Assembly (NCBI RefSeq): GCF_030823405.1
Contig: NZ_JAUSXC010000001.1
Location: forward strand, 3,579,001-3,643,000
Direction: 5' to 3'
DNA length: 64,000 nucleotides
From: Chryseobacterium ginsenosidimutans
GTDB lineage: Bacteria; Bacteroidota; Bacteroidia; Flavobacteriales; Weeksellaceae
The translations under genes were made by a program, and so were the position numbers. A model generated the notes under the pieces. The model worked only from the letters and a program-made list of their open reading frames with translations. It searched no databases and was not told the DNA's origin. Numbering within the stretch: position 1 is the stretch's first letter; each line of letters starts with the position of its first letter. This document shows positions 1 to 64,000 of this stretch, in pieces.

Positions 1-247
1 GATTGTAATGTTGCCGGCGCATAATGCCCTATAGTCCGGATTCTTTCTGCAACACTGTCAATCATTTATCCAGTTGCACATATTGGCTTTCAAAAAAGAC
101 ATGCTTATCATAAAAATCCGGACCTTCAATATTCCAGTGGGCATTTTTACTTTTTATATAAAGGAGGCTTTCGTCTGCCAGGATTCTAATCAGCTCATCA
201 GCAACAGCCTGACTCTTGGCTTCTTGTATTTCTGTTTTTGATTTCAT
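1..247 (-). pseudogene. dps: Dps/ferritin-like DNA-protection protein, 5' part, frameshifted and cut by window edge
   Basis: Dps proteins form dodecamers that oxidise and store iron and shield DNA during starvation and oxidative stress. The N-terminal 61 residues contain the Dps core AHWNIEGPDFYDKHVFFE, with the His, Asp and Glu ligands of the ferroxidase centre. The frame then meets a stop at positions 62-64. One extra A in the AAA at about 65-67 would restore the family sequence, continuing LDK-MIDSVAERIRTIGHYAP to the window edge. The gene is therefore either a real single-base-deletion pseudogene or carries a consensus error. The family is certain; whether it is broken in the cell is not. 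Confidence 0.85.
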
Positions 248-347
248 GTTTTCAATTTTTATTTACGGTTTTTTTATTTTTTTTGATTTTAATCGCATTT
301 CAAACCTATTGATAGCTTTAACACCTACTAATGAATTTAAATCTGTA

Positions 348-923
348 CTATTTGGTCGTTTTGTCTTTTAAAAGCTGTCCTTCCGAGGAAAAAAACAGGT
401 AATGTTTTGAAGGTCCTTTGTCTACTTCAATTTTATATACCTTCAGGAGATCCAGCGAACTGTCTCTAAATATTTCCTCTTTATCCTCAGCAACGTTATA
501 TGTACTGTATATACTTTTTCTAATCGCATCCGAAACTGTTTCGGGAAGATCTGTAATTCCTTTTTTATGAACTGCGATCTTTTTACCTTCTTTTGAATAA
601 ATAACCTTATGGTCGTGTCCGTCAATTACGAATTCTGCAATGTAATATTCAGGAACAGCACGCGAAAAAAGAAAAGGGTCATAATAATACCAATCATTGA
701 TAATATCAAATTCAGGGTATACGTACCATAATTCTCGGATCGCCATAGGATACTCTTTGGAAAAATTTTCAGTGACAGCTTTCGGAACTCTTTCTTTTAC
801 AATTTTAGTAGACTTCTGTTCTGTTTTTTGGGCAGATTTCTTTGTGCTCTGACCTGAAACGGCTGTTGTAAAAGCAACAGACATAAGTACTGCAACAAAT
901 ACACTTACAGTTTTATTTTTCAT
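348..923 (-). CDS. Exported PepSY-like protein
   Basis: About 191 residues from the chosen ATG at 923, which begins MKNKTVSVFVAVLMSVA and gives a clean signal peptide ending near TAVSGQ. An in-frame ATG six codons upstream would put a polar extension before the signal. After a Lys/Thr-rich linker the protein has two repeats of the PepSY-like pattern (VPKAVTENFSKEYP, then LPETVSDAIRKSIY), each followed by beta strands such as YYIAEFVIDGHDHKVIYS. This resembles the periplasmic putative beta-lactamase-inhibitor-like PepSY proteins common in Bacteroidota. It is probably periplasmic. No catalytic residues are evident and its partner is unknown. Confidence 0.65.
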   Translation of the reverse strand: MKNKTVSVFVAVLMSVAFTTAVSGQSTKKSAQKTEQKSTKIVKERVPKAVTENFSKEYPMAIRELWYVYPEFDIINDWYYYDPFLFSRAVPEYYIAEFVIDGHDHKVIYSKEGKKIAVHKKGITDLPETVSDAIRKSIYSTYNVAEDKEEIFRDSSLDLLKVYKIEVDKGPSKHYLFFSSEGQLLKDKTTK

Positions 924-1043
924 TGTTTTTAATTGAGACATTTTTTATGTGATTACTTGAATGTTAGAATAATACACTGATTAATACTTATCAACGATAA
1001 TAAATGAAACTTAAAAGCACCTTTTAATGCGGTGCTTTTAAGC

Positions 1044-1140
1044 ATTAATCCTCATGCTGCATCTCCTCTACTGATGCATGGTTAGCTTCATGATGCTTTG
1101 CAGCATTGTTAGTGTTTTTACCTTCAGATTGACAACGATT
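1044..1140 (-). other. Short open tail without a recognisable gene start
   Basis: Between the two neighbouring genes the minus strand has an open frame ending KHHEANHASVEEMQHED and a stop at about 1046. It looks like the C-terminus of a small charged protein. No plausible start codon with a leader is visible, and the upstream DNA holds three copies of an 8-bp TTTTTTGG repeat (about 1166-1192). It is either a relic or chance. Confidence 0.25.
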
Positions 1141-1248
1141 GACTCCTTTTTTTAAGGTTCCGTATTTTTTGGTTTTTTGGTTTTTTGGTTTTAGAAATAT
1201 CCTGTGGCTCCGCTTTGTCTTTAGAATCTCTGGTTTGATATCTCCTTT

Positions 1249-1680
1249 TCAGTCTATCTTAATTTCCTTGATTTGTTTTTTCTCCAAATTATTTTTAGCT
1301 ATATGGATGCTTAATAAGCCATCTTGATAATTAGCTTTAATTTGATCTTCGGTAATATTTTCCGGCAAACGAAAATTACGTGAAAAAGAAGAGATCGAAA
1401 ATTCTTTCCTTAGATAATTTTCTTGTTCTTCTTTATTTTCTGAACTTGTTTCTGCACTTATGGTCAGCAATCCGTTTTCACTTGATAGTTTAAAATCATC
1501 TTTCTTAAAACCAGGTGCTGAAACTTTTAATTCATAGGTACCATCCTTATCAATAATATTAACTGTAGGATACATATTATTAGCAAAAATGGAGTTACTG
1601 ACGAATCCATCGATATTCCAAAAATCTTCTATTATGGATTTAAGTGATGGAATAGTGTTGATTTTTTCTAAGGTTTTCAT
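1249..1680 (-). CDS. Small heat shock protein, HSP20/alpha-crystallin family
   Basis: A cytoplasmic ATP-independent holdase that binds unfolding proteins. From the chosen ATG at 1680 (MKTLEKINTIPS) it is 143 residues, normal for bacterial HSP20; an ATG eight codons upstream is less likely. The alpha-crystallin domain spans roughly residues 40-140: PTVNIIDKDGTYELKVSAPG opens it, and the conserved A-x(n)-GLL motif (ANYQDGLLSI) lies near the end. A short tail (QIKEIKID) carries the I-x-I oligomerisation motif. It sits with Dps and universal-stress genes on the same strand, suggesting a small stress cluster. Confidence 0.92.
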   Translation of the reverse strand: MKTLEKINTIPSLKSIIEDFWNIDGFVSNSIFANNMYPTVNIIDKDGTYELKVSAPGFKKDDFKLSSENGLLTISAETSSENKEEQENYLRKEFSISSFSRNFRLPENITEDQIKANYQDGLLSIHIAKNNLEKKQIKEIKID

Positions 1681-1976
1681 AAATAAAAGTTTTAAAATTA
1701 ACACTACAAAGGTATAAGGGGAGTAAGTTTCATACTATGACAGTGATCTCATTTTATAATGATTGTAATCACTAAATCCTTTTTTATTTTAATGATTTGA
1801 AGTTCCTGACTCTGAAGCATCAAGTTTTTGATTTTCTCTAGTTGATAAGCATTTGCTTTAGAAACTGTGTTGGTTTTCAACTCATTCAAAATACATGAAA
1901 GTAATTCTTTTTTTACATTTCAAAAACTGTCAGTCAATTCGTATTTACCTATAATTATTTTAAAAATGATCTTTTG

Positions 1977-2858
1977 CTAAAAAAGCAAGTTTCCGTCTTT
2001 TGGAATTATTAATAAAGGGATTTCCAAATGTTCCGCTTGTTTGGCTGCATGACTGTTATCTATTAAACGAGCAAAAAAACCTCTATGCTGATGCCCCATT
2101 ATTAACATATCAATATCTTTATCTTTCAATATGTCTAAACCGTAATCTATATTCTCACTGTAAATACAGTTATAACAGATATTCCCGTCTAGATTTTTAA
2201 AAAACAGTTCTTTTTTATACTCATACGATTGATCATCTGTAATATCATTAGCACTCTGCAAAATATAAGTAATTGAAAGTTCAGCATTAAAATACTTAGC
2301 AAATTCTATTAGCGATTGGGCTGTTTTTATGTCCTTTTTATTCAGATCTGTAGAAAAAGAAATTTTTTTTAATGGTCTATATTGATGGTTTGGGGGAATT
2401 AAAAGAAGCGGATATTTTGTGTTTTTAATCATTTTAATACTGTTGCTCCCAAAGATAGCGCGGGTAATCATTCCTGCTCCCTGCATGCCCATCACAATCA
2501 GCAAAGTTTTGTTGTTGTCTGCCCTATTATTAGTTACATAAACAGCATCACCTGCCTCGCATGAATAAGATATTGTAGGATGAAAAGGAAAAGCATCATC
2601 TCCCCATAAGATCCTACTTTTATCTTCCAATGCTTTCGCCAGCTTTTTTAATTCGCTGGTATTTCCTTCTATCAGTTCAGTATAGTCATATAATGGCCAT
2701 GAAACCTGACCAAACATCGGGTCTACGGAAGGCAGCATAAAGGCATGGCATAATTCAACATTCGCTTTCAGTGCATTACCCAAATTTAAAGCATAATATG
2801 CCGCATTTTTGGATGATTTTGAAAAATCGGTGGGTACCAAAATTGTTCTTATTATCAT
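1977..2858 (-). CDS. Tandem-domain universal stress protein
   Basis: 293 residues forming two UspA domains, residues 1-145 and 150-290. The first has the nucleotide-binding G-2x-G-9x-G-S signature (GMQGAGMITRAIFGSNS, about residues 124-140). The second has GHQHRGFFARLIDNSHA at the same place, lacking the second glycine, so only the first domain is likely to bind ATP. Such proteins act in survival under stress or low oxygen. The ATG overlaps the TGA of an upstream reading frame by the classic ATGA arrangement, so translation was probably coupled to a now-interrupted gene. Confidence 0.9.
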   Translation of the reverse strand: MIIRTILVPTDFSKSSKNAAYYALNLGNALKANVELCHAFMLPSVDPMFGQVSWPLYDYTELIEGNTSELKKLAKALEDKSRILWGDDAFPFHPTISYSCEAGDAVYVTNNRADNNKTLLIVMGMQGAGMITRAIFGSNSIKMIKNTKYPLLLIPPNHQYRPLKKISFSTDLNKKDIKTAQSLIEFAKYFNAELSITYILQSANDITDDQSYEYKKELFFKNLDGNICYNCIYSENIDYGLDILKDKDIDMLIMGHQHRGFFARLIDNSHAAKQAEHLEIPLLIIPKDGNLLF

Positions 2859-3292
2859 ATTTTATTTATATTAAATTTCTCTTCCAAAACATTATCAAAA
2901 TGATAAATATTTTTATAGAATACGGTCTCTCCTTTTTTATTAAATATGTCAGATGTGCAATATAGAGAGGAACTTGCTGCTAAAAAAAATCTCTTTTGTA
3001 ATTTTTCAGGGAAGAACTCTTGCGGATAATAATTGGAAAAAGATACCCCCCAACCGATAGGTACATCCCAGCAGCAATATCGCTTTTTTGCTTGGTATAG
3101 GTTCTGTACAGCATCTGTTAAAGCGTATTAAAATCCTTTTTTAGCATAAAATCTGATGACTGATTTTTGATAATGCAGCCTTGACAGATTGATATAATCC
3201 TTAAGAATCAATCCCTGTTTATATTTTTTAAATCCTGTTCCTGTAATAATAGAAATCAGAAAAAAGAACTGTAAACTCAGAAAGACTTTCAT
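2855..3292 (-). pseudogene. Interrupted ORF coupled to the universal stress gene (in-frame TAA)
   Basis: Not a recognised family. From an ATG at 3292 (MKVFLSLQFFFLISIITGTG, signal-peptide-like) the frame is open for 54 codons to a TAA at 3128-3130. It then stays open in the same frame for about 90 more codons, containing RYCCWDVPIGWGVSF and YPQEFFPEKLQKRFF. It ends in a TGA that overlaps the ATG of the universal stress gene. The long collinear open frame and the coupled end argue that this was one gene of about 145 codons with one nonsense mutation. Alternatively only the 54-residue 5' piece is expressed. Confidence 0.5.
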
Positions 3293-4380
3293 GATCTGCA
3301 ATTTAATACTTCAAATTTCCCAATTATAATAAGTATAAATAATGACCATAATCACGAAAAAAAATGATTTAATTTTAATGGGTTGAGAAAGCACAAATAG
3401 TATCGGCATGATCATCTCCGAATTTACAACCTGGTACAGAATGGTTAGCAGAACAGAATGCACAAAAATGGTATAGCCGATATCAGAAATAGCCACAGAT
3501 GCAGCAAAAGCCTCTGGTGAAATCCTTTCAAATTCCAGGCTCATATCCAAGATTACATTTGCCATAGGAGTTATTGGTCTAGGCATGCTTTCGGTACTTA
3601 TACTCTCAGCTTCTGCACCATATACCTTTGCCTTCTGCGGGAACGCAAGCTTAGAACTCAGATTTAAAAAGGCAGCAGGTTTTGTATAGATATAATATTT
3701 CTATCCTTATCGGACTAGCCATAAATTTCATTGGTTGATCCAGTAAAAGCTCATGTTTATACTACTGTACTCAACAGAGAATATACTTATATGCTCAACA
3801 TTCAATAGCGATGATATGATGATAAACTAATCAAAGCTAAGCAGGAAATTTATAGAGGTCACTCTTCGCTGCAGTACTGCTTTAGGAGACTTCTTATTTA
3901 AAGTTTTCAAATTCCTGTTTTCAGGCTTGCAAGCTTTATGACAAGCCGTTCTTTTCTGCTTTCTTTCAGTATATCAATCCAGGCTTCCTGCGTTCATATC
4001 TGATTGCCTGCTTCCTTGCTGTATAACAGTACTGCAATCATTCCGGTATCTTGTCAGGCCGGCCGGATATTCTGATAGCAAGCTGTTCTGCTTTCCGTCA
4101 TTCCTGCTTTCTTGCTTTCTTGCAGGCAAGATTGTCTGCTTTTTTGAATATATGCTGTCTGCTATTCGTGACGTACGGGCTGCCTGTCTTCCTGCCATCA
4201 TTCAAAGGCAAAGAACTCATCAAATTCATTCGATTATATGCCTGTAACATTATTTGGCGACCAGTGGTATTGTTTGGAACTATCGCACAATGCAATGCTA
4301 TTGGGAACAGAGCTTTACTTTGTATAGTGATTTTTATTAATAGATTTATGCAAAAGTCTTTTGACAAAATGGAGAGTAAT
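3293..4380. other. Non-coding or decayed stretch with CTTGC-rich DNA
   Basis: Between 3311 and 3700 both strands have open frames of about 80-130 codons. On the plus strand a tail reads GIADISEIATDAAKASGEIL followed by a hydrophobic helix; on the minus strand a hydrophobic frame ends at 3311. I cannot decide which, if either, was coding. From about 3895 to 4200 the DNA is rich in CTTGC/CTGCTT words, including the palindrome GCTTGCAAGC at 3926-3935. DNA of this kind commonly precedes mobilisation genes in Bacteroidota elements. Long open frames between 4050 and 4660 on both strands overlap the hairpin array and look like chance. Confidence 0.4.
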
Positions 4381-4383
4381 AGG

Positions 4384-4456
4384 AACGGCTTCGAGCCGTT
4401 TATCCCTGTTACATCAATCCGTCCCGCAGGACGGATTTTTGTGTTCAACAGAACAC
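4384..4456. repeat. Array of three perfect hairpins upstream of mobilisation genes
   Basis: Three perfect inverted repeats follow each other. At 4384-4400, AACGGCT and AGCCGTT flank TCG. At 4417-4436, ATCCGTCC and GGACGGAT flank CGCA. At 4441-4456, GTGTTC and GAACAC flank AACA. None is followed by a T-run typical of terminators. Together with the larger inverted repeat that follows they resemble the structured leading region of a transfer origin. Confidence 0.7.
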
Positions 4457-4521
4457 GGCAAGTTGTGTTTTGAGCATCTCGAAACGTTTTCGGATGCGCA
4501 AAACAACTTGCCCTTGCAGGG
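4457..4521. other. oriT: Candidate origin of transfer (oriT)
   Basis: A long imperfect inverted repeat runs from GGCAAGTTGT at 4457 to its partner ending CTTGCC at 4512. Each arm is about 27 bases with a small bulge, and GAAAC-GTTTTC forms the centre. A small CCCTTGCAGGG hairpin follows at 4511-4521. It lies about 50 bp before the MobA-like gene and the relaxase, where oriT lies in related mobilisable elements. The nick site cannot be assigned by eye. Confidence 0.5.
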
Positions 4522-4573
4522 AGCAGAAAACAATCTCCGAAGTCGATGTTTTGTAAATTTAATTGGATAAATG

Positions 4574-5011
4574 ATGAGTGAACATAATGGTAAACCACAG
4601 AAAAAGACAGGACGCCGTCCAAAGACGGATCCTGCCAAGATTCGATATACGATCTCATTTAATGAGGTGGAACATTCCCGTTTTCTTGAACTTTTTGACC
4701 AGTCGGAAATGAAAGTAAAGGCTCATTTTATAACCTCGTGCATTTTCGAAAAGACGATCAAGACCATTAAAGTGGATAAGGGAACGGTGGATTTTTATAT
4801 GCGATTGACCTCATTTCACAGCCAGTTTCGGGCTGTTGGGGTCAACTACAATCAGATCGTGAAACTGTTATACAATAATTTTTCTGAAAAAAAGGCAGCC
4901 GCGCTTCTCTATAAATTGGAGAAACAAACTATAGAAATGGTTGACATTTTCAAAAAAGTAAAAAAACTGACAGAAGAATTTGATGAAAAATATTTGAAAA
5001 ATTCAGAATAA
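4574..5011 (+). CDS. MobA/MobC-like relaxosome accessory protein
   Basis: About 145 residues. It starts with a basic tail (KPQKKTGRRPKTDPAKIRY), followed by a ribbon-helix-helix-like segment (YTISFNEVEHSRFLELFDQS) and a mobilisation-protein region including YMRLTSFHSQFRAVGVNYNQ. In this family the GVNYNQ region is typical of relaxosome proteins that bind oriT and help the relaxase nick. The ATG at 4574 is preferred over one a codon earlier. The stop at 5011 is followed at once by the relaxase ATG at 5013, so the two form an operon. Confidence 0.8.
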   Translation: MSEHNGKPQKKTGRRPKTDPAKIRYTISFNEVEHSRFLELFDQSEMKVKAHFITSCIFEKTIKTIKVDKGTVDFYMRLTSFHSQFRAVGVNYNQIVKLLYNNFSEKKAAALLYKLEKQTIEMVDIFKKVKKLTEEFDEKYLKNSE

Positions 5012-5012
5012 A

Positions 5013-6290
5013 ATGATCGCAAAAATTGGAAGAAGCAGTAATCTCTACAGCGCATTATCCTATAACCATATAAAAATTGAAAAGGAAAAAGGTGAAATTT
5101 TATTGATGAACAAAATGATTGAAACGACTGACGGAAGCTACTCTGTTTCTCAATTGGCGAAATCATTTGAACCTTATCTCTTAGCAAATAGAAATACTGA
5201 AAAGCATACGCTGCATATTTCTTTGAATCCTGATCCTAAAGATAAGGTCACTGATGAAAAATACAAAGAAATGGCGCAACAGTATATGACTGAAATGGGT
5301 TATGGCGATCAGCCTTTCATCGTGTTCAAACATACCGATATTGACCGCAGTCACATCCATATCGTTTCAGTTTGTGTAGATGAAGAAGGAAAAAAGATCT
5401 CTGATCAATTTGAAAAGATTCGCTCAATGAAAGCCTGCCGGGAACTGGAAAATAAATTCGGTCTTATATCCGCAAGCAGTAAAAAACATCAGCGGGATGA
5501 TAAGATTTTCCGCCCCGTAAATTACCAGGCCAGTGATATGAAAAGTCAAATAGCTGCCGTTGTTCGTCATTTGCCAGACTATTACAAATTTCAGACTTTG
5601 GGGGAGTACAATGCCTTGCTTTACGTGTTCAATATAACCACCGAAAAAGTGGAGGGAGAATTTATGGGAAAGCACTGGCAGGGTTTATTGTATTTTCCAT
5701 TAAATGAGAAAGGCGAAAGATCCGGACATCCGTTCAAGGCTTCCTTATTCGGAAAAAATGCAGGACTTCCAGCTGTGGAACAGCATTGTGCAAAATGTAA
5801 AACAGCTTTAAAGGATTCCCCGATCAAACACACCCTAAAATCTACAATTACTCAAGCCTTGCAAAGCACAACAGATGAGCAGACCTTTATAAAGCAATTG
5901 ATGAACAAGGGCATTGACGTCTTGGTACGCCGGAATAATGCAGGACGTATTTACGGGATAACTTTTATAGACCACAACTCTAAGACGGTGTGGAACGGTT
6001 CACGATTGGGAAAGGAACTTTCTGCCAATACCTTTAACGATTATTGGAACAATAACATCAAACCCGATATCAAAGAGCCGGTTAAACAGCAATCGAAAAC
6101 ATCAAGAACAAATGATGTGAATCTTCCTACGCAAGAAACGCATTATTTGTTCGACCTCCTCAATTCTACTGAAAAGCAAGAAGACGGTTTGATTGAAGCA
6201 TTAGGCGGTTTATTGCCCGAAGCACAAGGCGAAGATTACGAAGAGCAGGATTTTGCCAATAAGATGAAGAAAAAAAGGAGAAGAAATTAA
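5013..6290 (+). CDS. Relaxase / mobilisation nuclease (MobB-like)
   Basis: 425 residues. The relaxase nicks oriT, stays covalently bound to DNA by a tyrosine and is carried into the recipient. The metal-binding three-histidine motif is visible as HTDIDRSHIHIVS (His107, His114, His116). The N-terminal YSALSYNHIKIEKEKGE segment (Tyr12, Tyr17) matches the position of the catalytic tyrosine in this family. The C-terminus is charged and ends in KMKKKRRRN. Length and order with the upstream accessory gene are normal. The usual next gene, the coupling protein, lies about 5 kb away instead of adjacent. Confidence 0.9.
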   Translation: MIAKIGRSSNLYSALSYNHIKIEKEKGEILLMNKMIETTDGSYSVSQLAKSFEPYLLANRNTEKHTLHISLNPDPKDKVTDEKYKEMAQQYMTEMGYGDQPFIVFKHTDIDRSHIHIVSVCVDEEGKKISDQFEKIRSMKACRELENKFGLISASSKKHQRDDKIFRPVNYQASDMKSQIAAVVRHLPDYYKFQTLGEYNALLYVFNITTEKVEGEFMGKHWQGLLYFPLNEKGERSGHPFKASLFGKNAGLPAVEQHCAKCKTALKDSPIKHTLKSTITQALQSTTDEQTFIKQLMNKGIDVLVRRNNAGRIYGITFIDHNSKTVWNGSRLGKELSANTFNDYWNNNIKPDIKEPVKQQSKTSRTNDVNLPTQETHYLFDLLNSTEKQEDGLIEALGGLLPEAQGEDYEEQDFANKMKKKRRRN

Positions 6291-6389
6291 CAAATAATTA
6301 CCATCCCGGACGCCAAAAAAATAAAACCCTCTATTTTAAGAAGGTTTTAAATGTAATGCTGTAATTAATATTGATGGTTACAATATTTT

Positions 6390-6560
6390 ACTTCAACAAA
6401 TCTCCCATTCCAAAAGCCGTTAACGCTTTGTTATATTCAACTTGTACGGCATCATTTGCAGCTTTGATGTATTGTCCTGTGAACGGGTCAACATTGGTTC
6501 TTAGTCTGCCTGACTTCTTATAACAAAATCGTGGAAGGTTTTTAGTTTATCAAAAGTAAA
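6390..6560 (-). pseudogene. C-terminal remnant of an unrecognised protein
   Basis: The minus strand encodes an open tail containing SGRLRTNVDPFTGQYIKAAN and ending FGMGDLLK with a stop at about 6390. It joins in another frame to a segment reading SFTFDKLKTFHDFVIR at 6500-6560. The two pieces look like one short gene split by a frameshift. I do not recognise the family. Confidence 0.35.
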
Positions 6561-6568
6561 TGATACTT

Positions 6569-6718
6569 TTAATGGAAACTAGCCCTAAACTCTAGCGGGC
6601 TTTGCCTGGTTTTAGCTTTAAATAAGCGACTGAAAGATTGCAAATATTCAAAACCTAATTCATACGCTATTTCTGAAATTGATAAATTAGAAGTAGATAA
6701 TTTTTCTTTTGCTTTTCA
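6569..6718 (-). pseudogene. AraC-family regulator, C-terminal fragment
   Basis: Only the last 48 codons remain, ending at a TAA at 6569-6571. The second helix-turn-helix of AraC proteins is clear: SEIAYELGFEYLQSFSRLFK, then the typical TRQSPLEFR end. A TGA precedes the fragment, and no N-terminal domain is found upstream. It is a remnant, possibly of the regulator that once accompanied nearby cargo. Confidence 0.75.
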
Positions 6719-6789
6719 AAAATCAGACTTTTTATTGATTTTTACGAAGACTAAAATTCTGATTAATAATTTTGATAGAAACTTTGAAT

Positions 6790-7032
6790 ATGAGTAAAGG
6801 GAATAACATATATTTTGAAGATAGACGGAGTTGAGATTAGATTTAGTGGAAAAATAGCAGGATATTTAAAATCTGAATTTAAATTGATGAAAGGGTCGTT
6901 GGATTTATTAATGAAGAATATCAATTTCCAAATAATAGGATGACCGTTAATTTTTTAGAAGATACCGCTGTAAATAAATTTTGTTTAGTTTTATTAATTA
7001 TAGCTACTGTAAATTATTGGGGTCCCAATTAA
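6790..7032 (+). pseudogene. Decayed small ORF with frameshifts
   Basis: Pieces in different frames follow each other on the plus strand. The first is an ATG reading MSKGNNIYFEDRRS. The second is EIRFSGKIAGYLKSEFKLM. The third ends VNFLEDTAVNKFCLVLLIIA and then a stop near 7032. Each junction needs a one- or two-base shift. The pattern of a basic N-terminus, strands and a C-terminal hydrophobic helix faintly resembles tubby/scramblase-like small proteins, but this is a guess. Confidence 0.4.
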
Positions 7033-7104
7033 ATAGTTTAAAGGCCATCTATGATTAGTATCCAGATTCTATTTTAATCCGTCGACAATAGAAACCATTG
7101 ATTA

Positions 7105-8427
7105 CTAAATTCCCAGCCATTGTAATGCTAACACGCCAGCTAATCCAGTAATGGACACCAGGGTTTCCATAAGCGTCCAGGAGCGAAACGTATCCTTTAT
7201 ACTAAGTCCAAAATAAGATTTAAACATCCAAAAACCTGGATCATTAACATGTGAGAACATCAGACTGCCTGCACCAGTTGCCAACACCATCAATTCCGGA
7301 GTAACCTCGCCAGCCTGTACTATAGGTAGCATAATACCAGCCGCCGTAAGCCCAGCAACACTAGCTGAACCTATAACCAGGCGAATAATCCCTGCGATAG
7401 ACCAGGCAAGTACAAGTGGCGACAGACTGAGATTGTTTGTCAAATTTGCTATATAGTTAGCTACGCCACTATCCACTAGTATCTGCTTGAAAACGCCGGA
7501 TGCCGCAATAATAAAAAGGATCATAGTTATGCCACGGAAGGCTTCTTCCACACTTTCCGACTGTTGCTTTAAGCTTTTACCTTGCCGAATACCCATCGTG
7601 TACATAGCCAATAGGCATGCAACCATTAAAGCAATAATAGGATCCCCTAGAAACTGTAGAGCTATCAGCCAAAATGACCCTTCCGGCAATATCAAATAAG
7701 AAAAAGAACCCAACGCTATCAGCAATATTGGAAACAGGCCTGTGAACAGACTAATTCCAAACCCCGGAAGTCTTCCTTCATCATCTTGACGTTTTTGAGG
7801 GAAAAATTCTGGGGGCGGGTTAGTTGTGATGCCTTTAAGCGTTCGTCCAAATAAAGGCCCGCCAATAAGGATTGCAGGAATCGCCACGATAACACCATAG
7901 GCCATCGTCAAGCCTATGTCAGCTTTAAAGGTAAGCGCTATGGCCATAGCTCCAGGGTGGGGAGGAAGATAACCATGCGTTACGGATAGCGCTGCTAATA
8001 GTGGAATAGCTACATACAGCATAGGCAATTTGTTAGACGCACAAACCATAAAAACAAATGGCACCAATACGATAAATCCAACATTGTAAAATAACGGTAT
8101 GCCTACTAAAAAGCCCGTAAGCACCATTGCCCACGGTAAATTCTTTTCGCCGAATACCGCTGTCAATACCGTTGTGATGCGCTCTGCAGCACCGCCTTCT
8201 GTCATCAATTTTCCAAGAACTGATCCAAAGGCCAACAAAAGTCCTAATTGTCCCATAGTACTACTTGCTCCTGTCTCAACAGATTTAAGGATTTCCACAA
8301 CGCTCATTCGCATGGCAAAGCCCACGGCGATAGATGTAATAAGCAAGGAAAATACAGTGTTTAGTCTGATTACAGTTACTAAAATGAGTAGCATAACCAC
8401 TCCAAATATGATAATTAATAAAGGCAT
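7105..8427 (-). CDS. gntP: Gluconate:H+ symporter, GntP family
   Basis: 440 residues with about 12-14 hydrophobic segments, the normal size for GntP permeases that import gluconate and related sugar acids. Family features seen include the opening pair of helices, VTHGYLPPHPGAMAIALTFK near residue 150, and the C-terminal GAGSLMFSHVNDPGFWMFK with the conserved His-Asn-Asp-Pro. It begins 14 bases after the gluconokinase stop on the same strand, so kinase and permease are one operon. Substrate could be gluconate or another aldonate. The pair sits between mobilisation genes, suggesting cargo. Confidence 0.93.
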   Translation of the reverse strand: MPLLIIIFGVVMLLILVTVIRLNTVFSLLITSIAVGFAMRMSVVEILKSVETGASSTMGQLGLLLAFGSVLGKLMTEGGAAERITTVLTAVFGEKNLPWAMVLTGFLVGIPLFYNVGFIVLVPFVFMVCASNKLPMLYVAIPLLAALSVTHGYLPPHPGAMAIALTFKADIGLTMAYGVIVAIPAILIGGPLFGRTLKGITTNPPPEFFPQKRQDDEGRLPGFGISLFTGLFPILLIALGSFSYLILPEGSFWLIALQFLGDPIIALMVACLLAMYTMGIRQGKSLKQQSESVEEAFRGITMILFIIAASGVFKQILVDSGVANYIANLTNNLSLSPLVLAWSIAGIIRLVIGSASVAGLTAAGIMLPIVQAGEVTPELMVLATGAGSLMFSHVNDPGFWMFKSYFGLSIKDTFRSWTLMETLVSITGLAGVLALQWLGI

Positions 8428-8441
8428 AGCGATTGTTATAA

Positions 8442-9950
8442 TTAAAACTCATCTTCTAGTTTATGATAAAGTCGCTGAAATTGTTCAAAATTTCTTAGAT
8501 AGACAGCATGATTTTCCCCACTTGGCATATAAAATTTTTCAGCACTATCTACCACATCCGATACCGCCTGTTCTATGATAGGCTGCTTAAACTCAATTCC
8601 TAATGCTTCCATACCTATTAGTGCCGCTCCCCATGCAGAGCTTTCTACTGTGTTTTTAATGAAAACAGGCTTGTTAAAAATATCTGCTAACATTTGAACC
8701 AGATTCTGAGAACGTGCTAAACCGCCACTTGCATATATTTTGTGAATTGGGCCAGTGTTTTCCTCCAACGCAATTCCCACACTATAGATTGCGAACAGCA
8801 TGCCTTCCATCATTGCACGAGCGAAGTGGGCCTTGGTGTGTTGCAACTGTATTCCAAAATAAACGCCTTTTGCATTGGAATTCCAGTGCGGAGCACGTTC
8901 ACCAGTTAAATAGGGCAAAAAAATCAAGCCTTCTGATCCAGGATCGATGGAATCTATCATTACATTTAATAGAGCGGTAACATCATTATCCTGTATTTTT
9001 TCGATCGATTCGTATAAGAAGGTATCTCGAAACCAGTTCCGCAAAACACCCCCATTATTAACAGCTCCTCCAATTATATATTCATTCGGTCTAAGGAGAT
9101 AGCTAAATAACCGTTGCTTTTTCTCCGGGTTTGGCAGAGGACAGGTTACCCGTATAGCTCCGCTAGTGCCAACAGTTACAGAAGCCACTCCCGGTTTCAC
9201 AGCTCCAACTCCCAAATTGGCCAGACAACCATCGCTACCGCCAATAACAAACAAAGTACCTTCGGGGATGTGCATAGAGGCTGCGATGTCTAGATCGAGC
9301 AATCTTGAAACATGATCAACAGGTACAGGCGTCGATAGTTGTTCGGCAGAGATTCCCGCTAAATTCAACGCTAAGTCCGACCATGTTAATTGGTGTATGT
9401 CAAATAGTCCCGTAGCCGATGCAATAGAATGGTCAACCAGATAGATACCAAAGAGTCGGTAAAAAAGAAATTCCTTAATGCCAATGAATTTATGGGATCG
9501 AACGAACACTTTTTCATCATAGGACCTTATCCATATTAATTTGCAAAGCAAAGACATGGGATGAATGGGCGTTCCAGTCTGTTGATATAATAGTCGTCCT
9601 TTTTCATTTGCCTTCAATCCAATAGCTATATCTTCACTTCTCCGATCAGCCCAAATGATACAATTTGTGAGTGGCTTGCCCAATTTGTCAACAGCTATTA
9701 ATCCGTGCATGGCACTACTAACCGAAATACACATAGGTTGTAGCATCTTATTATGGTCCTGTAATTCATTCATCACACGCGCAATGGAATCTATACACGT
9801 TCTATAAATAACTTCAGGATCCTGTTCGTAATGTCCTTCCAAAGGATTCAGTATAGGATAAGATATACTATGTATTGCCAAAACGTTGCCTTCCAGGTCA
9901 AATGCAACGGCTTTTGTAGATGAAGTACCAATGTCTAATCCTATTATCAT
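8442..9950 (-). CDS. gntK: Gluconokinase, FGGY carbohydrate kinase family
   Basis: 502 residues from the chosen ATG at 9950, where the family N-terminus MIIGLDIGTSSTKAVAFD begins; an ATG 21 codons earlier gives an unlikely extension. It phosphorylates gluconate to 6-phosphogluconate. The first phosphate-binding loop (DIGTSSTK), the second ATP-site loop (VTVGTSGAIR) and the FGGY signature region (GEGLIFLPYLTGERAPHW-like, seen as SEGLIFLPYLTGERAPHW) are present, and an adenosine loop (KIYASGGLARSQ) follows. First gene of the operon with the permease. Xylulokinase or another FGGY sugar kinase is possible, but the GntP partner favours gluconate. Confidence 0.88.
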   Translation of the reverse strand: MIIGLDIGTSSTKAVAFDLEGNVLAIHSISYPILNPLEGHYEQDPEVIYRTCIDSIARVMNELQDHNKMLQPMCISVSSAMHGLIAVDKLGKPLTNCIIWADRRSEDIAIGLKANEKGRLLYQQTGTPIHPMSLLCKLIWIRSYDEKVFVRSHKFIGIKEFLFYRLFGIYLVDHSIASATGLFDIHQLTWSDLALNLAGISAEQLSTPVPVDHVSRLLDLDIAASMHIPEGTLFVIGGSDGCLANLGVGAVKPGVASVTVGTSGAIRVTCPLPNPEKKQRLFSYLLRPNEYIIGGAVNNGGVLRNWFRDTFLYESIEKIQDNDVTALLNVMIDSIDPGSEGLIFLPYLTGERAPHWNSNAKGVYFGIQLQHTKAHFARAMMEGMLFAIYSVGIALEENTGPIHKIYASGGLARSQNLVQMLADIFNKPVFIKNTVESSAWGAALIGMEALGIEFKQPIIEQAVSDVVDSAEKFYMPSGENHAVYLRNFEQFQRLYHKLEDEF

Positions 9951-10373
9951 AATTATAATCGGTTTGTGAGGTAATTGTTTTAAATATACAAAAGTTCTAT
10001 AATATGTTAACAATCATTATAAAAGACAAAACGTAAATTTAAATATATTTATTATATAACTTTTATAACTAATATATTTAATTAGACCGCGCTGTATTAA
10101 GTACTTCAAACATTCAGCAATTTAATCGTTTTTTGGGATTTGATAACTTTAAAAAAGATATAAAAACGGCTTAATAAATTTACTGAATGTTTGGTCTGAT
10201 GTGTTAATTAGATTTAAATGTCCAAAACATAGATTCTACCTTACAGCTGATAGATACTTATTGCCGGATTTTGAATTTTCTCTATATCGGTATCAATACA
10301 TACAAAGTCAAAGGCCTCCTGTAGGAAGCCTTCGAAACACCAAATCACAAAATATTAATATGAAAAAATTTAC
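9951..10373. other. Intergenic region upstream of the gluconate operon with an 11-bp inverted repeat
   Basis: AT-rich, no gene. It holds TGTTAACA at 10005-10012 (a possible operator) and a perfect inverted repeat with CAAACATTCAG at 10107-10117 and CTGAATGTTTG at 10183-10193, 65 bases apart and with partial similarity continuing inward. The repeat could be an element end or a relic. A weak hairpin lies at 10311-10332. No regulator gene for the operon is present. Confidence 0.4.
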
Positions 10374-10919
10374 TTATAAAGCTGTTGCAGTATAAGTTAC
10401 TGTTTGAGTATAAGTTCCGGCCGGTTTACCTAAGATATCAGAAGATGATGATTTTGCCGCTGGAATCGTGTAGTCCAAATTCAGGGTCAATGCACTTCCA
10501 AGCGGAGCATTTGTAACTAAAGTTTGATCAGTTGCAGATAAAACTACAGCAGTTTTTGTTCCGCCCATGGTTCCGGCAGCTGTAGCAGCTTTGATCGTCA
10601 ACACATTGACAGGGATTAGGTTGGTTCCATTCATGAAATTAGCACCCCCTGCTTTTACTTTAACGTTAAAGTTCTTCGTTGAAGTAACTTTTAAAGAGTT
10701 GGCTTTAGTAATTGTTTGATCAGAGTTATAATCCGCTGCAGTAGCATAGTTAAAGTCAACCGTATTACCAATTGCAGTACTTCCCGCATCGATAGAGATC
10801 ACATCGTTCAGGGTAATGTTTACTGTTGTTGTTGCGGTTGTATTTTGAGCCTGAATATTGTTAGTTCCTAATATGATTGCTCCGATAGTTAAGGCTGCGA
10901 TTGCGAATTGTTTTGTCAT
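10374..10919 (-). CDS. Exported DUF4402/fimbrial-type beta-sandwich protein
   Basis: 181 residues. A signal peptide (MTKQFAIAALTIGAIILGTN to IQAQ) is followed by a Thr/Ala-rich mature protein beginning TTATTTVNITLNDVISIDAG. It ends AGTYTQTVTYTATAL, the closing strand pattern of DUF4402 and spore-coat-U-like domains. Such proteins are extracellular beta-sandwiches, some of them pilin-like subunits. No chaperone or usher gene is nearby. A copy of the last dozen codons survives about 760 bp upstream, pointing to a lost paralogue. Confidence 0.6.
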   Translation of the reverse strand: MTKQFAIAALTIGAIILGTNNIQAQNTTATTTVNITLNDVISIDAGSTAIGNTVDFNYATAADYNSDQTITKANSLKVTSTKNFNVKVKAGGANFMNGTNLIPVNVLTIKAATAAGTMGGTKTAVVLSATDQTLVTNAPLGSALTLNLDYTIPAAKSSSSDILGKPAGTYTQTVTYTATAL

Positions 10920-11074
10920 GATCGTAATATTTAATTTTTTTTGTTTTTTGTTTAATTGTTCTCTCTTTTGAACAATACAAATCTACGGCAGCGATAAAAG
11001 TTTCTTTGTAGTTGAAAATGGAAGTTCATGTAGTAAAATAACTACACGGTTTATTCAATTTGGTTTAAATAGAA

Positions 11075-11106
11075 AAGCCCTCAACGCTTGAAAGTGTTGA
11101 GGGCTT
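11075..11106 (-). terminator. Rho-independent terminator
   Basis: A strong hairpin with AAGCCCTCAAC pairing with GTTGAGGGCTT, broken by one mismatch near a tiny loop. On the minus strand it is followed by TTTCTATTTA. It lies just past the relic of a DUF4402-like gene and may have served it. Confidence 0.75.
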
Positions 11107-11128
11107 ATATAAATTGCTGTTATTTCTA

Positions 11129-11175
11129 TTATAAAGCTGTCGTAATATAAATTACCGTTAAAGACAAAAATTGCC
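11129..11175 (-). pseudogene. 3' relic of a second DUF4402-like gene
   Basis: The minus strand reads LTVIYITTAL and a stop at 11129-11131. This matches the C-terminus QTVTYTATAL of the intact gene, with nearly the same bases (TTATAAAGCTGT shared). Homology stops after about 45 bases, so only a tail remains. Confidence 0.5.
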
Positions 11176-11251
11176 ATTAAACAGTTTATAAAGCCATCTA
11201 GTAGATAGACTAAATTTTCTCCTTACGTTCTAAGAAAATGATTTTTATAGT

Positions 11252-13252
11252 ATGCAGGGTGAAGACGATCTTAAGGGGCTTGCCAAAATAATGGCATTTA
11301 TGAGGGCAGTAAGTATCATGCTAGTACTGATGCATGTATATTGGTTTTGCTATGGTCTGTTGAGAGAATATGGATGGACATTGGAGCTGATCAATAAGAT
11401 ACTGCACAATTTCAATGGAACCGCAGGACTGTTCACTCATGCTATTTATACGAAGTTATTCGCAGTACTATTACTAGCGTTGAGTTGTCTTGGTACAAAA
11501 GGTGTGAAAAATGAAAAAATTACCCGGCGAAAGATAACCATCATCCTTTTAACAGGCTCTATACTATTTTTTTTCAATGCGCCCTTCTTACAATTCAAAA
11601 CTTATCTTGCCACAGCGTTATACATATTCTCGACTAGTATCGGGTATATACTCTTAATGCAGGCTGGCGTCTGGATGAGCCGTCTGCTGAAAAATAATTT
11701 GATGGATGATGTCTTCAACAGTGAAAACGAAAGCTTTCAGCAGGAGACCAAATTGCTTTACAACGAATACTCAGTCAACCTGCCCACTAAATTCTATTAT
11801 CGAGGACACTGGCATCACGGATGGATCAATGTGGTCAATCCTTTCAGGGCTACCATCGTGCTGGGCACCCCAGGTTCAGGAAAGTCTTATGCAGTGGTCA
11901 ATAATTATATCAGACAGCATATTGAAAAGGGATTCTCGATGTATATCTACGATTTTAAGTTCGATGACCTTTCCAACATTGCGTATAATCATCTGCTGAA
12001 GCACAGTGACAAGTACAAAGTAAAGCCAAAATTTTTTGTCGTCAACTTTGATGATCCAAGAAAAAGCCACCGGTGCAATCCGTTGAATCCGGATTTTATG
12101 ACGGACATCTCTGATGCCTACGAAGCCGCTTACACCATTATGCTGAATCTGAACAGAAGCTGGATCCAAAAGCAGGGCGATTTTTTCGTGGAAAGCCCGA
12201 TTATCCTCTTGGCTGCGATTATTTGGTTTTTGAAAATATATGAGAATGGTAAGTATTGTACCTTTCCCCACGCCATTGAACTGCTGAATAAAAAATATGA
12301 GGATGTATTTACGATCCTGACTTCCTACTCTGAATTGGAGAACTACCTCTCCCCTTTTATGGATGCCTGGCAGGGCGGCGCACAGGACCAATTGCAGGGG
12401 CAGATTGCCTCAGCAAAGATCCCTTTATCACGTATGATCTCTCCTCAACTTTATTGGGTAATGACTGGGGATGACTTTTCACTGGATATTAACAACCCGA
12501 ATGAACCGAAGATATTATGCGTAGGCAATAATCCTGACCGCCAGAACATCTACTCCGCTGCTTTGGGACTTTATAACTCCAGAATTGTTAAACTGATCAA
12601 TAAGAAAGGACAGCTTAAAAGCTCAGTGATTATTGACGAGCTGCCCACCATTTATTTCAGAGGATTGGACAACTTAATTGCAACGGCAAGGAGCAACAAG
12701 GTCGCAGTCTGTTTAGGGTTTCAGGATTTCTCCCAGCTGACAAGGGACTATGGGGATAAGGAAAGCAAGGTCATCCAAAATACCGTAGGCAATATTTTCA
12801 GCGGACAGGTGGTGGGAGAAACCGCTAAATCATTGTCAGAGAGATTTGGTAAGGTCTTGCAGAAAAGACAAAGCATATCCATCAATAGAAATGACACTTC
12901 AACATCCATTTCAACGCAGTTGGACAGCCTTATTCCAGCCTCTAAGATCTCAACATTGACACAGGGATTCTTCGTCGGTGCGGTTTCCGACAATTTTGAT
13001 GAACGAATTGAACAGAAAATATTCCATTCGGAGATCGTTGTTGACGCCACAAAACTTTCTGCAGATGAAAAGGATTATCAAAAAATACCTCAGATCCGCT
13101 CATTTGTTGATGAGCAGGGAAACGACCGTATGCGGGAAGAGATTGAAGACAACTACAAGAATATCAAAGCTGATATCCGCAGCATCATTGAAAAGGAAAT
13201 GGACAGAATTTCAAATGATCCTGATCTCAAACATCTGATCAATAAAGGCTAG
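11252..13252 (+). CDS. Conjugative coupling protein, VirD4/TraG family (MobC-like)
   Basis: 666 residues. Coupling proteins are hexameric ATPases that link the relaxosome to the secretion channel. The first 150 residues hold several hydrophobic helices anchoring it in the inner membrane. Walker A is GTPGSGKS (205-212) and Walker B is VIIDELP (459-465). The C-terminal region following VCLGFQDFSQL matches TraG/TraM-recognition domains. Its start, MQGEDDLKGLAKIMAFMRAV, is typical of this Bacteroidota subfamily. In related elements it directly follows the relaxase; here cargo separates the two. It converges with the RteC-like gene. Confidence 0.92.
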   Translation: MQGEDDLKGLAKIMAFMRAVSIMLVLMHVYWFCYGLLREYGWTLELINKILHNFNGTAGLFTHAIYTKLFAVLLLALSCLGTKGVKNEKITRRKITIILLTGSILFFFNAPFLQFKTYLATALYIFSTSIGYILLMQAGVWMSRLLKNNLMDDVFNSENESFQQETKLLYNEYSVNLPTKFYYRGHWHHGWINVVNPFRATIVLGTPGSGKSYAVVNNYIRQHIEKGFSMYIYDFKFDDLSNIAYNHLLKHSDKYKVKPKFFVVNFDDPRKSHRCNPLNPDFMTDISDAYEAAYTIMLNLNRSWIQKQGDFFVESPIILLAAIIWFLKIYENGKYCTFPHAIELLNKKYEDVFTILTSYSELENYLSPFMDAWQGGAQDQLQGQIASAKIPLSRMISPQLYWVMTGDDFSLDINNPNEPKILCVGNNPDRQNIYSAALGLYNSRIVKLINKKGQLKSSVIIDELPTIYFRGLDNLIATARSNKVAVCLGFQDFSQLTRDYGDKESKVIQNTVGNIFSGQVVGETAKSLSERFGKVLQKRQSISINRNDTSTSISTQLDSLIPASKISTLTQGFFVGAVSDNFDERIEQKIFHSEIVVDATKLSADEKDYQKIPQIRSFVDEQGNDRMREEIEDNYKNIKADIRSIIEKEMDRISNDPDLKHLINKG

Positions 13253-13260
13253 AAGAAAAC

Positions 13261-13285
13261 CTCAAATGGATTTGAGCATTCGAGG
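13261..13285. terminator. Possible bidirectional terminator between convergent genes
   Basis: CTCAAAT at 13261-13267 pairs with ATTTGAG at 13270-13276, and an outer CCTC/GAGG pair is also possible, in the 45 bases between the two convergent stops. The stem is short and lacks a strong T-run. Confidence 0.3.
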
Positions 13286-13297
13286 CTTTCAAAAAAA

Positions 13298-14143
13298 TCA
13301 CTCCCCTTCAGTATTCAAAAAGTGCTGAGTGAGATGATCACTGACCAAATGCAGGAACTTTGTCGGACCTTGCTTCCGGTTACGGATCTCAAATATTGTC
13401 TTGTGAAAATTTCCCAGATCGGTGTTCAGAGATTTTTCCACAAACCTGATGACTTCGCTGAGCTCAATATTGCCTCCATTGAAACACCGCATTTGATACA
13501 GGGCATAGACCAGTTCGATCAGACCAACCTTGGATGCAGACCAGACCAATGGTGATAGGGTTTTTCCATTGGTGTTTTTACCTAAGTTTTCAAGCTGTCT
13601 TTTTAGGAACTCGTCGATTTGCCGGGTAGCAATGAATCTAGCAATCATATGATCGTGAGAAGTGGTAAAATTGGTATCAAAATTGTAAAAACCGAACGAT
13701 AACTTCATTTTTAGATCGTAAGAATTTCTGACAAATATCTTATGGTCGAGATAGGTCGCCTCTCGCCGGTAATAACTGTAAAACTCTGCCTGCTCCAAAT
13801 AAAAATTATTAAGCTTCTCCTGTTCTGACTCGTAGTATTTTTTCAAAGCCTTGTTCCCGGCATTGGGTTTTTGGGATTCGATTTCCAGAATTGTTGAATA
13901 ATAGATGAATTTTGAAATAAATTGCGGCTTTAGTTTTTTAAAGAAGTATACCTCTTCGGCCATATTCTCAAAATGATGGGTGGAGACCATATCCTTTACC
14001 TTTCTGATGGCCTGATCGATCAGTAGTAATGAGTTCTCTGCCACTTTCACCATATCCTGGTTATCATCGTACACTTCATTGATCTTCAACTCCAGCTCGT
14101 CACGTAATTGCGTGATTTTTCTAAAGATAGTTCTTGTTACCAT
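13298..14143 (-). CDS. rteC: RteC-family protein
   Basis: 281 residues, the usual size for RteC. In CTnDOT-type elements RteC activates excision genes. Family features seen are the helical N-terminus (ITQLRDELELKINEVYDDNQ), the YRREATYLDHKIFVRN segment and the Trp-containing LSPLVWSASKVGLIELVYAL followed by a winged-helix-like end (KTIFEIRNRKQGPTKFL). It lies on the opposite strand from the coupling protein, the common order in Bacteroidota elements. No integrase or excisionase is in the window, so its targets cannot be seen. Confidence 0.88.
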   Translation of the reverse strand: MVTRTIFRKITQLRDELELKINEVYDDNQDMVKVAENSLLLIDQAIRKVKDMVSTHHFENMAEEVYFFKKLKPQFISKFIYYSTILEIESQKPNAGNKALKKYYESEQEKLNNFYLEQAEFYSYYRREATYLDHKIFVRNSYDLKMKLSFGFYNFDTNFTTSHDHMIARFIATRQIDEFLKRQLENLGKNTNGKTLSPLVWSASKVGLIELVYALYQMRCFNGGNIELSEVIRFVEKSLNTDLGNFHKTIFEIRNRKQGPTKFLHLVSDHLTQHFLNTEGE

Positions 14144-14189
14144 GTCCTTTTTTCAGAAATTTACAAAAATTCGTGTATTCGCGCTATAA

Positions 14190-15893
14190 TCAGCTGATCC
14201 CCAATTCCTCTTTGCGCTTTTTGATGTAATCCGTAGGTCGTATTCCATTGATCTCAAAGAACAGGTTCGAGAAGTTTTGACGGGCTGCTATACCGCATTC
14301 CTCCGCCAACGCTTCAATCCTGTAATTGAGGTATTTGTTATTGGTATTGAGCAGATGGGTAATGTAATTGATTCTCAGTTCAGCCATATACTTATTAAAG
14401 TTCATCCCTTTATTTTCGTTAATATATACCGACAAATAGTGGGAATTTGTACCCAGCTTGCGGGCAATACTCTTCTGGGTAAGACCTTTCTTTTTGAATT
14501 GTAGTTCCTGCTCAAACTTTGCAAGCTTTTCCCGTATTTCCAAGGTCATTTCCGGTGTCAAAAAAGTTTTCCTTGCGGTGTATTCGGCAGCTTCATCTTG
14601 TATAATATCACTGACATGATACGTTCCTTCTGATATTCTTTTTTGAAGCAGGTCGTACTGTTTCTTTATTTTGCTGTCTTGAACGTAGCGTATGACAAAA
14701 AAAACAAGGACGATTGCTCCTGACAATATGAGAAGCTTTGCGAACCTCATCTTTCTTTTGTTGGCTTTTTCCATATCATCCTTTTGCTCGATCAATGTTT
14801 TGCGGTCGTAATCCTGATGAAGCTTTGAAGAAAGGTATGGATAATCTTTGGTGATCAGACTGTCAGCTTTGAGCAGTTGATTGGTATAATAAAGCTGTTT
14901 ATTCACATTGTTGTTCCTATAATACTCAATAAGATAATTATAGCTCCCGTAAACCTCAGGCACTATATATTCGTACTTTTTAAAGATGCTGTCGATTTCA
15001 CTGTAATAATGGATTGCCCGGTCAATATCATGTTGCGCTTGTGAGATTTTACCCAGATAATAGTAGATCACGGAGGCCCATGCGAAATCATTCCGCTTTA
15101 CAATAACAGGCAATGCGCTCTCCAGGTCTTTCTTTGCCACGGTATACTCTTTCTTATGAAATTTTGAAATCCCTATACATTTCAGAAAATAGCTGTTTTC
15201 AAGCGAAAAATCATCATCTTTTAATGTTAGTTTATATCCCAACTGTCTAAGGCTGTCGCTTTTGGTAAAGTTCTTAAGATATCTGTTGATGACCGTCATT
15301 TGGTGAAGGCTATTGAAATACGCTTTCTTATAATTGAACTGCTCATTGATATGAAGGTTCTGATTTGATTGTAACTGGTAAAAAGTAACGCAGTGCTGAA
15401 AGTGTTCCAGGGCTTCGTCATAGTAACCCAAATGTTCTTTGACAATGCCCAGATGGTAAAGGACTTTATGATAATGGTATTGATCTGCTGATCCTTTTGA
15501 ATATGCATAGGCTTTCAGGTATTGGTCCAAAGCCAGTTTATATTTCTTCTGATAGAAATAGTAGATGATTCCCTTGCTTAAATGATCTTTGCTGATGTCG
15601 TCATTGGTTCCGTATTTTAAACTGACCGCTATCGCACTGTCCGCATACCTGATCTTATTCCGGTGATCGAACTGTCTCCCGTCCCGATACCCCTGAATTA
15701 ATTTAGGAAGGTTATTTTCCCTTTTCGCCTTCTGTATGTATTTTTTCACATAAGGCATGGCATCCATGTCATCAATGGCCATTTTTTCATAGTTTTTTCT
15801 GATATCACTGAATGTCCCGGCTTTTTTTTGCTGGGAAAATAACAGATGTGAAAATGCAGAAAATAGGAAGAGAAAGGAAATTAACTTTTTCAT
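14190..15893 (-). CDS. Membrane-anchored TPR sensor with AraC-type DNA-binding domain
   Basis: 567 residues. Order: signal sequence (MKKLISFLFLFSAFSHLLFS), an extracytoplasmic region of about 360 residues rich in tetratricopeptide repeats, a single membrane helix (FAKLLILSGAIVLVFFVIRY, about residue 395), a short linker and a C-terminal AraC helix-turn-helix pair with FLTPEMTLEIREKLAKFEQE before it. Such one-component regulators join an outside or periplasmic TPR sensor to DNA binding at the membrane. The ligand is unknown. A small lipoprotein gene is divergent from it and a perfect 22-bp palindrome lies between the two. Confidence 0.85.
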   Translation of the reverse strand: MKKLISFLFLFSAFSHLLFSQQKKAGTFSDIRKNYEKMAIDDMDAMPYVKKYIQKAKRENNLPKLIQGYRDGRQFDHRNKIRYADSAIAVSLKYGTNDDISKDHLSKGIIYYFYQKKYKLALDQYLKAYAYSKGSADQYHYHKVLYHLGIVKEHLGYYDEALEHFQHCVTFYQLQSNQNLHINEQFNYKKAYFNSLHQMTVINRYLKNFTKSDSLRQLGYKLTLKDDDFSLENSYFLKCIGISKFHKKEYTVAKKDLESALPVIVKRNDFAWASVIYYYLGKISQAQHDIDRAIHYYSEIDSIFKKYEYIVPEVYGSYNYLIEYYRNNNVNKQLYYTNQLLKADSLITKDYPYLSSKLHQDYDRKTLIEQKDDMEKANKRKMRFAKLLILSGAIVLVFFVIRYVQDSKIKKQYDLLQKRISEGTYHVSDIIQDEAAEYTARKTFLTPEMTLEIREKLAKFEQELQFKKKGLTQKSIARKLGTNSHYLSVYINENKGMNFNKYMAELRINYITHLLNTNNKYLNYRIEALAEECGIAARQNFSNLFFEINGIRPTDYIKKRKEELGIS

Positions 15894-16032
15894 ATACTGA
15901 TTATTAGAACCTCACCATCTCAAAATTAAGCATTTTACATCTAAATATGTCACTTTTAAGGGAACTGCAAGCTTCGCAGGAGTACGATTCACAAACCAAT
16001 TGTCTGTAGGGTCATATGGGCTTTTTGTCAAT

Positions 16033-16054
16033 GTCTCAATTTTAAAATTGAGAC
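16033..16054. promoter_or_regulatory. Perfect 22-bp palindrome, candidate operator
   Basis: The first arm is GTCTCAATTTT (16033-16043) and the second is its exact reverse complement (16044-16054). A partial copy (ATTTTAAAATTG) follows at 16061-16072. It sits in the divergent spacer between the TPR-AraC regulator and the small lipoprotein, about 60 bp before the lipoprotein promoter box. A near copy lies at 31960-31978. Confidence 0.65.
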
Positions 16055-16108
16055 GTATCTATTTTAAAATTGCTCCGTAAAGCAGTTTTTTTCGGGCGTT
16101 CAGCCCTA

Positions 16109-16116
16109 TAACTTTG
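16109..16116 (+). promoter_or_regulatory. Flavobacterial -7 promoter element of the small lipoprotein
   Basis: TAACTTTG matches the TAnnTTTG consensus of Bacteroidota sigma-A promoters. It lies about 54 bases before the lipoprotein ATG. The -33 region is T-rich without a clear TTG. Confidence 0.5.
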
Positions 16117-16169
16117 GCTTCAGAATTCTAATTCAATCCGGCCGGGATAACCCAATTAAAAAAAACAAA

Positions 16170-16367
16170 ATGAAAAAGTTAATCCCAATTTTTAGTATAA
16201 CAGTAGCCTCAGTTTTTATGCAAAACTGCACCCATCAAAATGAAGACATCATTTCAGACCATGATCAGTATAATGAGATCGGAAAAGCGATGATGATGCG
16301 GGGAGATTCTGCCAAAACATCAGAAGAAATTGTAGATCCTGACCCGTCTTGGCAATGTGACAGATAA
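16170..16367 (+). CDS. Small lipoprotein divergent from the TPR-AraC regulator
   Basis: 65 residues. A lipoprotein signal (MKKLIPIFSITVASVFMQNC) with Cys20 in the lipobox is followed by an acidic tail of about 45 residues that ends DPDPSWQCDR. No known family is recognised. It is transcribed away from the TPR-AraC sensor, with a promoter box and palindrome in the shared spacer. Inference: it may be a target of the regulator, or a surface-anchored peptide that the extracytoplasmic TPR domain senses. The Trp-Gln-Cys end may be the informative part. Confidence 0.7.
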   Translation: MKKLIPIFSITVASVFMQNCTHQNEDIISDHDQYNEIGKAMMMRGDSAKTSEEIVDPDPSWQCDR

Positions 16368-16409
16368 GAAAGTAAAAACAATAATCACAATTTGTTAAAA
16401 GGCGATAAA

Positions 16410-16461
16410 CTTCGATTTAGCACTAAACCCGCCATATTGCCAAACCGATGTCAGCGGTAGC
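16410..16461 (-). repeat. Flavobacterial dispersed repeat, copy A
   Basis: CTTCGATTT, then CCCGCCAT, a CCAA block and GCGGTAGC follow in this order just past the stop of the minus-strand hydrolase. The same blocks (CTTCGATTT, GCCCGCCAT, CCAAGC, GTTAGC) recur at 21434-21476 in the same orientation. Such sequences flank single accessory genes in many Flavobacteriia. Confidence 0.45.
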
Positions 16462-16463
16462 TT

Positions 16464-17408
16464 TTACCTATTTTTAGTTGAAGATAGACAATTTTCATAT
16501 GTTTCAATTAATGCCTCTGCTACAATTTTTGGATCTTGTTGATGGATTCCGTGACTGTAAAGTGGCAATAAAATCAATCTACTGTGTTGGTTATTCTTTA
16601 TCATTTCCGCATAATGATCAATTCTAAGATAATCTAATTCTTTCCACCAAGAAATTAGATTGATACCCAAGTTCAAATTTTTATTCATTTCTATTTCATA
16701 ATCTTCTATATGCTTATTATAAGAAATCATTATTGTTACGGGAATATCTTTGAGTACTGATAAAGATGTGTATCTTTTAAAGAATACAGGTGTGCTTTCA
16801 TTCTTTTCCCTTTCAACTTCAAATCTGAATCCATTTGAGATTGAAGTGTCTTTTAGTATATAATCGTAGTTTTTTATAAATAGTTCTCTGTAACCCGTCT
16901 TGCTCAAAGTATTTAATTTCACTTTATCATCTTCTGCCTGCGTTAGCATAAAATCTGTTGGATCTATGAAGAACAAACCGCAGACATCATTCGGATAAAT
17001 TGAGGCATATAAACGAATAAAAGGTCCACCAATGGAATGACCTACCAATAAATAAGGCGGCTTAATTTCTAATTCTGTTAATAAATCGTGAAGTCTTTTT
17101 ATTACGTCTGCATCAGTTTTTAGGGAAGTATCGACTTCAGAGTCTGCAATTCCGTTTCTATCATAAACAATACCTGCAAATCTTTTTTGAACGAATGAAA
17201 GTAAACCACCATAACCGCCGCCGCCAGAGCCAAGCCCTGCTTCAAAAACTACAACTGGCTCATTGTCTTTTCTATTTTCAAGACCGAAAGTTTTATATGC
17301 AATTTTTTTTTTGTTAATTGATACAAATTTTCTTTCAGACGTTTGCGAAAAGACTAAGTTATTTGAAAAGAAAATTATGGATATGAAAATTATTATTGAT
17401 TTCATCAC
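16464..17408 (-). CDS. Exported alpha/beta hydrolase
   Basis: 314 residues with an N-terminal signal (MMKSIIIFISIIFFSNNLVF to SQ). The alpha/beta fold shows the oxyanion strand VVVFEAGLGSGGGGYGG (residues 52-68) and the nucleophile elbow GHSIGG (Ser125). A likely catalytic Asp lies in FIDPTD or later, and the His is near LYSHGIHQ. Probably a periplasmic or secreted esterase or lipase of unknown substrate. It is flanked by inverted similar sequences (copy A downstream and CCGCTAACGTCC at 17437 upstream), as if carried as a one-gene cassette. Confidence 0.8.
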   Translation of the reverse strand: MMKSIIIFISIIFFSNNLVFSQTSERKFVSINKKKIAYKTFGLENRKDNEPVVVFEAGLGSGGGGYGGLLSFVQKRFAGIVYDRNGIADSEVDTSLKTDADVIKRLHDLLTELEIKPPYLLVGHSIGGPFIRLYASIYPNDVCGLFFIDPTDFMLTQAEDDKVKLNTLSKTGYRELFIKNYDYILKDTSISNGFRFEVEREKNESTPVFFKRYTSLSVLKDIPVTIMISYNKHIEDYEIEMNKNLNLGINLISWWKELDYLRIDHYAEMIKNNQHSRLILLPLYSHGIHQQDPKIVAEALIETYENCLSSTKNR

Positions 17409-17718
17409 TTTTTGTTACTAATGCCTGTTTTTAAAATTACCGCTAACGTCCAAATTTACGCAATGTGCCAATATGCACCATACACAATTACGCTAATTTT
17501 GTTTTAATTGTAATTACTATTACTAATAATTAAGTTAAAATTTGTCATATTTGGATAAACGCATAAATTAAAAAAATGAATAAGAATGACGTTGAAGATT
17601 TTGCTACAATATTTTACACTGTAGTGTAAACAAAAATAGCTTTATACTTCTATTAGAATATCTGATTTATTTCTATGAATTATTTCAATCGTTTTTTGAG
17701 ATTTTACTTGATCAATCA
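17409..17718. other. AT-rich spacer with a 25-codon ORF and a perfect 18-bp palindrome
   Basis: TTTACACT at 17613-17620 and AGTGTAAA at 17623-17630 flank GT, a likely protein-binding site. A 25-codon minus-strand ORF (17642-17719, beginning MIDQVKSQKTIEII) overlaps the stop of the next remnant by TAATG. CCGCTAACGTCC near 17437 resembles the end of repeat copy A in inverted orientation. Confidence 0.35.
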
Positions 17719-17938
17719 TTAACTTTTTGCAGCTTGGCGATCAGGCACAAATGATTTCAGTTTACAAAGAGATTTATTGCGAATCAAAAATAAACTGATC
17801 AGTGTATGTAAATTCTTCGATAAACTGTTGGAATATTGTGATTTGAATTCTTCTACTACTTCATCGAATTCACCAAGATCAGTTTCTATTCTATTATTAT
17901 TCCATTTTGAAGCTTTGATAACATTCCAGAGCCCGCCT
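17719..17938 (-). pseudogene. C-terminal remnant of an unrecognised protein
   Basis: A 72-codon open minus-strand frame without a start reads LWNVIKASKWNNNRIETD, continues through EFKSQYSNSLSKNLHTLISL and ends SFVPDRQAAKS. The compact, charged C-terminus is protein-like. No family is recognised. It is probably the tail of a gene removed by rearrangement. Confidence 0.4.
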
Positions 17939-17973
17939 TAAACTCGAATGTACTCTTCTTTAGCATCTTCATC

Positions 17974-18933
17974 TTATTTAGTTTCAGATAATTTCCATTT
18001 ATTATTAATGTATTGGAAATTTAATTTACTTTCTCTTAAGTCTACAATAACATTAAAAGGATTCTGTTCAACAAATAAAATCTCCATTTCTATGCGACCA
18101 TTTCCCCTATTCTTTCTTTTTCCTTTTATTCTTAAAGCTAATGAATTGGCATCATAATTTGATTTGTAATAATCATAGGTTTTCAAATCCATTTGTATTT
18201 CATTTTGCATCGTTTCAAAGTCTTCTAACACAAATTTGCTAGTCATTATCGGTCTTTCTGATTTTTTACTTATTTCTTCAAAAAAAGATTTTGTGAATAT
18301 ATTAAATGTTAAAAAAAGATTGATATTACTGCTCAAGTTACTACTACAAGGTTGCTTATATGAATTTGGAACATAGTAACAATAAGCGCTTTGAGGAAAA
18401 TGTATATAAATAAATTCAACGTTTTTTTTATTTTTTAAATTTTCAATTATTAACTTTCCTAAGGATAAATATTTGATATTTATTTCTTTATTAATTGTTT
18501 TAAATTTAATAAAATCAAGACTGTCTTGTATTTGCAATTTTTCACAGTCTTTCTCTGGACACCCTTGCTTTTCAGGAATTCCTGCAACAGTTGGGCAAGC
18601 GTCATCTTTATCTAAAATACTATCGCCATCTGTATCTGGCCATGGACAACCGTTATTTTCTGATGGGCCAATTATATCTACGCAAGCATCATCTTTATCA
18701 ATAACACCATCATCATCAGTATCTGCCAAAGGACAGCCATTATTCGCTGCAATACCAAATACTTTTGGACATTCATCTAAGTAAAATATAACAGAATCAT
18801 TGTCTTCATCACTAAGACAGGTCTTTTTGCTAAATTCCTTTCTGCATTTTGCAAAAGCTTTTTTGTTAGTGATCTCCTGCGAAGAACAAAACAGTAATGC
18901 GAAAAATAATATAAATGAATATAAGGTTTTCAT
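17974..18933 (-). CDS. Exported protein with thrombospondin type 3 calcium-binding repeats (paralogue 1)
   Basis: About 319 residues from the chosen ATG at 18933, which opens the signal peptide MKTLYSFILFFALLFCSS. An ATG 22 codons upstream has no signal-like start. Acidic repeats of the type DTDDDGVIDKDDAC and DTDGDSILDKDDAC (about residues 55-125) match calcium-binding TSP3 modules, each with a Cys and a Gly-Cys-Pro step. The remaining 180 residues have no recognised domain but end FQYINNKWKLSETK. The downstream-strand neighbour shares that ending, so the two are paralogues. Confidence 0.75.
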   Translation of the reverse strand: MKTLYSFILFFALLFCSSQEITNKKAFAKCRKEFSKKTCLSDEDNDSVIFYLDECPKVFGIAANNGCPLADTDDDGVIDKDDACVDIIGPSENNGCPWPDTDGDSILDKDDACPTVAGIPEKQGCPEKDCEKLQIQDSLDFIKFKTINKEINIKYLSLGKLIIENLKNKKNVEFIYIHFPQSAYCYYVPNSYKQPCSSNLSSNINLFLTFNIFTKSFFEEISKKSERPIMTSKFVLEDFETMQNEIQMDLKTYDYYKSNYDANSLALRIKGKRKNRGNGRIEMEILFVEQNPFNVIVDLRESKLNFQYINNKWKLSETK

Positions 18934-19005
18934 CGTTTTTTGATACTTATTTAAATCTATTACCAACGTTTTGACGCTTGGCTCAATGGCAATTAACAAT
19001 ATTAG

Positions 19006-19845
19006 TTATAGTTTCTGAACATCAAATTTGTCATATTCTGCATCAGAAATTTCTTTCCATTTATTATTTATAAATTGAAAATTTTTGAATTTTCCGGTTC
19101 TAAAATTATAGTAATAGCAAACCTTTATTGATTTGTTTTTAATTTGTAGGATATAAATTGTTAATCCGGCATATCTATCTACTAAGTCTTTATCTATTGA
19201 TATCTCCTCATTTTTTTTATTTTTATCAATGTAATAAAACAATTTTTCATTTACGTTATTCATTAATTCTCTTGGAACAATTACTTCTCCTCCTACAAAT
19301 TTGTTTATAGGAAAATCATTACTATCAAAATTAATAATCCTAACATTGTTTCCATTTCCATAAGAGTGGGCTGTTAGAACTTTCTTTCCTGAAGTTTTCT
19401 TTAAAAAAAAATCAAAATTTTTTTCATTCCACAAACTGTTTTCCAATTTTGATCTTAAAATTTCGTCATCTTTCGGTAATTGTGGTTTTGCTGTGCTGAT
19501 GTCATTACCGAAATTTGTAATGTTAAGAGATACTATAACAATATCCTTTGATATTAAATTGTCACTTTTAAAATAATCACCTTCGATATTTTTTATAATT
19601 AAGTTGGAAAGTTGATTAAAATCAAATTTATTTGTAAATGCACGAAATTGGTCTTCCTGTCTTTTTTTATTTGCATCAAGGACTTCTTTCCTAATTCCTG
19701 GACAGCCATGATTATCTGCAATTCCTGCAATCTTAGGACAAGCATCACTTTCATCAATGATTCCATCTCCGTCTGAATCCAAACTTTGAGATTTAGTAAT
19801 GCAAAATTGTAATGAAATTAATATTGTTAAAAATATTCTGAGCAT
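19006..19845 (-). CDS. Exported protein with one thrombospondin type 3 repeat (paralogue 2)
   Basis: 279 residues: signal peptide (MLRIFLTILISLQFCITKSQ), a single TSP3 unit (LDSDGDGIIDESDACPKIAG, then NHGCPG) and a novel domain of about 220 residues ending FQFINNKWKEISD. That end matches the paralogue transcribed after it (INNKWK). It has fewer calcium repeats than paralogue 1. Both genes run in the same direction with about 70 bp between them, including ACCAACG and CTTGGC words reminiscent of the flanking repeat. Function unknown; probably cell-surface or periplasmic. Confidence 0.75.
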   Translation of the reverse strand: MLRIFLTILISLQFCITKSQSLDSDGDGIIDESDACPKIAGIADNHGCPGIRKEVLDANKKRQEDQFRAFTNKFDFNQLSNLIIKNIEGDYFKSDNLISKDIVIVSLNITNFGNDISTAKPQLPKDDEILRSKLENSLWNEKNFDFFLKKTSGKKVLTAHSYGNGNNVRIINFDSNDFPINKFVGGEVIVPRELMNNVNEKLFYYIDKNKKNEEISIDKDLVDRYAGLTIYILQIKNKSIKVCYYYNFRTGKFKNFQFINNKWKEISDAEYDKFDVQKL

Positions 19846-20112
19846 CGGGACTGCTTTATTTTAAGTTTAATTATCAGTAACTGATAAAATTTTGGTAATT
19901 AACAAAAAACTTTTAGCATTTCGCATTTATGATATGTAATTATTTGTAAAATGTTGTTTTGTTACTAATCTTAGATCTTTTTATTATCTCATCAGAGCAT
20001 TTTCTTACTATGGTTTTTTGAGACTAATTAATTTAATCTCATCTAACACTAATAATTAAATAATTGCAAGAGGAAAAGATTAGTATGTATGATAAAAATT
20101 CATCTAATTGAT

Positions 20113-20542
20113 TTAATCAACAACTATTTTATAATAACCGTTATCAGCAGATGAAGGAATATTTTCTATAGTTAATTCATTAATTTCATAACCATAACAA
20201 TCGCCCGTTAGTTGATTAGAAGATATTTTGAAATTAAAAGCTCTTATCGGATCTGTGGTTAGATAAACATTGTAATTTCGCGTACCATTAAATAAACCTA
20301 CATTTTTTAATAAAATCTTTTTATCATCACGAACTTCCACATTAATACCAGCAAAATTTCCATTTCCGTTATCCTGCTGGACAACAATGTTGCTACCGGT
20401 AAGCATTCCGTTTTGAATCAGATTTTCGCCTGAAGAATTTACAAATTCAAAAACTGTAGGTTCAGGGGTGGTATAACAATTGTCTTTGCAGTTTTGTAAG
20501 AACAGGGTACTTGCAACTATAAGAGCTATTGATTTTTTTCAT
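20113..20542 (-). pseudogene. Small lipoprotein with a frameshift in a 7-A run just after the start codon
   Basis: The ATG at 20540-20542 is followed by seven A bases. The frame it sets soon stops. The shifted frame reads SIALIVASTLFLQNCKDNCY, a lipoprotein signal with its lipobox Cys. It continues for about 130 codons of mature protein rich in beta strands (GINVEVRDDKKILLKNVG, INELTIENIPSSADNGYYKI) to the stop at 20113. Six or nine A bases would give one open reading frame. The gene could be phase-variable, dead or mis-sequenced. The family is not recognised. Confidence 0.65.
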
Positions 20543-21065
20543 AAAAATTAAAAATGTGATCTAAATTTAAAACTCTAAAAATATTGAATTATTGTGATGT
20601 GATTAGAAAAAAAGTTTGAACTGGGGAACTTAATTTACACCTAGTTAAACATAGCTTTTATACTTATTTTTATCAAAAGTAAATATCGTTTTTAAGATTA
20701 TAAAATAATTGTTAGATTAATTTTTATCAGAATCCAAAGTTCCATCCCAGTTATCAATCTATTCATCCCCCAGGTTTCTACTTCTATTCCTTTTTGATAC
20801 TTAGAAAAAGAAGCCAGAAATAAGATAATTGCCACTATTATTGCAAAATATAAAGCTTCTTTTTTTTCATAAATTATTGAGATTGTAATGTAAATTTATC
20901 AGTAAAGAATGTTTTTTATGAAATAAAATGTGATTTCCAATTTGAGAAAAAATATTCAAAGTCGAAAACTCCTAAAAACATAGTATTCCTTATCCTTTAA
21001 TTTTGAAAAATACTGGTTTCCAATATAAACACTTGCTGAAATTACTAAACCGCTTATGAACGAAA
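20543..21065. other. AT-rich stretch without a recognised gene
   Basis: I see no credible gene here. A 71-codon minus-strand frame at 20956-21171 overlaps a better plus-strand remnant and is considered chance. Confidence 0.4.
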
Positions 21066-21331
21066 TGCTCAAAGCGCAGTCAATATGGCTTCCGATTTGA
21101 AGATGATTCATTTTATGTGGTAAAATATAAACAAATTGAAGATTATAGCAGTTGGTGTGGAACCGATTCAAGTATGAATTATATCGATAGCTATGAATGG
21201 AACGAAAAAATGAAATTGGTAATTTTGCTTATTACTTATCTAAATTGCCAAAAGAAAGTTTTTACATCATTTTTGGTTACTTATTACTAATCTATTCTGC
21301 AATGCTAAAACCAAAATTGGTGTTTAAAGTA
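21066..21331 (+). pseudogene. Remnant of a small membrane-associated protein, frameshifted
   Basis: The plus strand reads YGFRFEDDSFYVVKYKQIED, then SSWCGTDSSMNYIDSYEWNE. After one missing A in the run at 21204-21209 it continues NEIGNFAYYLSKLPKESFYI and a hydrophobic helix to a stop at 21331. Seven A bases would restore a single frame. No start is identified; the 5' end is lost or rearranged. Family unknown. Confidence 0.5.
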
Positions 21332-21433
21332 TGAAATAAACACTCTTGCCAACAAGGGTTTGGTAATAGGAGACGGGTTTTCAGTTTATGTTTTTCTTTG
21401 GTAGGAATTTGTATTTTTAGTTGAAATTTTCGG

Positions 21434-21478
21434 CTTCGATTTGCCCGCCATCACCAAGCTTCGAACCGTTAGCTATAG
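21434..21478 (-). repeat. Flavobacterial dispersed repeat, copy D
   Basis: CTTCGATTT (21434-21442), GCCCGCCAT, CCAAGC and CCGTTAGC follow in the same order and orientation as at 16410-16461. Together they bracket the 5-kb block of exported and decayed genes. Confidence 0.45.
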
Positions 21479-21760
21479 ATAAAACTAAATCTCAAAAAAC
21501 GATCGTGTTTTTAAGATTACTACGTGCAGCAGCAAACCATTCAAGGGAAAATGAAAATTCTACCTTATTATCGAGTATATCTGCCAAGCAAGTTCATTAC
21601 GGAGACATAGGTATATGATCAGGAAGTCTTAAACTCTTTGTAGCTGTGTACCCTTCTAAAATTCGGACCAGTTAAAAGTACAATTCAATATCTTATGATA
21701 ACAAATATGCCATTTAAACAAACAAATTTGGTTTAACATATGCTTATATTTGTTTTACAA

Positions 21761-22573
21761 ATGCAAATCTTACCCGCTTTAGAATTATCAGGTTTCATTA
21801 AACACTATCTTTTCGTTGAAACCAAAACCGAGACTACAAAAAAACTTCGCCTGTTTTCTGATGGAAATATGGGGCTTGTATTTTCTTTTAAAAATAAAAT
21901 GATCAAACAATTCTCGCTGTTGAATATACCAGCGTATTTACCAGATTCTTTTGTTTACGGACAAATTAAATCCTATCGTGATTTGTATTGTAACGGAGAA
22001 ACTTCTTTAATGATCGTTGTTTTTCATTCTTATGGCCTCCATGCTTTGCTGGGTATGTCTTCAACTGAATTAATCGATGGGATTGTAGAGACCGAAAATC
22101 TGTTCGGATCAGCCGCCACATCACTTTTTGACAAGCTTGCAAGTCACGATAAACTTGATGAAAGGATAATAATTTTGGACAATTTCTTTAGATCCGTTCT
22201 GAAAAAGCGTCCGCTGCTGTTGCAAGCATCCGTTACAGCATCCATCCAGTTCATATTAGAAAACAAGGGTATAACCTCGGTTAAACAACTGACTGATCTT
22301 ACTGGTTGTAATGAAAGAAAGCTCGAGCGTATTTTTATGGAGCATTTGGGCATCGGTCCCAAGAAATTCACTAACATTGTAAAACTTCATATCTTCCTTA
22401 AATATCTGAAGACAAAGTTTGAAACAAGCAGCCTAACTACAATTAGTTACGAAGCTGGTTATTATGATCAGCCCCATCTAATCAGGGAATTTAAAAAGTA
22501 TACCGGCCTTACACCCAGCCAATATTTAAAACACGCAAATCTCCTTGCCGTTAATTTTCTTGAACTGACATAG
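21761..22573 (+). CDS. AraC-family transcriptional regulator
   Basis: About 270 residues from the ATG at 21761 (MQILPALELSGFIKHYLFVE). That start is preferred because a TATATTTG promoter-like box lies at 21745-21752, so an ATG at 21740 would be upstream of the transcript. The N-terminal 150 residues form the sensing domain of the type with GFIKHYLF near the start. The C-terminal pair of helix-turn-helices includes SVKQLTDLTGCNERKLERIF and ISYEAGYYDQPHLIREFKKY, then TGLTPSQYL. It precedes the nitrilase and racemase genes on the same strand and is the obvious candidate to control them. Confidence 0.88.
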   Translation: MQILPALELSGFIKHYLFVETKTETTKKLRLFSDGNMGLVFSFKNKMIKQFSLLNIPAYLPDSFVYGQIKSYRDLYCNGETSLMIVVFHSYGLHALLGMSSTELIDGIVETENLFGSAATSLFDKLASHDKLDERIIILDNFFRSVLKKRPLLLQASVTASIQFILENKGITSVKQLTDLTGCNERKLERIFMEHLGIGPKKFTNIVKLHIFLKYLKTKFETSSLTTISYEAGYYDQPHLIREFKKYTGLTPSQYLKHANLLAVNFLELT

Positions 22574-22658
22574 CTGATCAACTCAAAATGCAATCTGTCG
22601 GTTTTGTACATTTTTATGCAACTTCTTTAAATTAGTTTTGTTGAAACAATTTACACCT

Positions 22659-23642
22659 ATGGAGAAGATCAAGATTTCAACTGCACAGTTTGAGCACAAA
22701 AGTGGTGACAAATCCTATAATTTATCAATAATTGAAAAACTGGCCGGTAAAGCCGCCAAAGAAGGTGCCCAGGTAATTGCCTTTCATGAATGCTCAATTA
22801 CGGGTTACACCTTCGCAAGAAAGTTAAGCAAAGGGCAAATGCTTGACCTTGCTGAAATTATTCCCGGGGGAGAAAGCATCGTTAAACTGAAAGAAATAGC
22901 AGAAAAATTCAACATCACCATATTAGCCGGACTATTTGAGAAAGATATTGAGGGGAATTTATTTAAGGCTTATGTTTGTGTGGATAAACATGGGTTAGTT
23001 AGTAAATACAGAAAGCTTCATCCTTTTATAAACCCGTATTTGACACCGGGAAATGAATACTGCGTTTTCGAATTACATGGCTGGAAATGCGGCATCCTGA
23101 TTTGTTATGATAACAACATTATCGAAAATGTAAGGGCTACAGCCCTTTTGGGTGCTGATATAATCTTTATGCCTCATGTTACGATGTGTACACCATCAAC
23201 CAGACCTGGAGCAGGTTTTGTAGATGCTAAACTTTGGGAAAATCGCGAAACCGATCCGACATCATTAAGATTGGAATTTGATGGCGTGAAAGGCAGAGAC
23301 TGGCTTATGAAATGGCTTCCTGCACGGGCCTATGATAATGGTGTTTATGTTGTTTTTTCTAACCCCATTGGCATGGACGATGATCAATTAAAAAACGGTT
23401 GTTCAATGATTATTGATCCATTTGGCGATATTCTTGCAGAGTGCCGCTCTTTTGATGATTCGTTTACAAGTGCAGTATTCAACAGCGAAAAACTTGTCCG
23501 GGCCGGAGGATACCGCTATAGAAAAGCAAGACGCCCCGAATTATATCGCGCTATTATCGGCCAGGAACATCAGTCAGACCAACACGTTATATGGCTCAAC
23601 GATAAAAAAGAACAGCTTAGGTTCCACATAGGAGAAGACTGA
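22659..23642 (+). CDS. Carbon-nitrogen hydrolase (nitrilase superfamily)
   Basis: 327 residues from the ATG at 22659 (MEKIKISTAQFEH); an ATG seven codons upstream is less family-like. The catalytic triad is visible: Glu in VIAFHECSITGYT, Lys in SKYRKLHPF and Cys in GILICYDNNIIEN. The enzyme should hydrolyse an amide, carbamoyl or nitrile bond; the sequence is closest in style to amidohydrolases such as N-carbamoyl-type enzymes rather than true nitrilases. It lies between AraC and two amino-acid-racemase-like genes, which suggests amino-acid or amide catabolism. Confidence 0.88.
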   Translation: MEKIKISTAQFEHKSGDKSYNLSIIEKLAGKAAKEGAQVIAFHECSITGYTFARKLSKGQMLDLAEIIPGGESIVKLKEIAEKFNITILAGLFEKDIEGNLFKAYVCVDKHGLVSKYRKLHPFINPYLTPGNEYCVFELHGWKCGILICYDNNIIENVRATALLGADIIFMPHVTMCTPSTRPGAGFVDAKLWENRETDPTSLRLEFDGVKGRDWLMKWLPARAYDNGVYVVFSNPIGMDDDQLKNGCSMIIDPFGDILAECRSFDDSFTSAVFNSEKLVRAGGYRYRKARRPELYRAIIGQEHQSDQHVIWLNDKKEQLRFHIGED

Positions 23643-23724
23643 TGGCCGGCTTTAATAGTATATTCCTACGGGAATAATTCTTAATTTACACGTGAAATTA
23701 AGCATAACATCAAATAAAATATCA

Positions 23725-24423
23725 ATGAAGAAAATAGGATTGGTTGGAGGAATAAGTTGGACTTCTACTCTTGATTATTACAAACTCATCAACGAGTATA
23801 CAAATGAAAAACTTGGAGGATTACATTCTGCCGAAATTATAATTTACTCAATAGATTTTGATGTATTTGAAAATCTACTGATAGCATATGATTGGGAGGA
23901 GCTCGAAAAATATTTTTCGAAGATCGTCCAGAATCTGATTAATGCCGGAGCCGAAATCATTATGCTGGGAGCCAATACAGCTCACATTATTGCAGATAAG
24001 ATAATAGAAAATTTTCCGCAGGTAGAATTCATACATATAGCTAATGCAACAGGGGAAAAAATAATAAGTCAAAATATAAAAAAAGTTGGGCTTTTAGGAA
24101 CTAAATACACAATGGAACTGGATTTTTACAAAAACAGGCTCAATGATATGGGAATACATGTAGTCGTTCCTACATCAAAAAAAATCAGAGATTATATAGA
24201 CTACACCTTAGGACACGAACTTGGAAAAGGTATTTTCAAGCAAGAAACAAAAGAAGAATATATAAGAATAATTAATCAACTGATAGAAGAAGAAAATGTT
24301 GAAGGAATTATTTTAGGATGTACGGAAATTCCCTTAATAATTAGTGAAGAAGATTTAAAAGTTCCGTCATTTAACACCACGAAAATTCATTCACAAATAG
24401 CTGTTGAAAGAGCTGTGAAATAA
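23725..24423 (+). CDS. Aspartate/glutamate racemase-like protein lacking one catalytic cysteine
   Basis: 232 residues from the ATG at 23725 (MKKIGLVGGISWTSTLDYYK); upstream ATGs are not family-like. Members are PLP-independent and use two cysteines to move a proton at the alpha carbon. The second Cys is present in ILGCTEIPL. At the first position this protein has LGANTAH, whereas the neighbouring paralogue has LCANTAH. Racemisation by the two-base mechanism is therefore doubtful, and it may be a one-sided enzyme or a hydrolase/decarboxylase-like member. It is 45% or more similar by eye to the next gene, so the pair is a tandem duplication. Confidence 0.82.
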   Translation: MKKIGLVGGISWTSTLDYYKLINEYTNEKLGGLHSAEIIIYSIDFDVFENLLIAYDWEELEKYFSKIVQNLINAGAEIIMLGANTAHIIADKIIENFPQVEFIHIANATGEKIISQNIKKVGLLGTKYTMELDFYKNRLNDMGIHVVVPTSKKIRDYIDYTLGHELGKGIFKQETKEEYIRIINQLIEEENVEGIILGCTEIPLIISEEDLKVPSFNTTKIHSQIAVERAVK

Positions 24424-24466
24424 ATTAATACGGGTAATCGGTCAGGCAAACAACAAAATGTTTTTT

Positions 24467-25147
24467 ATGAAAAAAATTGGATTAGTCGGTGGTATAAGCT
24501 GGGTGTCAACAATGGACTACTATAAATTCATCAACGATGGAGTAAATGTCAGACTTGGTGGACTGAATTTCGCAGAATGCATCATTTACTCGCTGAATTT
24601 CGGAGACATCCAAGAGAAAACATGGGTTAATTCTTATGAATTATTGTTAAGTGCTTGTGAAAGTCTAAAAAATGCCGGAGCGGAAAGTATTGTTTTATGC
24701 GCAAATACAGCTCATCTTTTTGCGGATAGACTTCAGGATACTATCCGATTGCCTATCATTCACATTGTTGAAGAAACGGCAAAAGCTGTTAAGAAAGCAG
24801 GCATCAAAAAAGTAGGCCTATTGGGTACAAAATTCACAATGGAAATGAACTTTTACAGGGACAGACTAGAAAAGTATGGTCTTGATGTTCTGATACCTGA
24901 AAAACAAGAAACCAGAGACTATATTCAACGAACCTTAAAAGAAGAATTAGGAATTGGTTTTATCAATCCGGAAACGAAGACCAATTACATCTCTATTATA
25001 AAAGAACTCGTACGCTGCGGAGCTGAATGTATTATTTTAGGTTGCACAGAAATACCTATGCTGATCAGCCAGGACGACATTAATATCCCTGTTTTTGACA
25101 CAACAAAGATACATTCCCAAGCAATTGTTGATTATATAGTTTCCTAA
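24467..25147 (+). CDS. Aspartate/glutamate racemase family protein
   Basis: 226 residues from the ATG at 24467 (MKKIGLVGGISWVSTMDYYK). Both catalytic cysteines are visible: LCANTAHLFADR near residue 80 and ILGCTEIPML near residue 190, so this copy could racemise aspartate, glutamate or a related amino acid. It follows a paralogue that has Gly at the first Cys position. The two genes are about 40 bp apart and probably co-transcribed with the nitrilase-family gene. Substrate unknown. Confidence 0.88.
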   Translation: MKKIGLVGGISWVSTMDYYKFINDGVNVRLGGLNFAECIIYSLNFGDIQEKTWVNSYELLLSACESLKNAGAESIVLCANTAHLFADRLQDTIRLPIIHIVEETAKAVKKAGIKKVGLLGTKFTMEMNFYRDRLEKYGLDVLIPEKQETRDYIQRTLKEELGIGFINPETKTNYISIIKELVRCGAECIILGCTEIPMLISQDDINIPVFDTTKIHSQAIVDYIVS

Positions 25148-25241
25148 AACCAAGGCAACTTTAAATGAAATCAGTTATTCAGCCAGCCATATTTTGGCTT
25201 TTCATTAAGTGGTATCAAACAATCTCTGCTGGCGCAACCCT

Positions 25242-25605
25242 TTATGAGTGGAATTTCAGCTTATCAATCGCTTTATCAACTTTTTTGTTCTCCCCGTATA
25301 TAATAATTCCCGCGAGGTTTAACGCCTGATCGGCATGCTTTGCTATTTCGCCGATATTGCCTTCTTCATTTTTAGTAGCAAACAATTATTTTTATCAAAG
25401 CACAAACACCTGCAACTTCATCATTTAAAAGGGCGACTAAATGTGGCCTCCTGTGTCCAGAAAATATTCCTGCGGGTTATCCAGCGAGCGATAGTCGGCT
25501 TCTTCCATTTTAAAATAAGAAAGAGATCCACTGTTCATTCAGAAGTTTGAAAGAACCAGCATCTTCGGGTTGATAGTCCACAATCTCATAGCAGATCCCA
25601 GATAT
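25242..25605 (-). pseudogene. GNAT acetyltransferase-like gene with at least four frameshifts
   Basis: Segments in successive frames read YEIVDYQPEDAGSFKLLNEQ, KMEEADYRSLDNPQEYFLDT, VALLNDEVAGVCALIK and GEIAKHADQALNLAGIIIYG, ending KLKFHS at 25242-25244. The first three match the N-terminal half of GNAT acetyltransferases. Each break can be healed by changing one base in a run: an extra T near 25499, a missing T near 25436, and missing A bases near 25395 and 25379. No start codon is evident. Confidence 0.6.
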
Positions 25606-25789
25606 TCAATGGATCAGGATAAAGCTCGAGAGATCGAAGGAATCTCAGGGAAGATGTGAGTTTAACTTTCAGAGAACCTTATCCGCAGGAAATGAGATCA
25701 GATTGCCAGAATTAAAATGAATAATAATTTGACTAAAAATAGTTCAAAATAACATAAACCTATGTTTAGCCGGAAATTTCAAAAATAAG
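25606..25789. other. Short AT-rich stretch without a gene
   Basis: Nothing recognised between the acetyltransferase remnant and the cold-shock terminator. Confidence 0.4.
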
Positions 25790-25819
25790 AAGAGCAGATA
25801 AAATAAATTATCTGCTCTT
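25790..25819 (-). terminator. Terminator of the cold-shock gene
   Basis: A perfect 12-bp stem (AAGAGCAGATAA with TTATCTGCTCTT) with a 6-base loop. On the minus strand it is followed by CTTATTTTTG. It begins about 35 bases after the cold-shock stop. Confidence 0.9.
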
Positions 25820-25853
25820 GTATTTCTTAGTGAAGAAAATTGATCTTCAGAAA

Positions 25854-26045
25854 TTAAGCTATTTTAACGTTAACTGCGTTAACACCTTTGTTTCCATTTT
25901 GTAAATCGAATGTTACGACATCATTTTCACGAATATTATCTACTAATCCTGAAGTATGTACGAAAACGTCCTGACCACCTGTTGATGGAGTAATAAAACC
26001 AAATCCTTTGGCATCGTTAAAGAATTTTACTGTTCCTTGTTGCAT
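25854..26045 (-). CDS. Cold-shock protein, CspA family
   Basis: 63 residues, one OB fold binding single-stranded nucleic acid as an RNA chaperone. RNP1 appears as GFGFITP (residues 14-20) and RNP2 as DVFVHTSG (26-33). The length is normal. It has its own strong terminator. The leader before the ATG is AT-rich and over 100 bases may be untranslated, as in many csp genes, but no cold-box motif could be assigned by eye. It is intact although its neighbours on both sides are decayed. Confidence 0.95.
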   Translation of the reverse strand: MQQGTVKFFNDAKGFGFITPSTGGQDVFVHTSGLVDNIRENDVVTFDLQNGNKGVNAVNVKIA

Positions 26046-26391
26046 TGTATATGTATTAAAAATTATTGTATTCTGTTTTAAAGGATCAATTATCCTTTTG
26101 TCCTGATGTTAATCAAAACGATAATAATTTTTGAGAGAAAAATATGGATGAATAGAATTTAAGAGTGAAAATCGAACTTCTTAAAAGGTAGAACACCTAA
26201 AATATTAATGACAAAATTGAGCGGCTGTTTTGATTCTGATGATAAAAATTTTGATCAGACTATTGCAGTTGCCTTATTATTCTACAAATATATGTTAAAT
26301 AAATGACCTGTGCAATTATATTTAAGAATCATACACCAATCATAATTCAAATGGTCAATCAAAAACACAGCTGTAATGTCTAATCAATTGT
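26046..26391. other. AT-rich leader and intergenic region
   Basis: Contains the likely promoter and leader of the cold-shock gene. No other gene recognised. Confidence 0.4.
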
Positions 26392-26692
26392 CTAATCAAT
26401 TTTGCACAGGCAATATTTTATGGTTTGTGAAAAAAAGCCATTAAAGAATAAGTCTACACCACCCAATTCATCTACTCTATAGCTGAATTTCTCTCCAGGA
26501 CTGCTGATGAACATAAAATTCTTTGGAAATCCAACTCTTTACTCAGATTGTCCACCAGCTCAGGTATAAAGTCGCCTATCAATGTAATATACTCCATATC
26601 AACTTCGGGATATGCTCTGTCCAGAGTATCAAAATCAGCCAGAAATTTGGGATCAGGTTGCCCTGCTTTTTGAGTACTGTTACAATTTTCAT
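26392..26692 (-). pseudogene. Small ORF of about 100 codons broken by two single-base losses
   Basis: ATG at 26692 starts MKIVTVLKK. After one missing A (five instead of six at about 26661) it reads AGQPDPKFLADFDTLDRAYP and MEYITLIGDFIPELVDNLSK. After one missing G (about 26530) it continues GFPKNFMFISSPGEKFSYRV, then DELGGVDLFFNGFF, to a stop at 26392. The reconstructed protein is globular. Family not recognised. Confidence 0.5.
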
Positions 26693-26709
26693 TTATTGGT
26701 TACTTCATT

Positions 26710-26906
26710 TTAATGAAGATACATCATCACTTTATCCAATGTGGCAATATCATCGCCTTCGGAGAAAAATACAAAGTTCTGTTCATACAGTTTTTTTAAA
26801 CTTCTATGCAGCAGTCTCTGTCTTGTTACGGTATATTTTTGTAACCTTTTGAAATCGCCTTCAAAACATTAACGATAAAGTGCATGATGCCTTTTCGCAT
26901 CAGCAT
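26710..26906 (-). pseudogene. Small ORF of about 65 codons broken by one A loss
   Basis: ATG at 26906 starts MLMRKGIMHFIVNVLKAISK. After one missing A (five instead of six) it reads YTVTRQRLLHRSLKKLYEQN and SEGDDIATLDKVMMYLH to the stop at 26710. The next pseudogene starts 18 bases later on the same strand, so they look like a decayed operon. Confidence 0.45.
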
Positions 26907-27060
26907 TCCTAATAAAGTACGGAAGGAATGAAATACTGGAGAAATGCAACCAGATATTGCGGTTTATTTTCATATTACCATACAATGCGATGATGATGGC
27001 AAAAAAGAGCAATCAATACCGCACCAGGTTTAGCATATTCTGGTCTTGGTAGGGATTATT
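26870..27060 (-). pseudogene. Remnant of a small membrane protein
   Basis: An ATG near 27058 reads MLNLVRY then a stop. The shifted continuation is hydrophobic (LLFFAIIIALYGNMKINRNI) and ends NADAKRHHALYR at about 26872, overlapping the next ORF. Probably the first gene of the same decayed operon. Confidence 0.35.
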
Positions 27061-27179
27061 CTGATTGATTTTATTTAAGTTGCATATTCTAAACTGCACT
27101 TCCAATCACGCCGTATAATTCTTTCAACAATCTTGCAGATAATCTTCCGTAAATTTTTTTGCCATAGATCTAGTGTAAG

Positions 27180-27496
27180 TTGGCAAATGGATAAAGCTAT
27201 TTCAAGATGCTTTAATAGACGAACTTACCATTTACACATCAATTTTGTTAAAAACACCCAATAGCAAGGATAAAAACTATTCGAGCAAGGATGTCATAGT
27301 AAAAAAAATAAGCAGTACAGGGGAATTTATAATCCCTAAATCTGAATATTTTGACCCAAAATGGACAGTCAGTGGTTTTGAATTAAAATTTACGGCAAAA
27401 AAGTTTGGTAAAACAAACCCTAAACTTATTGAAGGAAGTAAAATATCTATTTCAACATTGATCGAAAAAAATATCAACCTTGAAAAAGAATATTAA
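27180..27496 (+). CDS. Hypothetical protein, probably 5'-truncated
   Basis: An open frame of about 105 codons with no convincing start (a TTG at 27245 is possible; the open frame runs back to 27180). It reads LFQDALIDELTIYTSILLKT and later TGEFIIPKSEYFDPKWTVSG and ends STLIEKNINLEKEY. It is lysine-rich with alternating strands. I do not recognise a family. The surrounding DNA is decayed, so this may be the tail of a lost gene. Confidence 0.4.
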
Positions 27497-28113
27497 AAAC
27501 CTCCGTTAACTAGAGTTTTACATGAACCGGGCTAAAATTGCAAAATTCAACAACAGTTCTTCGGTTAAACTTTTCTGCAGAATTGAATATTTGTTTCCTC
27601 TATTGACCCACGATCGCAAGCCCAATTAACGCGCTAAGAAAGCACGAAACTTTTAATGAAAGTATTGACACAATTTCAGAAGCTTTAAAGAATTTATTCC
27701 GAAAGGCTATGCTGCAATTAATATTTCAACTGGCGACGCTAATCTTGACGTAAACGACAAATTTTAGTATTGAGAAAGGATACTGAGCAAACAACTTCAA
27801 ATAATGCGAATGGCAAACTTGATAAACGACCTTTATTGCTACTATTAGGACAATCTGACCATTCATTTAAACTTGCATTAGAAATTACAATGCTGCTTAT
27901 TGTATTGACTGCGGCGGCGTTTTTGGCAACCCATTACCGAGGCAACAATTAAAAACGGGGACTTTTCAATTGAGCACGGTATTGCTGGACAAGTGACACC
28001 ATTTTTATGATCCGGTAATTGGGATTTAATGCATTCAAAATGCCGTAATGCCAAGGCTTTTCGATTTTATCAGCGTTTAATTTCACTGATAACTTCGTAT
28101 AAAGTTGGAAATT
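27497..28113. other. Decayed stretch without an intact gene
   Basis: Fragments on the plus strand look protein-like but are short and in different frames: ESIDTISEALKN then FIPKGYAAINISTGDANLDV (about 27650-27768), and AAYCIDCGGVFGNPLP (about 27890-27945). The last resembles the IDxGxVxGGxL end of calcineurin-like phosphatases, which is weak evidence. No start codons or complete frames. Confidence 0.3.
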
Positions 28114-28509
28114 TTAGTTTTCTTTTTTTAATGCAGTCTGATGGGCAAGGAATTTCCAAAGACCATCCTCTTTTCTGTAGACAGCCATGTAAATAGAATA
28201 CATGTCCAAGTGCTTTCCATTAATAGTTACTACTATCTGCACCTCGCCGTGAACAGAAAACCCAATTTCACCAATAGGAACAACTTCATTAACTACGGTA
28301 TGTATGTTATGATAGTCATAAGTGCCATCCGTTAGCTTATTCAAAAAGGATTCTTTAGTATCAAAATATCCACCGGAATGTCCGTAATAGAGTTCGGGCG
28401 AAAGCATATCCTGCAAGGCGGAAATTTCTGCATTCACCATCAACAGTCCTCTTTCGTTCTCTAATTTAATGGCTAATGATTTTAAATCAGGTTGATCAGA
28501 ATTTTTCAT
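28114..28509 (-). CDS. SnoaL/NTF2-like protein
   Basis: 131 residues with the NTF2-like cone fold pattern: an N-terminal helix pair (LKSLAIKLENERGLLMVN, then ISALQDMLSPELYYGHSGGY), and curved strands (VVNEVVPIGEIGFSVHGEVQ, IYMAVYRKEDGLWKFLAHQT). It could be a small enzyme or binding protein. It is the last of a run of minus-strand genes and starts 17 bases after the hydrolase stop, so the two are likely co-transcribed. Confidence 0.78.
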   Translation of the reverse strand: MKNSDQPDLKSLAIKLENERGLLMVNAEISALQDMLSPELYYGHSGGYFDTKESFLNKLTDGTYDYHNIHTVVNEVVPIGEIGFSVHGEVQIVVTINGKHLDMYSIYMAVYRKEDGLWKFLAHQTALKKEN

Positions 28510-28526
28510 ATCGTCATTAGATTGGT

Positions 28527-29327
28527 TTACTTAATGGAGCGATTATTCAAAAAAGTATCTAAGAAGCTAAGCGAAGCATCTATAACATCAGCCATATATC
28601 CCTTAGCATGCAAAGTTCCTGTGACAAGCTGAACGGTGGTAGGCACGCCAACATCTAACAAGGTACGCTGCAATTTAAGCGCACCGTCGGCAGGTACAAA
28701 TTCATTCATAGAATTTGCCATATAAATTGGACCACTTTTAGGACTTACCCGGGTTAATGGCGTTGCTTCTTTCAGTAGGCTCCTGTCGTTACCTATTAAG
28801 GAATAGATACACCATCTTAAAAATGCGTCGTTGCGTCCGCCCTGATTGATGCTTGCACTTGATATATTTGCAAAATCGAGGTCGTCTTTTTTTTCTGATG
28901 CTTTGCCATCAGTATCCAAAATAAATCCTTCCAGATCTATTATGCCAGACCAGCTGATAGCGGGAATGCCTGTAATAAGTGCAACTTCAACAGAAATATT
29001 ACCTCCCGCAGAGGTTCCCCACGCTGCGATTTTATCACGGTCGAAAACATAGTCCGATTTTTTCAGCCATTCCAGCGATGCCAGGATATCTTCTCTTCCC
29101 GCTGGAAATGTTCCTTTAGGCGTAAGTCTGTAATTAGGTACAATTACAAAATATCCCTCCTGTGCCAATCGGGTGGCGAGATCTTCGTCTTTCATTTTGT
29201 CGCCGTGAAACCATCCGCCGCCGTGAATATCTATAATGGCTCCTTTTGTATTTTTACCGCTGTATATGTCTAATTTAAGATCGTCTTTGTAAACAATATC
29301 TTTTGTAATTGTGATGGTATTTTCCAT
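28527..29327 (-). CDS. Alpha/beta hydrolase, HSL-type esterase
   Basis: 266 residues, cytoplasmic. The oxyanion-hole motif HGGGW (residues 35-39) and nucleophile elbow GTSAGG (Ser106) place it with hormone-sensitive-lipase-like carboxylesterases. The catalytic Asp is likely near EFVPADGAL and the His in TLHAKGY. Substrate unknown. Operon with the SnoaL-like gene. Confidence 0.85.
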   Translation of the reverse strand: MENTITITKDIVYKDDLKLDIYSGKNTKGAIIDIHGGGWFHGDKMKDEDLATRLAQEGYFVIVPNYRLTPKGTFPAGREDILASLEWLKKSDYVFDRDKIAAWGTSAGGNISVEVALITGIPAISWSGIIDLEGFILDTDGKASEKKDDLDFANISSASINQGGRNDAFLRWCIYSLIGNDRSLLKEATPLTRVSPKSGPIYMANSMNEFVPADGALKLQRTLLDVGVPTTVQLVTGTLHAKGYMADVIDASLSFLDTFLNNRSIK

Positions 29328-29444
29328 GATAATTTATATTAATTTATTAGCTTGATTAAAGTCTTTTAATTTTCAACAGTCGAGATTAATGTTTAAATTA
29401 TAATAAAAGTATTACGGTGTTGAAGAGCATCTTAAGGATTTGAT

Positions 29445-30050
29445 CTAAACTAAAGCTTCTTTTAACCCTTTATAAGCATTGTCTGCTTGAGTCTGACCCG
29501 CAAGTAAAAATATCTCTTTTAGTAAAATTTCAGGGGCTAAATTTTTTTGAAATAAAATACTTGCAGTCTCTAATGCAGTATTCATACCCAACGCTAAAGC
29601 TTTAGAAACATCGGCGGCTGCAAATCCTGATAGACCCGCATCCTTAATGCTCGGAGCAAAGCACAGGTCTGGAACACCTAATTTTACAGCTTCTAAAACA
29701 ACGCAGTACCCCACTCGATTAAATAAGTCAAGGCTTAACTTATCAGGCTCACCAAGACCAATTAACAATAGTTTTTGTGCTGGAATTTGTTTTAGCATCG
29801 GTGTAAGGAGCAAGGTTTGCATTTCGTTTCCGCGGAAAATGCCTGACTTTCTAACCTCATCAATAGCGCCCTGAAAATGTTCATTTACCGCATAAGTTCC
29901 GCCTTCATAATGCTGGTTCTTAGTAAAATCAACAAAGCAAACTACCTGAAGGGACGTAACGCTTTCTGATGGGCTCACTACTTTTATAGCATAACTTACA
30001 CCGTTCTTTACAACTGATTGATCAGGGCATAAATTTGTTATTTTTTGCAT
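29445..30050 (-). CDS. Stand-alone M17 peptidase N-terminal-domain protein (cytoplasmic)
   Basis: 201 residues without a signal peptide. The whole protein matches only the N-terminal, macrodomain-like half of leucyl aminopeptidases: a strand run (LQVVCFVDFTKN), then FQGAIDEVRKSGIFRGNEMQ and the typical KLLLIGLGEPDKLSLDLFNR. The zinc-binding catalytic half is absent and no remnant of it follows. A secreted paralogue lies two genes upstream. Function cannot be proteolysis; binding or regulation is possible. Confidence 0.8.
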   Translation of the reverse strand: MQKITNLCPDQSVVKNGVSYAIKVVSPSESVTSLQVVCFVDFTKNQHYEGGTYAVNEHFQGAIDEVRKSGIFRGNEMQTLLLTPMLKQIPAQKLLLIGLGEPDKLSLDLFNRVGYCVVLEAVKLGVPDLCFAPSIKDAGLSGFAAADVSKALALGMNTALETASILFQKNLAPEILLKEIFLLAGQTQADNAYKGLKEALV

Positions 30051-30159
30051 TTTTGATAAATTTGTTTTAGCATTTATTACACATTATTCCATCGTAACAT
30101 CGTTTGTTATGGTTTAGCAGATTGAAGCACTTTAATGAAGCTTTAAATTAAAAAATCTA

Positions 30160-31032
30160 TTACCCATTCCAGCCTTGCAGGAATTCTACAAGTAAAGCAT
30201 TTACTTCATCCGGACGTTCTTCGTGCGGAAGATGTCCGCATCGTTTGATGGGTACAACTTTTAAATTATTAGCCATTTCTGCCCAAACTTTTGGCATATC
30301 AAACATCTTACCTACGGCACCAAAGTCTTCACCCCACAGTGCCAACGTTGGACAATCGATCTTAATATGAGCATCCTCCTTATCCTGTTCCAAGTCTATT
30401 GCGTTTGCACGGTAATCTGCCATAGATCCACGAACTGCACCGGGAGCACGGTAGGCTCGTACATAAGTATCAAATGCTTCTCCCGAAATAGTGGAAGGAT
30501 CATAGGTCCAATCAGAGAAAAACCATCGCAGCCACTGCTCCTCCTTTCCCGAGATTAAAATTTCAGGTAAATCCGGAACAAGATGGAATAGAAAAAACCA
30601 ATAGGCTTTTGCGACTTCGGCGTTTAATTCCCGGGCAATTATGCGGGTTGGCACATTATCCATCACGACTAGTCTATCTATACGGTCGGTATGGTCTTTC
30701 GCAAATCGAGTTGCAACACGCGCACCACGGTCGTGACCTATAAGTGCAATCTTATCAATACCTAACTTGTCTAATAGAGCAACGAGGTCATTTGCCATAT
30801 TGCGTTTGTCATAGCCAGTTGCAGGCTTTTCTGTTTCACCATACCCACGCAGGTCTGGCGCTATCACCCGGTATTTTTTGCTTAGCACCGGGATTTGATT
30901 TCTCCAGGCATAGTTAGTTTCCGGGAAACCGTGAAGGAGTACAATAGGAGCACCATCTCCAATGTCAATAAAGTTTTGACGAATACCGTTTGCGAATAGC
31001 GTATGATTTGTATTTGATGTTTTATTACCCAT
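30160..31032 (-). CDS. Alpha/beta hydrolase of the haloalkane dehalogenase/epoxide hydrolase group
   Basis: 290 residues. HGFPETNYAWRNQIP carries the oxyanion motif, and the nucleophile elbow is GHDRGAR with Asp101 rather than Ser, followed by Arg102 and Arg105 as in fluoroacetate dehalogenases. The acid is probably in LWGEDFGAV and the His in CGHLPHEERP. Where fluoroacetate dehalogenases have a His-Trp halide pair, this has Tyr-Trp (AYWFFLF), so the true substrate is open. It sits between two M17 N-terminal-domain genes. Confidence 0.85.
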   Translation of the reverse strand: MGNKTSNTNHTLFANGIRQNFIDIGDGAPIVLLHGFPETNYAWRNQIPVLSKKYRVIAPDLRGYGETEKPATGYDKRNMANDLVALLDKLGIDKIALIGHDRGARVATRFAKDHTDRIDRLVVMDNVPTRIIARELNAEVAKAYWFFLFHLVPDLPEILISGKEEQWLRWFFSDWTYDPSTISGEAFDTYVRAYRAPGAVRGSMADYRANAIDLEQDKEDAHIKIDCPTLALWGEDFGAVGKMFDMPKVWAEMANNLKVVPIKRCGHLPHEERPDEVNALLVEFLQGWNG

Positions 31033-31187
31033 TTTATTATATTTTAATAAATATTAATCCTTGTACTACTGTAAAAAAGTATAGACTCTATTGTTTTCAA
31101 ATTATCAATTTTGCAAATAAAATTAAACTGAATTACTCTTAATGTTTTTATATCTGTTTATTAATTTTAATAAAACTGATAAATAAC

Positions 31188-31922
31188 TTACTTATTAAAT
31201 GCTGCGATTGCTTTTGTGATTCCTTCTCCGGCAGTTGTGAAAAATGCTGGTCCGGCGAGTAATGTTATTTTTTCGATTGGCTTAACTGATGACATTTTTT
31301 TTCCTTTCAAATAAACCTGAGTTCTGTAAGCGTTAATTGCTCCGGTTACTCCGTATCCTGCAACTTCTGCGGTTGGTGAATCTATTCCCGCATCTTTAAG
31401 GTCGGTTGCAAAAGCATATTTTGTTACGCCCAATCTCAGAGCTTCTTCCATGCCGACACCAGCAACTTGCTGCATCAATTCGGGCGTGAATTTATTTCTG
31501 TCCCCTAAGCCAATCAGCAATAATTTTTTTGCTCCGATGGTTCCTGTAGGTGGCGTAATCAATAAGGTTTCCAAAGAATGCCCTGCAAATTTTCCGGATT
31601 TCCTCAATTCTGTTATGATACCATTCAAGCTCTTATCCAAATGGACCATCCCATTGACTGCTTCGGGCAATGCGGGTGGCGAATTGAAAATATCGCCTTC
31701 TGTATATTCGAAAACGCAGGCGATCTGCAAAGGCGCAATTTCAGTTGAAGGTCCCTGCACCATGCCTTCGATGGCGATTTCGTCTACTTTTCCCCATATT
31801 TTAGAGGTGTTTGGACTCGCTGTTTGGACTGTCGTTTGTGCAAAATAGATTTGTGGCGTTGCTAAAAGCATCGTTGCAAATAAGCCAATTCTAACTGTTT
31901 TTTTTACGTTTAAAATTTTCAT
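31188..31922 (-). CDS. Stand-alone M17 N-terminal-domain protein (exported)
   Basis: 244 residues with a signal peptide (VRIGLFATMLLATPQIYFAQ). The mature part is a paralogue of the cytoplasmic gene at 29445-30050: LNGIITELRKSGKFAGHSLE and KKLLLIGLGDRNKFTPELMQ align with it, and both end with AGxxxAxxA-type helices. The catalytic aminopeptidase domain is missing here too. A motif almost identical to the palindrome at 16033-16054 lies at 31960-31978, 38-56 bases before the ATG, suggesting common regulation. Confidence 0.82.
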   Translation of the reverse strand: MKILNVKKTVRIGLFATMLLATPQIYFAQTTVQTASPNTSKIWGKVDEIAIEGMVQGPSTEIAPLQIACVFEYTEGDIFNSPPALPEAVNGMVHLDKSLNGIITELRKSGKFAGHSLETLLITPPTGTIGAKKLLLIGLGDRNKFTPELMQQVAGVGMEEALRLGVTKYAFATDLKDAGIDSPTAEVAGYGVTGAINAYRTQVYLKGKKMSSVKPIEKITLLAGPAFFTTAGEGITKAIAAFNK

Positions 31923-31959
31923 GATCGGATATTTTTTTGATTAAATTAAAATTAATAAA

Positions 31960-31978
31960 GTCTCAATTTTTAAATTGA
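31960..31978. promoter_or_regulatory. Near copy of the 16-kb palindrome upstream of the exported M17-N gene
   Basis: GTCTCAATTTTTAAATTGA matches 18 of the first 19 bases of the palindrome at 16033-16054. It lies upstream of the gene starting at 31922. Confidence 0.45.
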
Positions 31979-32264
31979 ATGAAAAATTTCTCATTACTAA
32001 ATTTTTCAATTTTATCTTTAGTGATAGTTTGTCTTTATTTATAGTGTAAAACTAATTCGAAAGGCTTCAGTTTGGAGTTTGTTTTCGTTGAATGGGCAAA
32101 ATGAGTCGGTGAAAATCCGAAGGAACTTGTTATTACAATAAGATTAAAGTTGTTCTTTATCAATATGTTATCGTAAGTGCTTTAAAATATATTATTCAAA
32201 AAAAATTCTTTAAAATTTTATATAACAAGGATTAAACTAGATCTAGCAACTATTTCAAATTGCT
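31979..32264. other. AT-rich spacer
   Basis: No gene recognised. Confidence 0.4.
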
Positions 32265-32958
32265 TTTATAGAAAATATCATATCTGATAAAGAATTATTT
32301 GATGAAAATGCTTGTAATATTGTAGATATTAGAAGATTTATTGTGGAAAATAAAGTTCCATTTTCTATTGGTTATTCTACAATCGTAATAGAAAATATTA
32401 TAATTGATACTTCCATATTGAAAAATGAAGATGTATACTCCTATTTCTTTTTCGAGTATAAAACTACTACCATAATTAATTTGATTAAAAATAAAGAGCA
32501 AAAATTATTGCTAAGAAAACAGTTGCTGCACACGAAGAGTAGCGTTTTTAGGACTTTACATAGGTGATTATGTTTATATCGATGAAAAATATGAAAATGA
32601 AAAATTCCTGACAAGGAGTAATAAAAGAAATTGATTTATCATACAATAATGAACTCGAAATCAAATATAATATACTCAAAAAGATTCATCAGAAAGTAAA
32701 TTACCCCTTAAAAACAGCAAGCAAAAAGACATTCTTTATTTTTTAAAGCAGAAATATTTGAAGAAGAGAAAAACAAAGTTTTAATCACTAAAGAATGTTT
32801 GACTAAGTTATTTCAAACTAAAGGAATAAAAAATGTATTATCCAAAATGAAAAAGAAGAAATGATTAAAATTGTGATTAGTTACAAAGTACAAATAATCA
32901 TTTCAACTATTAAATTTAATTCGAATTCTCAACAAATAAAATCATTAGCTATTTTTTA
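32265..32958 (+). pseudogene. Decayed gene of about 220 codons with several frameshifts
   Basis: Plus-strand segments in changing frames are protein-like: KELFDENACNIVDIRRFIVE with VPFSIGYSTIVIENIIIDTS, AFLGLYIGDYVYIDEKYENE, EIDLSYNNELEIKYNILKKI, FKAEIFEEEKNKVLITKECL, and a tail ending at 32958. At least four shifts are needed to join them. No family recognised. Confidence 0.5.
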
Positions 32959-33233
32959 AATCCAAATAATATCAAGATAGGATTGGCAAACTTTGAAATT
33001 CATATTAAACATCATTTAATACCTTCAAAATATTATCTATATCTGCTAATAAATGGTTTGAATAGAGTCCTGTCGAGGTCACAAAACCGATATTTGAAGT
33101 TTTCACTCTCTTATATTATTTTTTTTATTTCCCCACTGTTGTTATAAATACTTATTTATGATCTAGGGTGTAAGCCGTCTGTTTATTCCTGTTGTAGATG
33201 CAAAAGAGAAGAAATCAAAAATTATTAACACCA
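32959..33233. other. AT-rich spacer
   Basis: No gene recognised. Confidence 0.35.
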
Positions 33234-33809
33234 TCACTTTAATCTCCTTCGAATTCTGCTTAAGCTTTCTGGTTTCATCCCCAAAAAAGAAGCTATATAG
33301 GTAATGGGAACATTATGTAAGATACCGGGATAATTCTCAATAAGCCTCCTGTAACGTTGCTCCGCAGACAGCGTTGCAAGTTCAAATGAGCGGTTTTCAT
33401 TATAGGCAATCGATCGTTGAAATACCCCCATACTAAAGTCTTTCATAGATTCGCTTTTTGAAGTAAGTGAATCGAGGTCAGTCTTGGTAATACGCAATAA
33501 CTCACATTCAGTGATGCATTCAACATTTTCGCCGGATTTTGTTTCATTTACAAAATGAGAATAAGAGGTGAAGAAACCCGGTGGGCAATTGATATGGGTT
33601 GTCACCTCATCTCCATTCTCGTTATAATGAAAAAGCCGCAAGTATCCAGATACAATATAATATAAGTATTGCGGTACTTTTCCTTCCTCTTCAATAATAC
33701 GGTTTTTAGGAAAAAGTACCGGCTCAAAATACTTTACAATCAGATCTTCATCATCTTCTGAAAGAGAATGACCGGACTTGATAAAATCAACTAATTTCTG
33801 TTGCATCAT
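33234..33809 (-). CDS. Crp/Fnr-family transcriptional regulator
   Basis: 191 residues. An N-terminal cyclic-nucleotide-binding-type beta barrel (FPKNRIIEEEGKVPQYLYYI, then VSGYLRLFHYNENGDEVTTH) is followed by a long dimer helix and a reduced helix-turn-helix (YIASFLGMKPESLSRIRRRL). This short type is common in Bacteroidota and usually lacks clear cAMP or Fe-S ligands; none is seen. It starts 39 bases after the epimerase stop on the same strand and may control it or the hydrolase genes nearby. Confidence 0.88.
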   Translation of the reverse strand: MMQQKLVDFIKSGHSLSEDDEDLIVKYFEPVLFPKNRIIEEEGKVPQYLYYIVSGYLRLFHYNENGDEVTTHINCPPGFFTSYSHFVNETKSGENVECITECELLRITKTDLDSLTSKSESMKDFSMGVFQRSIAYNENRSFELATLSAEQRYRRLIENYPGILHNVPITYIASFLGMKPESLSRIRRRLK

Positions 33810-33848
33810 ATCTTAATCGTTATCACATTTAAAGCAAATTTACAATAA

Positions 33849-34862
33849 CTATTTTAAGAGATTTTGATGTTTCATCAAATAATCCAGTGCTTCTTTTACT
33901 GCTTGTTCAGGACTTTTGGGATTGAATCCAAGTTCTTTTCTAGCCTTTGAAATGTCAAAATTTTGCTGTAGCCCAGAAAACATCGCAATATCTTTGCGGG
34001 TCAAAACTGGTGGTATTTTTTTTATTTTAGCAGAAAATTCCATAATCCCTGCAATAAGAAACAGTATAAATTTTGGCACCGAACCGGGTATTTTGATCTT
34101 TAACTCAGGATATAACGAATTGGCTAACATAGTAGTGTCTGTGATAGTCATACACTTTTCATTAGCAAGAATATAACGTTCACCGGCTCTACCTTTGTGT
34201 GCGGCCAGATAACAACCTTCTGCCACGTCTTTCACATCAATCCAGTTCAGGGTAATTTTGGTATCTACCGGAATTTCTTTATTGAGGATCAGCTTTAAAA
34301 CTCCATAAGAAACATTCAGCGGTAAAAAAGCTTCACTTCCGATCATAGCAGAGGGCATTACAGAAACCAATTCAATTCCTAATTTTTGAGCCAGTTCAAA
34401 TGCAATTTTTTCACCGTCATTTTTAGAATTATAGTACATATCCCTTCGATCAGGATTATATCCATTGCTTTCTTTGGCAGGCAGTTTTGTATAATCCAAT
34501 GCTGCAATAGAGCTTACATAGACGATACGTTTGACACCGGCTTCTGCTGCGGCTTCAATAGTATTTCTTGTTCCCTGAATGTTAACATCATAAATTTCTT
34601 TTTGTGGATCTTTTGCCCAAAGCTTAAAAGATGCACCAACTGAATAGAATGTTTCTACACCCTGCAAAGCTTTTACAAAAGATGATTTATCGGTAATATC
34701 AGCTTGGAGCACTTCGCAATCCAAGCCTGCAAACGGTGTTTTGTTATTAATATTTCTTACCGTAGCTCTTACAGGAATTCCTTTTTCGACCAATAGTCTT
34801 ACCAAGTTGTTTCCTAAGTGCCCGTTAGCTCCGGAAACTAAAGCCAGATTTTTCTGTATCAT
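33849..34862 (-). CDS. NAD(P)-dependent epimerase/dehydratase-type reductase
   Basis: 337 residues of the extended SDR group. The nucleotide loop is SGANGHLG (10-17), the catalytic Ser is in YVSSIAA and the Tyr-x3-Lys is YYNSK, with the Tyr preceded by another. The pattern (FSVGASFKLWAKDPQ-like, seen as YSVGASFKLWAKDPQKEIYD) resembles dihydroflavonol-4-reductase-like enzymes. The substrate is probably an aldehyde, ketone or sterol-like carbonyl. It is followed by the Crp-type regulator and preceded by a broken AraC gene. Confidence 0.87.
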   Translation of the reverse strand: MIQKNLALVSGANGHLGNNLVRLLVEKGIPVRATVRNINNKTPFAGLDCEVLQADITDKSSFVKALQGVETFYSVGASFKLWAKDPQKEIYDVNIQGTRNTIEAAAEAGVKRIVYVSSIAALDYTKLPAKESNGYNPDRRDMYYNSKNDGEKIAFELAQKLGIELVSVMPSAMIGSEAFLPLNVSYGVLKLILNKEIPVDTKITLNWIDVKDVAEGCYLAAHKGRAGERYILANEKCMTITDTTMLANSLYPELKIKIPGSVPKFILFLIAGIMEFSAKIKKIPPVLTRKDIAMFSGLQQNFDISKARKELGFNPKSPEQAVKEALDYLMKHQNLLK

Positions 34863-34957
34863 AATACATTGTTTTAATACCGCAAAGTTCTGACAACTGT
34901 TTACGAATGCACTTGACTTTTGTTAGCTAATCTTTTATTATTCTGTAAAACTTAAAC

Positions 34958-35487
34958 TTAGCTAATAACTGATTTTCTATATTCGGACGGACTCATGTGT
35001 TTATGTTTTTTGAATAGTTTGTTGAGATGGCTTACATCGGGTAATCCAAATTCATTGGCAATTTCTGTCAACCGGAAGTTCGCTGCCAAAAGACTGTTTT
35101 CTATCAATTTTATTCTGTACGAATAAATGTACTGTTGTATACTTTCGCTCGTCTGCCTTTTGAAAAACTCACTCATATAATTTGGTGAAACGTGAAAATG
35201 CTCAGCAATGACTTGTATTTTCAACAGATTGGAGAATAGATATTTTGATGTATATAACCCAATACCGACAGCGGTTGAGACGGATGATAATATCTTGCCG
35301 TTTCCAACAAAGCAATATTCCTGGCAGCAATGGTAATGATTGTATTAATAAGCTGTTGCAATACTTCCTGCTGATATACATTTTTCCGGTTCTGCTCTTT
35401 AAGTATAGCCTCCGCCAAAGTTCTGATCAACGGTTTGTATTCTGCAGGAGTTTTTATTTTGATAAATGTTCTGTTCGATTATTCAAT
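34958..35487 (-). pseudogene. AraC-family regulator with one missing A and no N-terminus
   Basis: The first part reads IKTPAEYKPLIRTLAEAILK and LGYIHQNIYSP. After a missing A at about 35231 the frame continues LLKIQVIAEHFHVSPNYMSE and then EIANEFGLPDVSHLNKLFKK with the typical MSPSEYR end. One base would join them into a C-terminal AraC protein of about 175 residues, but a stop just upstream removes most of the sensor domain. Confidence 0.7.
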
Positions 35488-35608
35488 TCCGAACTTATAT
35501 AGAACACCTCTACTAAGTTTTGTATATTCGCACAAACGGATATTTTTATTGACTATATATAAAACTCTAAACCTCGTTGTTAGTAACCTCTGAACAAAAT
35601 CACTTATA
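35488..35608. other. Divergent spacer
   Basis: AT-rich leader between two broken AraC genes; nothing else recognised. Confidence 0.35.
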
Positions 35609-36471
35609 ATGACAGCTGACAATATTTTCACGCATTCTCTGAAGGATATTACCGATCAACAAATTAGTATTGACAAGTTTATTGGCAAAGAAAATAACGA
35701 CGAGTTATATGAAAAAGCAGCACATCGCAGAGACGACCATTTTTTATTTATCTTTCAAAAAAGCGGCAGAAGTAAAATTATTTTAGACTTCAAAGAAATT
35801 GAGCTTATAGAAAATCTAGTACTGTGTGTTTTGCCCGGACAGATTCATTTTGCTGTAGCTATCGAAGATAAAACAGAAGCCTGGTTAATTACCATAGATA
35901 CAAGTATTATAAATGATGAATACAGGACAATTTTTGAAAATTACTATTTCTTTTACAAACCGCTAAACCTCGGAGTTTTAGAAAGCACATTACTCAATGA
36001 ATGCATTCAATTAATATTATCTGCACAAGTAAACAGCAAGCAACTCCGTCTTATTCCAAATGTCTCTCATTCATTAATAGATGCATGCATAGGTATTTTT
36101 GCTTCTGCATATAAACAAATTGATAACAACGCTTCTGGCTTGTCGCGCAAGCTATCATAACCAGGCAATTTAAGCAGTTACTTTTACAAAAAATAAAAAC
36201 ACATAAAAGCTCAGTCGCATTTGCCCGAATGTTAAATATTACGCCATCATATCTTAACGAATCTGTTAAATCCACAACAGGGTTTACCGTAAGTTTTTGG
36301 ATACAACAGACCATAATGACGGAAGCAAAAAGACTGCTGTATGCGACTGACGATTCGGTCAAAGAAATTGCTTACCGTTTAGGTTTTGATGACCATGCCT
36401 ATTTCAACCGCTATTTTTCTAAGGCAGAAGGCAAAACACCTCTTCAATGCAGAATGGATTACCGCAAATAA
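35609..36471 (+). pseudogene. AraC-family regulator split by a frameshift
   Basis: The 5' part is an AraC N-terminal cupin-like sensor of 183 codons (MTADNIFTHSLKDITDQQIS, later LVLCVLPGQIHFAVAIEDK) that stops at 36160. In another frame the C-terminal half continues AIITRQFKQLLLQKIKTHKS, then TPSYLNESVKSTTGFTVSFW and EIAYRLGFDDHAYFNRYFSK to 36471. The break is near 36145 (TCGCGCAAGC), where one base is lost. The two halves could still be made as separate peptides, but that is unproven. Confidence 0.75.
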
Positions 36472-36539
36472 TCCAATATCTACCTCAGATTATCCATTTT
36501 CAGCACGAACAGAACAGAATATTTTTGTAGAAAAAAGAA

Positions 36540-37394
36540 ATGCTGAATCACTTTGTTTTTATTGTAGGAATTTGTTTTTGTACATGGGTTTTATACCGTT
36601 TGATTAATTTCATTTATCCTTATGCCAAACCATCAACACTTAAAAAGTATCTTCATCTCAATGCATATGCTATTGTAATCGGCGCCACCGATGGAATTGG
36701 AAAAGCCATTGCCATAGAACTTGCTGGCAGAGGTTTTAATATAGTTCTGCATGGCAGAAATGCAGACAAATTAAACTCGGTTGAAAATGAAATCAAAACA
36801 ATAAATACCGCCTGTACAGTGATTTCTCTTTTACACGACGGAAGTAAAAATTCCACACTTGATATTTCACCAATAAAAGATTTACCTATAACCATTCTGG
36901 TAAACAATGTCGGGGTCGGACCAATAAATAAACTTACAGATTTCACGAATTCTGAAATTGAGGAAACGATAACACTTAACACCATATTTCCGTCACAACT
37001 TACCAGAAATTTGCTATCTCATCTCAATAACAATTCACTTATTTTAAATGTATCTTCTTATGCAGGATTATTCCCGCCACCTTATTTAGCGGTATATGCA
37101 GGCACAAAAGCTTATAACAATGCGTTTTCTATTTCATTGGCTCGGGAGCTGGATGACAAAGAAGTAATTTCTTTAATAACGGGAAGTGTAAACACAGGAA
37201 CCAACAAAAAACCTGTAACATTTATGCGGCCAAGTGCTTCAAATTATGCCAAAAATGTATTGAACATCGTGGGTTGCGGACGAAAAAGCATCATGCCCTA
37301 TTGGCCTCACGCCATACAGACCTATATTACTTCCCTATTTCCAGAATTCTTAATTGATAGCCTAACTAAAAATGCAATCAAAAAAGAATTGTAA
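36540..37394 (+). CDS. Membrane-anchored short-chain dehydrogenase
   Basis: 284 residues. An N-terminal hydrophobic helix (HFVFIVGICFCTWVLYRLIN) precedes the Rossmann fold with GATDGIGKA (residues 48-56), NNVG, the catalytic Ser in LNVSSYAG and Tyr-x3-Lys in YAGTK. This layout resembles 17-beta-hydroxysteroid dehydrogenase 12 / 3-oxoacyl-CoA reductase-like SDRs. It starts 69 bases after the broken AraC gene on the same strand and may have been its target. Confidence 0.87.
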   Translation: MLNHFVFIVGICFCTWVLYRLINFIYPYAKPSTLKKYLHLNAYAIVIGATDGIGKAIAIELAGRGFNIVLHGRNADKLNSVENEIKTINTACTVISLLHDGSKNSTLDISPIKDLPITILVNNVGVGPINKLTDFTNSEIEETITLNTIFPSQLTRNLLSHLNNNSLILNVSSYAGLFPPPYLAVYAGTKAYNNAFSISLARELDDKEVISLITGSVNTGTNKKPVTFMRPSASNYAKNVLNIVGCGRKSIMPYWPHAIQTYITSLFPEFLIDSLTKNAIKKEL

Positions 37395-37522
37395 ATAAAT
37401 AATACGCTAAAAGAATGTTTAAACTTTATTAATAATAATTTTATAGCGGATAACTTCTCCATATTCTTAATGATGAAGAATATAAGAAACGTGTTCCTAC
37501 AAAGGTAGAATAGATTTATTCT

Positions 37523-37530
37523 TATATTTG
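37523..37530 (+). promoter_or_regulatory. Flavobacterial -7 promoter element
   Basis: TATATTTG matches TAnnTTTG, 43 bases before the ATG of the DUF6624 gene. The -33 element is not clear. Confidence 0.5.
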
Positions 37531-37572
37531 ACTTAAACAGAACGAATTATTTGAACAAAAGTTTTCTACCTG

Positions 37573-38133
37573 ATGAAAAATAAAATTTCAAAGCAATTAT
37601 TAGAATTAGCTGATTACGATTTGTCAATAAGAGATAAATTATTGAAGGAAAATAAACTTGCAGAAGGATATCATCCCGAAATGGAAAGTGTTCATCGCAA
37701 TAATGCACAAAAGTTGAGAGAGATTATTCAGGAGATCGGCTTTCCCACCATTTCAAAAGTTGGAAAAGAAGCGAATGATGCTGCTTGGCTGATCATTCAG
37801 CATTCCATTGCAGAGCCTGAATTTATGAAAAATGCATATCAATTGATGCTTGAAAATAGTAAAGATACAGAATTAAAGAATCTGGCTTATTTGTTTGACA
37901 GGATACAGTTTTTTCAAGGAAAGCCTCAGAAATTTGGAACACAGCTCAATTCAGATGGTACAATTTATCCTGTTATTGATAAGAATAAAATAAATGAGTT
38001 AAGAAGTAAGAACAATTTACCTGTTTTATCCAACGAGGAAATAGATCACATCCCTCCTATTGAAGATATTGAAAGGATTGAAAATGAAAATCCCGGTTAT
38101 ATCCTGTGGAGAAAAAAAGTGGGATGGGTGTAA
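37573..38133 (+). CDS. DUF6624-family protein
   Basis: 186 residues, cytoplasmic, mostly helical. Matches in style the DUF6624 proteins of Bacteroidota: repeated NNAQKLREIIQEIGFPTISK, AAWLIIQHSIAEPEFMKNAY and the C-terminal YLFDRIQFFQGKPQKFGTQL. Function of the family is unknown. It has its own promoter box and terminator, so it is a single-gene unit. Confidence 0.8.
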   Translation: MKNKISKQLLELADYDLSIRDKLLKENKLAEGYHPEMESVHRNNAQKLREIIQEIGFPTISKVGKEANDAAWLIIQHSIAEPEFMKNAYQLMLENSKDTELKNLAYLFDRIQFFQGKPQKFGTQLNSDGTIYPVIDKNKINELRSKNNLPVLSNEEIDHIPPIEDIERIENENPGYILWRKKVGWV

Positions 38134-38190
38134 TCATCATTTTTAAAAGATTTACTTATTGTCTTGAAAATACGTATCAAAGTAATAATT

Positions 38191-38213
38191 AAGGGAACAT
38201 AAAATGTTCCCTT
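38191..38213 (+). terminator. Rho-independent terminator of the DUF6624 gene
   Basis: AAGGGAACAT (38191-38200) pairs with ATGTTCCCTT (38204-38213), followed by TTTTAT. Confidence 0.9.
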
Positions 38214-38375
38214 TTTATGTAAATAAGAAAAAAATTTCGCAATTTATTTTGTCACTTCACAGTAAATAAAAGCTAAGAATATCATTTATTAGAGCAGTTA
38301 TATTAATTTGACAACTGTTAATAATCACTTGATGTTAATTATTATGAAAGTATATATTTTCAATTGTGTATTGCA

Positions 38376-39152
38376 TTATCTCTGACTTGCCAAATGCTTT
38401 TTAATTTTCATCATTAAAAAATCAGGAGTCACTCTAGGAAGATTTGAAATAAACCAATTCATTGAACCAACAATCTTTTTACCCTTACCATACAAAAGAA
38501 GCTTAACACCTGCATCTGCCACCACTTCGGGATGAACAGGTTTATTGGTTTTCAAAACGTTTGTTGTCATCATTTCTTTTGTATTGAAACCTGTATCGAT
38601 CGGTCCCGGACAAAGAGCGGTGACAACAACACCTGTTCCTTCAAGTTCGGCAGCGAGAGTTTCCGTAAACGCAAGAACAAAAGCTTTCGTTGCAGAATAA
38701 ACCGAATAATACGGTAAGGGCAAAAAGGACATCAGAGAAGCTATATTCATAATCCTACCCGATTTTCTTTCCACCATATCTTTTGCAAACAATTTGTTGA
38801 GCGCAACGAGACTGGAAATATTCAAATCGATCATTTTCAGTTCTTCTTCCAATGATGTGTTAATAAATTCTCCGTAACCACCAACGCCTGCATTATTGAC
38901 GAGAGCTGCCACCAGAAGATTCTTTTCCTGAACTTCATTATATAATGCAATGGCGTTATCCTCCTTTGAAAGATCTTTGACGATATAGTACACTGAGATT
39001 GGATATAAACTTGTCAATTCTTCTTGCAGTACTTTCAGTTTTTCTTCACTTCTTGCCACAAGAATCAGGTTTTTCTCTTTCTCGGCAAGCTGTATTGCCA
39101 TATGATAACCGATTCCGGATGATGCTCCGGTGATCAATATGTATTCTTTCAT
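38376..39152 (-). CDS. Short-chain dehydrogenase/reductase
   Basis: 258 residues, classical SDR. GASSGIGYHMA binds the nucleotide near residue 7, NNAGVGG follows, Ser is in NIASLMSF and the active Tyr-x3-Lys is in YSVYSATKAF. After the active site there is a C-terminal substrate lid (PHRVTPDFLMM-like, seen as LPRVTPDFLMMKIKK). It begins 5 bases after the RND pump stop and is the last gene of that operon; it may modify a substrate or carry fatty-acid/alcohol chemistry. Confidence 0.88.
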   Translation of the reverse strand: MKEYILITGASSGIGYHMAIQLAEKEKNLILVARSEEKLKVLQEELTSLYPISVYYIVKDLSKEDNAIALYNEVQEKNLLVAALVNNAGVGGYGEFINTSLEEELKMIDLNISSLVALNKLFAKDMVERKSGRIMNIASLMSFLPLPYYSVYSATKAFVLAFTETLAAELEGTGVVVTALCPGPIDTGFNTKEMMTTNVLKTNKPVHPEVVADAGVKLLLYGKGKKIVGSMNWFISNLPRVTPDFLMMKIKKHLASQR

Positions 39153-39157
39153 TTTAT

Positions 39158-42100
39158 TTAATTTTTATTTTCGTTATTAACATCTAAGCTTGGCGGAATC
39201 AGTTTATACATCACAGGTGTCACAATTCTTGATAAAATTGTTGAACTGATCAATCCACCAATGAGGACAATTGCTAATGGTGCAATCAAAGGATTTGAAT
39301 TTAATGCCAATGGAATCAGCCCACAAATTGCAGTAATAGAGGTCAAAACCACCGGGAGAAAACGCGTTTCACCGGCAATGGCGATCGCCTCATCAATCGA
39401 TTTTCCTTCCAGTCTGAGCTGATTTGTAAAATCTACCAAAAGCAGGGAATTTTTAACCTGAATCCCGGAAAGTCCGATGAATCCGATAATGGCTACTAAA
39501 GACATTGGGCTTCCATCAATCAATAATAAAATAACACCACCCAAAATCCCTAATGGAATGATTGACAGTACAATGATGATCCCTTTAAATGTTTTGAACT
39601 GCAACAGTAAAACCGCAATAAATAAAAAGGTACTAAGAATTATAACAGAAATAAAGTTGCCACCCAAAGCATCACCTTCCGACTCTTTTTCTCCCGAAAG
39701 TTTATAGGAATATCCTTTAGGCATCTTTATTTTATCCAGTTGCGGAATGATTTCCACCAGTAGATCGTTGGCGTAATAGCCTTTTGCCGACATTGCCGAT
39801 ACTTTGGCAAAGCGCGATTTATTGAAATGGTTAATCGCCGTCGGAGAAGTTTCAAAAGAAACGGTAGCAATCTGATTTAAAGCTATCGGAGTTCCCTGCA
39901 AATTATTAACGTACAGATTTTTAAGAGCGTCCAGATTGGAGAATTTGTCTCGTGGTAAAGTCAAAGTGACACTTCGGGAATCTCCACGATCATCGATGTA
40001 ATCTCCTACAGGCAATCCTGCAACCGCAAGTCGGATAACTTTATCTACTTCACTTGTCAACACACCCAGTGTTCTTGCTTTTTCCTTGTTAATCTTGATT
40101 TTAACGTCGGTTTTATACGTATTCAGTTCATTATTTATGTAGACCGTTCCTTCCTGTTTTCTTAAGATATTTTCTACCTGACACGAAAGCTTACGCAAAA
40201 CCTGCTGATCATCACCGAACAAACGCACAACGATATTGGCTTCCAGTGGTGTTCCCTGTTCAAAATCTTTCACTTCTACTTTAGCATACGGCATCGTACT
40301 AAATTTCTTGCGCAAGGTTTCAATCAAGGCAGTTTTGGTTGAAGGTTTTGCTTCGTCATCCAACTGTACGAATATCTGGGCAAAATCCGGTTTTCTGTCT
40401 TGGGGATGCACATTGTAATAGATTTGCGGATTTCCTTTTCCGACATTAGCTGTATAATATTTGATTTCTTTGTGCTCTTTCAGTTCCGATTCTACGATTC
40501 TAGAAACACGGTCGCTTTCCATAATATTGGATTGAAGCGGTGTTTTAATATTGATCAGAAACATCGGCTTTTCCGAGGTTGGAAATAATTTGAATCCGGT
40601 AAAACTGAATAATCCAAATGCCAACAGACTTAAAGCAACTGAAATGGAGATCGTTATTTTGGGATACTTCAGAGCTTTCGGCATAATTCCCTTGTAACTG
40701 TTGGTCAGAAACTTTTGCAGATACTGAAGAAAGATATTTCCTCCCGCGTGATCGTGAGTTTTCATAAAACGGCTTCCTAAAAAAGGAACCAATGTAAGCG
40801 CCACAAGCATAGACGCCAAAACACTTGTGATGACAGCCATCGGCAGGCTTCTGATAAATTCTCCTGAGACGTCAGGAAGAAATGCAAGCGGTAAAAATGC
40901 GATGATCAACGTTGCGGTGCAGCCTACAACCGCCATCCCAATCTGCTGTGTACCTTTCAGAACTGCCTCTTTTTTGGAATGACCTTCCCGAAGCCAACGT
41001 TCAATATTTTCTACGACTACAATACTGTCATCCACGAGTAATCCCAATGCCACAACCAATCCTACGATGCTTAACTGGTTTAATGTAAATCCTAACGCAT
41101 TCATCGCAATCAATCCCAAAGCCAATGACAACGGTATTGAAATCATCACAATGACAGAAGCACGGGAACCCAATGGCAATAATGTGATAATGACTAACAA
41201 GATTGCCAATCCAAAATCAAAACCCAAGTGTCCCAAACGCTGAGAAACCATATTTGCCTGGTCAAAATTCTTCACCAGTTTAATATTTTCCGGCAATTCT
41301 TTTGAGAATTCTTCTACGATAGGCAGATATTCTTTTTGAACATCCGTAATATTCACATTATCTTTCATTCCTGCTGTTACAAGAACACAACGATGACCAT
41401 TGATACGTGTAATATGGTCGACAACCTGAGATTTATAACCAACTTCAGCAATATCCTTCAGGTAAACTATTTTTCCGTTCGCATTGTAAATTACAGTGTT
41501 GGCAACGTCATCTTCATTTTTGAATTTACCGCTGGTTTTTACATTGAAAACTTTGGTATCCATATCAATGCTTCCACCGGGAATATCGGCAGCTTCACTC
41601 TGCAAACTTCCCATCACCACGTTGAGAGGAATTCTTAATTGTGCCAATTTATCCATTTTCAGATCAACCCGGATTTCCTGTTCCGGAATGCCGGAATATT
41701 TTACATTTTTGAGATTGGTGATTTTCTCTAATTTCATTTTAAGCTTATCAGCCTCATCTTGCAGTTTTTTCTCGGAAGCATTTTCTGAAACCAAAGCTAC
41801 CTGAAGAATTTTCACATCGGAAGAAGATATTTTCTCTGTTTTGATCTGATAAATATCTTTCGGAAGTTCACTGTTTTTCAGCGCGTTTATTTCTGTTGAG
41901 ATTTCCTGATATTTGTTGTCTACGTCTACACCATATTTAAATTTAACCTGAAAAGCGGCCACTCCGTCCTCAACAGTTGTCAGGATTTTATCTATATTTT
42001 CGAGTCCGTAGATTTTATTTTCAATCGGTTTTACGACCTGTTCCTCCATATCTTTCGGGCTTGTTCCCGGATAAATGACCGTGATCAGATATTGTGGCGG

Positions 42101-42223
42101 ATGCGTTGCAGGATCTTCTGCACGGGGCATTGTGAACAGTGTCAGGAGGCCAACCACGGAAACCATAAGAAACATAATCAGGGTAAACTGATAATTTTTA
42201 ACGGCAAAATTTGTAATTTTCAT
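39158..42223 (-). CDS. RND efflux pump inner-membrane transporter, AcrB/HAE1-like
   Basis: 1021 residues with 12 membrane helices and two large periplasmic loops. The proton-relay pair is in GLVVALGLLVDDSIVVVENI (helix 4). The N-terminal helix and FFSFTG-like start of the second half (LFSFTGFKLFPTSEKPMFLI) are typical. It should pump drugs, dyes or lipophilic compounds out by proton exchange together with the two genes transcribed before it. No frameshift across 3 kb. Confidence 0.93.
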   Translation of the reverse strand: MKITNFAVKNYQFTLIMFLMVSVVGLLTLFTMPRAEDPATHPPQYLITVIYPGTSPKDMEEQVVKPIENKIYGLENIDKILTTVEDGVAAFQVKFKYGVDVDNKYQEISTEINALKNSELPKDIYQIKTEKISSSDVKILQVALVSENASEKKLQDEADKLKMKLEKITNLKNVKYSGIPEQEIRVDLKMDKLAQLRIPLNVVMGSLQSEAADIPGGSIDMDTKVFNVKTSGKFKNEDDVANTVIYNANGKIVYLKDIAEVGYKSQVVDHITRINGHRCVLVTAGMKDNVNITDVQKEYLPIVEEFSKELPENIKLVKNFDQANMVSQRLGHLGFDFGLAILLVIITLLPLGSRASVIVMISIPLSLALGLIAMNALGFTLNQLSIVGLVVALGLLVDDSIVVVENIERWLREGHSKKEAVLKGTQQIGMAVVGCTATLIIAFLPLAFLPDVSGEFIRSLPMAVITSVLASMLVALTLVPFLGSRFMKTHDHAGGNIFLQYLQKFLTNSYKGIMPKALKYPKITISISVALSLLAFGLFSFTGFKLFPTSEKPMFLINIKTPLQSNIMESDRVSRIVESELKEHKEIKYYTANVGKGNPQIYYNVHPQDRKPDFAQIFVQLDDEAKPSTKTALIETLRKKFSTMPYAKVEVKDFEQGTPLEANIVVRLFGDDQQVLRKLSCQVENILRKQEGTVYINNELNTYKTDVKIKINKEKARTLGVLTSEVDKVIRLAVAGLPVGDYIDDRGDSRSVTLTLPRDKFSNLDALKNLYVNNLQGTPIALNQIATVSFETSPTAINHFNKSRFAKVSAMSAKGYYANDLLVEIIPQLDKIKMPKGYSYKLSGEKESEGDALGGNFISVIILSTFLFIAVLLLQFKTFKGIIIVLSIIPLGILGGVILLLIDGSPMSLVAIIGFIGLSGIQVKNSLLLVDFTNQLRLEGKSIDEAIAIAGETRFLPVVLTSITAICGLIPLALNSNPLIAPLAIVLIGGLISSTILSRIVTPVMYKLIPPSLDVNNENKN

Positions 42224-42230
42224 CGTGTTT

Positions 42231-43274
42231 TTATTTAATGATTTTAATGGCTGACTGCTCGTTCAGATAAGCGCTGTTGGAGATCACGATCTTATCGGTT
42301 TTTTGAAGTCCGTCTTTTATGAACACTTTATCATTTTCAAATTTTTCAATCGTTATTGGTCTTTTTCTGACCTTATTGTTTTCAACGACAAATACAAATG
42401 CTTTGTTCCCATCAGCTTCAATCAGAGAATTATAGGGAATTACTAAAAAATCTTCAGAATGATCTGTCTTTATTTCTGCTTTCCCGAACATTCCCACCGC
42501 AGGTTTGCTGTCGTTCATCGTCAGTTTAAGTTCAACCTGGAAAGACCCGAGTGACAGATCTGAGGACTGTGATTTTCTGAACACGAAGGCATCAAATTTT
42601 TTATCAGGATAACCATCCAGCGTGACAACTGCTTTCTGCCCGATCTTTGCAGATGCCCATTCCGTGTCGGTAAGACCTACTTTTAACAGATAATTATTGT
42701 TGTGAGAAGTTTCATTAATGAAAAGAACCGGCGAACCAGGTCCTACGATCTCACCTTTGTTGGCGACCTTCTGTGACACGAAACCATCAGCTGTGGCGTA
42801 GATTTTCGCATAACGCACATTAAAAGCGACGGCGTCTTTTTGTTTTCTGGCAATGTCCAGTCCTGTTCTGGTATTCTGAACCTGCTCCAGAGTATAAACG
42901 CTGTCTTTATATAGATTCGACGCACGTTTATAATCGCGTTCATTTTTCTGAACATTCAGATCGGATTGACTGAGTCCGGCGCGGATCTCAGTTTCGTCAA
43001 GTGTTGCCAGCAGCTGTCCTTTTCTGAAGAATTGTCCTTCCTGCACAAAAACACCACTTACCACGCCTCCGATTTTGAAGGAATAGGTCGTTTCGTTTTC
43101 TGTAGTCACCAAACCTGATGCAGAAATATTTCCAGCTAAGGCCAAAGATCCTACAGTAGCGGTTTTTACGGGAATTACTTCTGAGGTATCCAATGGTTTT
43201 ACTTCGTCTTTCTTTTCTTTACAGGAATACATAAAGAATATAGTCAGCAGTGCTATTGATAATGCTTTATTCAT
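42231..43274 (-). CDS. RND efflux membrane-fusion (periplasmic adaptor) lipoprotein
   Basis: 347 residues. A lipobox Cys18 (FFMYSCKEK) anchors it in the membrane. Then come a beta-barrel/lipoyl region (VSGVFVQEGQFFRKGQLLAT) split by a helical hairpin, and a C-terminal MP domain (GMFGKAEIKTD). It joins the RND pump to the outer-membrane factor. The gene ends 7 bases before the pump ATG. Confidence 0.92.
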   Translation of the reverse strand: MNKALSIALLTIFFMYSCKEKKDEVKPLDTSEVIPVKTATVGSLALAGNISASGLVTTENETTYSFKIGGVVSGVFVQEGQFFRKGQLLATLDETEIRAGLSQSDLNVQKNERDYKRASNLYKDSVYTLEQVQNTRTGLDIARKQKDAVAFNVRYAKIYATADGFVSQKVANKGEIVGPGSPVLFINETSHNNNYLLKVGLTDTEWASAKIGQKAVVTLDGYPDKKFDAFVFRKSQSSDLSLGSFQVELKLTMNDSKPAVGMFGKAEIKTDHSEDFLVIPYNSLIEADGNKAFVFVVENNKVRKRPITIEKFENDKVFIKDGLQKTDKIVISNSAYLNEQSAIKIIK

Positions 43275-43288
43275 AATATTTTATACGT

Positions 43289-44623
43289 TTATTTGTTGAA
43301 ATTAAAACTGGCATTCGCTCTCTCCAGTTCCGCAAATGCAATCCAGGAATTGAAAAGTGAGATGTTGGTATTGAGCTGCGTATTAACGACCTGATTCTGG
43401 GCATCCAGCAATTCGATGTAGATAACAAGGCCTTCCTTATACAATTTTGTAATGTCGCTGTTATACTTCTTGGCGGTTTCCCTTTGGCTTTTATCAGATT
43501 CGTATTGTTCCAAAGCCGATCTCAGATTGTTTTGAGCCACCTGAAACTGAAGGAGCAATTGCTGTTTTGCATTCTCGGTCTGGGAATTGATTTTTTTGCC
43601 GTCCTCTTCTACCTGTTTCAGTTTATATTTGTTCTTGTTGCCTGAGAAAATATTCCATTCAAGACTGAGTCCTGCAAAATAGTAGCGCGACTGTTTATTA
43701 ACGGTAAAATCAAAATCCTGAAAACCAAGATCTGCAAATCCGCTCAGTTTTGGAAACCAGTTTGATCTTGTTAACTGATAAATATTTTCGTTGATTTCTT
43801 TCGCCTGTTCAAGCTGTTTTAATTCTTCTCTGTTTGCCGTATTTTCAGAAATCAGTTCTTGAGGTAAATCATTATTATCATCAAATTCAATCTCAGAATC
43901 CAGCTTTTGATTTAGAAGAAAATTAAAATAAGATTGTGCACTTTTGCTTGTATTGATCGCTGTTGTAAGATTGGCCTGAATCCTTGTGACTTCATTATCA
44001 CTGCGCAAAACAGCGGTTCGGTTGATCTTATCATTTTTAAAAAGCGACTTATTCACTCTTTGATTTTCTTTGACAATGGCCAATGCATTTTCATAGATCT
44101 TAATTCCTTCAACAGATTGCAGATACTTATAATACGCTGTTTTTACGTCTTTGACCAATTCTCTCTGATAGATCTCAAGCTCGATTTTCTGCAAAGAAGT
44201 CTGCTGTGTCTTGATCTTTTTGTTGTAGATAATTTCGTAATTCAGGATCGGCATTGTTGTATGCAGCTTTACATCATAAAAATTGTTCGGATTGATGAGT
44301 ACCGACTGATTCTGCAATTGCGGAAAGGAGTTAGAGTTGGTGATCTGATTCAGCGTAGAATAGACAGGATTTAGCATATCGCCTATCGGAATATCAATTG
44401 TTCTACCACCGTCAGCAATCGTATAATTGGCGACAAAAGCCACATTTGGAGAAAAAAGCGATTGTGCTTCTTTCAAAGCATAAAGGCTTTTGTTGATATC
44501 GAAGTTCTTCTGTTTGATAACTTCGTTATTTTCTAAGGCGACCGCAACATAATGGTCGATATTTTTCTGGGCATACATAAAGCAGACTGTGGAAAACAGC
44601 AGTGCGGAAAGTAATTTTTTCAT
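43289..44623 (-). CDS. TolC-like outer-membrane efflux protein
   Basis: 444 residues with a signal peptide (MKKLLSALLFSTVCFMYAQ) and two homologous halves with long coiled helices and beta strands: YALKEAQSLFSPNVAFVANY in the first and WFPKLSGFADLGFQDFDF in the second. It forms the outer-membrane exit duct of the pump. It is transcribed first in the efflux operon, behind a 15-bp inverted repeat that probably binds TetR. Confidence 0.92.
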   Translation of the reverse strand: MKKLLSALLFSTVCFMYAQKNIDHYVAVALENNEVIKQKNFDINKSLYALKEAQSLFSPNVAFVANYTIADGGRTIDIPIGDMLNPVYSTLNQITNSNSFPQLQNQSVLINPNNFYDVKLHTTMPILNYEIIYNKKIKTQQTSLQKIELEIYQRELVKDVKTAYYKYLQSVEGIKIYENALAIVKENQRVNKSLFKNDKINRTAVLRSDNEVTRIQANLTTAINTSKSAQSYFNFLLNQKLDSEIEFDDNNDLPQELISENTANREELKQLEQAKEINENIYQLTRSNWFPKLSGFADLGFQDFDFTVNKQSRYYFAGLSLEWNIFSGNKNKYKLKQVEEDGKKINSQTENAKQQLLLQFQVAQNNLRSALEQYESDKSQRETAKKYNSDITKLYKEGLVIYIELLDAQNQVVNTQLNTNISLFNSWIAFAELERANASFNFNK

Positions 44624-44643
44624 ACTAAAACATTGTTTATATT

Positions 44644-44658
44644 TTGAACATTGTTCAA
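44644..44658. promoter_or_regulatory. Candidate TetR operator before the efflux genes
   Basis: TTGAAC-ATT-GTTCAA is a perfect inverted repeat in the 55-bp spacer between the tetR stop and the outer-membrane factor ATG. A near copy lies before tetR. Confidence 0.65.
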
Positions 44659-44678
44659 TTATTAAGCAAAAAAAAACG

Positions 44679-45296
44679 TTACAGTTTTTCTATAATTTTT
44701 AAATATTCATTGTAGCCTTCAAACATTATTGTATCTGGTGTACTGAATTTTAATCCTTTCGTTCTCTGTCTGATTTCCAGACTGCACATTCCGTGTACAA
44801 GACTCCAGATCATAAAAGACAAAGCTTCAGAATTGTGATCTTTGAAATGACCTTTTATCATACATTCTTCAACGGTACTTTTTACGTAACCGAATGTGAC
44901 ATTACCTTCAGGCCAAAGATTATCAGCAGAACTGTTGAGATATTCCATTGGTGCACGTAGATTAAACATGAGATCGTACATTTCGGTATTTTCCATTGCA
45001 AATTTCATATAGACAAACCCCATTTTTCTCAATCTTTTCATAGGATCCTGTTCCTCAGATAATTCTTTGAAATAACCACCTAATTCCTGAAAACCAATGG
45101 AATGAAGATCGTGCAGAATAGCATTTTTATCTTTAAAATAAACGTAGACAGTTCCGATGCTGTAATCAATTTCATCAGCAATATTTCGGATCGTGGTTTG
45201 GTCGATTCCTTTTTCTATAAACAGCTTTTTAGCTCCATTAAGGATGAGTAATTTTAATGCTTCTTTATCCTTTTGCTTTCTTTCACTAATGCTCAT
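44679..45296 (-). CDS. TetR-family repressor of the efflux operon
   Basis: 205 residues. The N-terminal helix-turn-helix is ITTIRNIADEIDYSIGTVYV-like (seen as QTTIRNIADEIDYSIGTVYV), followed by a ligand-binding helical domain with FAMENTEMYDLMFNLRAPME. It precedes the efflux genes on the same strand with a 55-bp gap holding an inverted repeat, and a near copy lies 35 bases before its own ATG, so it probably controls itself and the pump. Confidence 0.88.
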   Translation of the reverse strand: MSISERKQKDKEALKLLILNGAKKLFIEKGIDQTTIRNIADEIDYSIGTVYVYFKDKNAILHDLHSIGFQELGGYFKELSEEQDPMKRLRKMGFVYMKFAMENTEMYDLMFNLRAPMEYLNSSADNLWPEGNVTFGYVKSTVEECMIKGHFKDHNSEALSFMIWSLVHGMCSLEIRQRTKGLKFSTPDTIMFEGYNEYLKIIEKL

Positions 45297-45330
45297 ACTT
45301 TAATTTTATAATGCAAATATATAACATTTT

Positions 45331-45344
45331 TTGAACATTGATCA
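45331..45344. promoter_or_regulatory. Candidate TetR operator before tetR
   Basis: TTGAACATTGATCA differs at one base from the core of the repeat at 44644-44658. It lies 35 bases before the tetR ATG, where a promoter is expected. Confidence 0.55.
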
Positions 45345-45433
45345 TTTTTTATACACAAAAACAATTATTTAGGAATAAGGACGAAAAGACAGTGTACTAT
45401 TTTCATATAATACATATAGATTCTTATCCAAAA

Positions 45434-45468
45434 CAAAAAAAGAGACGCAAAATCTGCATCTCTTTTTT
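45434..45468. terminator. Bidirectional terminator
   Basis: AAAAAGAGA-GCA pairs with TGC-TCTCTTTTTT around one mismatch and a small loop. It lies about 65 bases after the SusD stop on the minus strand. Confidence 0.8.
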
Positions 45469-45531
45469 ATAGATAAATAAAAGTATAAGGTCTTTAGTTT
45501 ATTATGAAAAAGCTATCATACCTTGTATTAG

Positions 45532-47070
45532 TTAAGGATTTTGCTCGTATCCGGCTACCTGAACCTGAGATAAAGGAATTTGATACAAATAATCTTTAGT
45601 GGTAATGGTATAATTGTAATTAAGATCTGCAGCAGCCTGATTAATGACTGTTACTGCTGTATTCCAACGTACCAAATCGTGCCAGTAAACACCTTCACCT
45701 GCAAACTCCACTCTTCTTTCTTTACGGAGAGCTATGGTAAAATCACTTGCTGATAAAGAGGTAGAAAGCGGCGCTAATCCCGCTCTTTGACGAATTCTGT
45801 TTAAATATGGAACAGCAGCAGTGGTATTACCTTCATTATTTAGAACTTCCGCATACATTAAAAGAACATCTGCATATCGTATAATCGGAAAATTAATCGG
45901 CCAGTCATAACGGTTAGTCAAAACCTTCCCCGGTTCACGGAATTTCACGAAATAATTGGCATTATCCGGTTGTCCGTTTTGTGCTATAAACTGAGTTTTA
46001 ACGGTTAACGCACGTCTTAAATCTCCAGGTTCGTAGGCATTAATCAATGACTGTGAAACTCCCAGTTCAGCAGAACTGTACAAGCTGCCTTGTGCATTGT
46101 ATAGAGGATCAGCAACTCCAAAGGTTGGAGAAACATAACTCGGTAAATAGGAACCTTGTGACAAACCACCGCTGATATGCTGGATTTCAAAAATATGGTA
46201 TTTGTTATCATTGGCACTTTTAAACAAATCTGCATAATTGGGTGAAAATGTAACATATTGACCCTCTCCTTGAATCACTTGAAATAAATGATCTTTAGCC
46301 TTTGTTAAGTAAGATCCGTTATTAAGGGGATAGCCATATCCTGTAAGATATATTCTGCCTAATAATGCATGGGCTGCCGATTTTGTGATTCTGCCTTTAT
46401 TAGCTGCATCATGTATGTCTTTTAAACCTGCTACAGAAGCCTCAATTTCTGAAGTGATGAAATTATAAAGGGTTGCTAAATCTGTTCTCTGTATAGAAGC
46501 AGCTTCTTCGGGACTCACCGGATGATCGATTAAAGGAACTTTTCCAAAATTACGCATCAGCTCGAAATAGGCATACGCTCTTAAAAAACGAGTTTCAGAA
46601 CGGTATTGTTCCTTAGTCGCAGGATCATTGAAAGGAACAGCATCAATTCTTGCCATAATATTATTAGCGTAGGAAATTAACTGATAAGCATCTTCCCACA
46701 GAATTTCTACTTCTTCCGTAGAAGAGGTATCCTGAAAACGGTTGATTGCGTAATAATCTCTGTTCCCGTTTTGTGAAATCGCATTGAAATTGTTGGAACG
46801 CACTTCTGATGCCAATAAATAAAAATTAACATCAAAACCTCCCCTCGACGAGGCATTCACCATTCCGGAATAAACTCCTGATAAAGCTTGATTAATTTGT
46901 AGTTCTGTGGTGTAAAAAGAGTTTTGCGTGATATTATTTTCCGGCTCCAGCAGCAAATCTTTTTCGCAGCTCACCATTCCTAATGTTAATATTCCTCCAA
47001 GTAATACCTTAGTAAGAGTCTTACTGTTTAATTGTAAAAAGGATGTATTTTTTTTGTATGTCATTTTCAT
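45532..47070 (-). CDS. SusD/RagB-family nutrient-binding lipoprotein
   Basis: 512 residues. A lipoprotein signal with Cys35 (LTLGMVSCEKD) and a helical SusD core: YLLASEVRSNNF-like start (VNFYLLASEVRSNNF), YRSETRFLRAYAYFELMRNF and the RagB C-terminal LRKERRVEFAGEGVYWHDLV. SusD proteins cap SusC transporters on the outer membrane and bind glycans or peptides. It follows SusC by 10 bases on the minus strand. No glycoside hydrolase or peptidase is nearby, so the ligand is unknown. Confidence 0.94.
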   Translation of the reverse strand: MKMTYKKNTSFLQLNSKTLTKVLLGGILTLGMVSCEKDLLLEPENNITQNSFYTTELQINQALSGVYSGMVNASSRGGFDVNFYLLASEVRSNNFNAISQNGNRDYYAINRFQDTSSTEEVEILWEDAYQLISYANNIMARIDAVPFNDPATKEQYRSETRFLRAYAYFELMRNFGKVPLIDHPVSPEEAASIQRTDLATLYNFITSEIEASVAGLKDIHDAANKGRITKSAAHALLGRIYLTGYGYPLNNGSYLTKAKDHLFQVIQGEGQYVTFSPNYADLFKSANDNKYHIFEIQHISGGLSQGSYLPSYVSPTFGVADPLYNAQGSLYSSAELGVSQSLINAYEPGDLRRALTVKTQFIAQNGQPDNANYFVKFREPGKVLTNRYDWPINFPIIRYADVLLMYAEVLNNEGNTTAAVPYLNRIRQRAGLAPLSTSLSASDFTIALRKERRVEFAGEGVYWHDLVRWNTAVTVINQAAADLNYNYTITTKDYLYQIPLSQVQVAGYEQNP

Positions 47071-47080
47071 TTTTTAAAAA

Positions 47081-50000
47081 TTAAAAGTTAAAGTTTAGGC
47101 CCATCATATAAACCTTTGCATTCGGATATGCACCATAATCGGTACCGTCTGATTGTACAGACTCCGGATTGTAACCACCGTAATAGTGATCTTTTCTCCA
47201 GACATTTTCTAAACTAACGTAAATTCTAAGATTAGAAATGTTAAGCTTACTTGCCAATTCCTGGTCAAAGCTATATCCTAAAGTTACATTTTTCAGCTGA
47301 ATATAAGTCGCATCATACAGCCATCTTGTATCCAGAAGACTTCCTGTGGTACCATCTAACCTAGGGGTTTTTCCATCTCCGGGATCTTCATCAGAACGCC
47401 AGCGGTTTGCCCAATTCCCCATTACATTGGTCGTTGTTCCCATTCCTGTGCGATCGATTGCGCGTCCTAACAATGCATAGCTATATCCTCCTTTCTGACC
47501 CTGGAAAAATACAGAAAGATCGAAATTCTTGTAAGAAAATGTATTGGTGAAGCCCCAATAATAATCTGGGGTAGGTCCTCCAATGATATGACGGTCATTT
47601 TCATTGATAACACCATCGCCATTAACATCTTTATACTTCACATCTCCTGCGATAGCGCCAGTTGTTTTAGCAACACCCGTATTATTAATATCTGCCGTAG
47701 ACAGCACACCTATTGCTTCATACAAATAAAAAGAATTCAATTGTTCTCCTACTTGTATAATGTTTGTAAGGCTGCTGAAACCTGTATAAATAGGCGCATT
47801 GTTTGCTCCTAATGCCAATACTTTATTATTGTTGAATGCAATATTAGCCGAGGTATTCCATTTGAATGCTCCCGTTAAGTTTCTTGTGCTTAAATCCAAT
47901 TCCAACCCTTTATTCTCCACCGAACCGACATTTTTCCACATGATATTATAACCCGTGGTTAAAGGTACTGGCTGTTGCAGAAGAAGATCGTTGGTTTTTT
48001 TGATGTAGTAATCTGCCGTGAAATCAATTCTGTTAAATAATCCCAGCTCAAGACCGAAATCGGACGATTGCGTTTTTTCCCACGTAAGATTAGGGTTCCT
48101 AATGGTGTTGGGTACCAAACCGTTTGATAAATTTCCGCCAAATGAATAATTTCCACCCGCTAATGTCCCAAATGCCCGGTATTCACCAATATTGTTGTTT
48201 CCAGTTTCTCCCCAGCTGTATCTAAGCTTCAGGTTGCTCAGCAATTTTGAATTTTTTAAGAATTCTTCTTCATCAATTTTCCAGGCAGCACCAAACGCTG
48301 GAAACGTTCCATAAAGATTATCCCAGCCAAATCTGGAAGAACCGTCTCTACGGATACTTGCCGATAACATATATTTCTTTTTATAATCATAATTAACACG
48401 ACCAAACATCGAAATCAACATCCATTCTGAAGCGGTATATTCGGAATTGAGTACAGAGGCAGATTGTGTGAAATTAAATGTTTTTAAATCATCATTAGGA
48501 AAACCTTTGTTTCGGTTGTATTGGGAAGTTGTTCTGTAATTTTCTGCACTGTAGCCCGCAATAGCACTCACATTATGATCTCCAAAAGATTTTTTGTAAG
48601 ATAATAACCCCTCTCCCAGATACCTGTTATAATTTATCGTTCTGCGACTGGCAATACTTACCTGCCCCGGTATATTGGTGATTAAATTGAAAGTAGGTGT
48701 ATAGCTATTGTTGAGATTAAAGTTATTGGTTGCACCCCCGGAAATTTTTAAGTTTAAGCTTGGTAAAATATCATAAGACATGTACAAACTCGATAATATT
48801 CTAAATTCATTGGTTTCATTTGTCGTATTTTCTAAAACACCAATTGAACTTTGCGAAGAACTTGCCCATCGATATCTATCATTTTTCCAAAAATTGGTAT
48901 AAAGACCTGCCGACAATTCTGCTATAGGAACCATCGAAAGCATTTTGTGAGCTTCATTATCTTTTCCGTCTACTGCAGCTCCATAACTTTGTGAGTAACT
49001 TGGTCGCACCGAAATTCCTGCTTTCCACTTATCCGAAATATTAACATCAATAACAGCACTTAAGTTAAACCTGTTAAAGCCAGTATTGAGAGCCAAGCCT
49101 TCCTGATCGAAATAGGCTCCTGAAATAACGTATTTTGAATTTTTACTCCCGCCCCGTACCGATAATTGATAACTCTGAATGGTTGCCGGACGATAAAATG
49201 CATCCTGCCAGTCGATATTAGCAACCTGATTGGTTCCCCATCGAGGATCGACCATATAATTGACATTCGCCAAATTATAATTTGTAGTATTAGCCAAATT
49301 AAAATAATTTGCCCTAACTTCATAACTATCTGATGCTGAATTAACAGCAGGATTTAATGCTACCCATTTTTTATTAATTGCTTCAGAGGCATAATCAATC
49401 CACTCGGCACTGCTCATGACATCAAGCTTTTTTTCAATAGTCTGAACTCCATAATACTGAGAAAAACTAAATGACGGTTTTCCTGACGTTCCTTTTTTTG
49501 TAGTTACGATAACAACCCCATTAGAACCTCTGGATCCGTACATCGCCGTAGATGCTGCATCTTTCAACACTTCAATCGATTGCACATCATCAGGTGAAAC
49601 ATTCGCCATATCGTCTACCACCATTCCGTCCACTACATAAAGAGGAGAATTACTTGCCGATATGGAGGCTGTACCACGTACTCTCACTTCCAATGGTTCC
49701 CCTGGTTTTCCGGATGTAGCACGTGTCTTAACACCGGCAATCTGACCGGTTAATGCCTGATCAACCCTCGCAATAGGACGGTTTTTAAAACTTTCAGCAT
49801 TTACCCGGCCAACAGAACCTGTAACTTCTCCTTTTTTTTGTGTACCATATGCAATGATAACCACTTCCTCGATATTCTTAGTCTTATCATCGGGATTTGG
49901 TTGCAAAGTGATTTTTACATTTTCCTGATTTGCGATGTCAACAGTTTTATTAATGTATCCATCATGAGAAATTGCAAGTTTAGGTTTGGATATTGTATCA

Positions 50001-50191
50001 GATATTTGGATACTAAAAGCTCCAGCAGCATCGGTAACAACTTCCTGAGAGGTATTGTTTAATTTCACGACAGCATTTTGCAGAGGCTTATTATTCTGAT
50101 CCAGGACAACACCGGATTTTTGTTTTTCCTGTCCGAAGATAAAACCTGTAGTGGTTATCAAAAGACCAAGAGTTAATATAGAATTTTTCAT
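47081..50191 (-). CDS. SusC/RagA-family TonB-dependent transporter
   Basis: 1036 residues. Signal peptide, then a carboxypeptidase-regulatory-like domain (VVLDQNNKPLQNAVVKLNNT), a plug with NIEEVVIIAYGTQKKGEVTG and the SusC signature AASTAMYGSRGSNGVVIVTT, then a large beta barrel ending in Phe. It imports oligomers across the outer membrane using TonB. Partner of the SusD gene that follows. The frame is intact over 3.1 kb. Confidence 0.95.
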   Translation of the reverse strand: MKNSILTLGLLITTTGFIFGQEKQKSGVVLDQNNKPLQNAVVKLNNTSQEVVTDAAGAFSIQISDTISKPKLAISHDGYINKTVDIANQENVKITLQPNPDDKTKNIEEVVIIAYGTQKKGEVTGSVGRVNAESFKNRPIARVDQALTGQIAGVKTRATSGKPGEPLEVRVRGTASISASNSPLYVVDGMVVDDMANVSPDDVQSIEVLKDAASTAMYGSRGSNGVVIVTTKKGTSGKPSFSFSQYYGVQTIEKKLDVMSSAEWIDYASEAINKKWVALNPAVNSASDSYEVRANYFNLANTTNYNLANVNYMVDPRWGTNQVANIDWQDAFYRPATIQSYQLSVRGGSKNSKYVISGAYFDQEGLALNTGFNRFNLSAVIDVNISDKWKAGISVRPSYSQSYGAAVDGKDNEAHKMLSMVPIAELSAGLYTNFWKNDRYRWASSSQSSIGVLENTTNETNEFRILSSLYMSYDILPSLNLKISGGATNNFNLNNSYTPTFNLITNIPGQVSIASRRTINYNRYLGEGLLSYKKSFGDHNVSAIAGYSAENYRTTSQYNRNKGFPNDDLKTFNFTQSASVLNSEYTASEWMLISMFGRVNYDYKKKYMLSASIRRDGSSRFGWDNLYGTFPAFGAAWKIDEEEFLKNSKLLSNLKLRYSWGETGNNNIGEYRAFGTLAGGNYSFGGNLSNGLVPNTIRNPNLTWEKTQSSDFGLELGLFNRIDFTADYYIKKTNDLLLQQPVPLTTGYNIMWKNVGSVENKGLELDLSTRNLTGAFKWNTSANIAFNNNKVLALGANNAPIYTGFSSLTNIIQVGEQLNSFYLYEAIGVLSTADINNTGVAKTTGAIAGDVKYKDVNGDGVINENDRHIIGGPTPDYYWGFTNTFSYKNFDLSVFFQGQKGGYSYALLGRAIDRTGMGTTTNVMGNWANRWRSDEDPGDGKTPRLDGTTGSLLDTRWLYDATYIQLKNVTLGYSFDQELASKLNISNLRIYVSLENVWRKDHYYGGYNPESVQSDGTDYGAYPNAKVYMMGLNFNF

Positions 50192-50644
50192 TTATCTGTT
50201 ATTAATTGTATAAAAAAATCACCATTACCATTAAATATTTTTAATTTATTGTAACAAAACTTAATAAAAGCACTTAGATATGTTCCTAAGTTTGTTTTTA
50301 TAAAAATATACTTATAGAAAAATTCTGCTATCCTGTAGTGACCTGTTATTCTCTTTCATGAGAGATACTGATAAGTAATTAATTTTTTCACTCGATATTA
50401 GTCAACCTTTGTATCGTTTTTAGCAATTTGTGAAAATAATGGATACAAAAATTAATCAAAATAAATAATATATTCTGAATTTCTCACAATATTACAGTCT
50501 TTATTCTTCTTTCGAAATTCTCCACTAATAGCGTATTATCACATTATATTGATATAGAATACAAGACTTACATTAAATAAAGTTTAGTTATAATTCAACA
50601 ACATTGTATATTAGTAAAAAGCAACAACCATAAAATATCACAAT
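50192..50644. other. Divergent promoter region between SusC and terpene synthases
   Basis: 450 bases of AT-rich DNA carrying both promoters. No clear TAnnTTTG box or operator could be fixed, and no small gene was seen. No anti-sigma/ECF pair as often found near SusC is present. Confidence 0.4.
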
Positions 50645-51661
50645 ATGAATAATGAAAATTTTAGTACACTTGAATTGCTGTACAAACAATTCAGGTATCC
50701 GTTCCCAACATTAAAAAATCCCCACGCCGAACAATTACAGGAAATTACAGAGTCTCAATGGATCGATGGTGAATACCTGTGGCTTTACGAGCAGAGTCCT
50801 GACATCCGTAAAAAGTATAAAAAAACCAAAACAGCACATATTGCAGCCCAATGGTTTCCCACTTCCTCAATAGAACGGTTCAAACCTATTTGCCGACTGA
50901 TGTTGTGGACACTTTATAATGATGATCTTTATGAAGAAAGTGAACCTGGCGATATAGAACACGTACATGCTCAATCAATTGCAATACTAAGCGGTGAAAT
51001 AAATGCTGCAGAATCAAAAATACCTTTAGGGCCTATGCTGGCTACATTAAGGCAGGAACTTCTGCAGTTTATCCCACAAGAATCTATGTTTCGGTTTACA
51101 CAAATGATGAGCAGGTATTTTACAGGACTTGAAGCCGAAGTGAATTACAAAAAAAACAAAATTTATCCAAGTGTAAGCGAATGTATTGCATTACGCGAGA
51201 ATTCTATATGTATCTATCCCTTCCTGCAACTAACGGAAGTAGAAACAGGAATTACACTGCCTCAGGAGATACACGAACATCCGGTAATCCGTCGTTTACA
51301 AGCACTGGCCTGTCACTTGGTTACTTTTTTCAATGAGGTACAATCTGTATTGAAAGATGAGGCAACAGGCAGTATTTATTACAATACCGTAAAAGTAATC
51401 CAGCACGAAAAACAAATGTCTCTTAAAGAAGCCTGTCTGGAAGATTTGCGGTTGCATAACGCAGACCTTAAAGAGTTTCTGAAATTACAAACCTCTTTGC
51501 CAGATTTCGGAGTATGGCAGGACGCAGTAATAAACTGGGTTCATTATATGAGCATGGTCCTGAGCGGATGGAAGAATATATCCACTAAACTTGACCGCTA
51601 TACAGCAACGGAGTTTCCCAATGCATTAGAGTTGAAAGCAAAATTGAACCAGATTCGCTAA
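50645..51661 (+). CDS. Class I terpene synthase, copy 1 (divergent)
   Basis: 338 residues. Class I terpene cyclases ionise prenyl diphosphates with three Mg ions. The aspartate-rich motif is NDDLYE (Asp93, Asp94) and the NSE-type motif is N-E-V-x-S-x-x-K-D at residues 230-238, with Glu replacing the second-position Asp. An RY pair is seen in LDRYTATEF near the end. The N-terminus differs from copies 2 and 3, which share MKVEDxNPxx. The last six codons and seven following bases recur upstream of copy 3, a duplication trace. No prenyltransferase or P450 is adjacent. Confidence 0.88.
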   Translation: MNNENFSTLELLYKQFRYPFPTLKNPHAEQLQEITESQWIDGEYLWLYEQSPDIRKKYKKTKTAHIAAQWFPTSSIERFKPICRLMLWTLYNDDLYEESEPGDIEHVHAQSIAILSGEINAAESKIPLGPMLATLRQELLQFIPQESMFRFTQMMSRYFTGLEAEVNYKKNKIYPSVSECIALRENSICIYPFLQLTEVETGITLPQEIHEHPVIRRLQALACHLVTFFNEVQSVLKDEATGSIYYNTVKVIQHEKQMSLKEACLEDLRLHNADLKEFLKLQTSLPDFGVWQDAVINWVHYMSMVLSGWKNISTKLDRYTATEFPNALELKAKLNQIR

Positions 51662-51719
51662 ACTGTTTTAATAAATAATAACATCAATCAAACATCATAA
51701 TCACTTTAATTTATAAAAG

Positions 51720-52715
51720 ATGAAAGTAGAAGACTATAACCCGAAGAATTACCTGCCACAAGGATATTATCCCTGGCCGGATAAAATCAATGCTAATGTT
51801 GAACAAATGGGTATTGATTACAGAAACTGGATTGATACCGATTATGTATATCTATCAGAAAATATACGTGAAAGGTATAAGAGCATGAACCTGCACAGCT
51901 GTTCAGCAAGAATGTATCCTTATGCAAGCTATGAACGCGTAACGCCTATGAGTCGTTATGTTATTTTCCATACCATATTTGATGATCAGCTTGAATATTC
52001 TACCAAAGAAGAGGTCAGCAGGTATTGTGACCGACTTGTAGCAATATTCAGGGGAGATGACCTTACTCCGGAAGATCCCGGCTATTTCATCCAGGCCGCC
52101 AAAATCAGAGATGAATTTCGTGCTTTCATGCCGGATGAATGGATGGAACGCCTGGCCGAAATGTTTTATACTGTTACAAGATATGGCGCACAGGAAGAAG
52201 CAAATTATAAATCTACTCAAACCGTTCCTTCACTTGCATTGTTTAAAGTACTCCGGGAATATTCAATTGTTATATTTCCCTACTTCTATCTGGTAGATGC
52301 AGAATTTAATATCTTTTTAACAGATGAAGTAGAGCGCCATCCTGTCATACAACGTGTTCGGTCTCTATGGTCCAGAATTATTGCCTGGCAGAATGATATC
52401 CAGGGATTGAAAAAAGAACTAAGCAAGGATACCGAAGTTATGAACATCGTTATCGTCTTACAGAGAAACTATAACCTTTCACTGGAAGATGCCTTGACTC
52501 AAGCCATGAAAATTCATGATGATGATCTTGCAGAGCTTGTTGCCTTGCAAGAAGACCTTCCCGATTTTGGCAAATATCAGGAAGAGGTAAAACAGTTATT
52601 CCTTGGCTGGGGCAGCCTAATACAAGGTCTAAATACTTTTTACCAGGTAGATACAAATCGTTATGATCCCGAGTGCTTTGCATGGCCAGATAAAGAACCT
52701 GAAGCATTATTTTAA
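51720..52715 (+). CDS. Class I terpene synthase, copy 2
   Basis: 331 residues. FDDQLE (Asp88, Asp89) is the metal motif. NDIQGLKKE (Asn225 to Glu233) is the NSE triad with Gly at the usual Ser/Thr place, also found in some active bacterial cyclases. It is close to copy 3 along its length, starting MKVEDYNPKNYLPQGYYPWP. Its last codons (EALF, stop) are created by DNA identical to the signal-peptide region of the downstream T9SS gene. Product could be a sesqui- or diterpene; Chryseobacterium diterpene synthases of this family are known. Confidence 0.9.
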   Translation: MKVEDYNPKNYLPQGYYPWPDKINANVEQMGIDYRNWIDTDYVYLSENIRERYKSMNLHSCSARMYPYASYERVTPMSRYVIFHTIFDDQLEYSTKEEVSRYCDRLVAIFRGDDLTPEDPGYFIQAAKIRDEFRAFMPDEWMERLAEMFYTVTRYGAQEEANYKSTQTVPSLALFKVLREYSIVIFPYFYLVDAEFNIFLTDEVERHPVIQRVRSLWSRIIAWQNDIQGLKKELSKDTEVMNIVIVLQRNYNLSLEDALTQAMKIHDDDLAELVALQEDLPDFGKYQEEVKQLFLGWGSLIQGLNTFYQVDTNRYDPECFAWPDKEPEALF

Positions 52716-53096
52716 CTTGCTTAATGCTAAAGTATTCTAACCGAAAGCCCCTAACAGTTTAATTCAAAACTCATCTTAAAGTATTTAATAATCGCATTAC
52801 TGCTATTACTAATCTTTTTGAAATCTTCGTCGCTGAAAATTGAATTAATTTACTAATTCATATTTATTTGATTAAAATTAGGGTATTGAGAAAGTCAGTA
52901 CCCTAATTGTCAATAATTCATGGATAGTTCAAACTCAGATTAGGCTTCGTAAGAACCAGAAAACATACAATGCTTAAACAGCATCAGAGTTAAAATCAAA
53001 ATTGAACCAGATTCGCTAAACTGTTCTGTTTATCAACACATAAATAAGGATGAAAATAACATTTATCAAACATCATTAATCACTTTAATATATAAG
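52716..53096. other. Spacer with fossils of terpene-synthase duplication
   Basis: 52703-52726 is identical over 24 bases to 54265-54288 (start of the T9SS gene). 52997-53025 is identical over 29 bases to 51639-51667 (end of copy 1 and following bases), and the next 70 bases resemble the spacer before copy 2. No intact gene. Confidence 0.75.
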
Positions 53097-54122
53097 ATGA
53101 AAGTAGAAGACTTTAATCCGCAAGATTATCTACCCCAAGGTTATTATCCCTGGCCTGATTTGATCAATCCAAATATCGCGCAAATGGAGATTGACATGAA
53201 GAATTGGATTGATCATGATTATGCCTACTTACCGGAAAAGGCAAGAAGTAAATATAAAAAAATGGGGTTTCATTTATGCACTGCCAGAATGGTCCCAAAA
53301 GCAAGTTATGAGCAAACAATACCTTGTAATAGGTTTGTTCTCAATTTCGTTGTGATGGACGATCAGATGGAGTTTGCAACAATTGAAGAAAAAAAACGAG
53401 ATTGTGACCGGGCAATAGAAATACTAAAGGGCTCAACTCCTTCTGCTAATGAGAATGGTATATTTCAGCATTTAGCACTTATAAGAGATGAGTACAAAGC
53501 CTTTATGCCATCCGAATGGCTGGAACGCTTTACGGTAAATCTTTCCCGCTGTTTCAAATATGGTGTACAGGAAGAAACTCCATTTAAGCTTGCCAAGCGC
53601 ATTCCTTCGTTGGAATACTTTATGATATTGCGCGAATATTCCGTAAACATGTATCCATATTTATACTGGGCAGATATTGAAACAAATTTTGTTTTGCCTA
53701 AATATATCGAAGAGCATCCTGTAATACAACGTCTGCGAGCACTTACATCAAGAATCGAAGCATGGCAGAATGATTTTTACTCCTTACGGAAAGAGCTAGG
53801 CCTTGACACAGAATTAATGAACCTGATCCTTGTTTTACAAAAAGGTCAAAATATATCTTTAGAAGAGGCTGTCATGGAGGCAAAACGGATTCATGATGAA
53901 GATGTCGCCGAATTCGTAGCGCTCCATGAAAATCTACCGAATTTTGGCAATCATCAGCAACAGGTATATGACTATGTTACAAGTCTTGGCACAATATTAC
54001 AAGGACTTAATACTCATTACATAAAAGATACGGAACGCTATCTTGATGGTGGTGAGGGCTTTGCGTGGCCAGAGGGAGAACAAGTTAATAAGTATAAAAC
54101 TCAGGATTTCAAACCAGGGTAA
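53097..54122 (+). CDS. Class I terpene synthase, copy 3
   Basis: 341 residues. MDDQME (Asp88, Asp89) is the metal motif, and NDFYSLRKE (Asn225, Ser229, Glu233) is a full NSE triad. A C-terminal RY is in TERYLDG. Close paralogue of copy 2; preceded by a fossil of copy 1's end. After its stop, at 54158-54202, a relic of another synthase end (HYKPKRFAWPDIEP) remains. With all motifs canonical, this copy is the best candidate for an active cyclase. Confidence 0.9.
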   Translation: MKVEDFNPQDYLPQGYYPWPDLINPNIAQMEIDMKNWIDHDYAYLPEKARSKYKKMGFHLCTARMVPKASYEQTIPCNRFVLNFVVMDDQMEFATIEEKKRDCDRAIEILKGSTPSANENGIFQHLALIRDEYKAFMPSEWLERFTVNLSRCFKYGVQEETPFKLAKRIPSLEYFMILREYSVNMYPYLYWADIETNFVLPKYIEEHPVIQRLRALTSRIEAWQNDFYSLRKELGLDTELMNLILVLQKGQNISLEEAVMEAKRIHDEDVAEFVALHENLPNFGNHQQQVYDYVTSLGTILQGLNTHYIKDTERYLDGGEGFAWPEGEQVNKYKTQDFKPG

Positions 54123-54157
54123 CATTTAACAAATGGCACTATACATCTGTAACGAAG

Positions 54158-54202
54158 CACTATAAACCCAAGCGCTTCGCATGGCCAGATATAGAACCAT
54201 AA
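54158..54202 (+). pseudogene. 3' relic of a terpene synthase
   Basis: The frame HYKPKRFAWPDIEP and stop matches the C-terminus of copy 2 (CFAWPDKEP) and copy 3 (FAWPEGE), sharing GCATGGCCAGATA. It is the tail of a deleted or recombined copy. Confidence 0.65.
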
Positions 54203-54252
54203 AAAGAATCAATTTAGCATAATTTAATAGTAAGAATAGTAGATTTATATAT

Positions 54253-55557
54253 ATGAAAAAAATAAGCATTATTTTAACTTGCTTAATGTTAAGCAGTTCA
54301 GCATTAAAAGCACAGACACAATTCACGGGACTTTCAGGTATGGGCTCGAGATTATACGACATTAACAGCAATGGTAATGCCGTTCACTCTGGCGGATATT
54401 ATAGCTACAACACCAATACAAGCTCGCCTTTAGAGCCTGTAGCAAGTGCAACCAACCGTCTTAATAATACCGGAAATGTAGCTGGAAGCATGCCTTTTGT
54501 AGCAGCTGACGGCTCAAACCTGGATCAGGCTGCCTACCGAAAAAATGGAAACTGGAATGCCATTGGTTATTTTCCGGGCGATGTACCCGGAAACAGCTGG
54601 TTTGGAGATGCAAAAGGAATCTCTGAAAGCAGTACATATGTTACCGGACAAATGAGTTCATCCAACGCAGTAAGCAGTTATCCCTTTTTATATAATACAG
54701 AAACGGGTGCACTTACAAAGCTTACCGGAGATTTAATGTATACAAACGGCCGTGGAGCTGCTGTTAACAACAGCGGAGTTGTAGCCGGATGGATAGACCG
54801 GGAAGATATTTTTGGAATGGGAACTTTCAGGGTTCCAGCCTATTTCGATGCAAGTGGAATCCTTCACTATATAGATTTTGGTACTCCTGAATATGGTGAG
54901 GCGAATGATGTAAATAATGCAGGGTTGATTGTAGGAAATAAAGGCAGTAAAGCATTCATTTATAATATCAATACAAGTACCTATCAATCTTTTGATGCCC
55001 CTGCAGGATATATGGATGCCGTATTTGTATCTGTATCTGAAAATGGGGTTGCCGTTGGATATTGCGGAATGATCGGAGATAGAGAGGTAATTATTTATCA
55101 TCCTTCACTTGGAGCTGCTCCTATTCTGCTTACTGACCTTTTAGCATCTCAGGGTATTACCGTAAATACATTTGACGGGAAACTCGGAACTGGAATGGGA
55201 ATATCTTCGGATGGCAAATATATCTGCGGTTTTGATAATACGGTCCCTCCTATCTTTGCTTCAGGTTGGGTGGCGAAATTAGATGAAACGATACTTGCTG
55301 CCAATGATGTAGAAACAATATCCCAAAACATTCGAATCTATCCTAATCCTGTAAAAGATTTCCTTACTATTTCCAGTAAAAAAAGGATAAAATCTGTATC
55401 TGTATATTCAGCTGACGGAAGATTAATTATTAATAATATGACCATTAATAATCAAGAGGCTAAAATCGATTTATCTGGATTAGAAACCGGAAATTACTTC
55501 GCGACAGCAACTTTAGATGACGGAAGTATTAAATCCTTTAAAGTCATAAAAAAATAA
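54253..55557 (+). CDS. Secreted protein with type IX secretion sorting domain
   Basis: 434 residues. Signal peptide MKKISIILTCLMLSSSALKA, a repeated beta domain of about 330 residues (units with GNVAGSMPFVAADGS- and GVVAGWIDREDI-like segments, as in HAF-type repeats), and a C-terminal T9SS type A sorting domain from about residue 360 (NIRIYPNPVKDFLTISSKKR, then SVYSADGRLI and LETGNYFATATLDDGSIKSF). It should be exported through the type IX system and bound to the surface or released. Function unknown; adjacency to terpene synthases is probably fortuitous. Confidence 0.85.
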   Translation: MKKISIILTCLMLSSSALKAQTQFTGLSGMGSRLYDINSNGNAVHSGGYYSYNTNTSSPLEPVASATNRLNNTGNVAGSMPFVAADGSNLDQAAYRKNGNWNAIGYFPGDVPGNSWFGDAKGISESSTYVTGQMSSSNAVSSYPFLYNTETGALTKLTGDLMYTNGRGAAVNNSGVVAGWIDREDIFGMGTFRVPAYFDASGILHYIDFGTPEYGEANDVNNAGLIVGNKGSKAFIYNINTSTYQSFDAPAGYMDAVFVSVSENGVAVGYCGMIGDREVIIYHPSLGAAPILLTDLLASQGITVNTFDGKLGTGMGISSDGKYICGFDNTVPPIFASGWVAKLDETILAANDVETISQNIRIYPNPVKDFLTISSKKRIKSVSVYSADGRLIINNMTINNQEAKIDLSGLETGNYFATATLDDGSIKSFKVIKK

Positions 55558-55576
55558 AATCACTTTTTTATTTCTT

Positions 55577-55620
55577 AAACTGTTTACAGACATTAAAACC
55601 CTGTAAACAGTTTTTTTTTA
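55577..55620. terminator. Strong bidirectional terminator
   Basis: AAACTGTTTACAG (55577-55589) pairs perfectly with CTGTAAACAGTTT (55601-55613), followed by a T-run on the plus strand and preceded by A-rich DNA for the minus strand. It separates the T9SS gene from the convergent LCIB-like gene. Confidence 0.92.
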
Positions 55621-55631
55621 AGTCTTATTAA

Positions 55632-56366
55632 CTATTTGTGATATTCATCCATCAGGCTTTTCCTTTCTTTGGTTTCAAGGTTGATGTATTCAAACTTTTT
55701 ATACTGGCAGAATGATCCCATATCTTTGTCTCCATTAATAAAAATACCACCTACAAGAATGACGTATTTGCAAGGATATTCGGTTTCCTTCACAAGCACT
55801 TCGATGCGTTCATCTATAGCTTCGTACATAACCTCAGTCGCTTCAAAAATTTGATTCTCTGCATTCAGTATTCTTTCTTTACTGTGAAGAAAAATTTGTT
55901 CGATGGTGTTCATCTGAAAATCCAGTGATGTTATATTTCCTTCGATAATCTGCCCTGCTGCCAGTTTTCCAAGCGCTCCTTTTGCAGCACCGCAACATGC
56001 TGAATTACTGCTCTGCCCTATTCTGCTTATTTCTCCTATTTGGCCTTCTTTAGTAATTCCAATATGAGGAGCATAAAAAATGATCACCGCACCATCTTCA
56101 GGAACATGATGTGCAAAAGCACCCATCCCTGTAAGTCCGGCAAAAGGAAACCCATCAAGCCCTCCCAAGTGAAACGGACCAAGCATCTCATAGGCTCTTG
56201 GCGGATATTGTATGGCATTAACATCGTCACAACACATACTGTCCGCGTGCATTAACTGATTAGGTTTTAATTCCAAATGCTTTTCAATTGTGTCTAATAA
56301 ACGATTCACCGTATCGATCGACGTTAAGGCCTTCGGATACCATTTTCTTACAGATTCTATACTCAT
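55632..56366 (-). CDS. LCIB-like theta-class carbonic anhydrase homologue
   Basis: 244 residues. LCIB/LCIC proteins work in the algal CO2-concentrating mechanism, and some are theta carbonic anhydrases that interconvert CO2 and bicarbonate. The zinc ligands expected for the family are visible: Cys45/Cys46 with Asp47/Asp48 (SMCCDDVNA), His86/His87 (GAFAHHVPEDG) and Cys124/Cys125 (SNSACCGAAKG). The signature GFPFAGLTGMGAFAHH is intact. Last gene of a run with a bestrophin and a K+-channel-like gene. By analogy with algal bestrophin-LCIB pairs it may process bicarbonate moved by the channel. Family call by motif only. Confidence 0.78.
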   Translation of the reverse strand: MSIESVRKWYPKALTSIDTVNRLLDTIEKHLELKPNQLMHADSMCCDDVNAIQYPPRAYEMLGPFHLGGLDGFPFAGLTGMGAFAHHVPEDGAVIIFYAPHIGITKEGQIGEISRIGQSSNSACCGAAKGALGKLAAGQIIEGNITSLDFQMNTIEQIFLHSKERILNAENQIFEATEVMYEAIDERIEVLVKETEYPCKYVILVGGIFINGDKDMGSFCQYKKFEYINLETKERKSLMDEYHK

Positions 56367-56381
56367 AATTTTTTTATTTTT

Positions 56382-57398
56382 TTACATGACAATATTATTA
56401 ACAGGCTGTATGGCAGGTGGAAGTTCTTTTTCACCAAGCATTTCACGCAGATCAATTTCTATATTCCTGCTGATTTGGGTGATAGGGATATCATTGGCAT
56501 TGCCTTCAAACGGATTTTCCGTACTCTCACCTATCAATTCCAAAACCAGAAATACCCAGCCTAAAAGCACACTGAACGGAACGGTAAGCCAGATTATATT
56601 GTCTCCAAATTTCTCTGTCATTTTAGAAAACTCTCCTAAAAATCCTAAAGGAAGCAAAAAGCACAAAGCATTTGTGAAATAGAGATTAATGCTTGAAAAC
56701 TGCCTTGGATAAGGGAAATTTTTGATCCTTTCACATTTTCCCTGCTGATCATACAATTCTTTGAACTGATTTTCAAGCGCAGTATAATTGTAATCTGAAA
56801 TTTTACCCTCTTCATTTAATTTTCTCAACTGGGCAGACTGTAAAGCAATAATTTGTGTTGCCCTATTTTTAGTAGAAAGCACATACTGAAGCTCATTATC
56901 GCTTAAAAACAGCTTGAGTTCATCTTCAACTTTGGTTTCCCATTCAGGAACATTATAGTATTGCAGATATTCTTTATTGTAACTTTTTGTTTTTATATGT
57001 TCCCAGCTTTTTGTTTCTCTAAGCTGAAATCTTAATACAGTAAGCCACGCAAAATGACGATAAATGATTTGCTGATGTAAAGCAGATTCTTTTACTTTAT
57101 CATCCGTTCTTATAAAATCTTTTACCAAAATGCCAAAACTACGGCTGTTATTAATGATCGCACCATAGATCTGGCGTGCTTCCCAGCTTCGGTTATAAGT
57201 TTGGGTATTTTTGAACCCCGAAATAAATGCCGTAGCTGTTCCAAGCAATGCCACAGGAACCCACGGAATTGCAAGCCACTTCCAGCCTAGAAAATAAAAA
57301 AGCATTGTGGGAACAATACTTAAAATAAGCATTTTGTAAATTTTCGTTCTGGTCCACGGAATGAAATGATAGAGCTTATAATGTGAGCCGGTATTCAT
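56382..57398 (-). CDS. Bestrophin-family anion channel
   Basis: 338 residues, usual for bacterial bestrophins, with about four membrane helices (the first FYFLGWKWLAIPWVPVALLG-like). The bestrophin signature FKNTQTYNRSWEARQIYG (residues 62-79) is clear, as is the C-terminal NPFEGNANDIPITQISRNIE with the acidic gate region. Bestrophins pass chloride or bicarbonate. It starts 6 bases after the K+-channel stop and ends 15 bases before the LCIB-like ATG. In algae bestrophin-like channels feed bicarbonate to LCIB, which makes the neighbourhood suggestive. Confidence 0.92.
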   Translation of the reverse strand: MNTGSHYKLYHFIPWTRTKIYKMLILSIVPTMLFYFLGWKWLAIPWVPVALLGTATAFISGFKNTQTYNRSWEARQIYGAIINNSRSFGILVKDFIRTDDKVKESALHQQIIYRHFAWLTVLRFQLRETKSWEHIKTKSYNKEYLQYYNVPEWETKVEDELKLFLSDNELQYVLSTKNRATQIIALQSAQLRKLNEEGKISDYNYTALENQFKELYDQQGKCERIKNFPYPRQFSSINLYFTNALCFLLPLGFLGEFSKMTEKFGDNIIWLTVPFSVLLGWVFLVLELIGESTENPFEGNANDIPITQISRNIEIDLREMLGEKELPPAIQPVNNIVM

Positions 57399-57404
57399 AA
57401 TAAT

Positions 57405-58064
57405 TTAATTTTTTGATGAAAATTTGCTGATCAGGATACCGACCAATACAACAGTATAAAACTGGCCTGCAATCCCAATAAAAGCAGTGATTAATTTTGT
57501 AACATGCGTGTTGGGGGTAATGTCTCCAAAACCAATACTTGTAAAAGTAATAGAACAGAAGTAGACCAAATCCATAAATGTAAGAGCTGGAGATGATATA
57601 TCAACTCCTTTAAAAGACGCCGGATCACGATACTGGAAAAACTGCAGTGAAAAAACCGAAATTTCTATCAGTAACATATAACCACATATAGATGCAGAAA
57701 TAATATCTGTATTGATATATCCCGGTTTTATGAGAAACCGGAGTACTTCTACAAGAATAAAACAGAAAAATATTACATAATTGATATTCAAAAATGTAAA
57801 ATACCATGGAAGGTCGTTAAAAAAAGGAATTCCAATAGGTAATAATAAAATGACAATAAAATGCAGATTCCTGAACCAATGCCTCCAGCTGTGCTTCTCC
57901 GTAATTAAAAAGATAGATCCCAGCCCTAATATCAGCATATTGAGCGGCCATATAAAACGGGTATAAAAATCCATATCTGTAAGAAATATTCCTACAAATA
58001 AATGTTGCATCAGAGCTAATAAGAGGATCTCGTACTTTCTTTCCTGTAACTTTTTAATGGTCAT
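57405..58064 (-). CDS. Two-pore-helix potassium-channel-like membrane protein
   Basis: 219 residues with about six hydrophobic segments. The last pair frames a K+-channel pore loop with selectivity filter TSIGFGD (residues 175-181, a TxGFGD variant) and the following helix ITAFIGIAGQFYTVVLVGIL. No RCK/TrkA domain is seen. It is first in a run of three genes (channel, bestrophin, LCIB-like); a K+ path could balance charge when anions move through the bestrophin. Promoter not identified. Confidence 0.87.
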   Translation of the reverse strand: MTIKKLQERKYEILLLALMQHLFVGIFLTDMDFYTRFIWPLNMLILGLGSIFLITEKHSWRHWFRNLHFIVILLLPIGIPFFNDLPWYFTFLNINYVIFFCFILVEVLRFLIKPGYINTDIISASICGYMLLIEISVFSLQFFQYRDPASFKGVDISSPALTFMDLVYFCSITFTSIGFGDITPNTHVTKLITAFIGIAGQFYTVVLVGILISKFSSKN

Positions 58065-58080
58065 TTATGTTTTAAATAAA

Positions 58081-58245
58081 ATTGAAAAACTAACAGTGAT
58101 CTGTTTTTAAAGCCTGACAAAATACGTCCTGATTTTCAACAAGCATTTTTTCCAGCCTGTTTAGCTGATCAATGTGCCACTCATAAGTTTTGGTCATCTG
58201 TAAATTCTTTTGTACTATCAAAATTAACTGATAGGGATTTATATT
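58081..58245 (-). pseudogene. Aldehyde-dehydrogenase N-terminal remnant
   Basis: About 50 codons read NPYQLILIVQKNLQMTKTYE, then WHIDQLNRLEKMLVENQDVF and a stop. The Q-L-x-x-L-x-x-ML-x-EN pattern is that of the first helix pair of aldehyde dehydrogenases. Nothing of the catalytic domain follows. A short expressed peptide cannot be excluded but is unlikely. Confidence 0.45.
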
Positions 58246-58259
58246 TTTACAGTTTAGGG

Positions 58260-58697
58260 TTAATTGGCCTGTCCGATATCAAGACGTGAAATTTTTCCGT
58301 CTGCATCGAAATGAAATTTAAAATAGGTTCTAAAATCACCCCAGCTTTCTGTATGAAAATTTCCATAAATATCCTTTCCGTCATTTTCTACTTTATCGAC
58401 GGTTGTAAAACGCTCATGTCCGCAAGCATCCTTTACAAATTTTTTAAAGTCCCTCGGATTTCCATCATCATATAATTTTGCATCTGCTATGAAGTAAGAC
58501 AAAAAAGTTTGACCGTCTCCTTTTTGCCATGCTTCAAAAACTTCTTTTACGATATTATTTGTTAATTTACTCGTATCCATATTATTATCTTTTTGTTGTG
58601 TTTTTTTAGTTTTATTATTTGAGGAAGAATTCTGCTGTCCGCAGGCTGTAAAGCTGAACAGGCATATTGCAATAGTAAATATTATGCTTTTTTTCAT
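58260..58697 (-). CDS. SnoaL/NTF2-like lipoprotein
   Basis: 145 residues. Lipobox Cys19 (FSFTACGQQ), a Lys/Asn/Gln-rich linker of about 30 residues, then an NTF2-like fold: VKEVFEAWQKGDGQTFLSYF, DDGNPRDFKKFVKDACGHER and YFKFHFDADGKISRLDIG. Probably periplasmic or outer-membrane anchored. It follows the DoxX gene by two bases, so they are one unit. Function unknown. Confidence 0.78.
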   Translation of the reverse strand: MKKSIIFTIAICLFSFTACGQQNSSSNNKTKKTQQKDNNMDTSKLTNNIVKEVFEAWQKGDGQTFLSYFIADAKLYDDGNPRDFKKFVKDACGHERFTTVDKVENDGKDIYGNFHTESWGDFRTYFKFHFDADGKISRLDIGQAN

Positions 58698-58699
58698 TG

Positions 58700-59050
58700 T
58701 TATACATTCTTTAATGGATATTGCAGGTAAATAATAGCCAAATTCAGTAATAAAAATGGAAGCTCAATAAGAACTCCTTTCAGATCTTTATCCAGAAGAT
58801 GCAGACAAATGATGAGTAATATTCCTGCTGCCATCAGAAAGTTTCCCCAGACAAAAGTTTTAGGGAATAAGATCAGTAATGCTGCAATGATCGTAATGGC
58901 ACCATTTATCGCTAATGCTGTTTTGCTAAATCCCCATTTGCCAAACATTTCCATCATTTCAGATTTTCCTGCTAACATGGCATACCCTTGTTTGATACCC
59001 ATAAATACAGCTAAAACGATCAATGCTCCATTGAAAATTTTTAGAATCAT
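58700..59050 (-). CDS. DoxX-family membrane protein
   Basis: 116 residues with four hydrophobic helices, the size and layout of small DoxX proteins (first helix IFNGALIVLAVFMGIKQGYA, then GKWGFSKTALAINGAITIIA). Family members occur in thiosulfate oxidation or redox stress complexes, but most are uncharacterised. Operon with the SnoaL-like lipoprotein that follows it. Confidence 0.82.
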   Translation of the reverse strand: MILKIFNGALIVLAVFMGIKQGYAMLAGKSEMMEMFGKWGFSKTALAINGAITIIAALLILFPKTFVWGNFLMAAGILLIICLHLLDKDLKGVLIELPFLLLNLAIIYLQYPLKNV

Positions 59051-59124
59051 AATTTCTTTCTTAGTGGTAACTGATTAATATGAAACATAATCCATTTTGT
59101 TGAATTCAGCTAATAAATCCATAA

Positions 59125-59880
59125 TTATTTAGAAAGGGCTTCGATAACCATCTGTGATGCCAAATAACTGCTGTGCTGCTGTTGTGCAGTAATCAGCCTG
59201 CCATCTCTAATTGCGAAAGGCTCTAAGGGACCCGCAACTTCAAAAGTAGTTTGATTATTTTTCCGAGCTTCAGTTTCAATCGTATATTCGTTTACCTTTT
59301 TCCCGAACATCTGGTTAATCATTTCTTCCTCACTATCAGCAAAACCGGTCCAAGTTTTACCATCCGCTAATAGTTTACCGTCACTCAATTTTGTCCATAA
59401 CAGCAAAGATGTTCCGTGGCAAATTAAACAGGTAATCTTTCCTGCTTCGTAAAAATCTGCAATTAATTGGTGTAGCTTTACGTCATCTTTAAAGGTAATC
59501 AATGGAGCTCCTCCTCCCGCTACACAAACTGCATCGTAATCGGCAACATTTATATTGGAAATAGGGATCGTATTTTCCATCCATTTACCAAACGTTGTAT
59601 GGTGGACAAAACCAATACTTATCAAATCATTGGGATAAGCTCCATGAGGGTTTTCCGGGTTGCTGTGTGCATCAAAGATTACTGCACCACCATTAGGAGA
59701 TGCCACATCTACATCATATCCTGCGTTGATAAAGTCGAAGAAAGGCCTTGTCATTTCTTCGGCAAAAAAGCCCACCTGCATACCTTCTAGTAGTGCAGCA
59801 TTAGAGACTAAACATAATACTTTCTTCTTTGGGAAATTATGCTGTCCCCTTCTTTTTATAACATTGTTCTGATTGCTCAT
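59125..59880 (-). CDS. DJ-1/PfpI-family protein
   Basis: 251 residues. The DJ-1 fold is seen in KVLCLVSNAALLEGMQVGFF and the conserved nucleophile elbow LICHGTSLL with Cys154-His155. A Glu (FAEEMTRPFFDF) may be the third residue. An extended PNGG loop follows. Family members are chaperones, glyoxalases or amidase-like; none can be chosen by sequence alone. It lies before the DoxX gene on the same strand. Confidence 0.87.
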   Translation of the reverse strand: MSNQNNVIKRRGQHNFPKKKVLCLVSNAALLEGMQVGFFAEEMTRPFFDFINAGYDVDVASPNGGAVIFDAHSNPENPHGAYPNDLISIGFVHHTTFGKWMENTIPISNINVADYDAVCVAGGGAPLITFKDDVKLHQLIADFYEAGKITCLICHGTSLLLWTKLSDGKLLADGKTWTGFADSEEEMINQMFGKKVNEYTIETEARKNNQTTFEVAGPLEPFAIRDGRLITAQQQHSSYLASQMVIEALSK

Positions 59881-60467
59881 AATTTTGAATTCATTGGAAT
59901 AAGTACAATTTTAGAAACTTTCTTAGGCGACTCAAAGTAATCTAAGTTATGAATTCGGAAATTTTAACTTAAGAATAATCAACAATACTCGATTTATCAA
60001 TAAAATTTTCAGTAAGAAAAACTACTTTTTTGTATTTTTTTTGATTATTAAATTTAGCAATTGTACTGTAATTCAATATATTATATTTTTTTTATTCTGT
60101 GGAAATAACAATCCTGATCATTTTCAAAAAATTAAAGAATGATTACAAAAAATTTATCACTTTTTCAAAAAAATTGTTCTAGAAAGTAAAGCCAATCATC
60201 TCAATTTATTTAAAATTGTATAATATTCTGAAACTTTTGTATGGTTTGTTTTCTTCAAATATACAAGCAGTATCGTTATTAGTGTTCTCGCTGAAATTAC
60301 AAAAATTACCTTTTTTAATTGAAATCACAGTTCTATTTTCGGAAAAACACACATCTATTTCTTTTCGTTGGACGATTATATTTATAATATTGGATCAAAC
60401 TACATTTTATGCAGTATAAATAATTGACCTTAATATATAAACATACATTCCCAAATTAAGCTAAGCC
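59881..60467. other. AT-rich region without a gene
   Basis: About 590 bases. A 67-codon frame at 60216-60419 has no family resemblance and looks accidental. A CTCAATTT-ATTT-AAAATTG arrangement at 60201-60219 faintly resembles the palindrome motif at 16 kb. Confidence 0.4.
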
Positions 60468-61007
60468 ATGAGAAGAGAACGCTTTGATGCCATTACAGAT
60501 GCAATTCTGGCAATTATTATCACTTTGATGGTGCTCGAAATTAAAATACCTGAACTTACACTGAATAATGTATCAAATATTTTAATTCAGATCTTTATTT
60601 ATGGAATAAGCTTTATTACAATCGCAATTATCTGGTTAAATCATCATAATATTTTTGCCAAGATAGAAAAAGTAGATATTAATTCGGTCTGGATAAATTT
60701 TGGACTGCTTTTTATGATTTCATTTATACCGAGTGCCACAGAACATTTAAACGTATCATTTTTTAATGTGGCAAATCATATATTTTATGGCATTGTAACT
60801 GGTTGTGTCGTTTTCTTTTATGCCTTGCTACAACAGCGCGTAACAAGTTCTGAAAAAAGCAAAACATTTATATTATCCAGAAGGATGAGTTGGTGGGTTA
60901 TGGTACTGTACTTTTTAAGCATTCCGCTGAGTTTTATCAGTGTATATATTTCCGGATGTATCTTTTTATTCATCCCGATTCTTTATTTTATACAGACAAA
61001 AAGATGA
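60468..61007 (+). CDS. TMEM175-family (DUF1211) ion channel-like protein
   Basis: 179 residues with about five to six membrane helices. The N-terminal motif MRRERFDAITDAILAIIITL corresponds to the RxxxFxDAxxAIxxTLL gate helix of TMEM175, with Phe-Asp for the usual Phe-Ser. Bacterial TMEM175 proteins are potassium-selective leak channels that work as tetramers. Single gene with no partner nearby. Confidence 0.85.
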   Translation: MRRERFDAITDAILAIIITLMVLEIKIPELTLNNVSNILIQIFIYGISFITIAIIWLNHHNIFAKIEKVDINSVWINFGLLFMISFIPSATEHLNVSFFNVANHIFYGIVTGCVVFFYALLQQRVTSSEKSKTFILSRRMSWWVMVLYFLSIPLSFISVYISGCIFLFIPILYFIQTKR

Positions 61008-61111
61008 CATTCTAAAAGTAGAATTATTTATTGATTAACAGTCAAATCATATCAATAGAATAGCCTCAGCTACCTATTCTTTACATTCTATTCTAATTAT
61101 AAACTCAAATT

Positions 61112-61207
61112 ATGAAACAACAAACCTTAAACACCAATTTTCAATCTCTTAAACAACATCAAGGTATTTATCTTACTTCTCAACTGTTAATAGAAGCATT
61201 ATTTTGA
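61112..61207 (+). CDS. 31-codon ORF translationally coupled to a DUF2490 gene
   Basis: ATG at 61112 opens MKQQTLNTNFQSLKQHQGIY and ends LLIEALF, with TGA at 61205-61207 overlapping the ATG of the next gene as TGATG. It has no signal or family match. The exact overlap suggests a leader peptide or re-initiation coupling; chance cannot be excluded. Confidence 0.4.
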   Translation: MKQQTLNTNFQSLKQHQGIYLTSQLLIEALF

Positions 61208-61875
61208 TGAGCCTTATTAAACTGAAAATTAAGCCCAATCTTTCCGGAATAACGATGATGTTTATCCTTATTTTAGGCATACATCTGAAAGCTCAGGATA
61301 TTGATGGCGTAAGCTCCTTTTTCGTGGGCGGTGTAAGTATAGATATTCCTAAAAACAATAAGCTGTTGCTTTATACCGGTTACAGTCCTACTGATAATGT
61401 AAAGGCATTTTTGGCTTTACCCAGCTTTAAGATTAACAAATATTTGACGCTTACACCCGGTTATACCTACGTCAATGTAGATTTGGACAATGGCACTACA
61501 CTTACAGAACATCAGTTGTTGGCGATGGCCACTCTGAACTTTCCTATTGAAAAAAACTGGACTCTGGCTGACAGAAACACTTATTTTCACAGGTTTAGAA
61601 ATAATCTTGATGATCTCTCTTTTTACAGGAACCGATTAGGAATTATACATAAAACAGAAGTTTTAAAAAAAGAGGTCAGCATTTTTTTACATGATGAAAT
61701 GTATCTGAGTCTTGATACCGGGCAGTTTACACGAAACCGAGTTATTTTGGGTGGTGATATAAAACTCTTAAAATGGCTTACGCCTCAGATAATGTTGATG
61801 TATCAAAGTGATAAAACAACAGGCAACAAAATTCTGGGATGGCTTGTATTCACAGTACCGTTGGGGAAAATTTGA
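61207..61875 (+). CDS. DUF2490-family outer-membrane barrel
   Basis: 222 residues from the ATG at 61207; a TTG one codon earlier is also possible. Signal sequence (MMFILILGIHLKAQ) is followed by amphipathic strands (FFVGGVSIDIPKNNKLLLYT, then LTLTPGYTYVNVDLDNGTTL) ending in GWLVFTVPLGKI. DUF2490 proteins are small outer-membrane barrels of unknown role. A 31-codon ORF overlaps its start. Confidence 0.75.
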   Translation: MSLIKLKIKPNLSGITMMFILILGIHLKAQDIDGVSSFFVGGVSIDIPKNNKLLLYTGYSPTDNVKAFLALPSFKINKYLTLTPGYTYVNVDLDNGTTLTEHQLLAMATLNFPIEKNWTLADRNTYFHRFRNNLDDLSFYRNRLGIIHKTEVLKKEVSIFLHDEMYLSLDTGQFTRNRVILGGDIKLLKWLTPQIMLMYQSDKTTGNKILGWLVFTVPLGKI

Positions 61876-61988
61876 GAATATTACATTGCTTTATATCAGA
61901 TATAATAGAAAATTCTTTGATGGTAGTATTAAGGATTTCAAACTCTCAGTTAAATAACCTGATCTGAACTCTTCAAGATATAAACAAA

Positions 61989-62019
61989 AATAGTTACAGA
62001 TAAAAACTCTGTAACTATT
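61989..62019 (+). terminator. Rho-independent terminator
   Basis: AATAGTTACAGA pairs with TCTGTAACTATT around a short loop and is followed by TATTTTA. It lies about 110 bases after the DUF2490 stop. Confidence 0.8.
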
Positions 62020-62124
62020 TATTTTAACATAATTCGCAAGAAAATTTTGCTTGTAATGTAAATAGACTATTTCAAGTGTGGAGCTACAACCTTTATCATA
62101 GAAAGGTATTACTCCATGATCTCA

Positions 62125-63828
62125 TTAATCTATTTTATATGCGACAATCTGATCTTCCTGCCAATTATAACCGCCAAACAAACTTATATCCTTTACAGAA
62201 CCAATAATATGATTGTCTCCTGCTACATAATAATACCTGGTTGTAGTTGCACCTGTATTGTTAATCACAATTGTACCCTGTACCAAACTGTACAAAGAAC
62301 TACCCGGAAGGTTACCACTGATCAGGTAGCTTCCCTGAATATATGATGGTGTAGCAGTAATAGTTACTGTATCTGCATTGCTTGTTGTAAAAGTTGTTCT
62401 CAGCCAATAAGATGTATCTGGACTGGTAGTAGCAGCAGGTAAAGTAGCACCCACCGATCTCATTAGCATCGTAACGTTAATTGCCCATTTTCCCGGGGGT
62501 AAATCAACATAGGCTCCGGTGTGTAGAAATTGACCTTGTTTTCCATTTTGGAACCCTTGAGTGGTAGGAATATCTCTTCCATTCCAACCCGCTTCCTTCA
62601 CTCCAAGAACGGTATTGATTGTTTGATTTTTCCAGCTTGCATTGCCGCTTGCATCCGAAGTAAGTACTTTTCCGCTACCTTGTGTACCATCAACCAGTTT
62701 GAATGTTCCTTTCACATCAAGACTGGCAGCAGGCGCATCTATCCCAACACCCACATTACCACTGCTTAAAACTACAACAGCATTTTTCGTAGTACCAGAA
62801 ACACCATTCCCTACAATGAATAATGAGTTATCTACTGCTGTATTGTATTTACCCACTACTGCAGCATTGGCCATATTGGTGTTTACGGTATTGCCTGTAC
62901 CAAATACTGCTATACCATCAAGACCGACGCCATTAACTTTATTTGATACACCACCCACTATTGCTCCAATAGGTCCGACACCACTTCCAGATAAAATATT
63001 ACCTTGGCCCACAAGCATATTACCTCTACCTGATGTAGTATATGTTGCTTTGTTAGTATCACCAGAAACAATTGAGCTTTGGAAATTATCAATGGTATTG
63101 TTTTGTCCGCTTACCATTGAGCTAACAGAAGCTAGCCCAATACTATTATTGATACCTGTTGTTAATCCAATAGAAGAATTTACAGTATTGCCTCTTCCAA
63201 AAACAGCGGCTAAGTTTGCACTTCCTGCTGTTGACTTATTCCCTGTACCCCAAACTAAGCTACCTGCCATATCAAGTGGAAATGATTGCTGAACAGGGGT
63301 AATAATAGTCGGACTAAAATCATTAGCCAATCCTGCACCTCCAATTAAGCTACCATTTTTGTTAAAAATGGCTCTTGAAGTATTATTTACGCCAATAACC
63401 AAATTTTGACCAGTTGATGTACCAATGTAATTATCGGTTGAAGCCATAGTAATAGGTACTGTACCAGCTGGCGAAGTTCCTGCGTTTCCTGTAAGATGCC
63501 AATCGTTGCCATCAAATTTCACCCAAAGGGATCCATCAAAATAGTAATATCCAGCTGCGGTAATATTGGCTGTTTTTGCACTTGGGGCAGTTACTGCTGC
63601 TGTGGCATATACTATAGCTCCTTTTTGGTTTGCAGTATATTTTGCATCTCCAGATTGTATTTGATCACCTGTAAGTCTTGGTGCTATGATACCTTCTGCA
63701 GTCGTACCATCTGTTTTTATTGCCGTTACATCTAAAGTGGCTTTTGGATCACTGTTGTTAATACCCACCTGGGAGTATACTAAGGAGCTAAGCATCAAAG
63801 CCCCTAAAAGAATCATACTTTTTTTCAT
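62125..63828 (-). CDS. Exported surface protein with trimeric-adhesin-like head repeats
   Basis: 567 residues. Signal peptide MKKSMILLGALMLSSLVYSQ, then the flavobacterial VGINNSDPKATLDVTA start seen in many cell-surface proteins. Residues 150-350 are low-complexity, Gly/Asn/Val-rich repeats such as AVFGRGNTVNSSIGLTTG and AVVGKYNTAVDNSLFIVGNG, like YadA head repeats. A globular C-terminal domain of about 180 residues follows (GAYVDLPPGKWAINVTMLMR). No T9SS sorting domain is seen. Role in adhesion is inferred. Confidence 0.7.
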   Translation of the reverse strand: MKKSMILLGALMLSSLVYSQVGINNSDPKATLDVTAIKTDGTTAEGIIAPRLTGDQIQSGDAKYTANQKGAIVYATAAVTAPSAKTANITAAGYYYFDGSLWVKFDGNDWHLTGNAGTSPAGTVPITMASTDNYIGTSTGQNLVIGVNNTSRAIFNKNGSLIGGAGLANDFSPTIITPVQQSFPLDMAGSLVWGTGNKSTAGSANLAAVFGRGNTVNSSIGLTTGINNSIGLASVSSMVSGQNNTIDNFQSSIVSGDTNKATYTTSGRGNMLVGQGNILSGSGVGPIGAIVGGVSNKVNGVGLDGIAVFGTGNTVNTNMANAAVVGKYNTAVDNSLFIVGNGVSGTTKNAVVVLSSGNVGVGIDAPAASLDVKGTFKLVDGTQGSGKVLTSDASGNASWKNQTINTVLGVKEAGWNGRDIPTTQGFQNGKQGQFLHTGAYVDLPPGKWAINVTMLMRSVGATLPAATTSPDTSYWLRTTFTTSNADTVTITATPSYIQGSYLISGNLPGSSLYSLVQGTIVINNTGATTTRYYYVAGDNHIIGSVKDISLFGGYNWQEDQIVAYKID

Positions 63829-64000
63829 TTGAATGTTTTTTGCGTTTTTTTAATTTTAATTATCTTATTACAACCCTATGCTTTATCCTTGATGATAGAA
63901 GAACTATACCAAGTTAATTTTAGAATTTTATATGATTAATAGCTATTTTTAATAGAGAAAACCAAAGTAAATATCTCAAGATGAAGAAATGTAGACAGGT

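Follow-up and report, generated by a model that had tools for sequence, protein, structure and literature searches.

Bestrophin and LCIB-family genes form a conserved bacterial unit with an exchangeable cation partner

A bestrophin gene and a gene for an LCIB-family protein, accompanied by an exchangeable cation partner, form a real conserved bacterial unit. We examined this pair in a 64,000-nucleotide stretch of the genome of Chryseobacterium ginsenosidimutans (the window), a member of a heterotrophic genus. The pair looks like a real working unit because it recurs in many other bacteria, and this recurrence also excludes chance as an explanation for the adjacency. The families themselves are known, but their bacterial combination is apparently undescribed, as none of the titles and abstract openings listed in a non-exhaustive search of the literature on LCIB, bestrophin, and bacteria reports such an operon from a bacterium.

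The original prediction described three minus-strand genes spaced 6 and 15 bp apart, and three complete open reading frames with these spacings do fill positions 55632..58064 exactly (Table 1). In a profile scan that took in nine window proteins between 53097 and 61007, the E-values of the three products exclude chance for their family membership. No plasmid match to 55600-59900 was found at megablast sensitivity.

Table 1. Features of the minus-strand gene run in the window
Feature	Coordinates	Strand	Evidence
LCIB/theta-type carbonic anhydrase (putative activity), 244 aa	55632..56366	-	PF18599 LCIB_C_CA, E 3.1e-69
Bestrophin, 338 aa, neck T54, F58, F62 (T-F-F)	56382..57398	-	PF25539 Bestrophin_2, E 3.9e-44; KpBest 4wd7 E 2.4e-24; neck alignment
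K+ channel, 219 aa, filter TSIGFGD	57405..58064	-	PF07885 Ion_trans_2, E 7.6e-13
Aldehyde dehydrogenase remnant, 35 codons; gene whole in relatives at same place	58090..58197	-	
SnoaL-like protein, lipoprotein-type start, 145 aa, loosely linked neighbour	58260..58697	-	PF12680 E 0.0025, below cut-off
DoxX_2 membrane protein, 116 aa, loosely linked neighbour	58700..59050	-	PF13564 E 1.5e-8
DJ-1/PfpI family protein, 251 aa, first gene of minus-strand run	59125..59880	-	PF01965 E 1.3e-12

The LCIB_C_CA profile scored the 244-aa protein at 233 bits (cut-off 25), so the HMM check proposed with the original prediction gave a match far above cut-off, and the protein also belongs to the family by its fold. 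No signal peptide was seen on inspection. The predicted Cys-Asp, His-His, and Cys-Cys-Gly motifs are all present (as C-C-D-D, H-H, and C-C-G), but only H87 of the His-His pair is invariant, with H86 replaced by Lys in 6kfs and by Gly in PtLCIB4. Six residues (C45, D47, H87, H101, R115, and C125) are conserved without exception across all 50 homologues aligned and have the same letters in aligned PtLCIB4, while C46 aligns at PtLCIB4 S47. From homology to beta-carbonic anhydrases (beta-CAs), we take the likely zinc ligands to be C45, H101, and C125, with the D47-R115 pair. The window protein is 27% identical to PtLCIB4 of the LCIB_C_CA family (theta- or beta-like carbonic anhydrases; PDB 5b5y, 6kfs), and its sequence suggests that it may have carbonic anhydrase activity. 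A review notes, however, that no such activity was seen in three purified LCIB homologues whose structures resemble those of beta-CAs (PMC5876011).

Two genomic patterns count indirectly in favor of LCIB acting as a carbonic anhydrase in bacteria. In one Bacteroidota family, LCIB occurred in 34 of 57 genomes and a high-scoring beta-CA in 11 of 57, with both in none, where "high-scoring" means a split at 180 bits set after viewing a two-peaked score list and kinship is uncorrected. Of those 34 genomes, 21 had no beta-CA at all; against any beta-CA in this family, the association was not significant (13/34 vs 14/23, P 0.11). Elsewhere, the LCIB of locus L068 adjoins a SulP transporter, as if standing in for a beta-CA, and its genome (G665) is the sole one of 15 checked that lacks one.

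The 338-aa protein scored 151.7 bits with the Bestrophin_2 profile (cut-off 27) and carries the predicted FKN/NRSWEAR signature. It resembles the bacterial bestrophin KpBest of Klebsiella (PDB 4wd7), with which it aligns in two stretches over most of the length of KpBest, and without gaps through the neck. Every LCIB-linked bestrophin aligned has the T-F-F neck (62 of 65 rows, the other three being KpBest and two own-genome paralogues). By contrast, the relevant part of the KpBest report gives a neck of I62, I66, and F70 in a Na+-selective channel, in which I66F moves selectivity from Na+ towards Cl- (PMC8496536). Together, the T-F-F neck and the I66F effect make anion passage through the window bestrophin likely, and HCO3- may be among the anions that permeate. 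The neck rule is drawn from one bacterial channel, and the first position here is Thr, which is not among the residues described for KpBest in that part of the report.

The 219-aa protein, at 48.6 bits with the Ion_trans_2 profile (cut-off 22.5), has the TSIGFGD filter that had been noted, and T173, G178, and G180 are invariant in 27 of 27 sequences. Its predicted model contains six long helices and a pore helix. Because the chain stops just past the last helix, the channel appears to have no C-terminal regulatory domain, and no extra sensor domain was found.

To survey the adjacency, as proposed with the original prediction, we collected 49 loci by a similarity search with the window LCIB. 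In 43 of them, a same-strand bestrophin lay no more than 1.0 kb away, upstream of LCIB in 42 and downstream in one (L054). A small open reading frame separates the two genes in L033, L046, and L048 (gaps of 669-1003 bp), and the bestrophin reading is broken in L052. The loci without an adjacent bestrophin were L039, L057, L058, L067, L068, and L064, the last on a contig that starts inside LCIB. The gap between the genes had a median of 17 bp and was at most 100 bp in 53 of 59 locus entries, some species being counted twice. Within the host family, LCIB was present in 19 of 246 genomes (18 above cut-off), 12 of them from the host genus, and a bestrophin stood beside it in 15 of the 18 loci above cut-off, a set that shares species with the 49; in L018, the bestrophin is reduced to a shortened remnant. 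Seen from the bestrophin side, host-family orthologues of at least 79% identity occurred in 16 genomes, leaving out G150, in which the gene is broken, and LCIB was adjacent in 15; in G218, the bestrophin has an antiporter and no LCIB. Thus, the family match is significant, the active site aligns, and the adjacency extends beyond this strain, so none of the three contrary outcomes named in the original prediction was observed.

Still, the pairing recurs in one LCIB clade and is not a trait of bacterial LCIB generally. An even draw across the phylum found LCIB in 35 of 395 genomes, and among the 30 of these 35 loci that were examined (flanks of ~1.5 kb), a bestrophin lay beside LCIB in 3 and was absent from 27. 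We therefore rejected adjacency as a general trait. A tree of 78 different LCIBs gathers every one of the 45 bestrophin-linked sequences into a single group of 52, on a branch with support 87, which is below the starred level. The pair thus has a long history inside a single clade and was not seen beyond it. The group includes three Acidobacteriota loci, all of which have the bestrophin beside LCIB (3/3). We considered Acidobacteriota as a second home of the pair and rejected it: a survey of 199 genomes there turned up only 1, the one that had served as seed, so these three loci look acquired.

The distances between LCIBs closely followed those between bestrophins (Spearman 0.85, 43 loci; 0 of 1,000 Mantel shuffles as high) in a set comprising L020-L068, with L043 dropped, and the window. 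Correlations with LCIB distance for the other genes were 0.55 for the K+ channel (26 loci), 0.44 for the SDR (22), 0.40 for the antiporter (10), 0.28 for the aldehyde dehydrogenase (12), 0.24 for DoxX (30), and 0.10 for SnoaL (25). Because the locus sets differ by gene, the comparison was repeated on matched loci, which left the ranking unchanged, with bestrophin at 0.66-0.82 and the other genes at 0.08-0.55 (K+ channel 0.55 vs 0.82 for bestrophin, SDR 0.42 vs 0.78, antiporter 0.40 vs 0.66, aldehyde dehydrogenase 0.28 vs 0.76, DoxX 0.26 vs 0.71, SnoaL 0.08 vs 0.73). K+ channel distances followed bestrophin at 0.67. This strongest co-divergence identifies bestrophin and LCIB as the core; by the same sequence comparisons, the K+ channel appears to be a looser partner and the stress genes recombining neighbours.

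The cation gene changes between lineages. When flanks of as much as 6 kb per locus were examined, 25 of 42 bestrophin-linked loci had a K+ channel, 10 had a Na_H_Exchanger protein (PF00999 assigned from one scanned representative), none had both, and 7 had neither; the two genes are mutually exclusive (Fisher 1.3e-5, kinship uncorrected). At least four switches of cation gene are needed on a tree of 45 different LCIBs, two of them forced by well-supported branches. The K+ channel was thus rejected as a constant member of the unit, and the original proposal of K+ as the counter-ion proved too narrow because 17 of 42 loci have an antiporter or neither gene. Bestrophins also stand beside antiporters without LCIB in the host genome (a paralogue that likewise has the T-F-F neck), in L148, and in 8 of 8 loci examined from a longer list (L157-L164), which links this channel family with cation and pH balance and not with the supply of carbon.

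Upstream of the unit in many relatives lies a stress-type gene set that the original prediction did not mention. Several relatives show the order regulator, SDR, DoxX, SnoaL, aldehyde dehydrogenase, K+ channel, bestrophin, and LCIB on one strand. Among 48 related loci, DoxX was near LCIB in 29, SnoaL in 24, and aldehyde dehydrogenase in 12. The window's aldehyde dehydrogenase remnant, which sits between the SnoaL-like and K+ channel genes, is 88% identical over 33 residues (E 2.9e-18) to positions 19-51 of a 457-aa PF00171 protein (L022:2861-4234). The stress genes are a poor guide to what the core does, since their divergence does not follow that of LCIB and bestrophin. The idea of DoxX as a marker of a quinone-stress regulon was dropped, as the papers listed in a literature search gave it no direct support. 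Nor did we accept an assignment of the SnoaL-like protein to the iota-type carbonic anhydrases; its SnoaL_2 match is weak, and it lacks the HHHSS motif, which we take to mark that class. At the protein level, the window's block is 87-93% identical to that of Sphingobacterium or of a record labelled Chitinophaga polysaccharea, and the LCIBs of both nest among those of Chryseobacterium on the LCIB tree. Such identity across families, together with the nesting, suggests horizontal transfer of the block.

We propose, at roughly an even chance of being right, that bestrophin and LCIB form a two-protein bicarbonate-export unit that probably serves pH or ion homeostasis under stress, not carbon supply. 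Cytoplasmic LCIB would hydrate metabolic CO2 to HCO3- and H+, and the bestrophin, as an anion-type channel, would pass HCO3- outward along the membrane potential. In bacteria, this potential is inside-negative, and an open anion channel would export HCO3-. Charge would be balanced by the cation partner, a K+ channel here and a Na_H_Exchanger-family cation/H+ antiporter in other lineages. With the K+ channel, the sum would be CO2 + H2O + K+(in) -> H+(in) + K+(out) + HCO3-(out), and cytoplasmic pH would fall without an energised exchanger. Such a fall would probably help against an alkaline load or, in the manner of Kef, against electrophiles. We infer the outward direction, a contact between LCIB and bestrophin, and the physiological trigger. 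The host genome (4.30 Mb, one contig) already has two beta-CAs flanking a SulP transporter. A beta-CA is also present in 14 of the 15 other LCIB-carrying genomes that were checked out of the 49; the bestrophin-linked LCIB therefore looks like an extra carbonic anhydrase with its own job. Counted against bicarbonate export are the 7 of 42 loci without a cation gene in the flank examined, the six bestrophin orthologues at about 70% identity (L151-L156), all of which lack both LCIB and an antiporter in the stretch examined, and the 27 of 30 LCIBs of the phylum draw without a bestrophin.

The bicarbonate/CO2 module originally predicted stands in its families, active site, and adjacency but is unlikely in the sense of acquisition, because the beta-CAs already surround SulP and the channel favors HCO3- exit. 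We accordingly consider it unlikely that the unit supplies inorganic carbon in the algal manner, with the bestrophin letting HCO3- in, or LCIB retaining CO2 in the form of HCO3-, to feed carboxylases while the cells grow in air. LCIB and bestrophins do serve CO2 concentration in Chlamydomonas (PMC6708349), and some heterotrophs need such systems, an example being MpsAB of Staphylococcus aureus (PMC6689103). However, beta-CAs are already at hand in the host and in nearly all the other genomes checked, LCIB occurs in 12 of at least 99 genomes of the host genus, a passive anion channel would export HCO3-, and the genes that accompany the pair encode either a K+ channel or a cation/H+ antiporter. 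The alternative that the genes have no functional link and are neighbours by shared transfer we regard as very improbable. It would fit the L065 locus of Sphingobacterium, whose identities to the window (LCIB 93%, bestrophin 89%, K+ channel 87%) suggest block transfer, but the adjacency is kept at LCIB identities from 54% to 97% and in two phyla, and co-divergence on matched loci is strongest for bestrophin.

A sharper form of bicarbonate export would have the whole run (regulator, SDR, DoxX, SnoaL, aldehyde dehydrogenase, and DJ-1, then channel, bestrophin, and LCIB) detoxify carbonyls and acidify the cytoplasm as a CO2-driven Kef counterpart, which we think doubtful. Its genes from SDR to LCIB do lie on a single strand in L022, L027, and L065, K+ channel homologues occur between SDR and DoxX without a bestrophin (L108, 59% identical) and between DJ-1/PfpI and OsmC (L109, 36%), and Kef links K+ efflux to H+ entry and an acidification that protects from electrophiles (PMC10224563). 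Yet DoxX, SnoaL, and aldehyde dehydrogenase do not co-diverge with LCIB, the last is near LCIB in only a quarter of loci and a remnant in the window, and most of the set is absent from the Acidobacteriota loci. A Kef-like use, though attractive, leans on loosely linked neighbours, and homeostasis at alkaline pH accounts for the antiporter swap just as readily. A different possibility, and in our judgment a poor one, is an osmotic or K+ release valve in which the K+ channel and bestrophin dump KHCO3 and LCIB merely keeps HCO3- supplied. The K+ channel adjoins the bestrophin, and a 40%-identical homologue also adjoins one (L110); however, the channel is missing from 17 of 42 loci and has no added sensor domain. 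Bicarbonate export could also be cast most broadly, as a horizontally spread CO2-driven acid loader in which an LCIB-bestrophin complex exports HCO3-, cation efflux or exchange closes the circuit, the whole stands in for Kef in carbonyl or alkaline stress, and the algal pairing is a later use of a bacterial coupling; this composite strikes us as rather unlikely.

The algal cooperation invoked in the original prediction is on record: in Chlamydomonas, an interaction of LCIB/LCIC with the bestrophin-like BST1 and BST3 has been reported, and LCIB/C is proposed to turn leaked CO2 into HCO3- and bestrophins to move HCO3- from stroma to thylakoid (PMC6708349). In topological terms, the stroma is the counterpart of the bacterial cytoplasm, so HCO3- would leave the cytoplasmic side in the algal scheme too. 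The same two protein families are found in Chlamydomonas (LCIB/LCIC and thylakoid BST1-3) and in the bacterial operon, but the algal system works in an organelle and serves Rubisco, whereas the bacterial genes share an operon with a gene for either a K+ channel or a cation/H+ antiporter. Kef shares the proposed net effect of K+ leaving and the cytoplasm being acidified, by which it protects E. coli from electrophiles (PMC10224563). Kef itself, though, exchanges K+ for H+ and comprises an oxidoreductase subunit (PMC10224563) as well as a KTN domain (PMC2920069), and no Kef exchanger, KTN domain, or oxidoreductase was found among the nine window proteins scanned. DAB2 and MpsAB likewise join CO2 hydration or HCO3- handling to a membrane protein. 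However, DAB2 is described as performing vectorial hydration that is driven by proton-motive force and takes up CO2 (PMC13144422), and the operon proteins belong to other families than DAB2 and MpsAB, with no DabA or DabB family found in the operon by profile scan.

Why algal LCIB associates with bestrophins is a question that can be approached through the bacterial operon. The operon offers a small, tractable system for studying the coupling, the direction of HCO3- movement, and LCIB catalysis, which are hard to test in chloroplasts. If the unit does export bicarbonate, it would represent a new bacterial way of loading acid using CO2.

Directly next to the operon of K+ channel, bestrophin and LCIB-type carbonic anhydrase, the window carries a remnant of an aldehyde dehydrogenase gene. 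Because the corresponding place in four related loci (L022, L027, L047 and L065) holds an intact gene of 457-458 aa, the window's copy is a partial deletion. The TMEM175-type channel gene is divergent from the operon, and relatives of its protein (28-30% identical) lie within the operon in two other loci, between DoxX and the K+ channel in L021 and between the K+ channel and bestrophin in L046. The two terpene-synthase-like genes of the window resemble each other and are arranged in tandem.

Features in the window, its own genome and compared loci
Feature	Position	Strand	Remark
Aldehyde dehydrogenase remnant	58090-58197	-	35 codons; intact counterpart in relatives
Terpene-synthase-like gene, first of tandem	51720-52715	+	recognised only via hits shared in L004 and L024
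Terpene-synthase-like gene, second of tandem	53097-54122	+	PF19086, E 8.6e-29
TMEM175-type K+ channel gene	60468-61007	+	PF06736, E 2.6e-25
Two beta-carbonic anhydrases flanking SulP transporter	G000:C1:292581-295871 (L069, L070)		own genome
SulP transporter directly before LCIB	L068:4286-6681
SnoaL-like gene directly before bestrophin, no LCIB	L152:913-2505
Apparent bestrophin/LCIB deletion remnant	L018:1462-2802

Seven loci (L032, L037, L054, L059, L060, L062 and L063) had a bestrophin-LCIB pair, with both K+ channel and antiporter absent from the flank read. Within the window's genus, a pair of bestrophin and an adjoining Na_H_Exchanger-type antiporter recurred without LCIB (L073, L148 and L157-L164). 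The bestrophin of L152 was 70% identical, and its SnoaL-like neighbour 61% identical to the closest relative in the set. L018 appears to have lost most of its bestrophin gene together with the initial portion of LCIB, so that a K+ channel is left adjoining a remnant.

The beta-carbonic anhydrase/SulP cluster of the own genome is likely a housekeeping bicarbonate cluster. In L068, where the LCIB was 35% identical to that of the window, a search of the genome for beta-carbonic anhydrase gave no match, and LCIB apparently stands in its place as a replacement. None of the 57 genomes of one Bacteroidota family (f24) combined LCIB with a high-scoring beta-carbonic anhydrase (split at 180 bits, set after a two-peaked score list). 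This suggests that in that family the housekeeping carbonic anhydrase may be a stand-alone LCIB.
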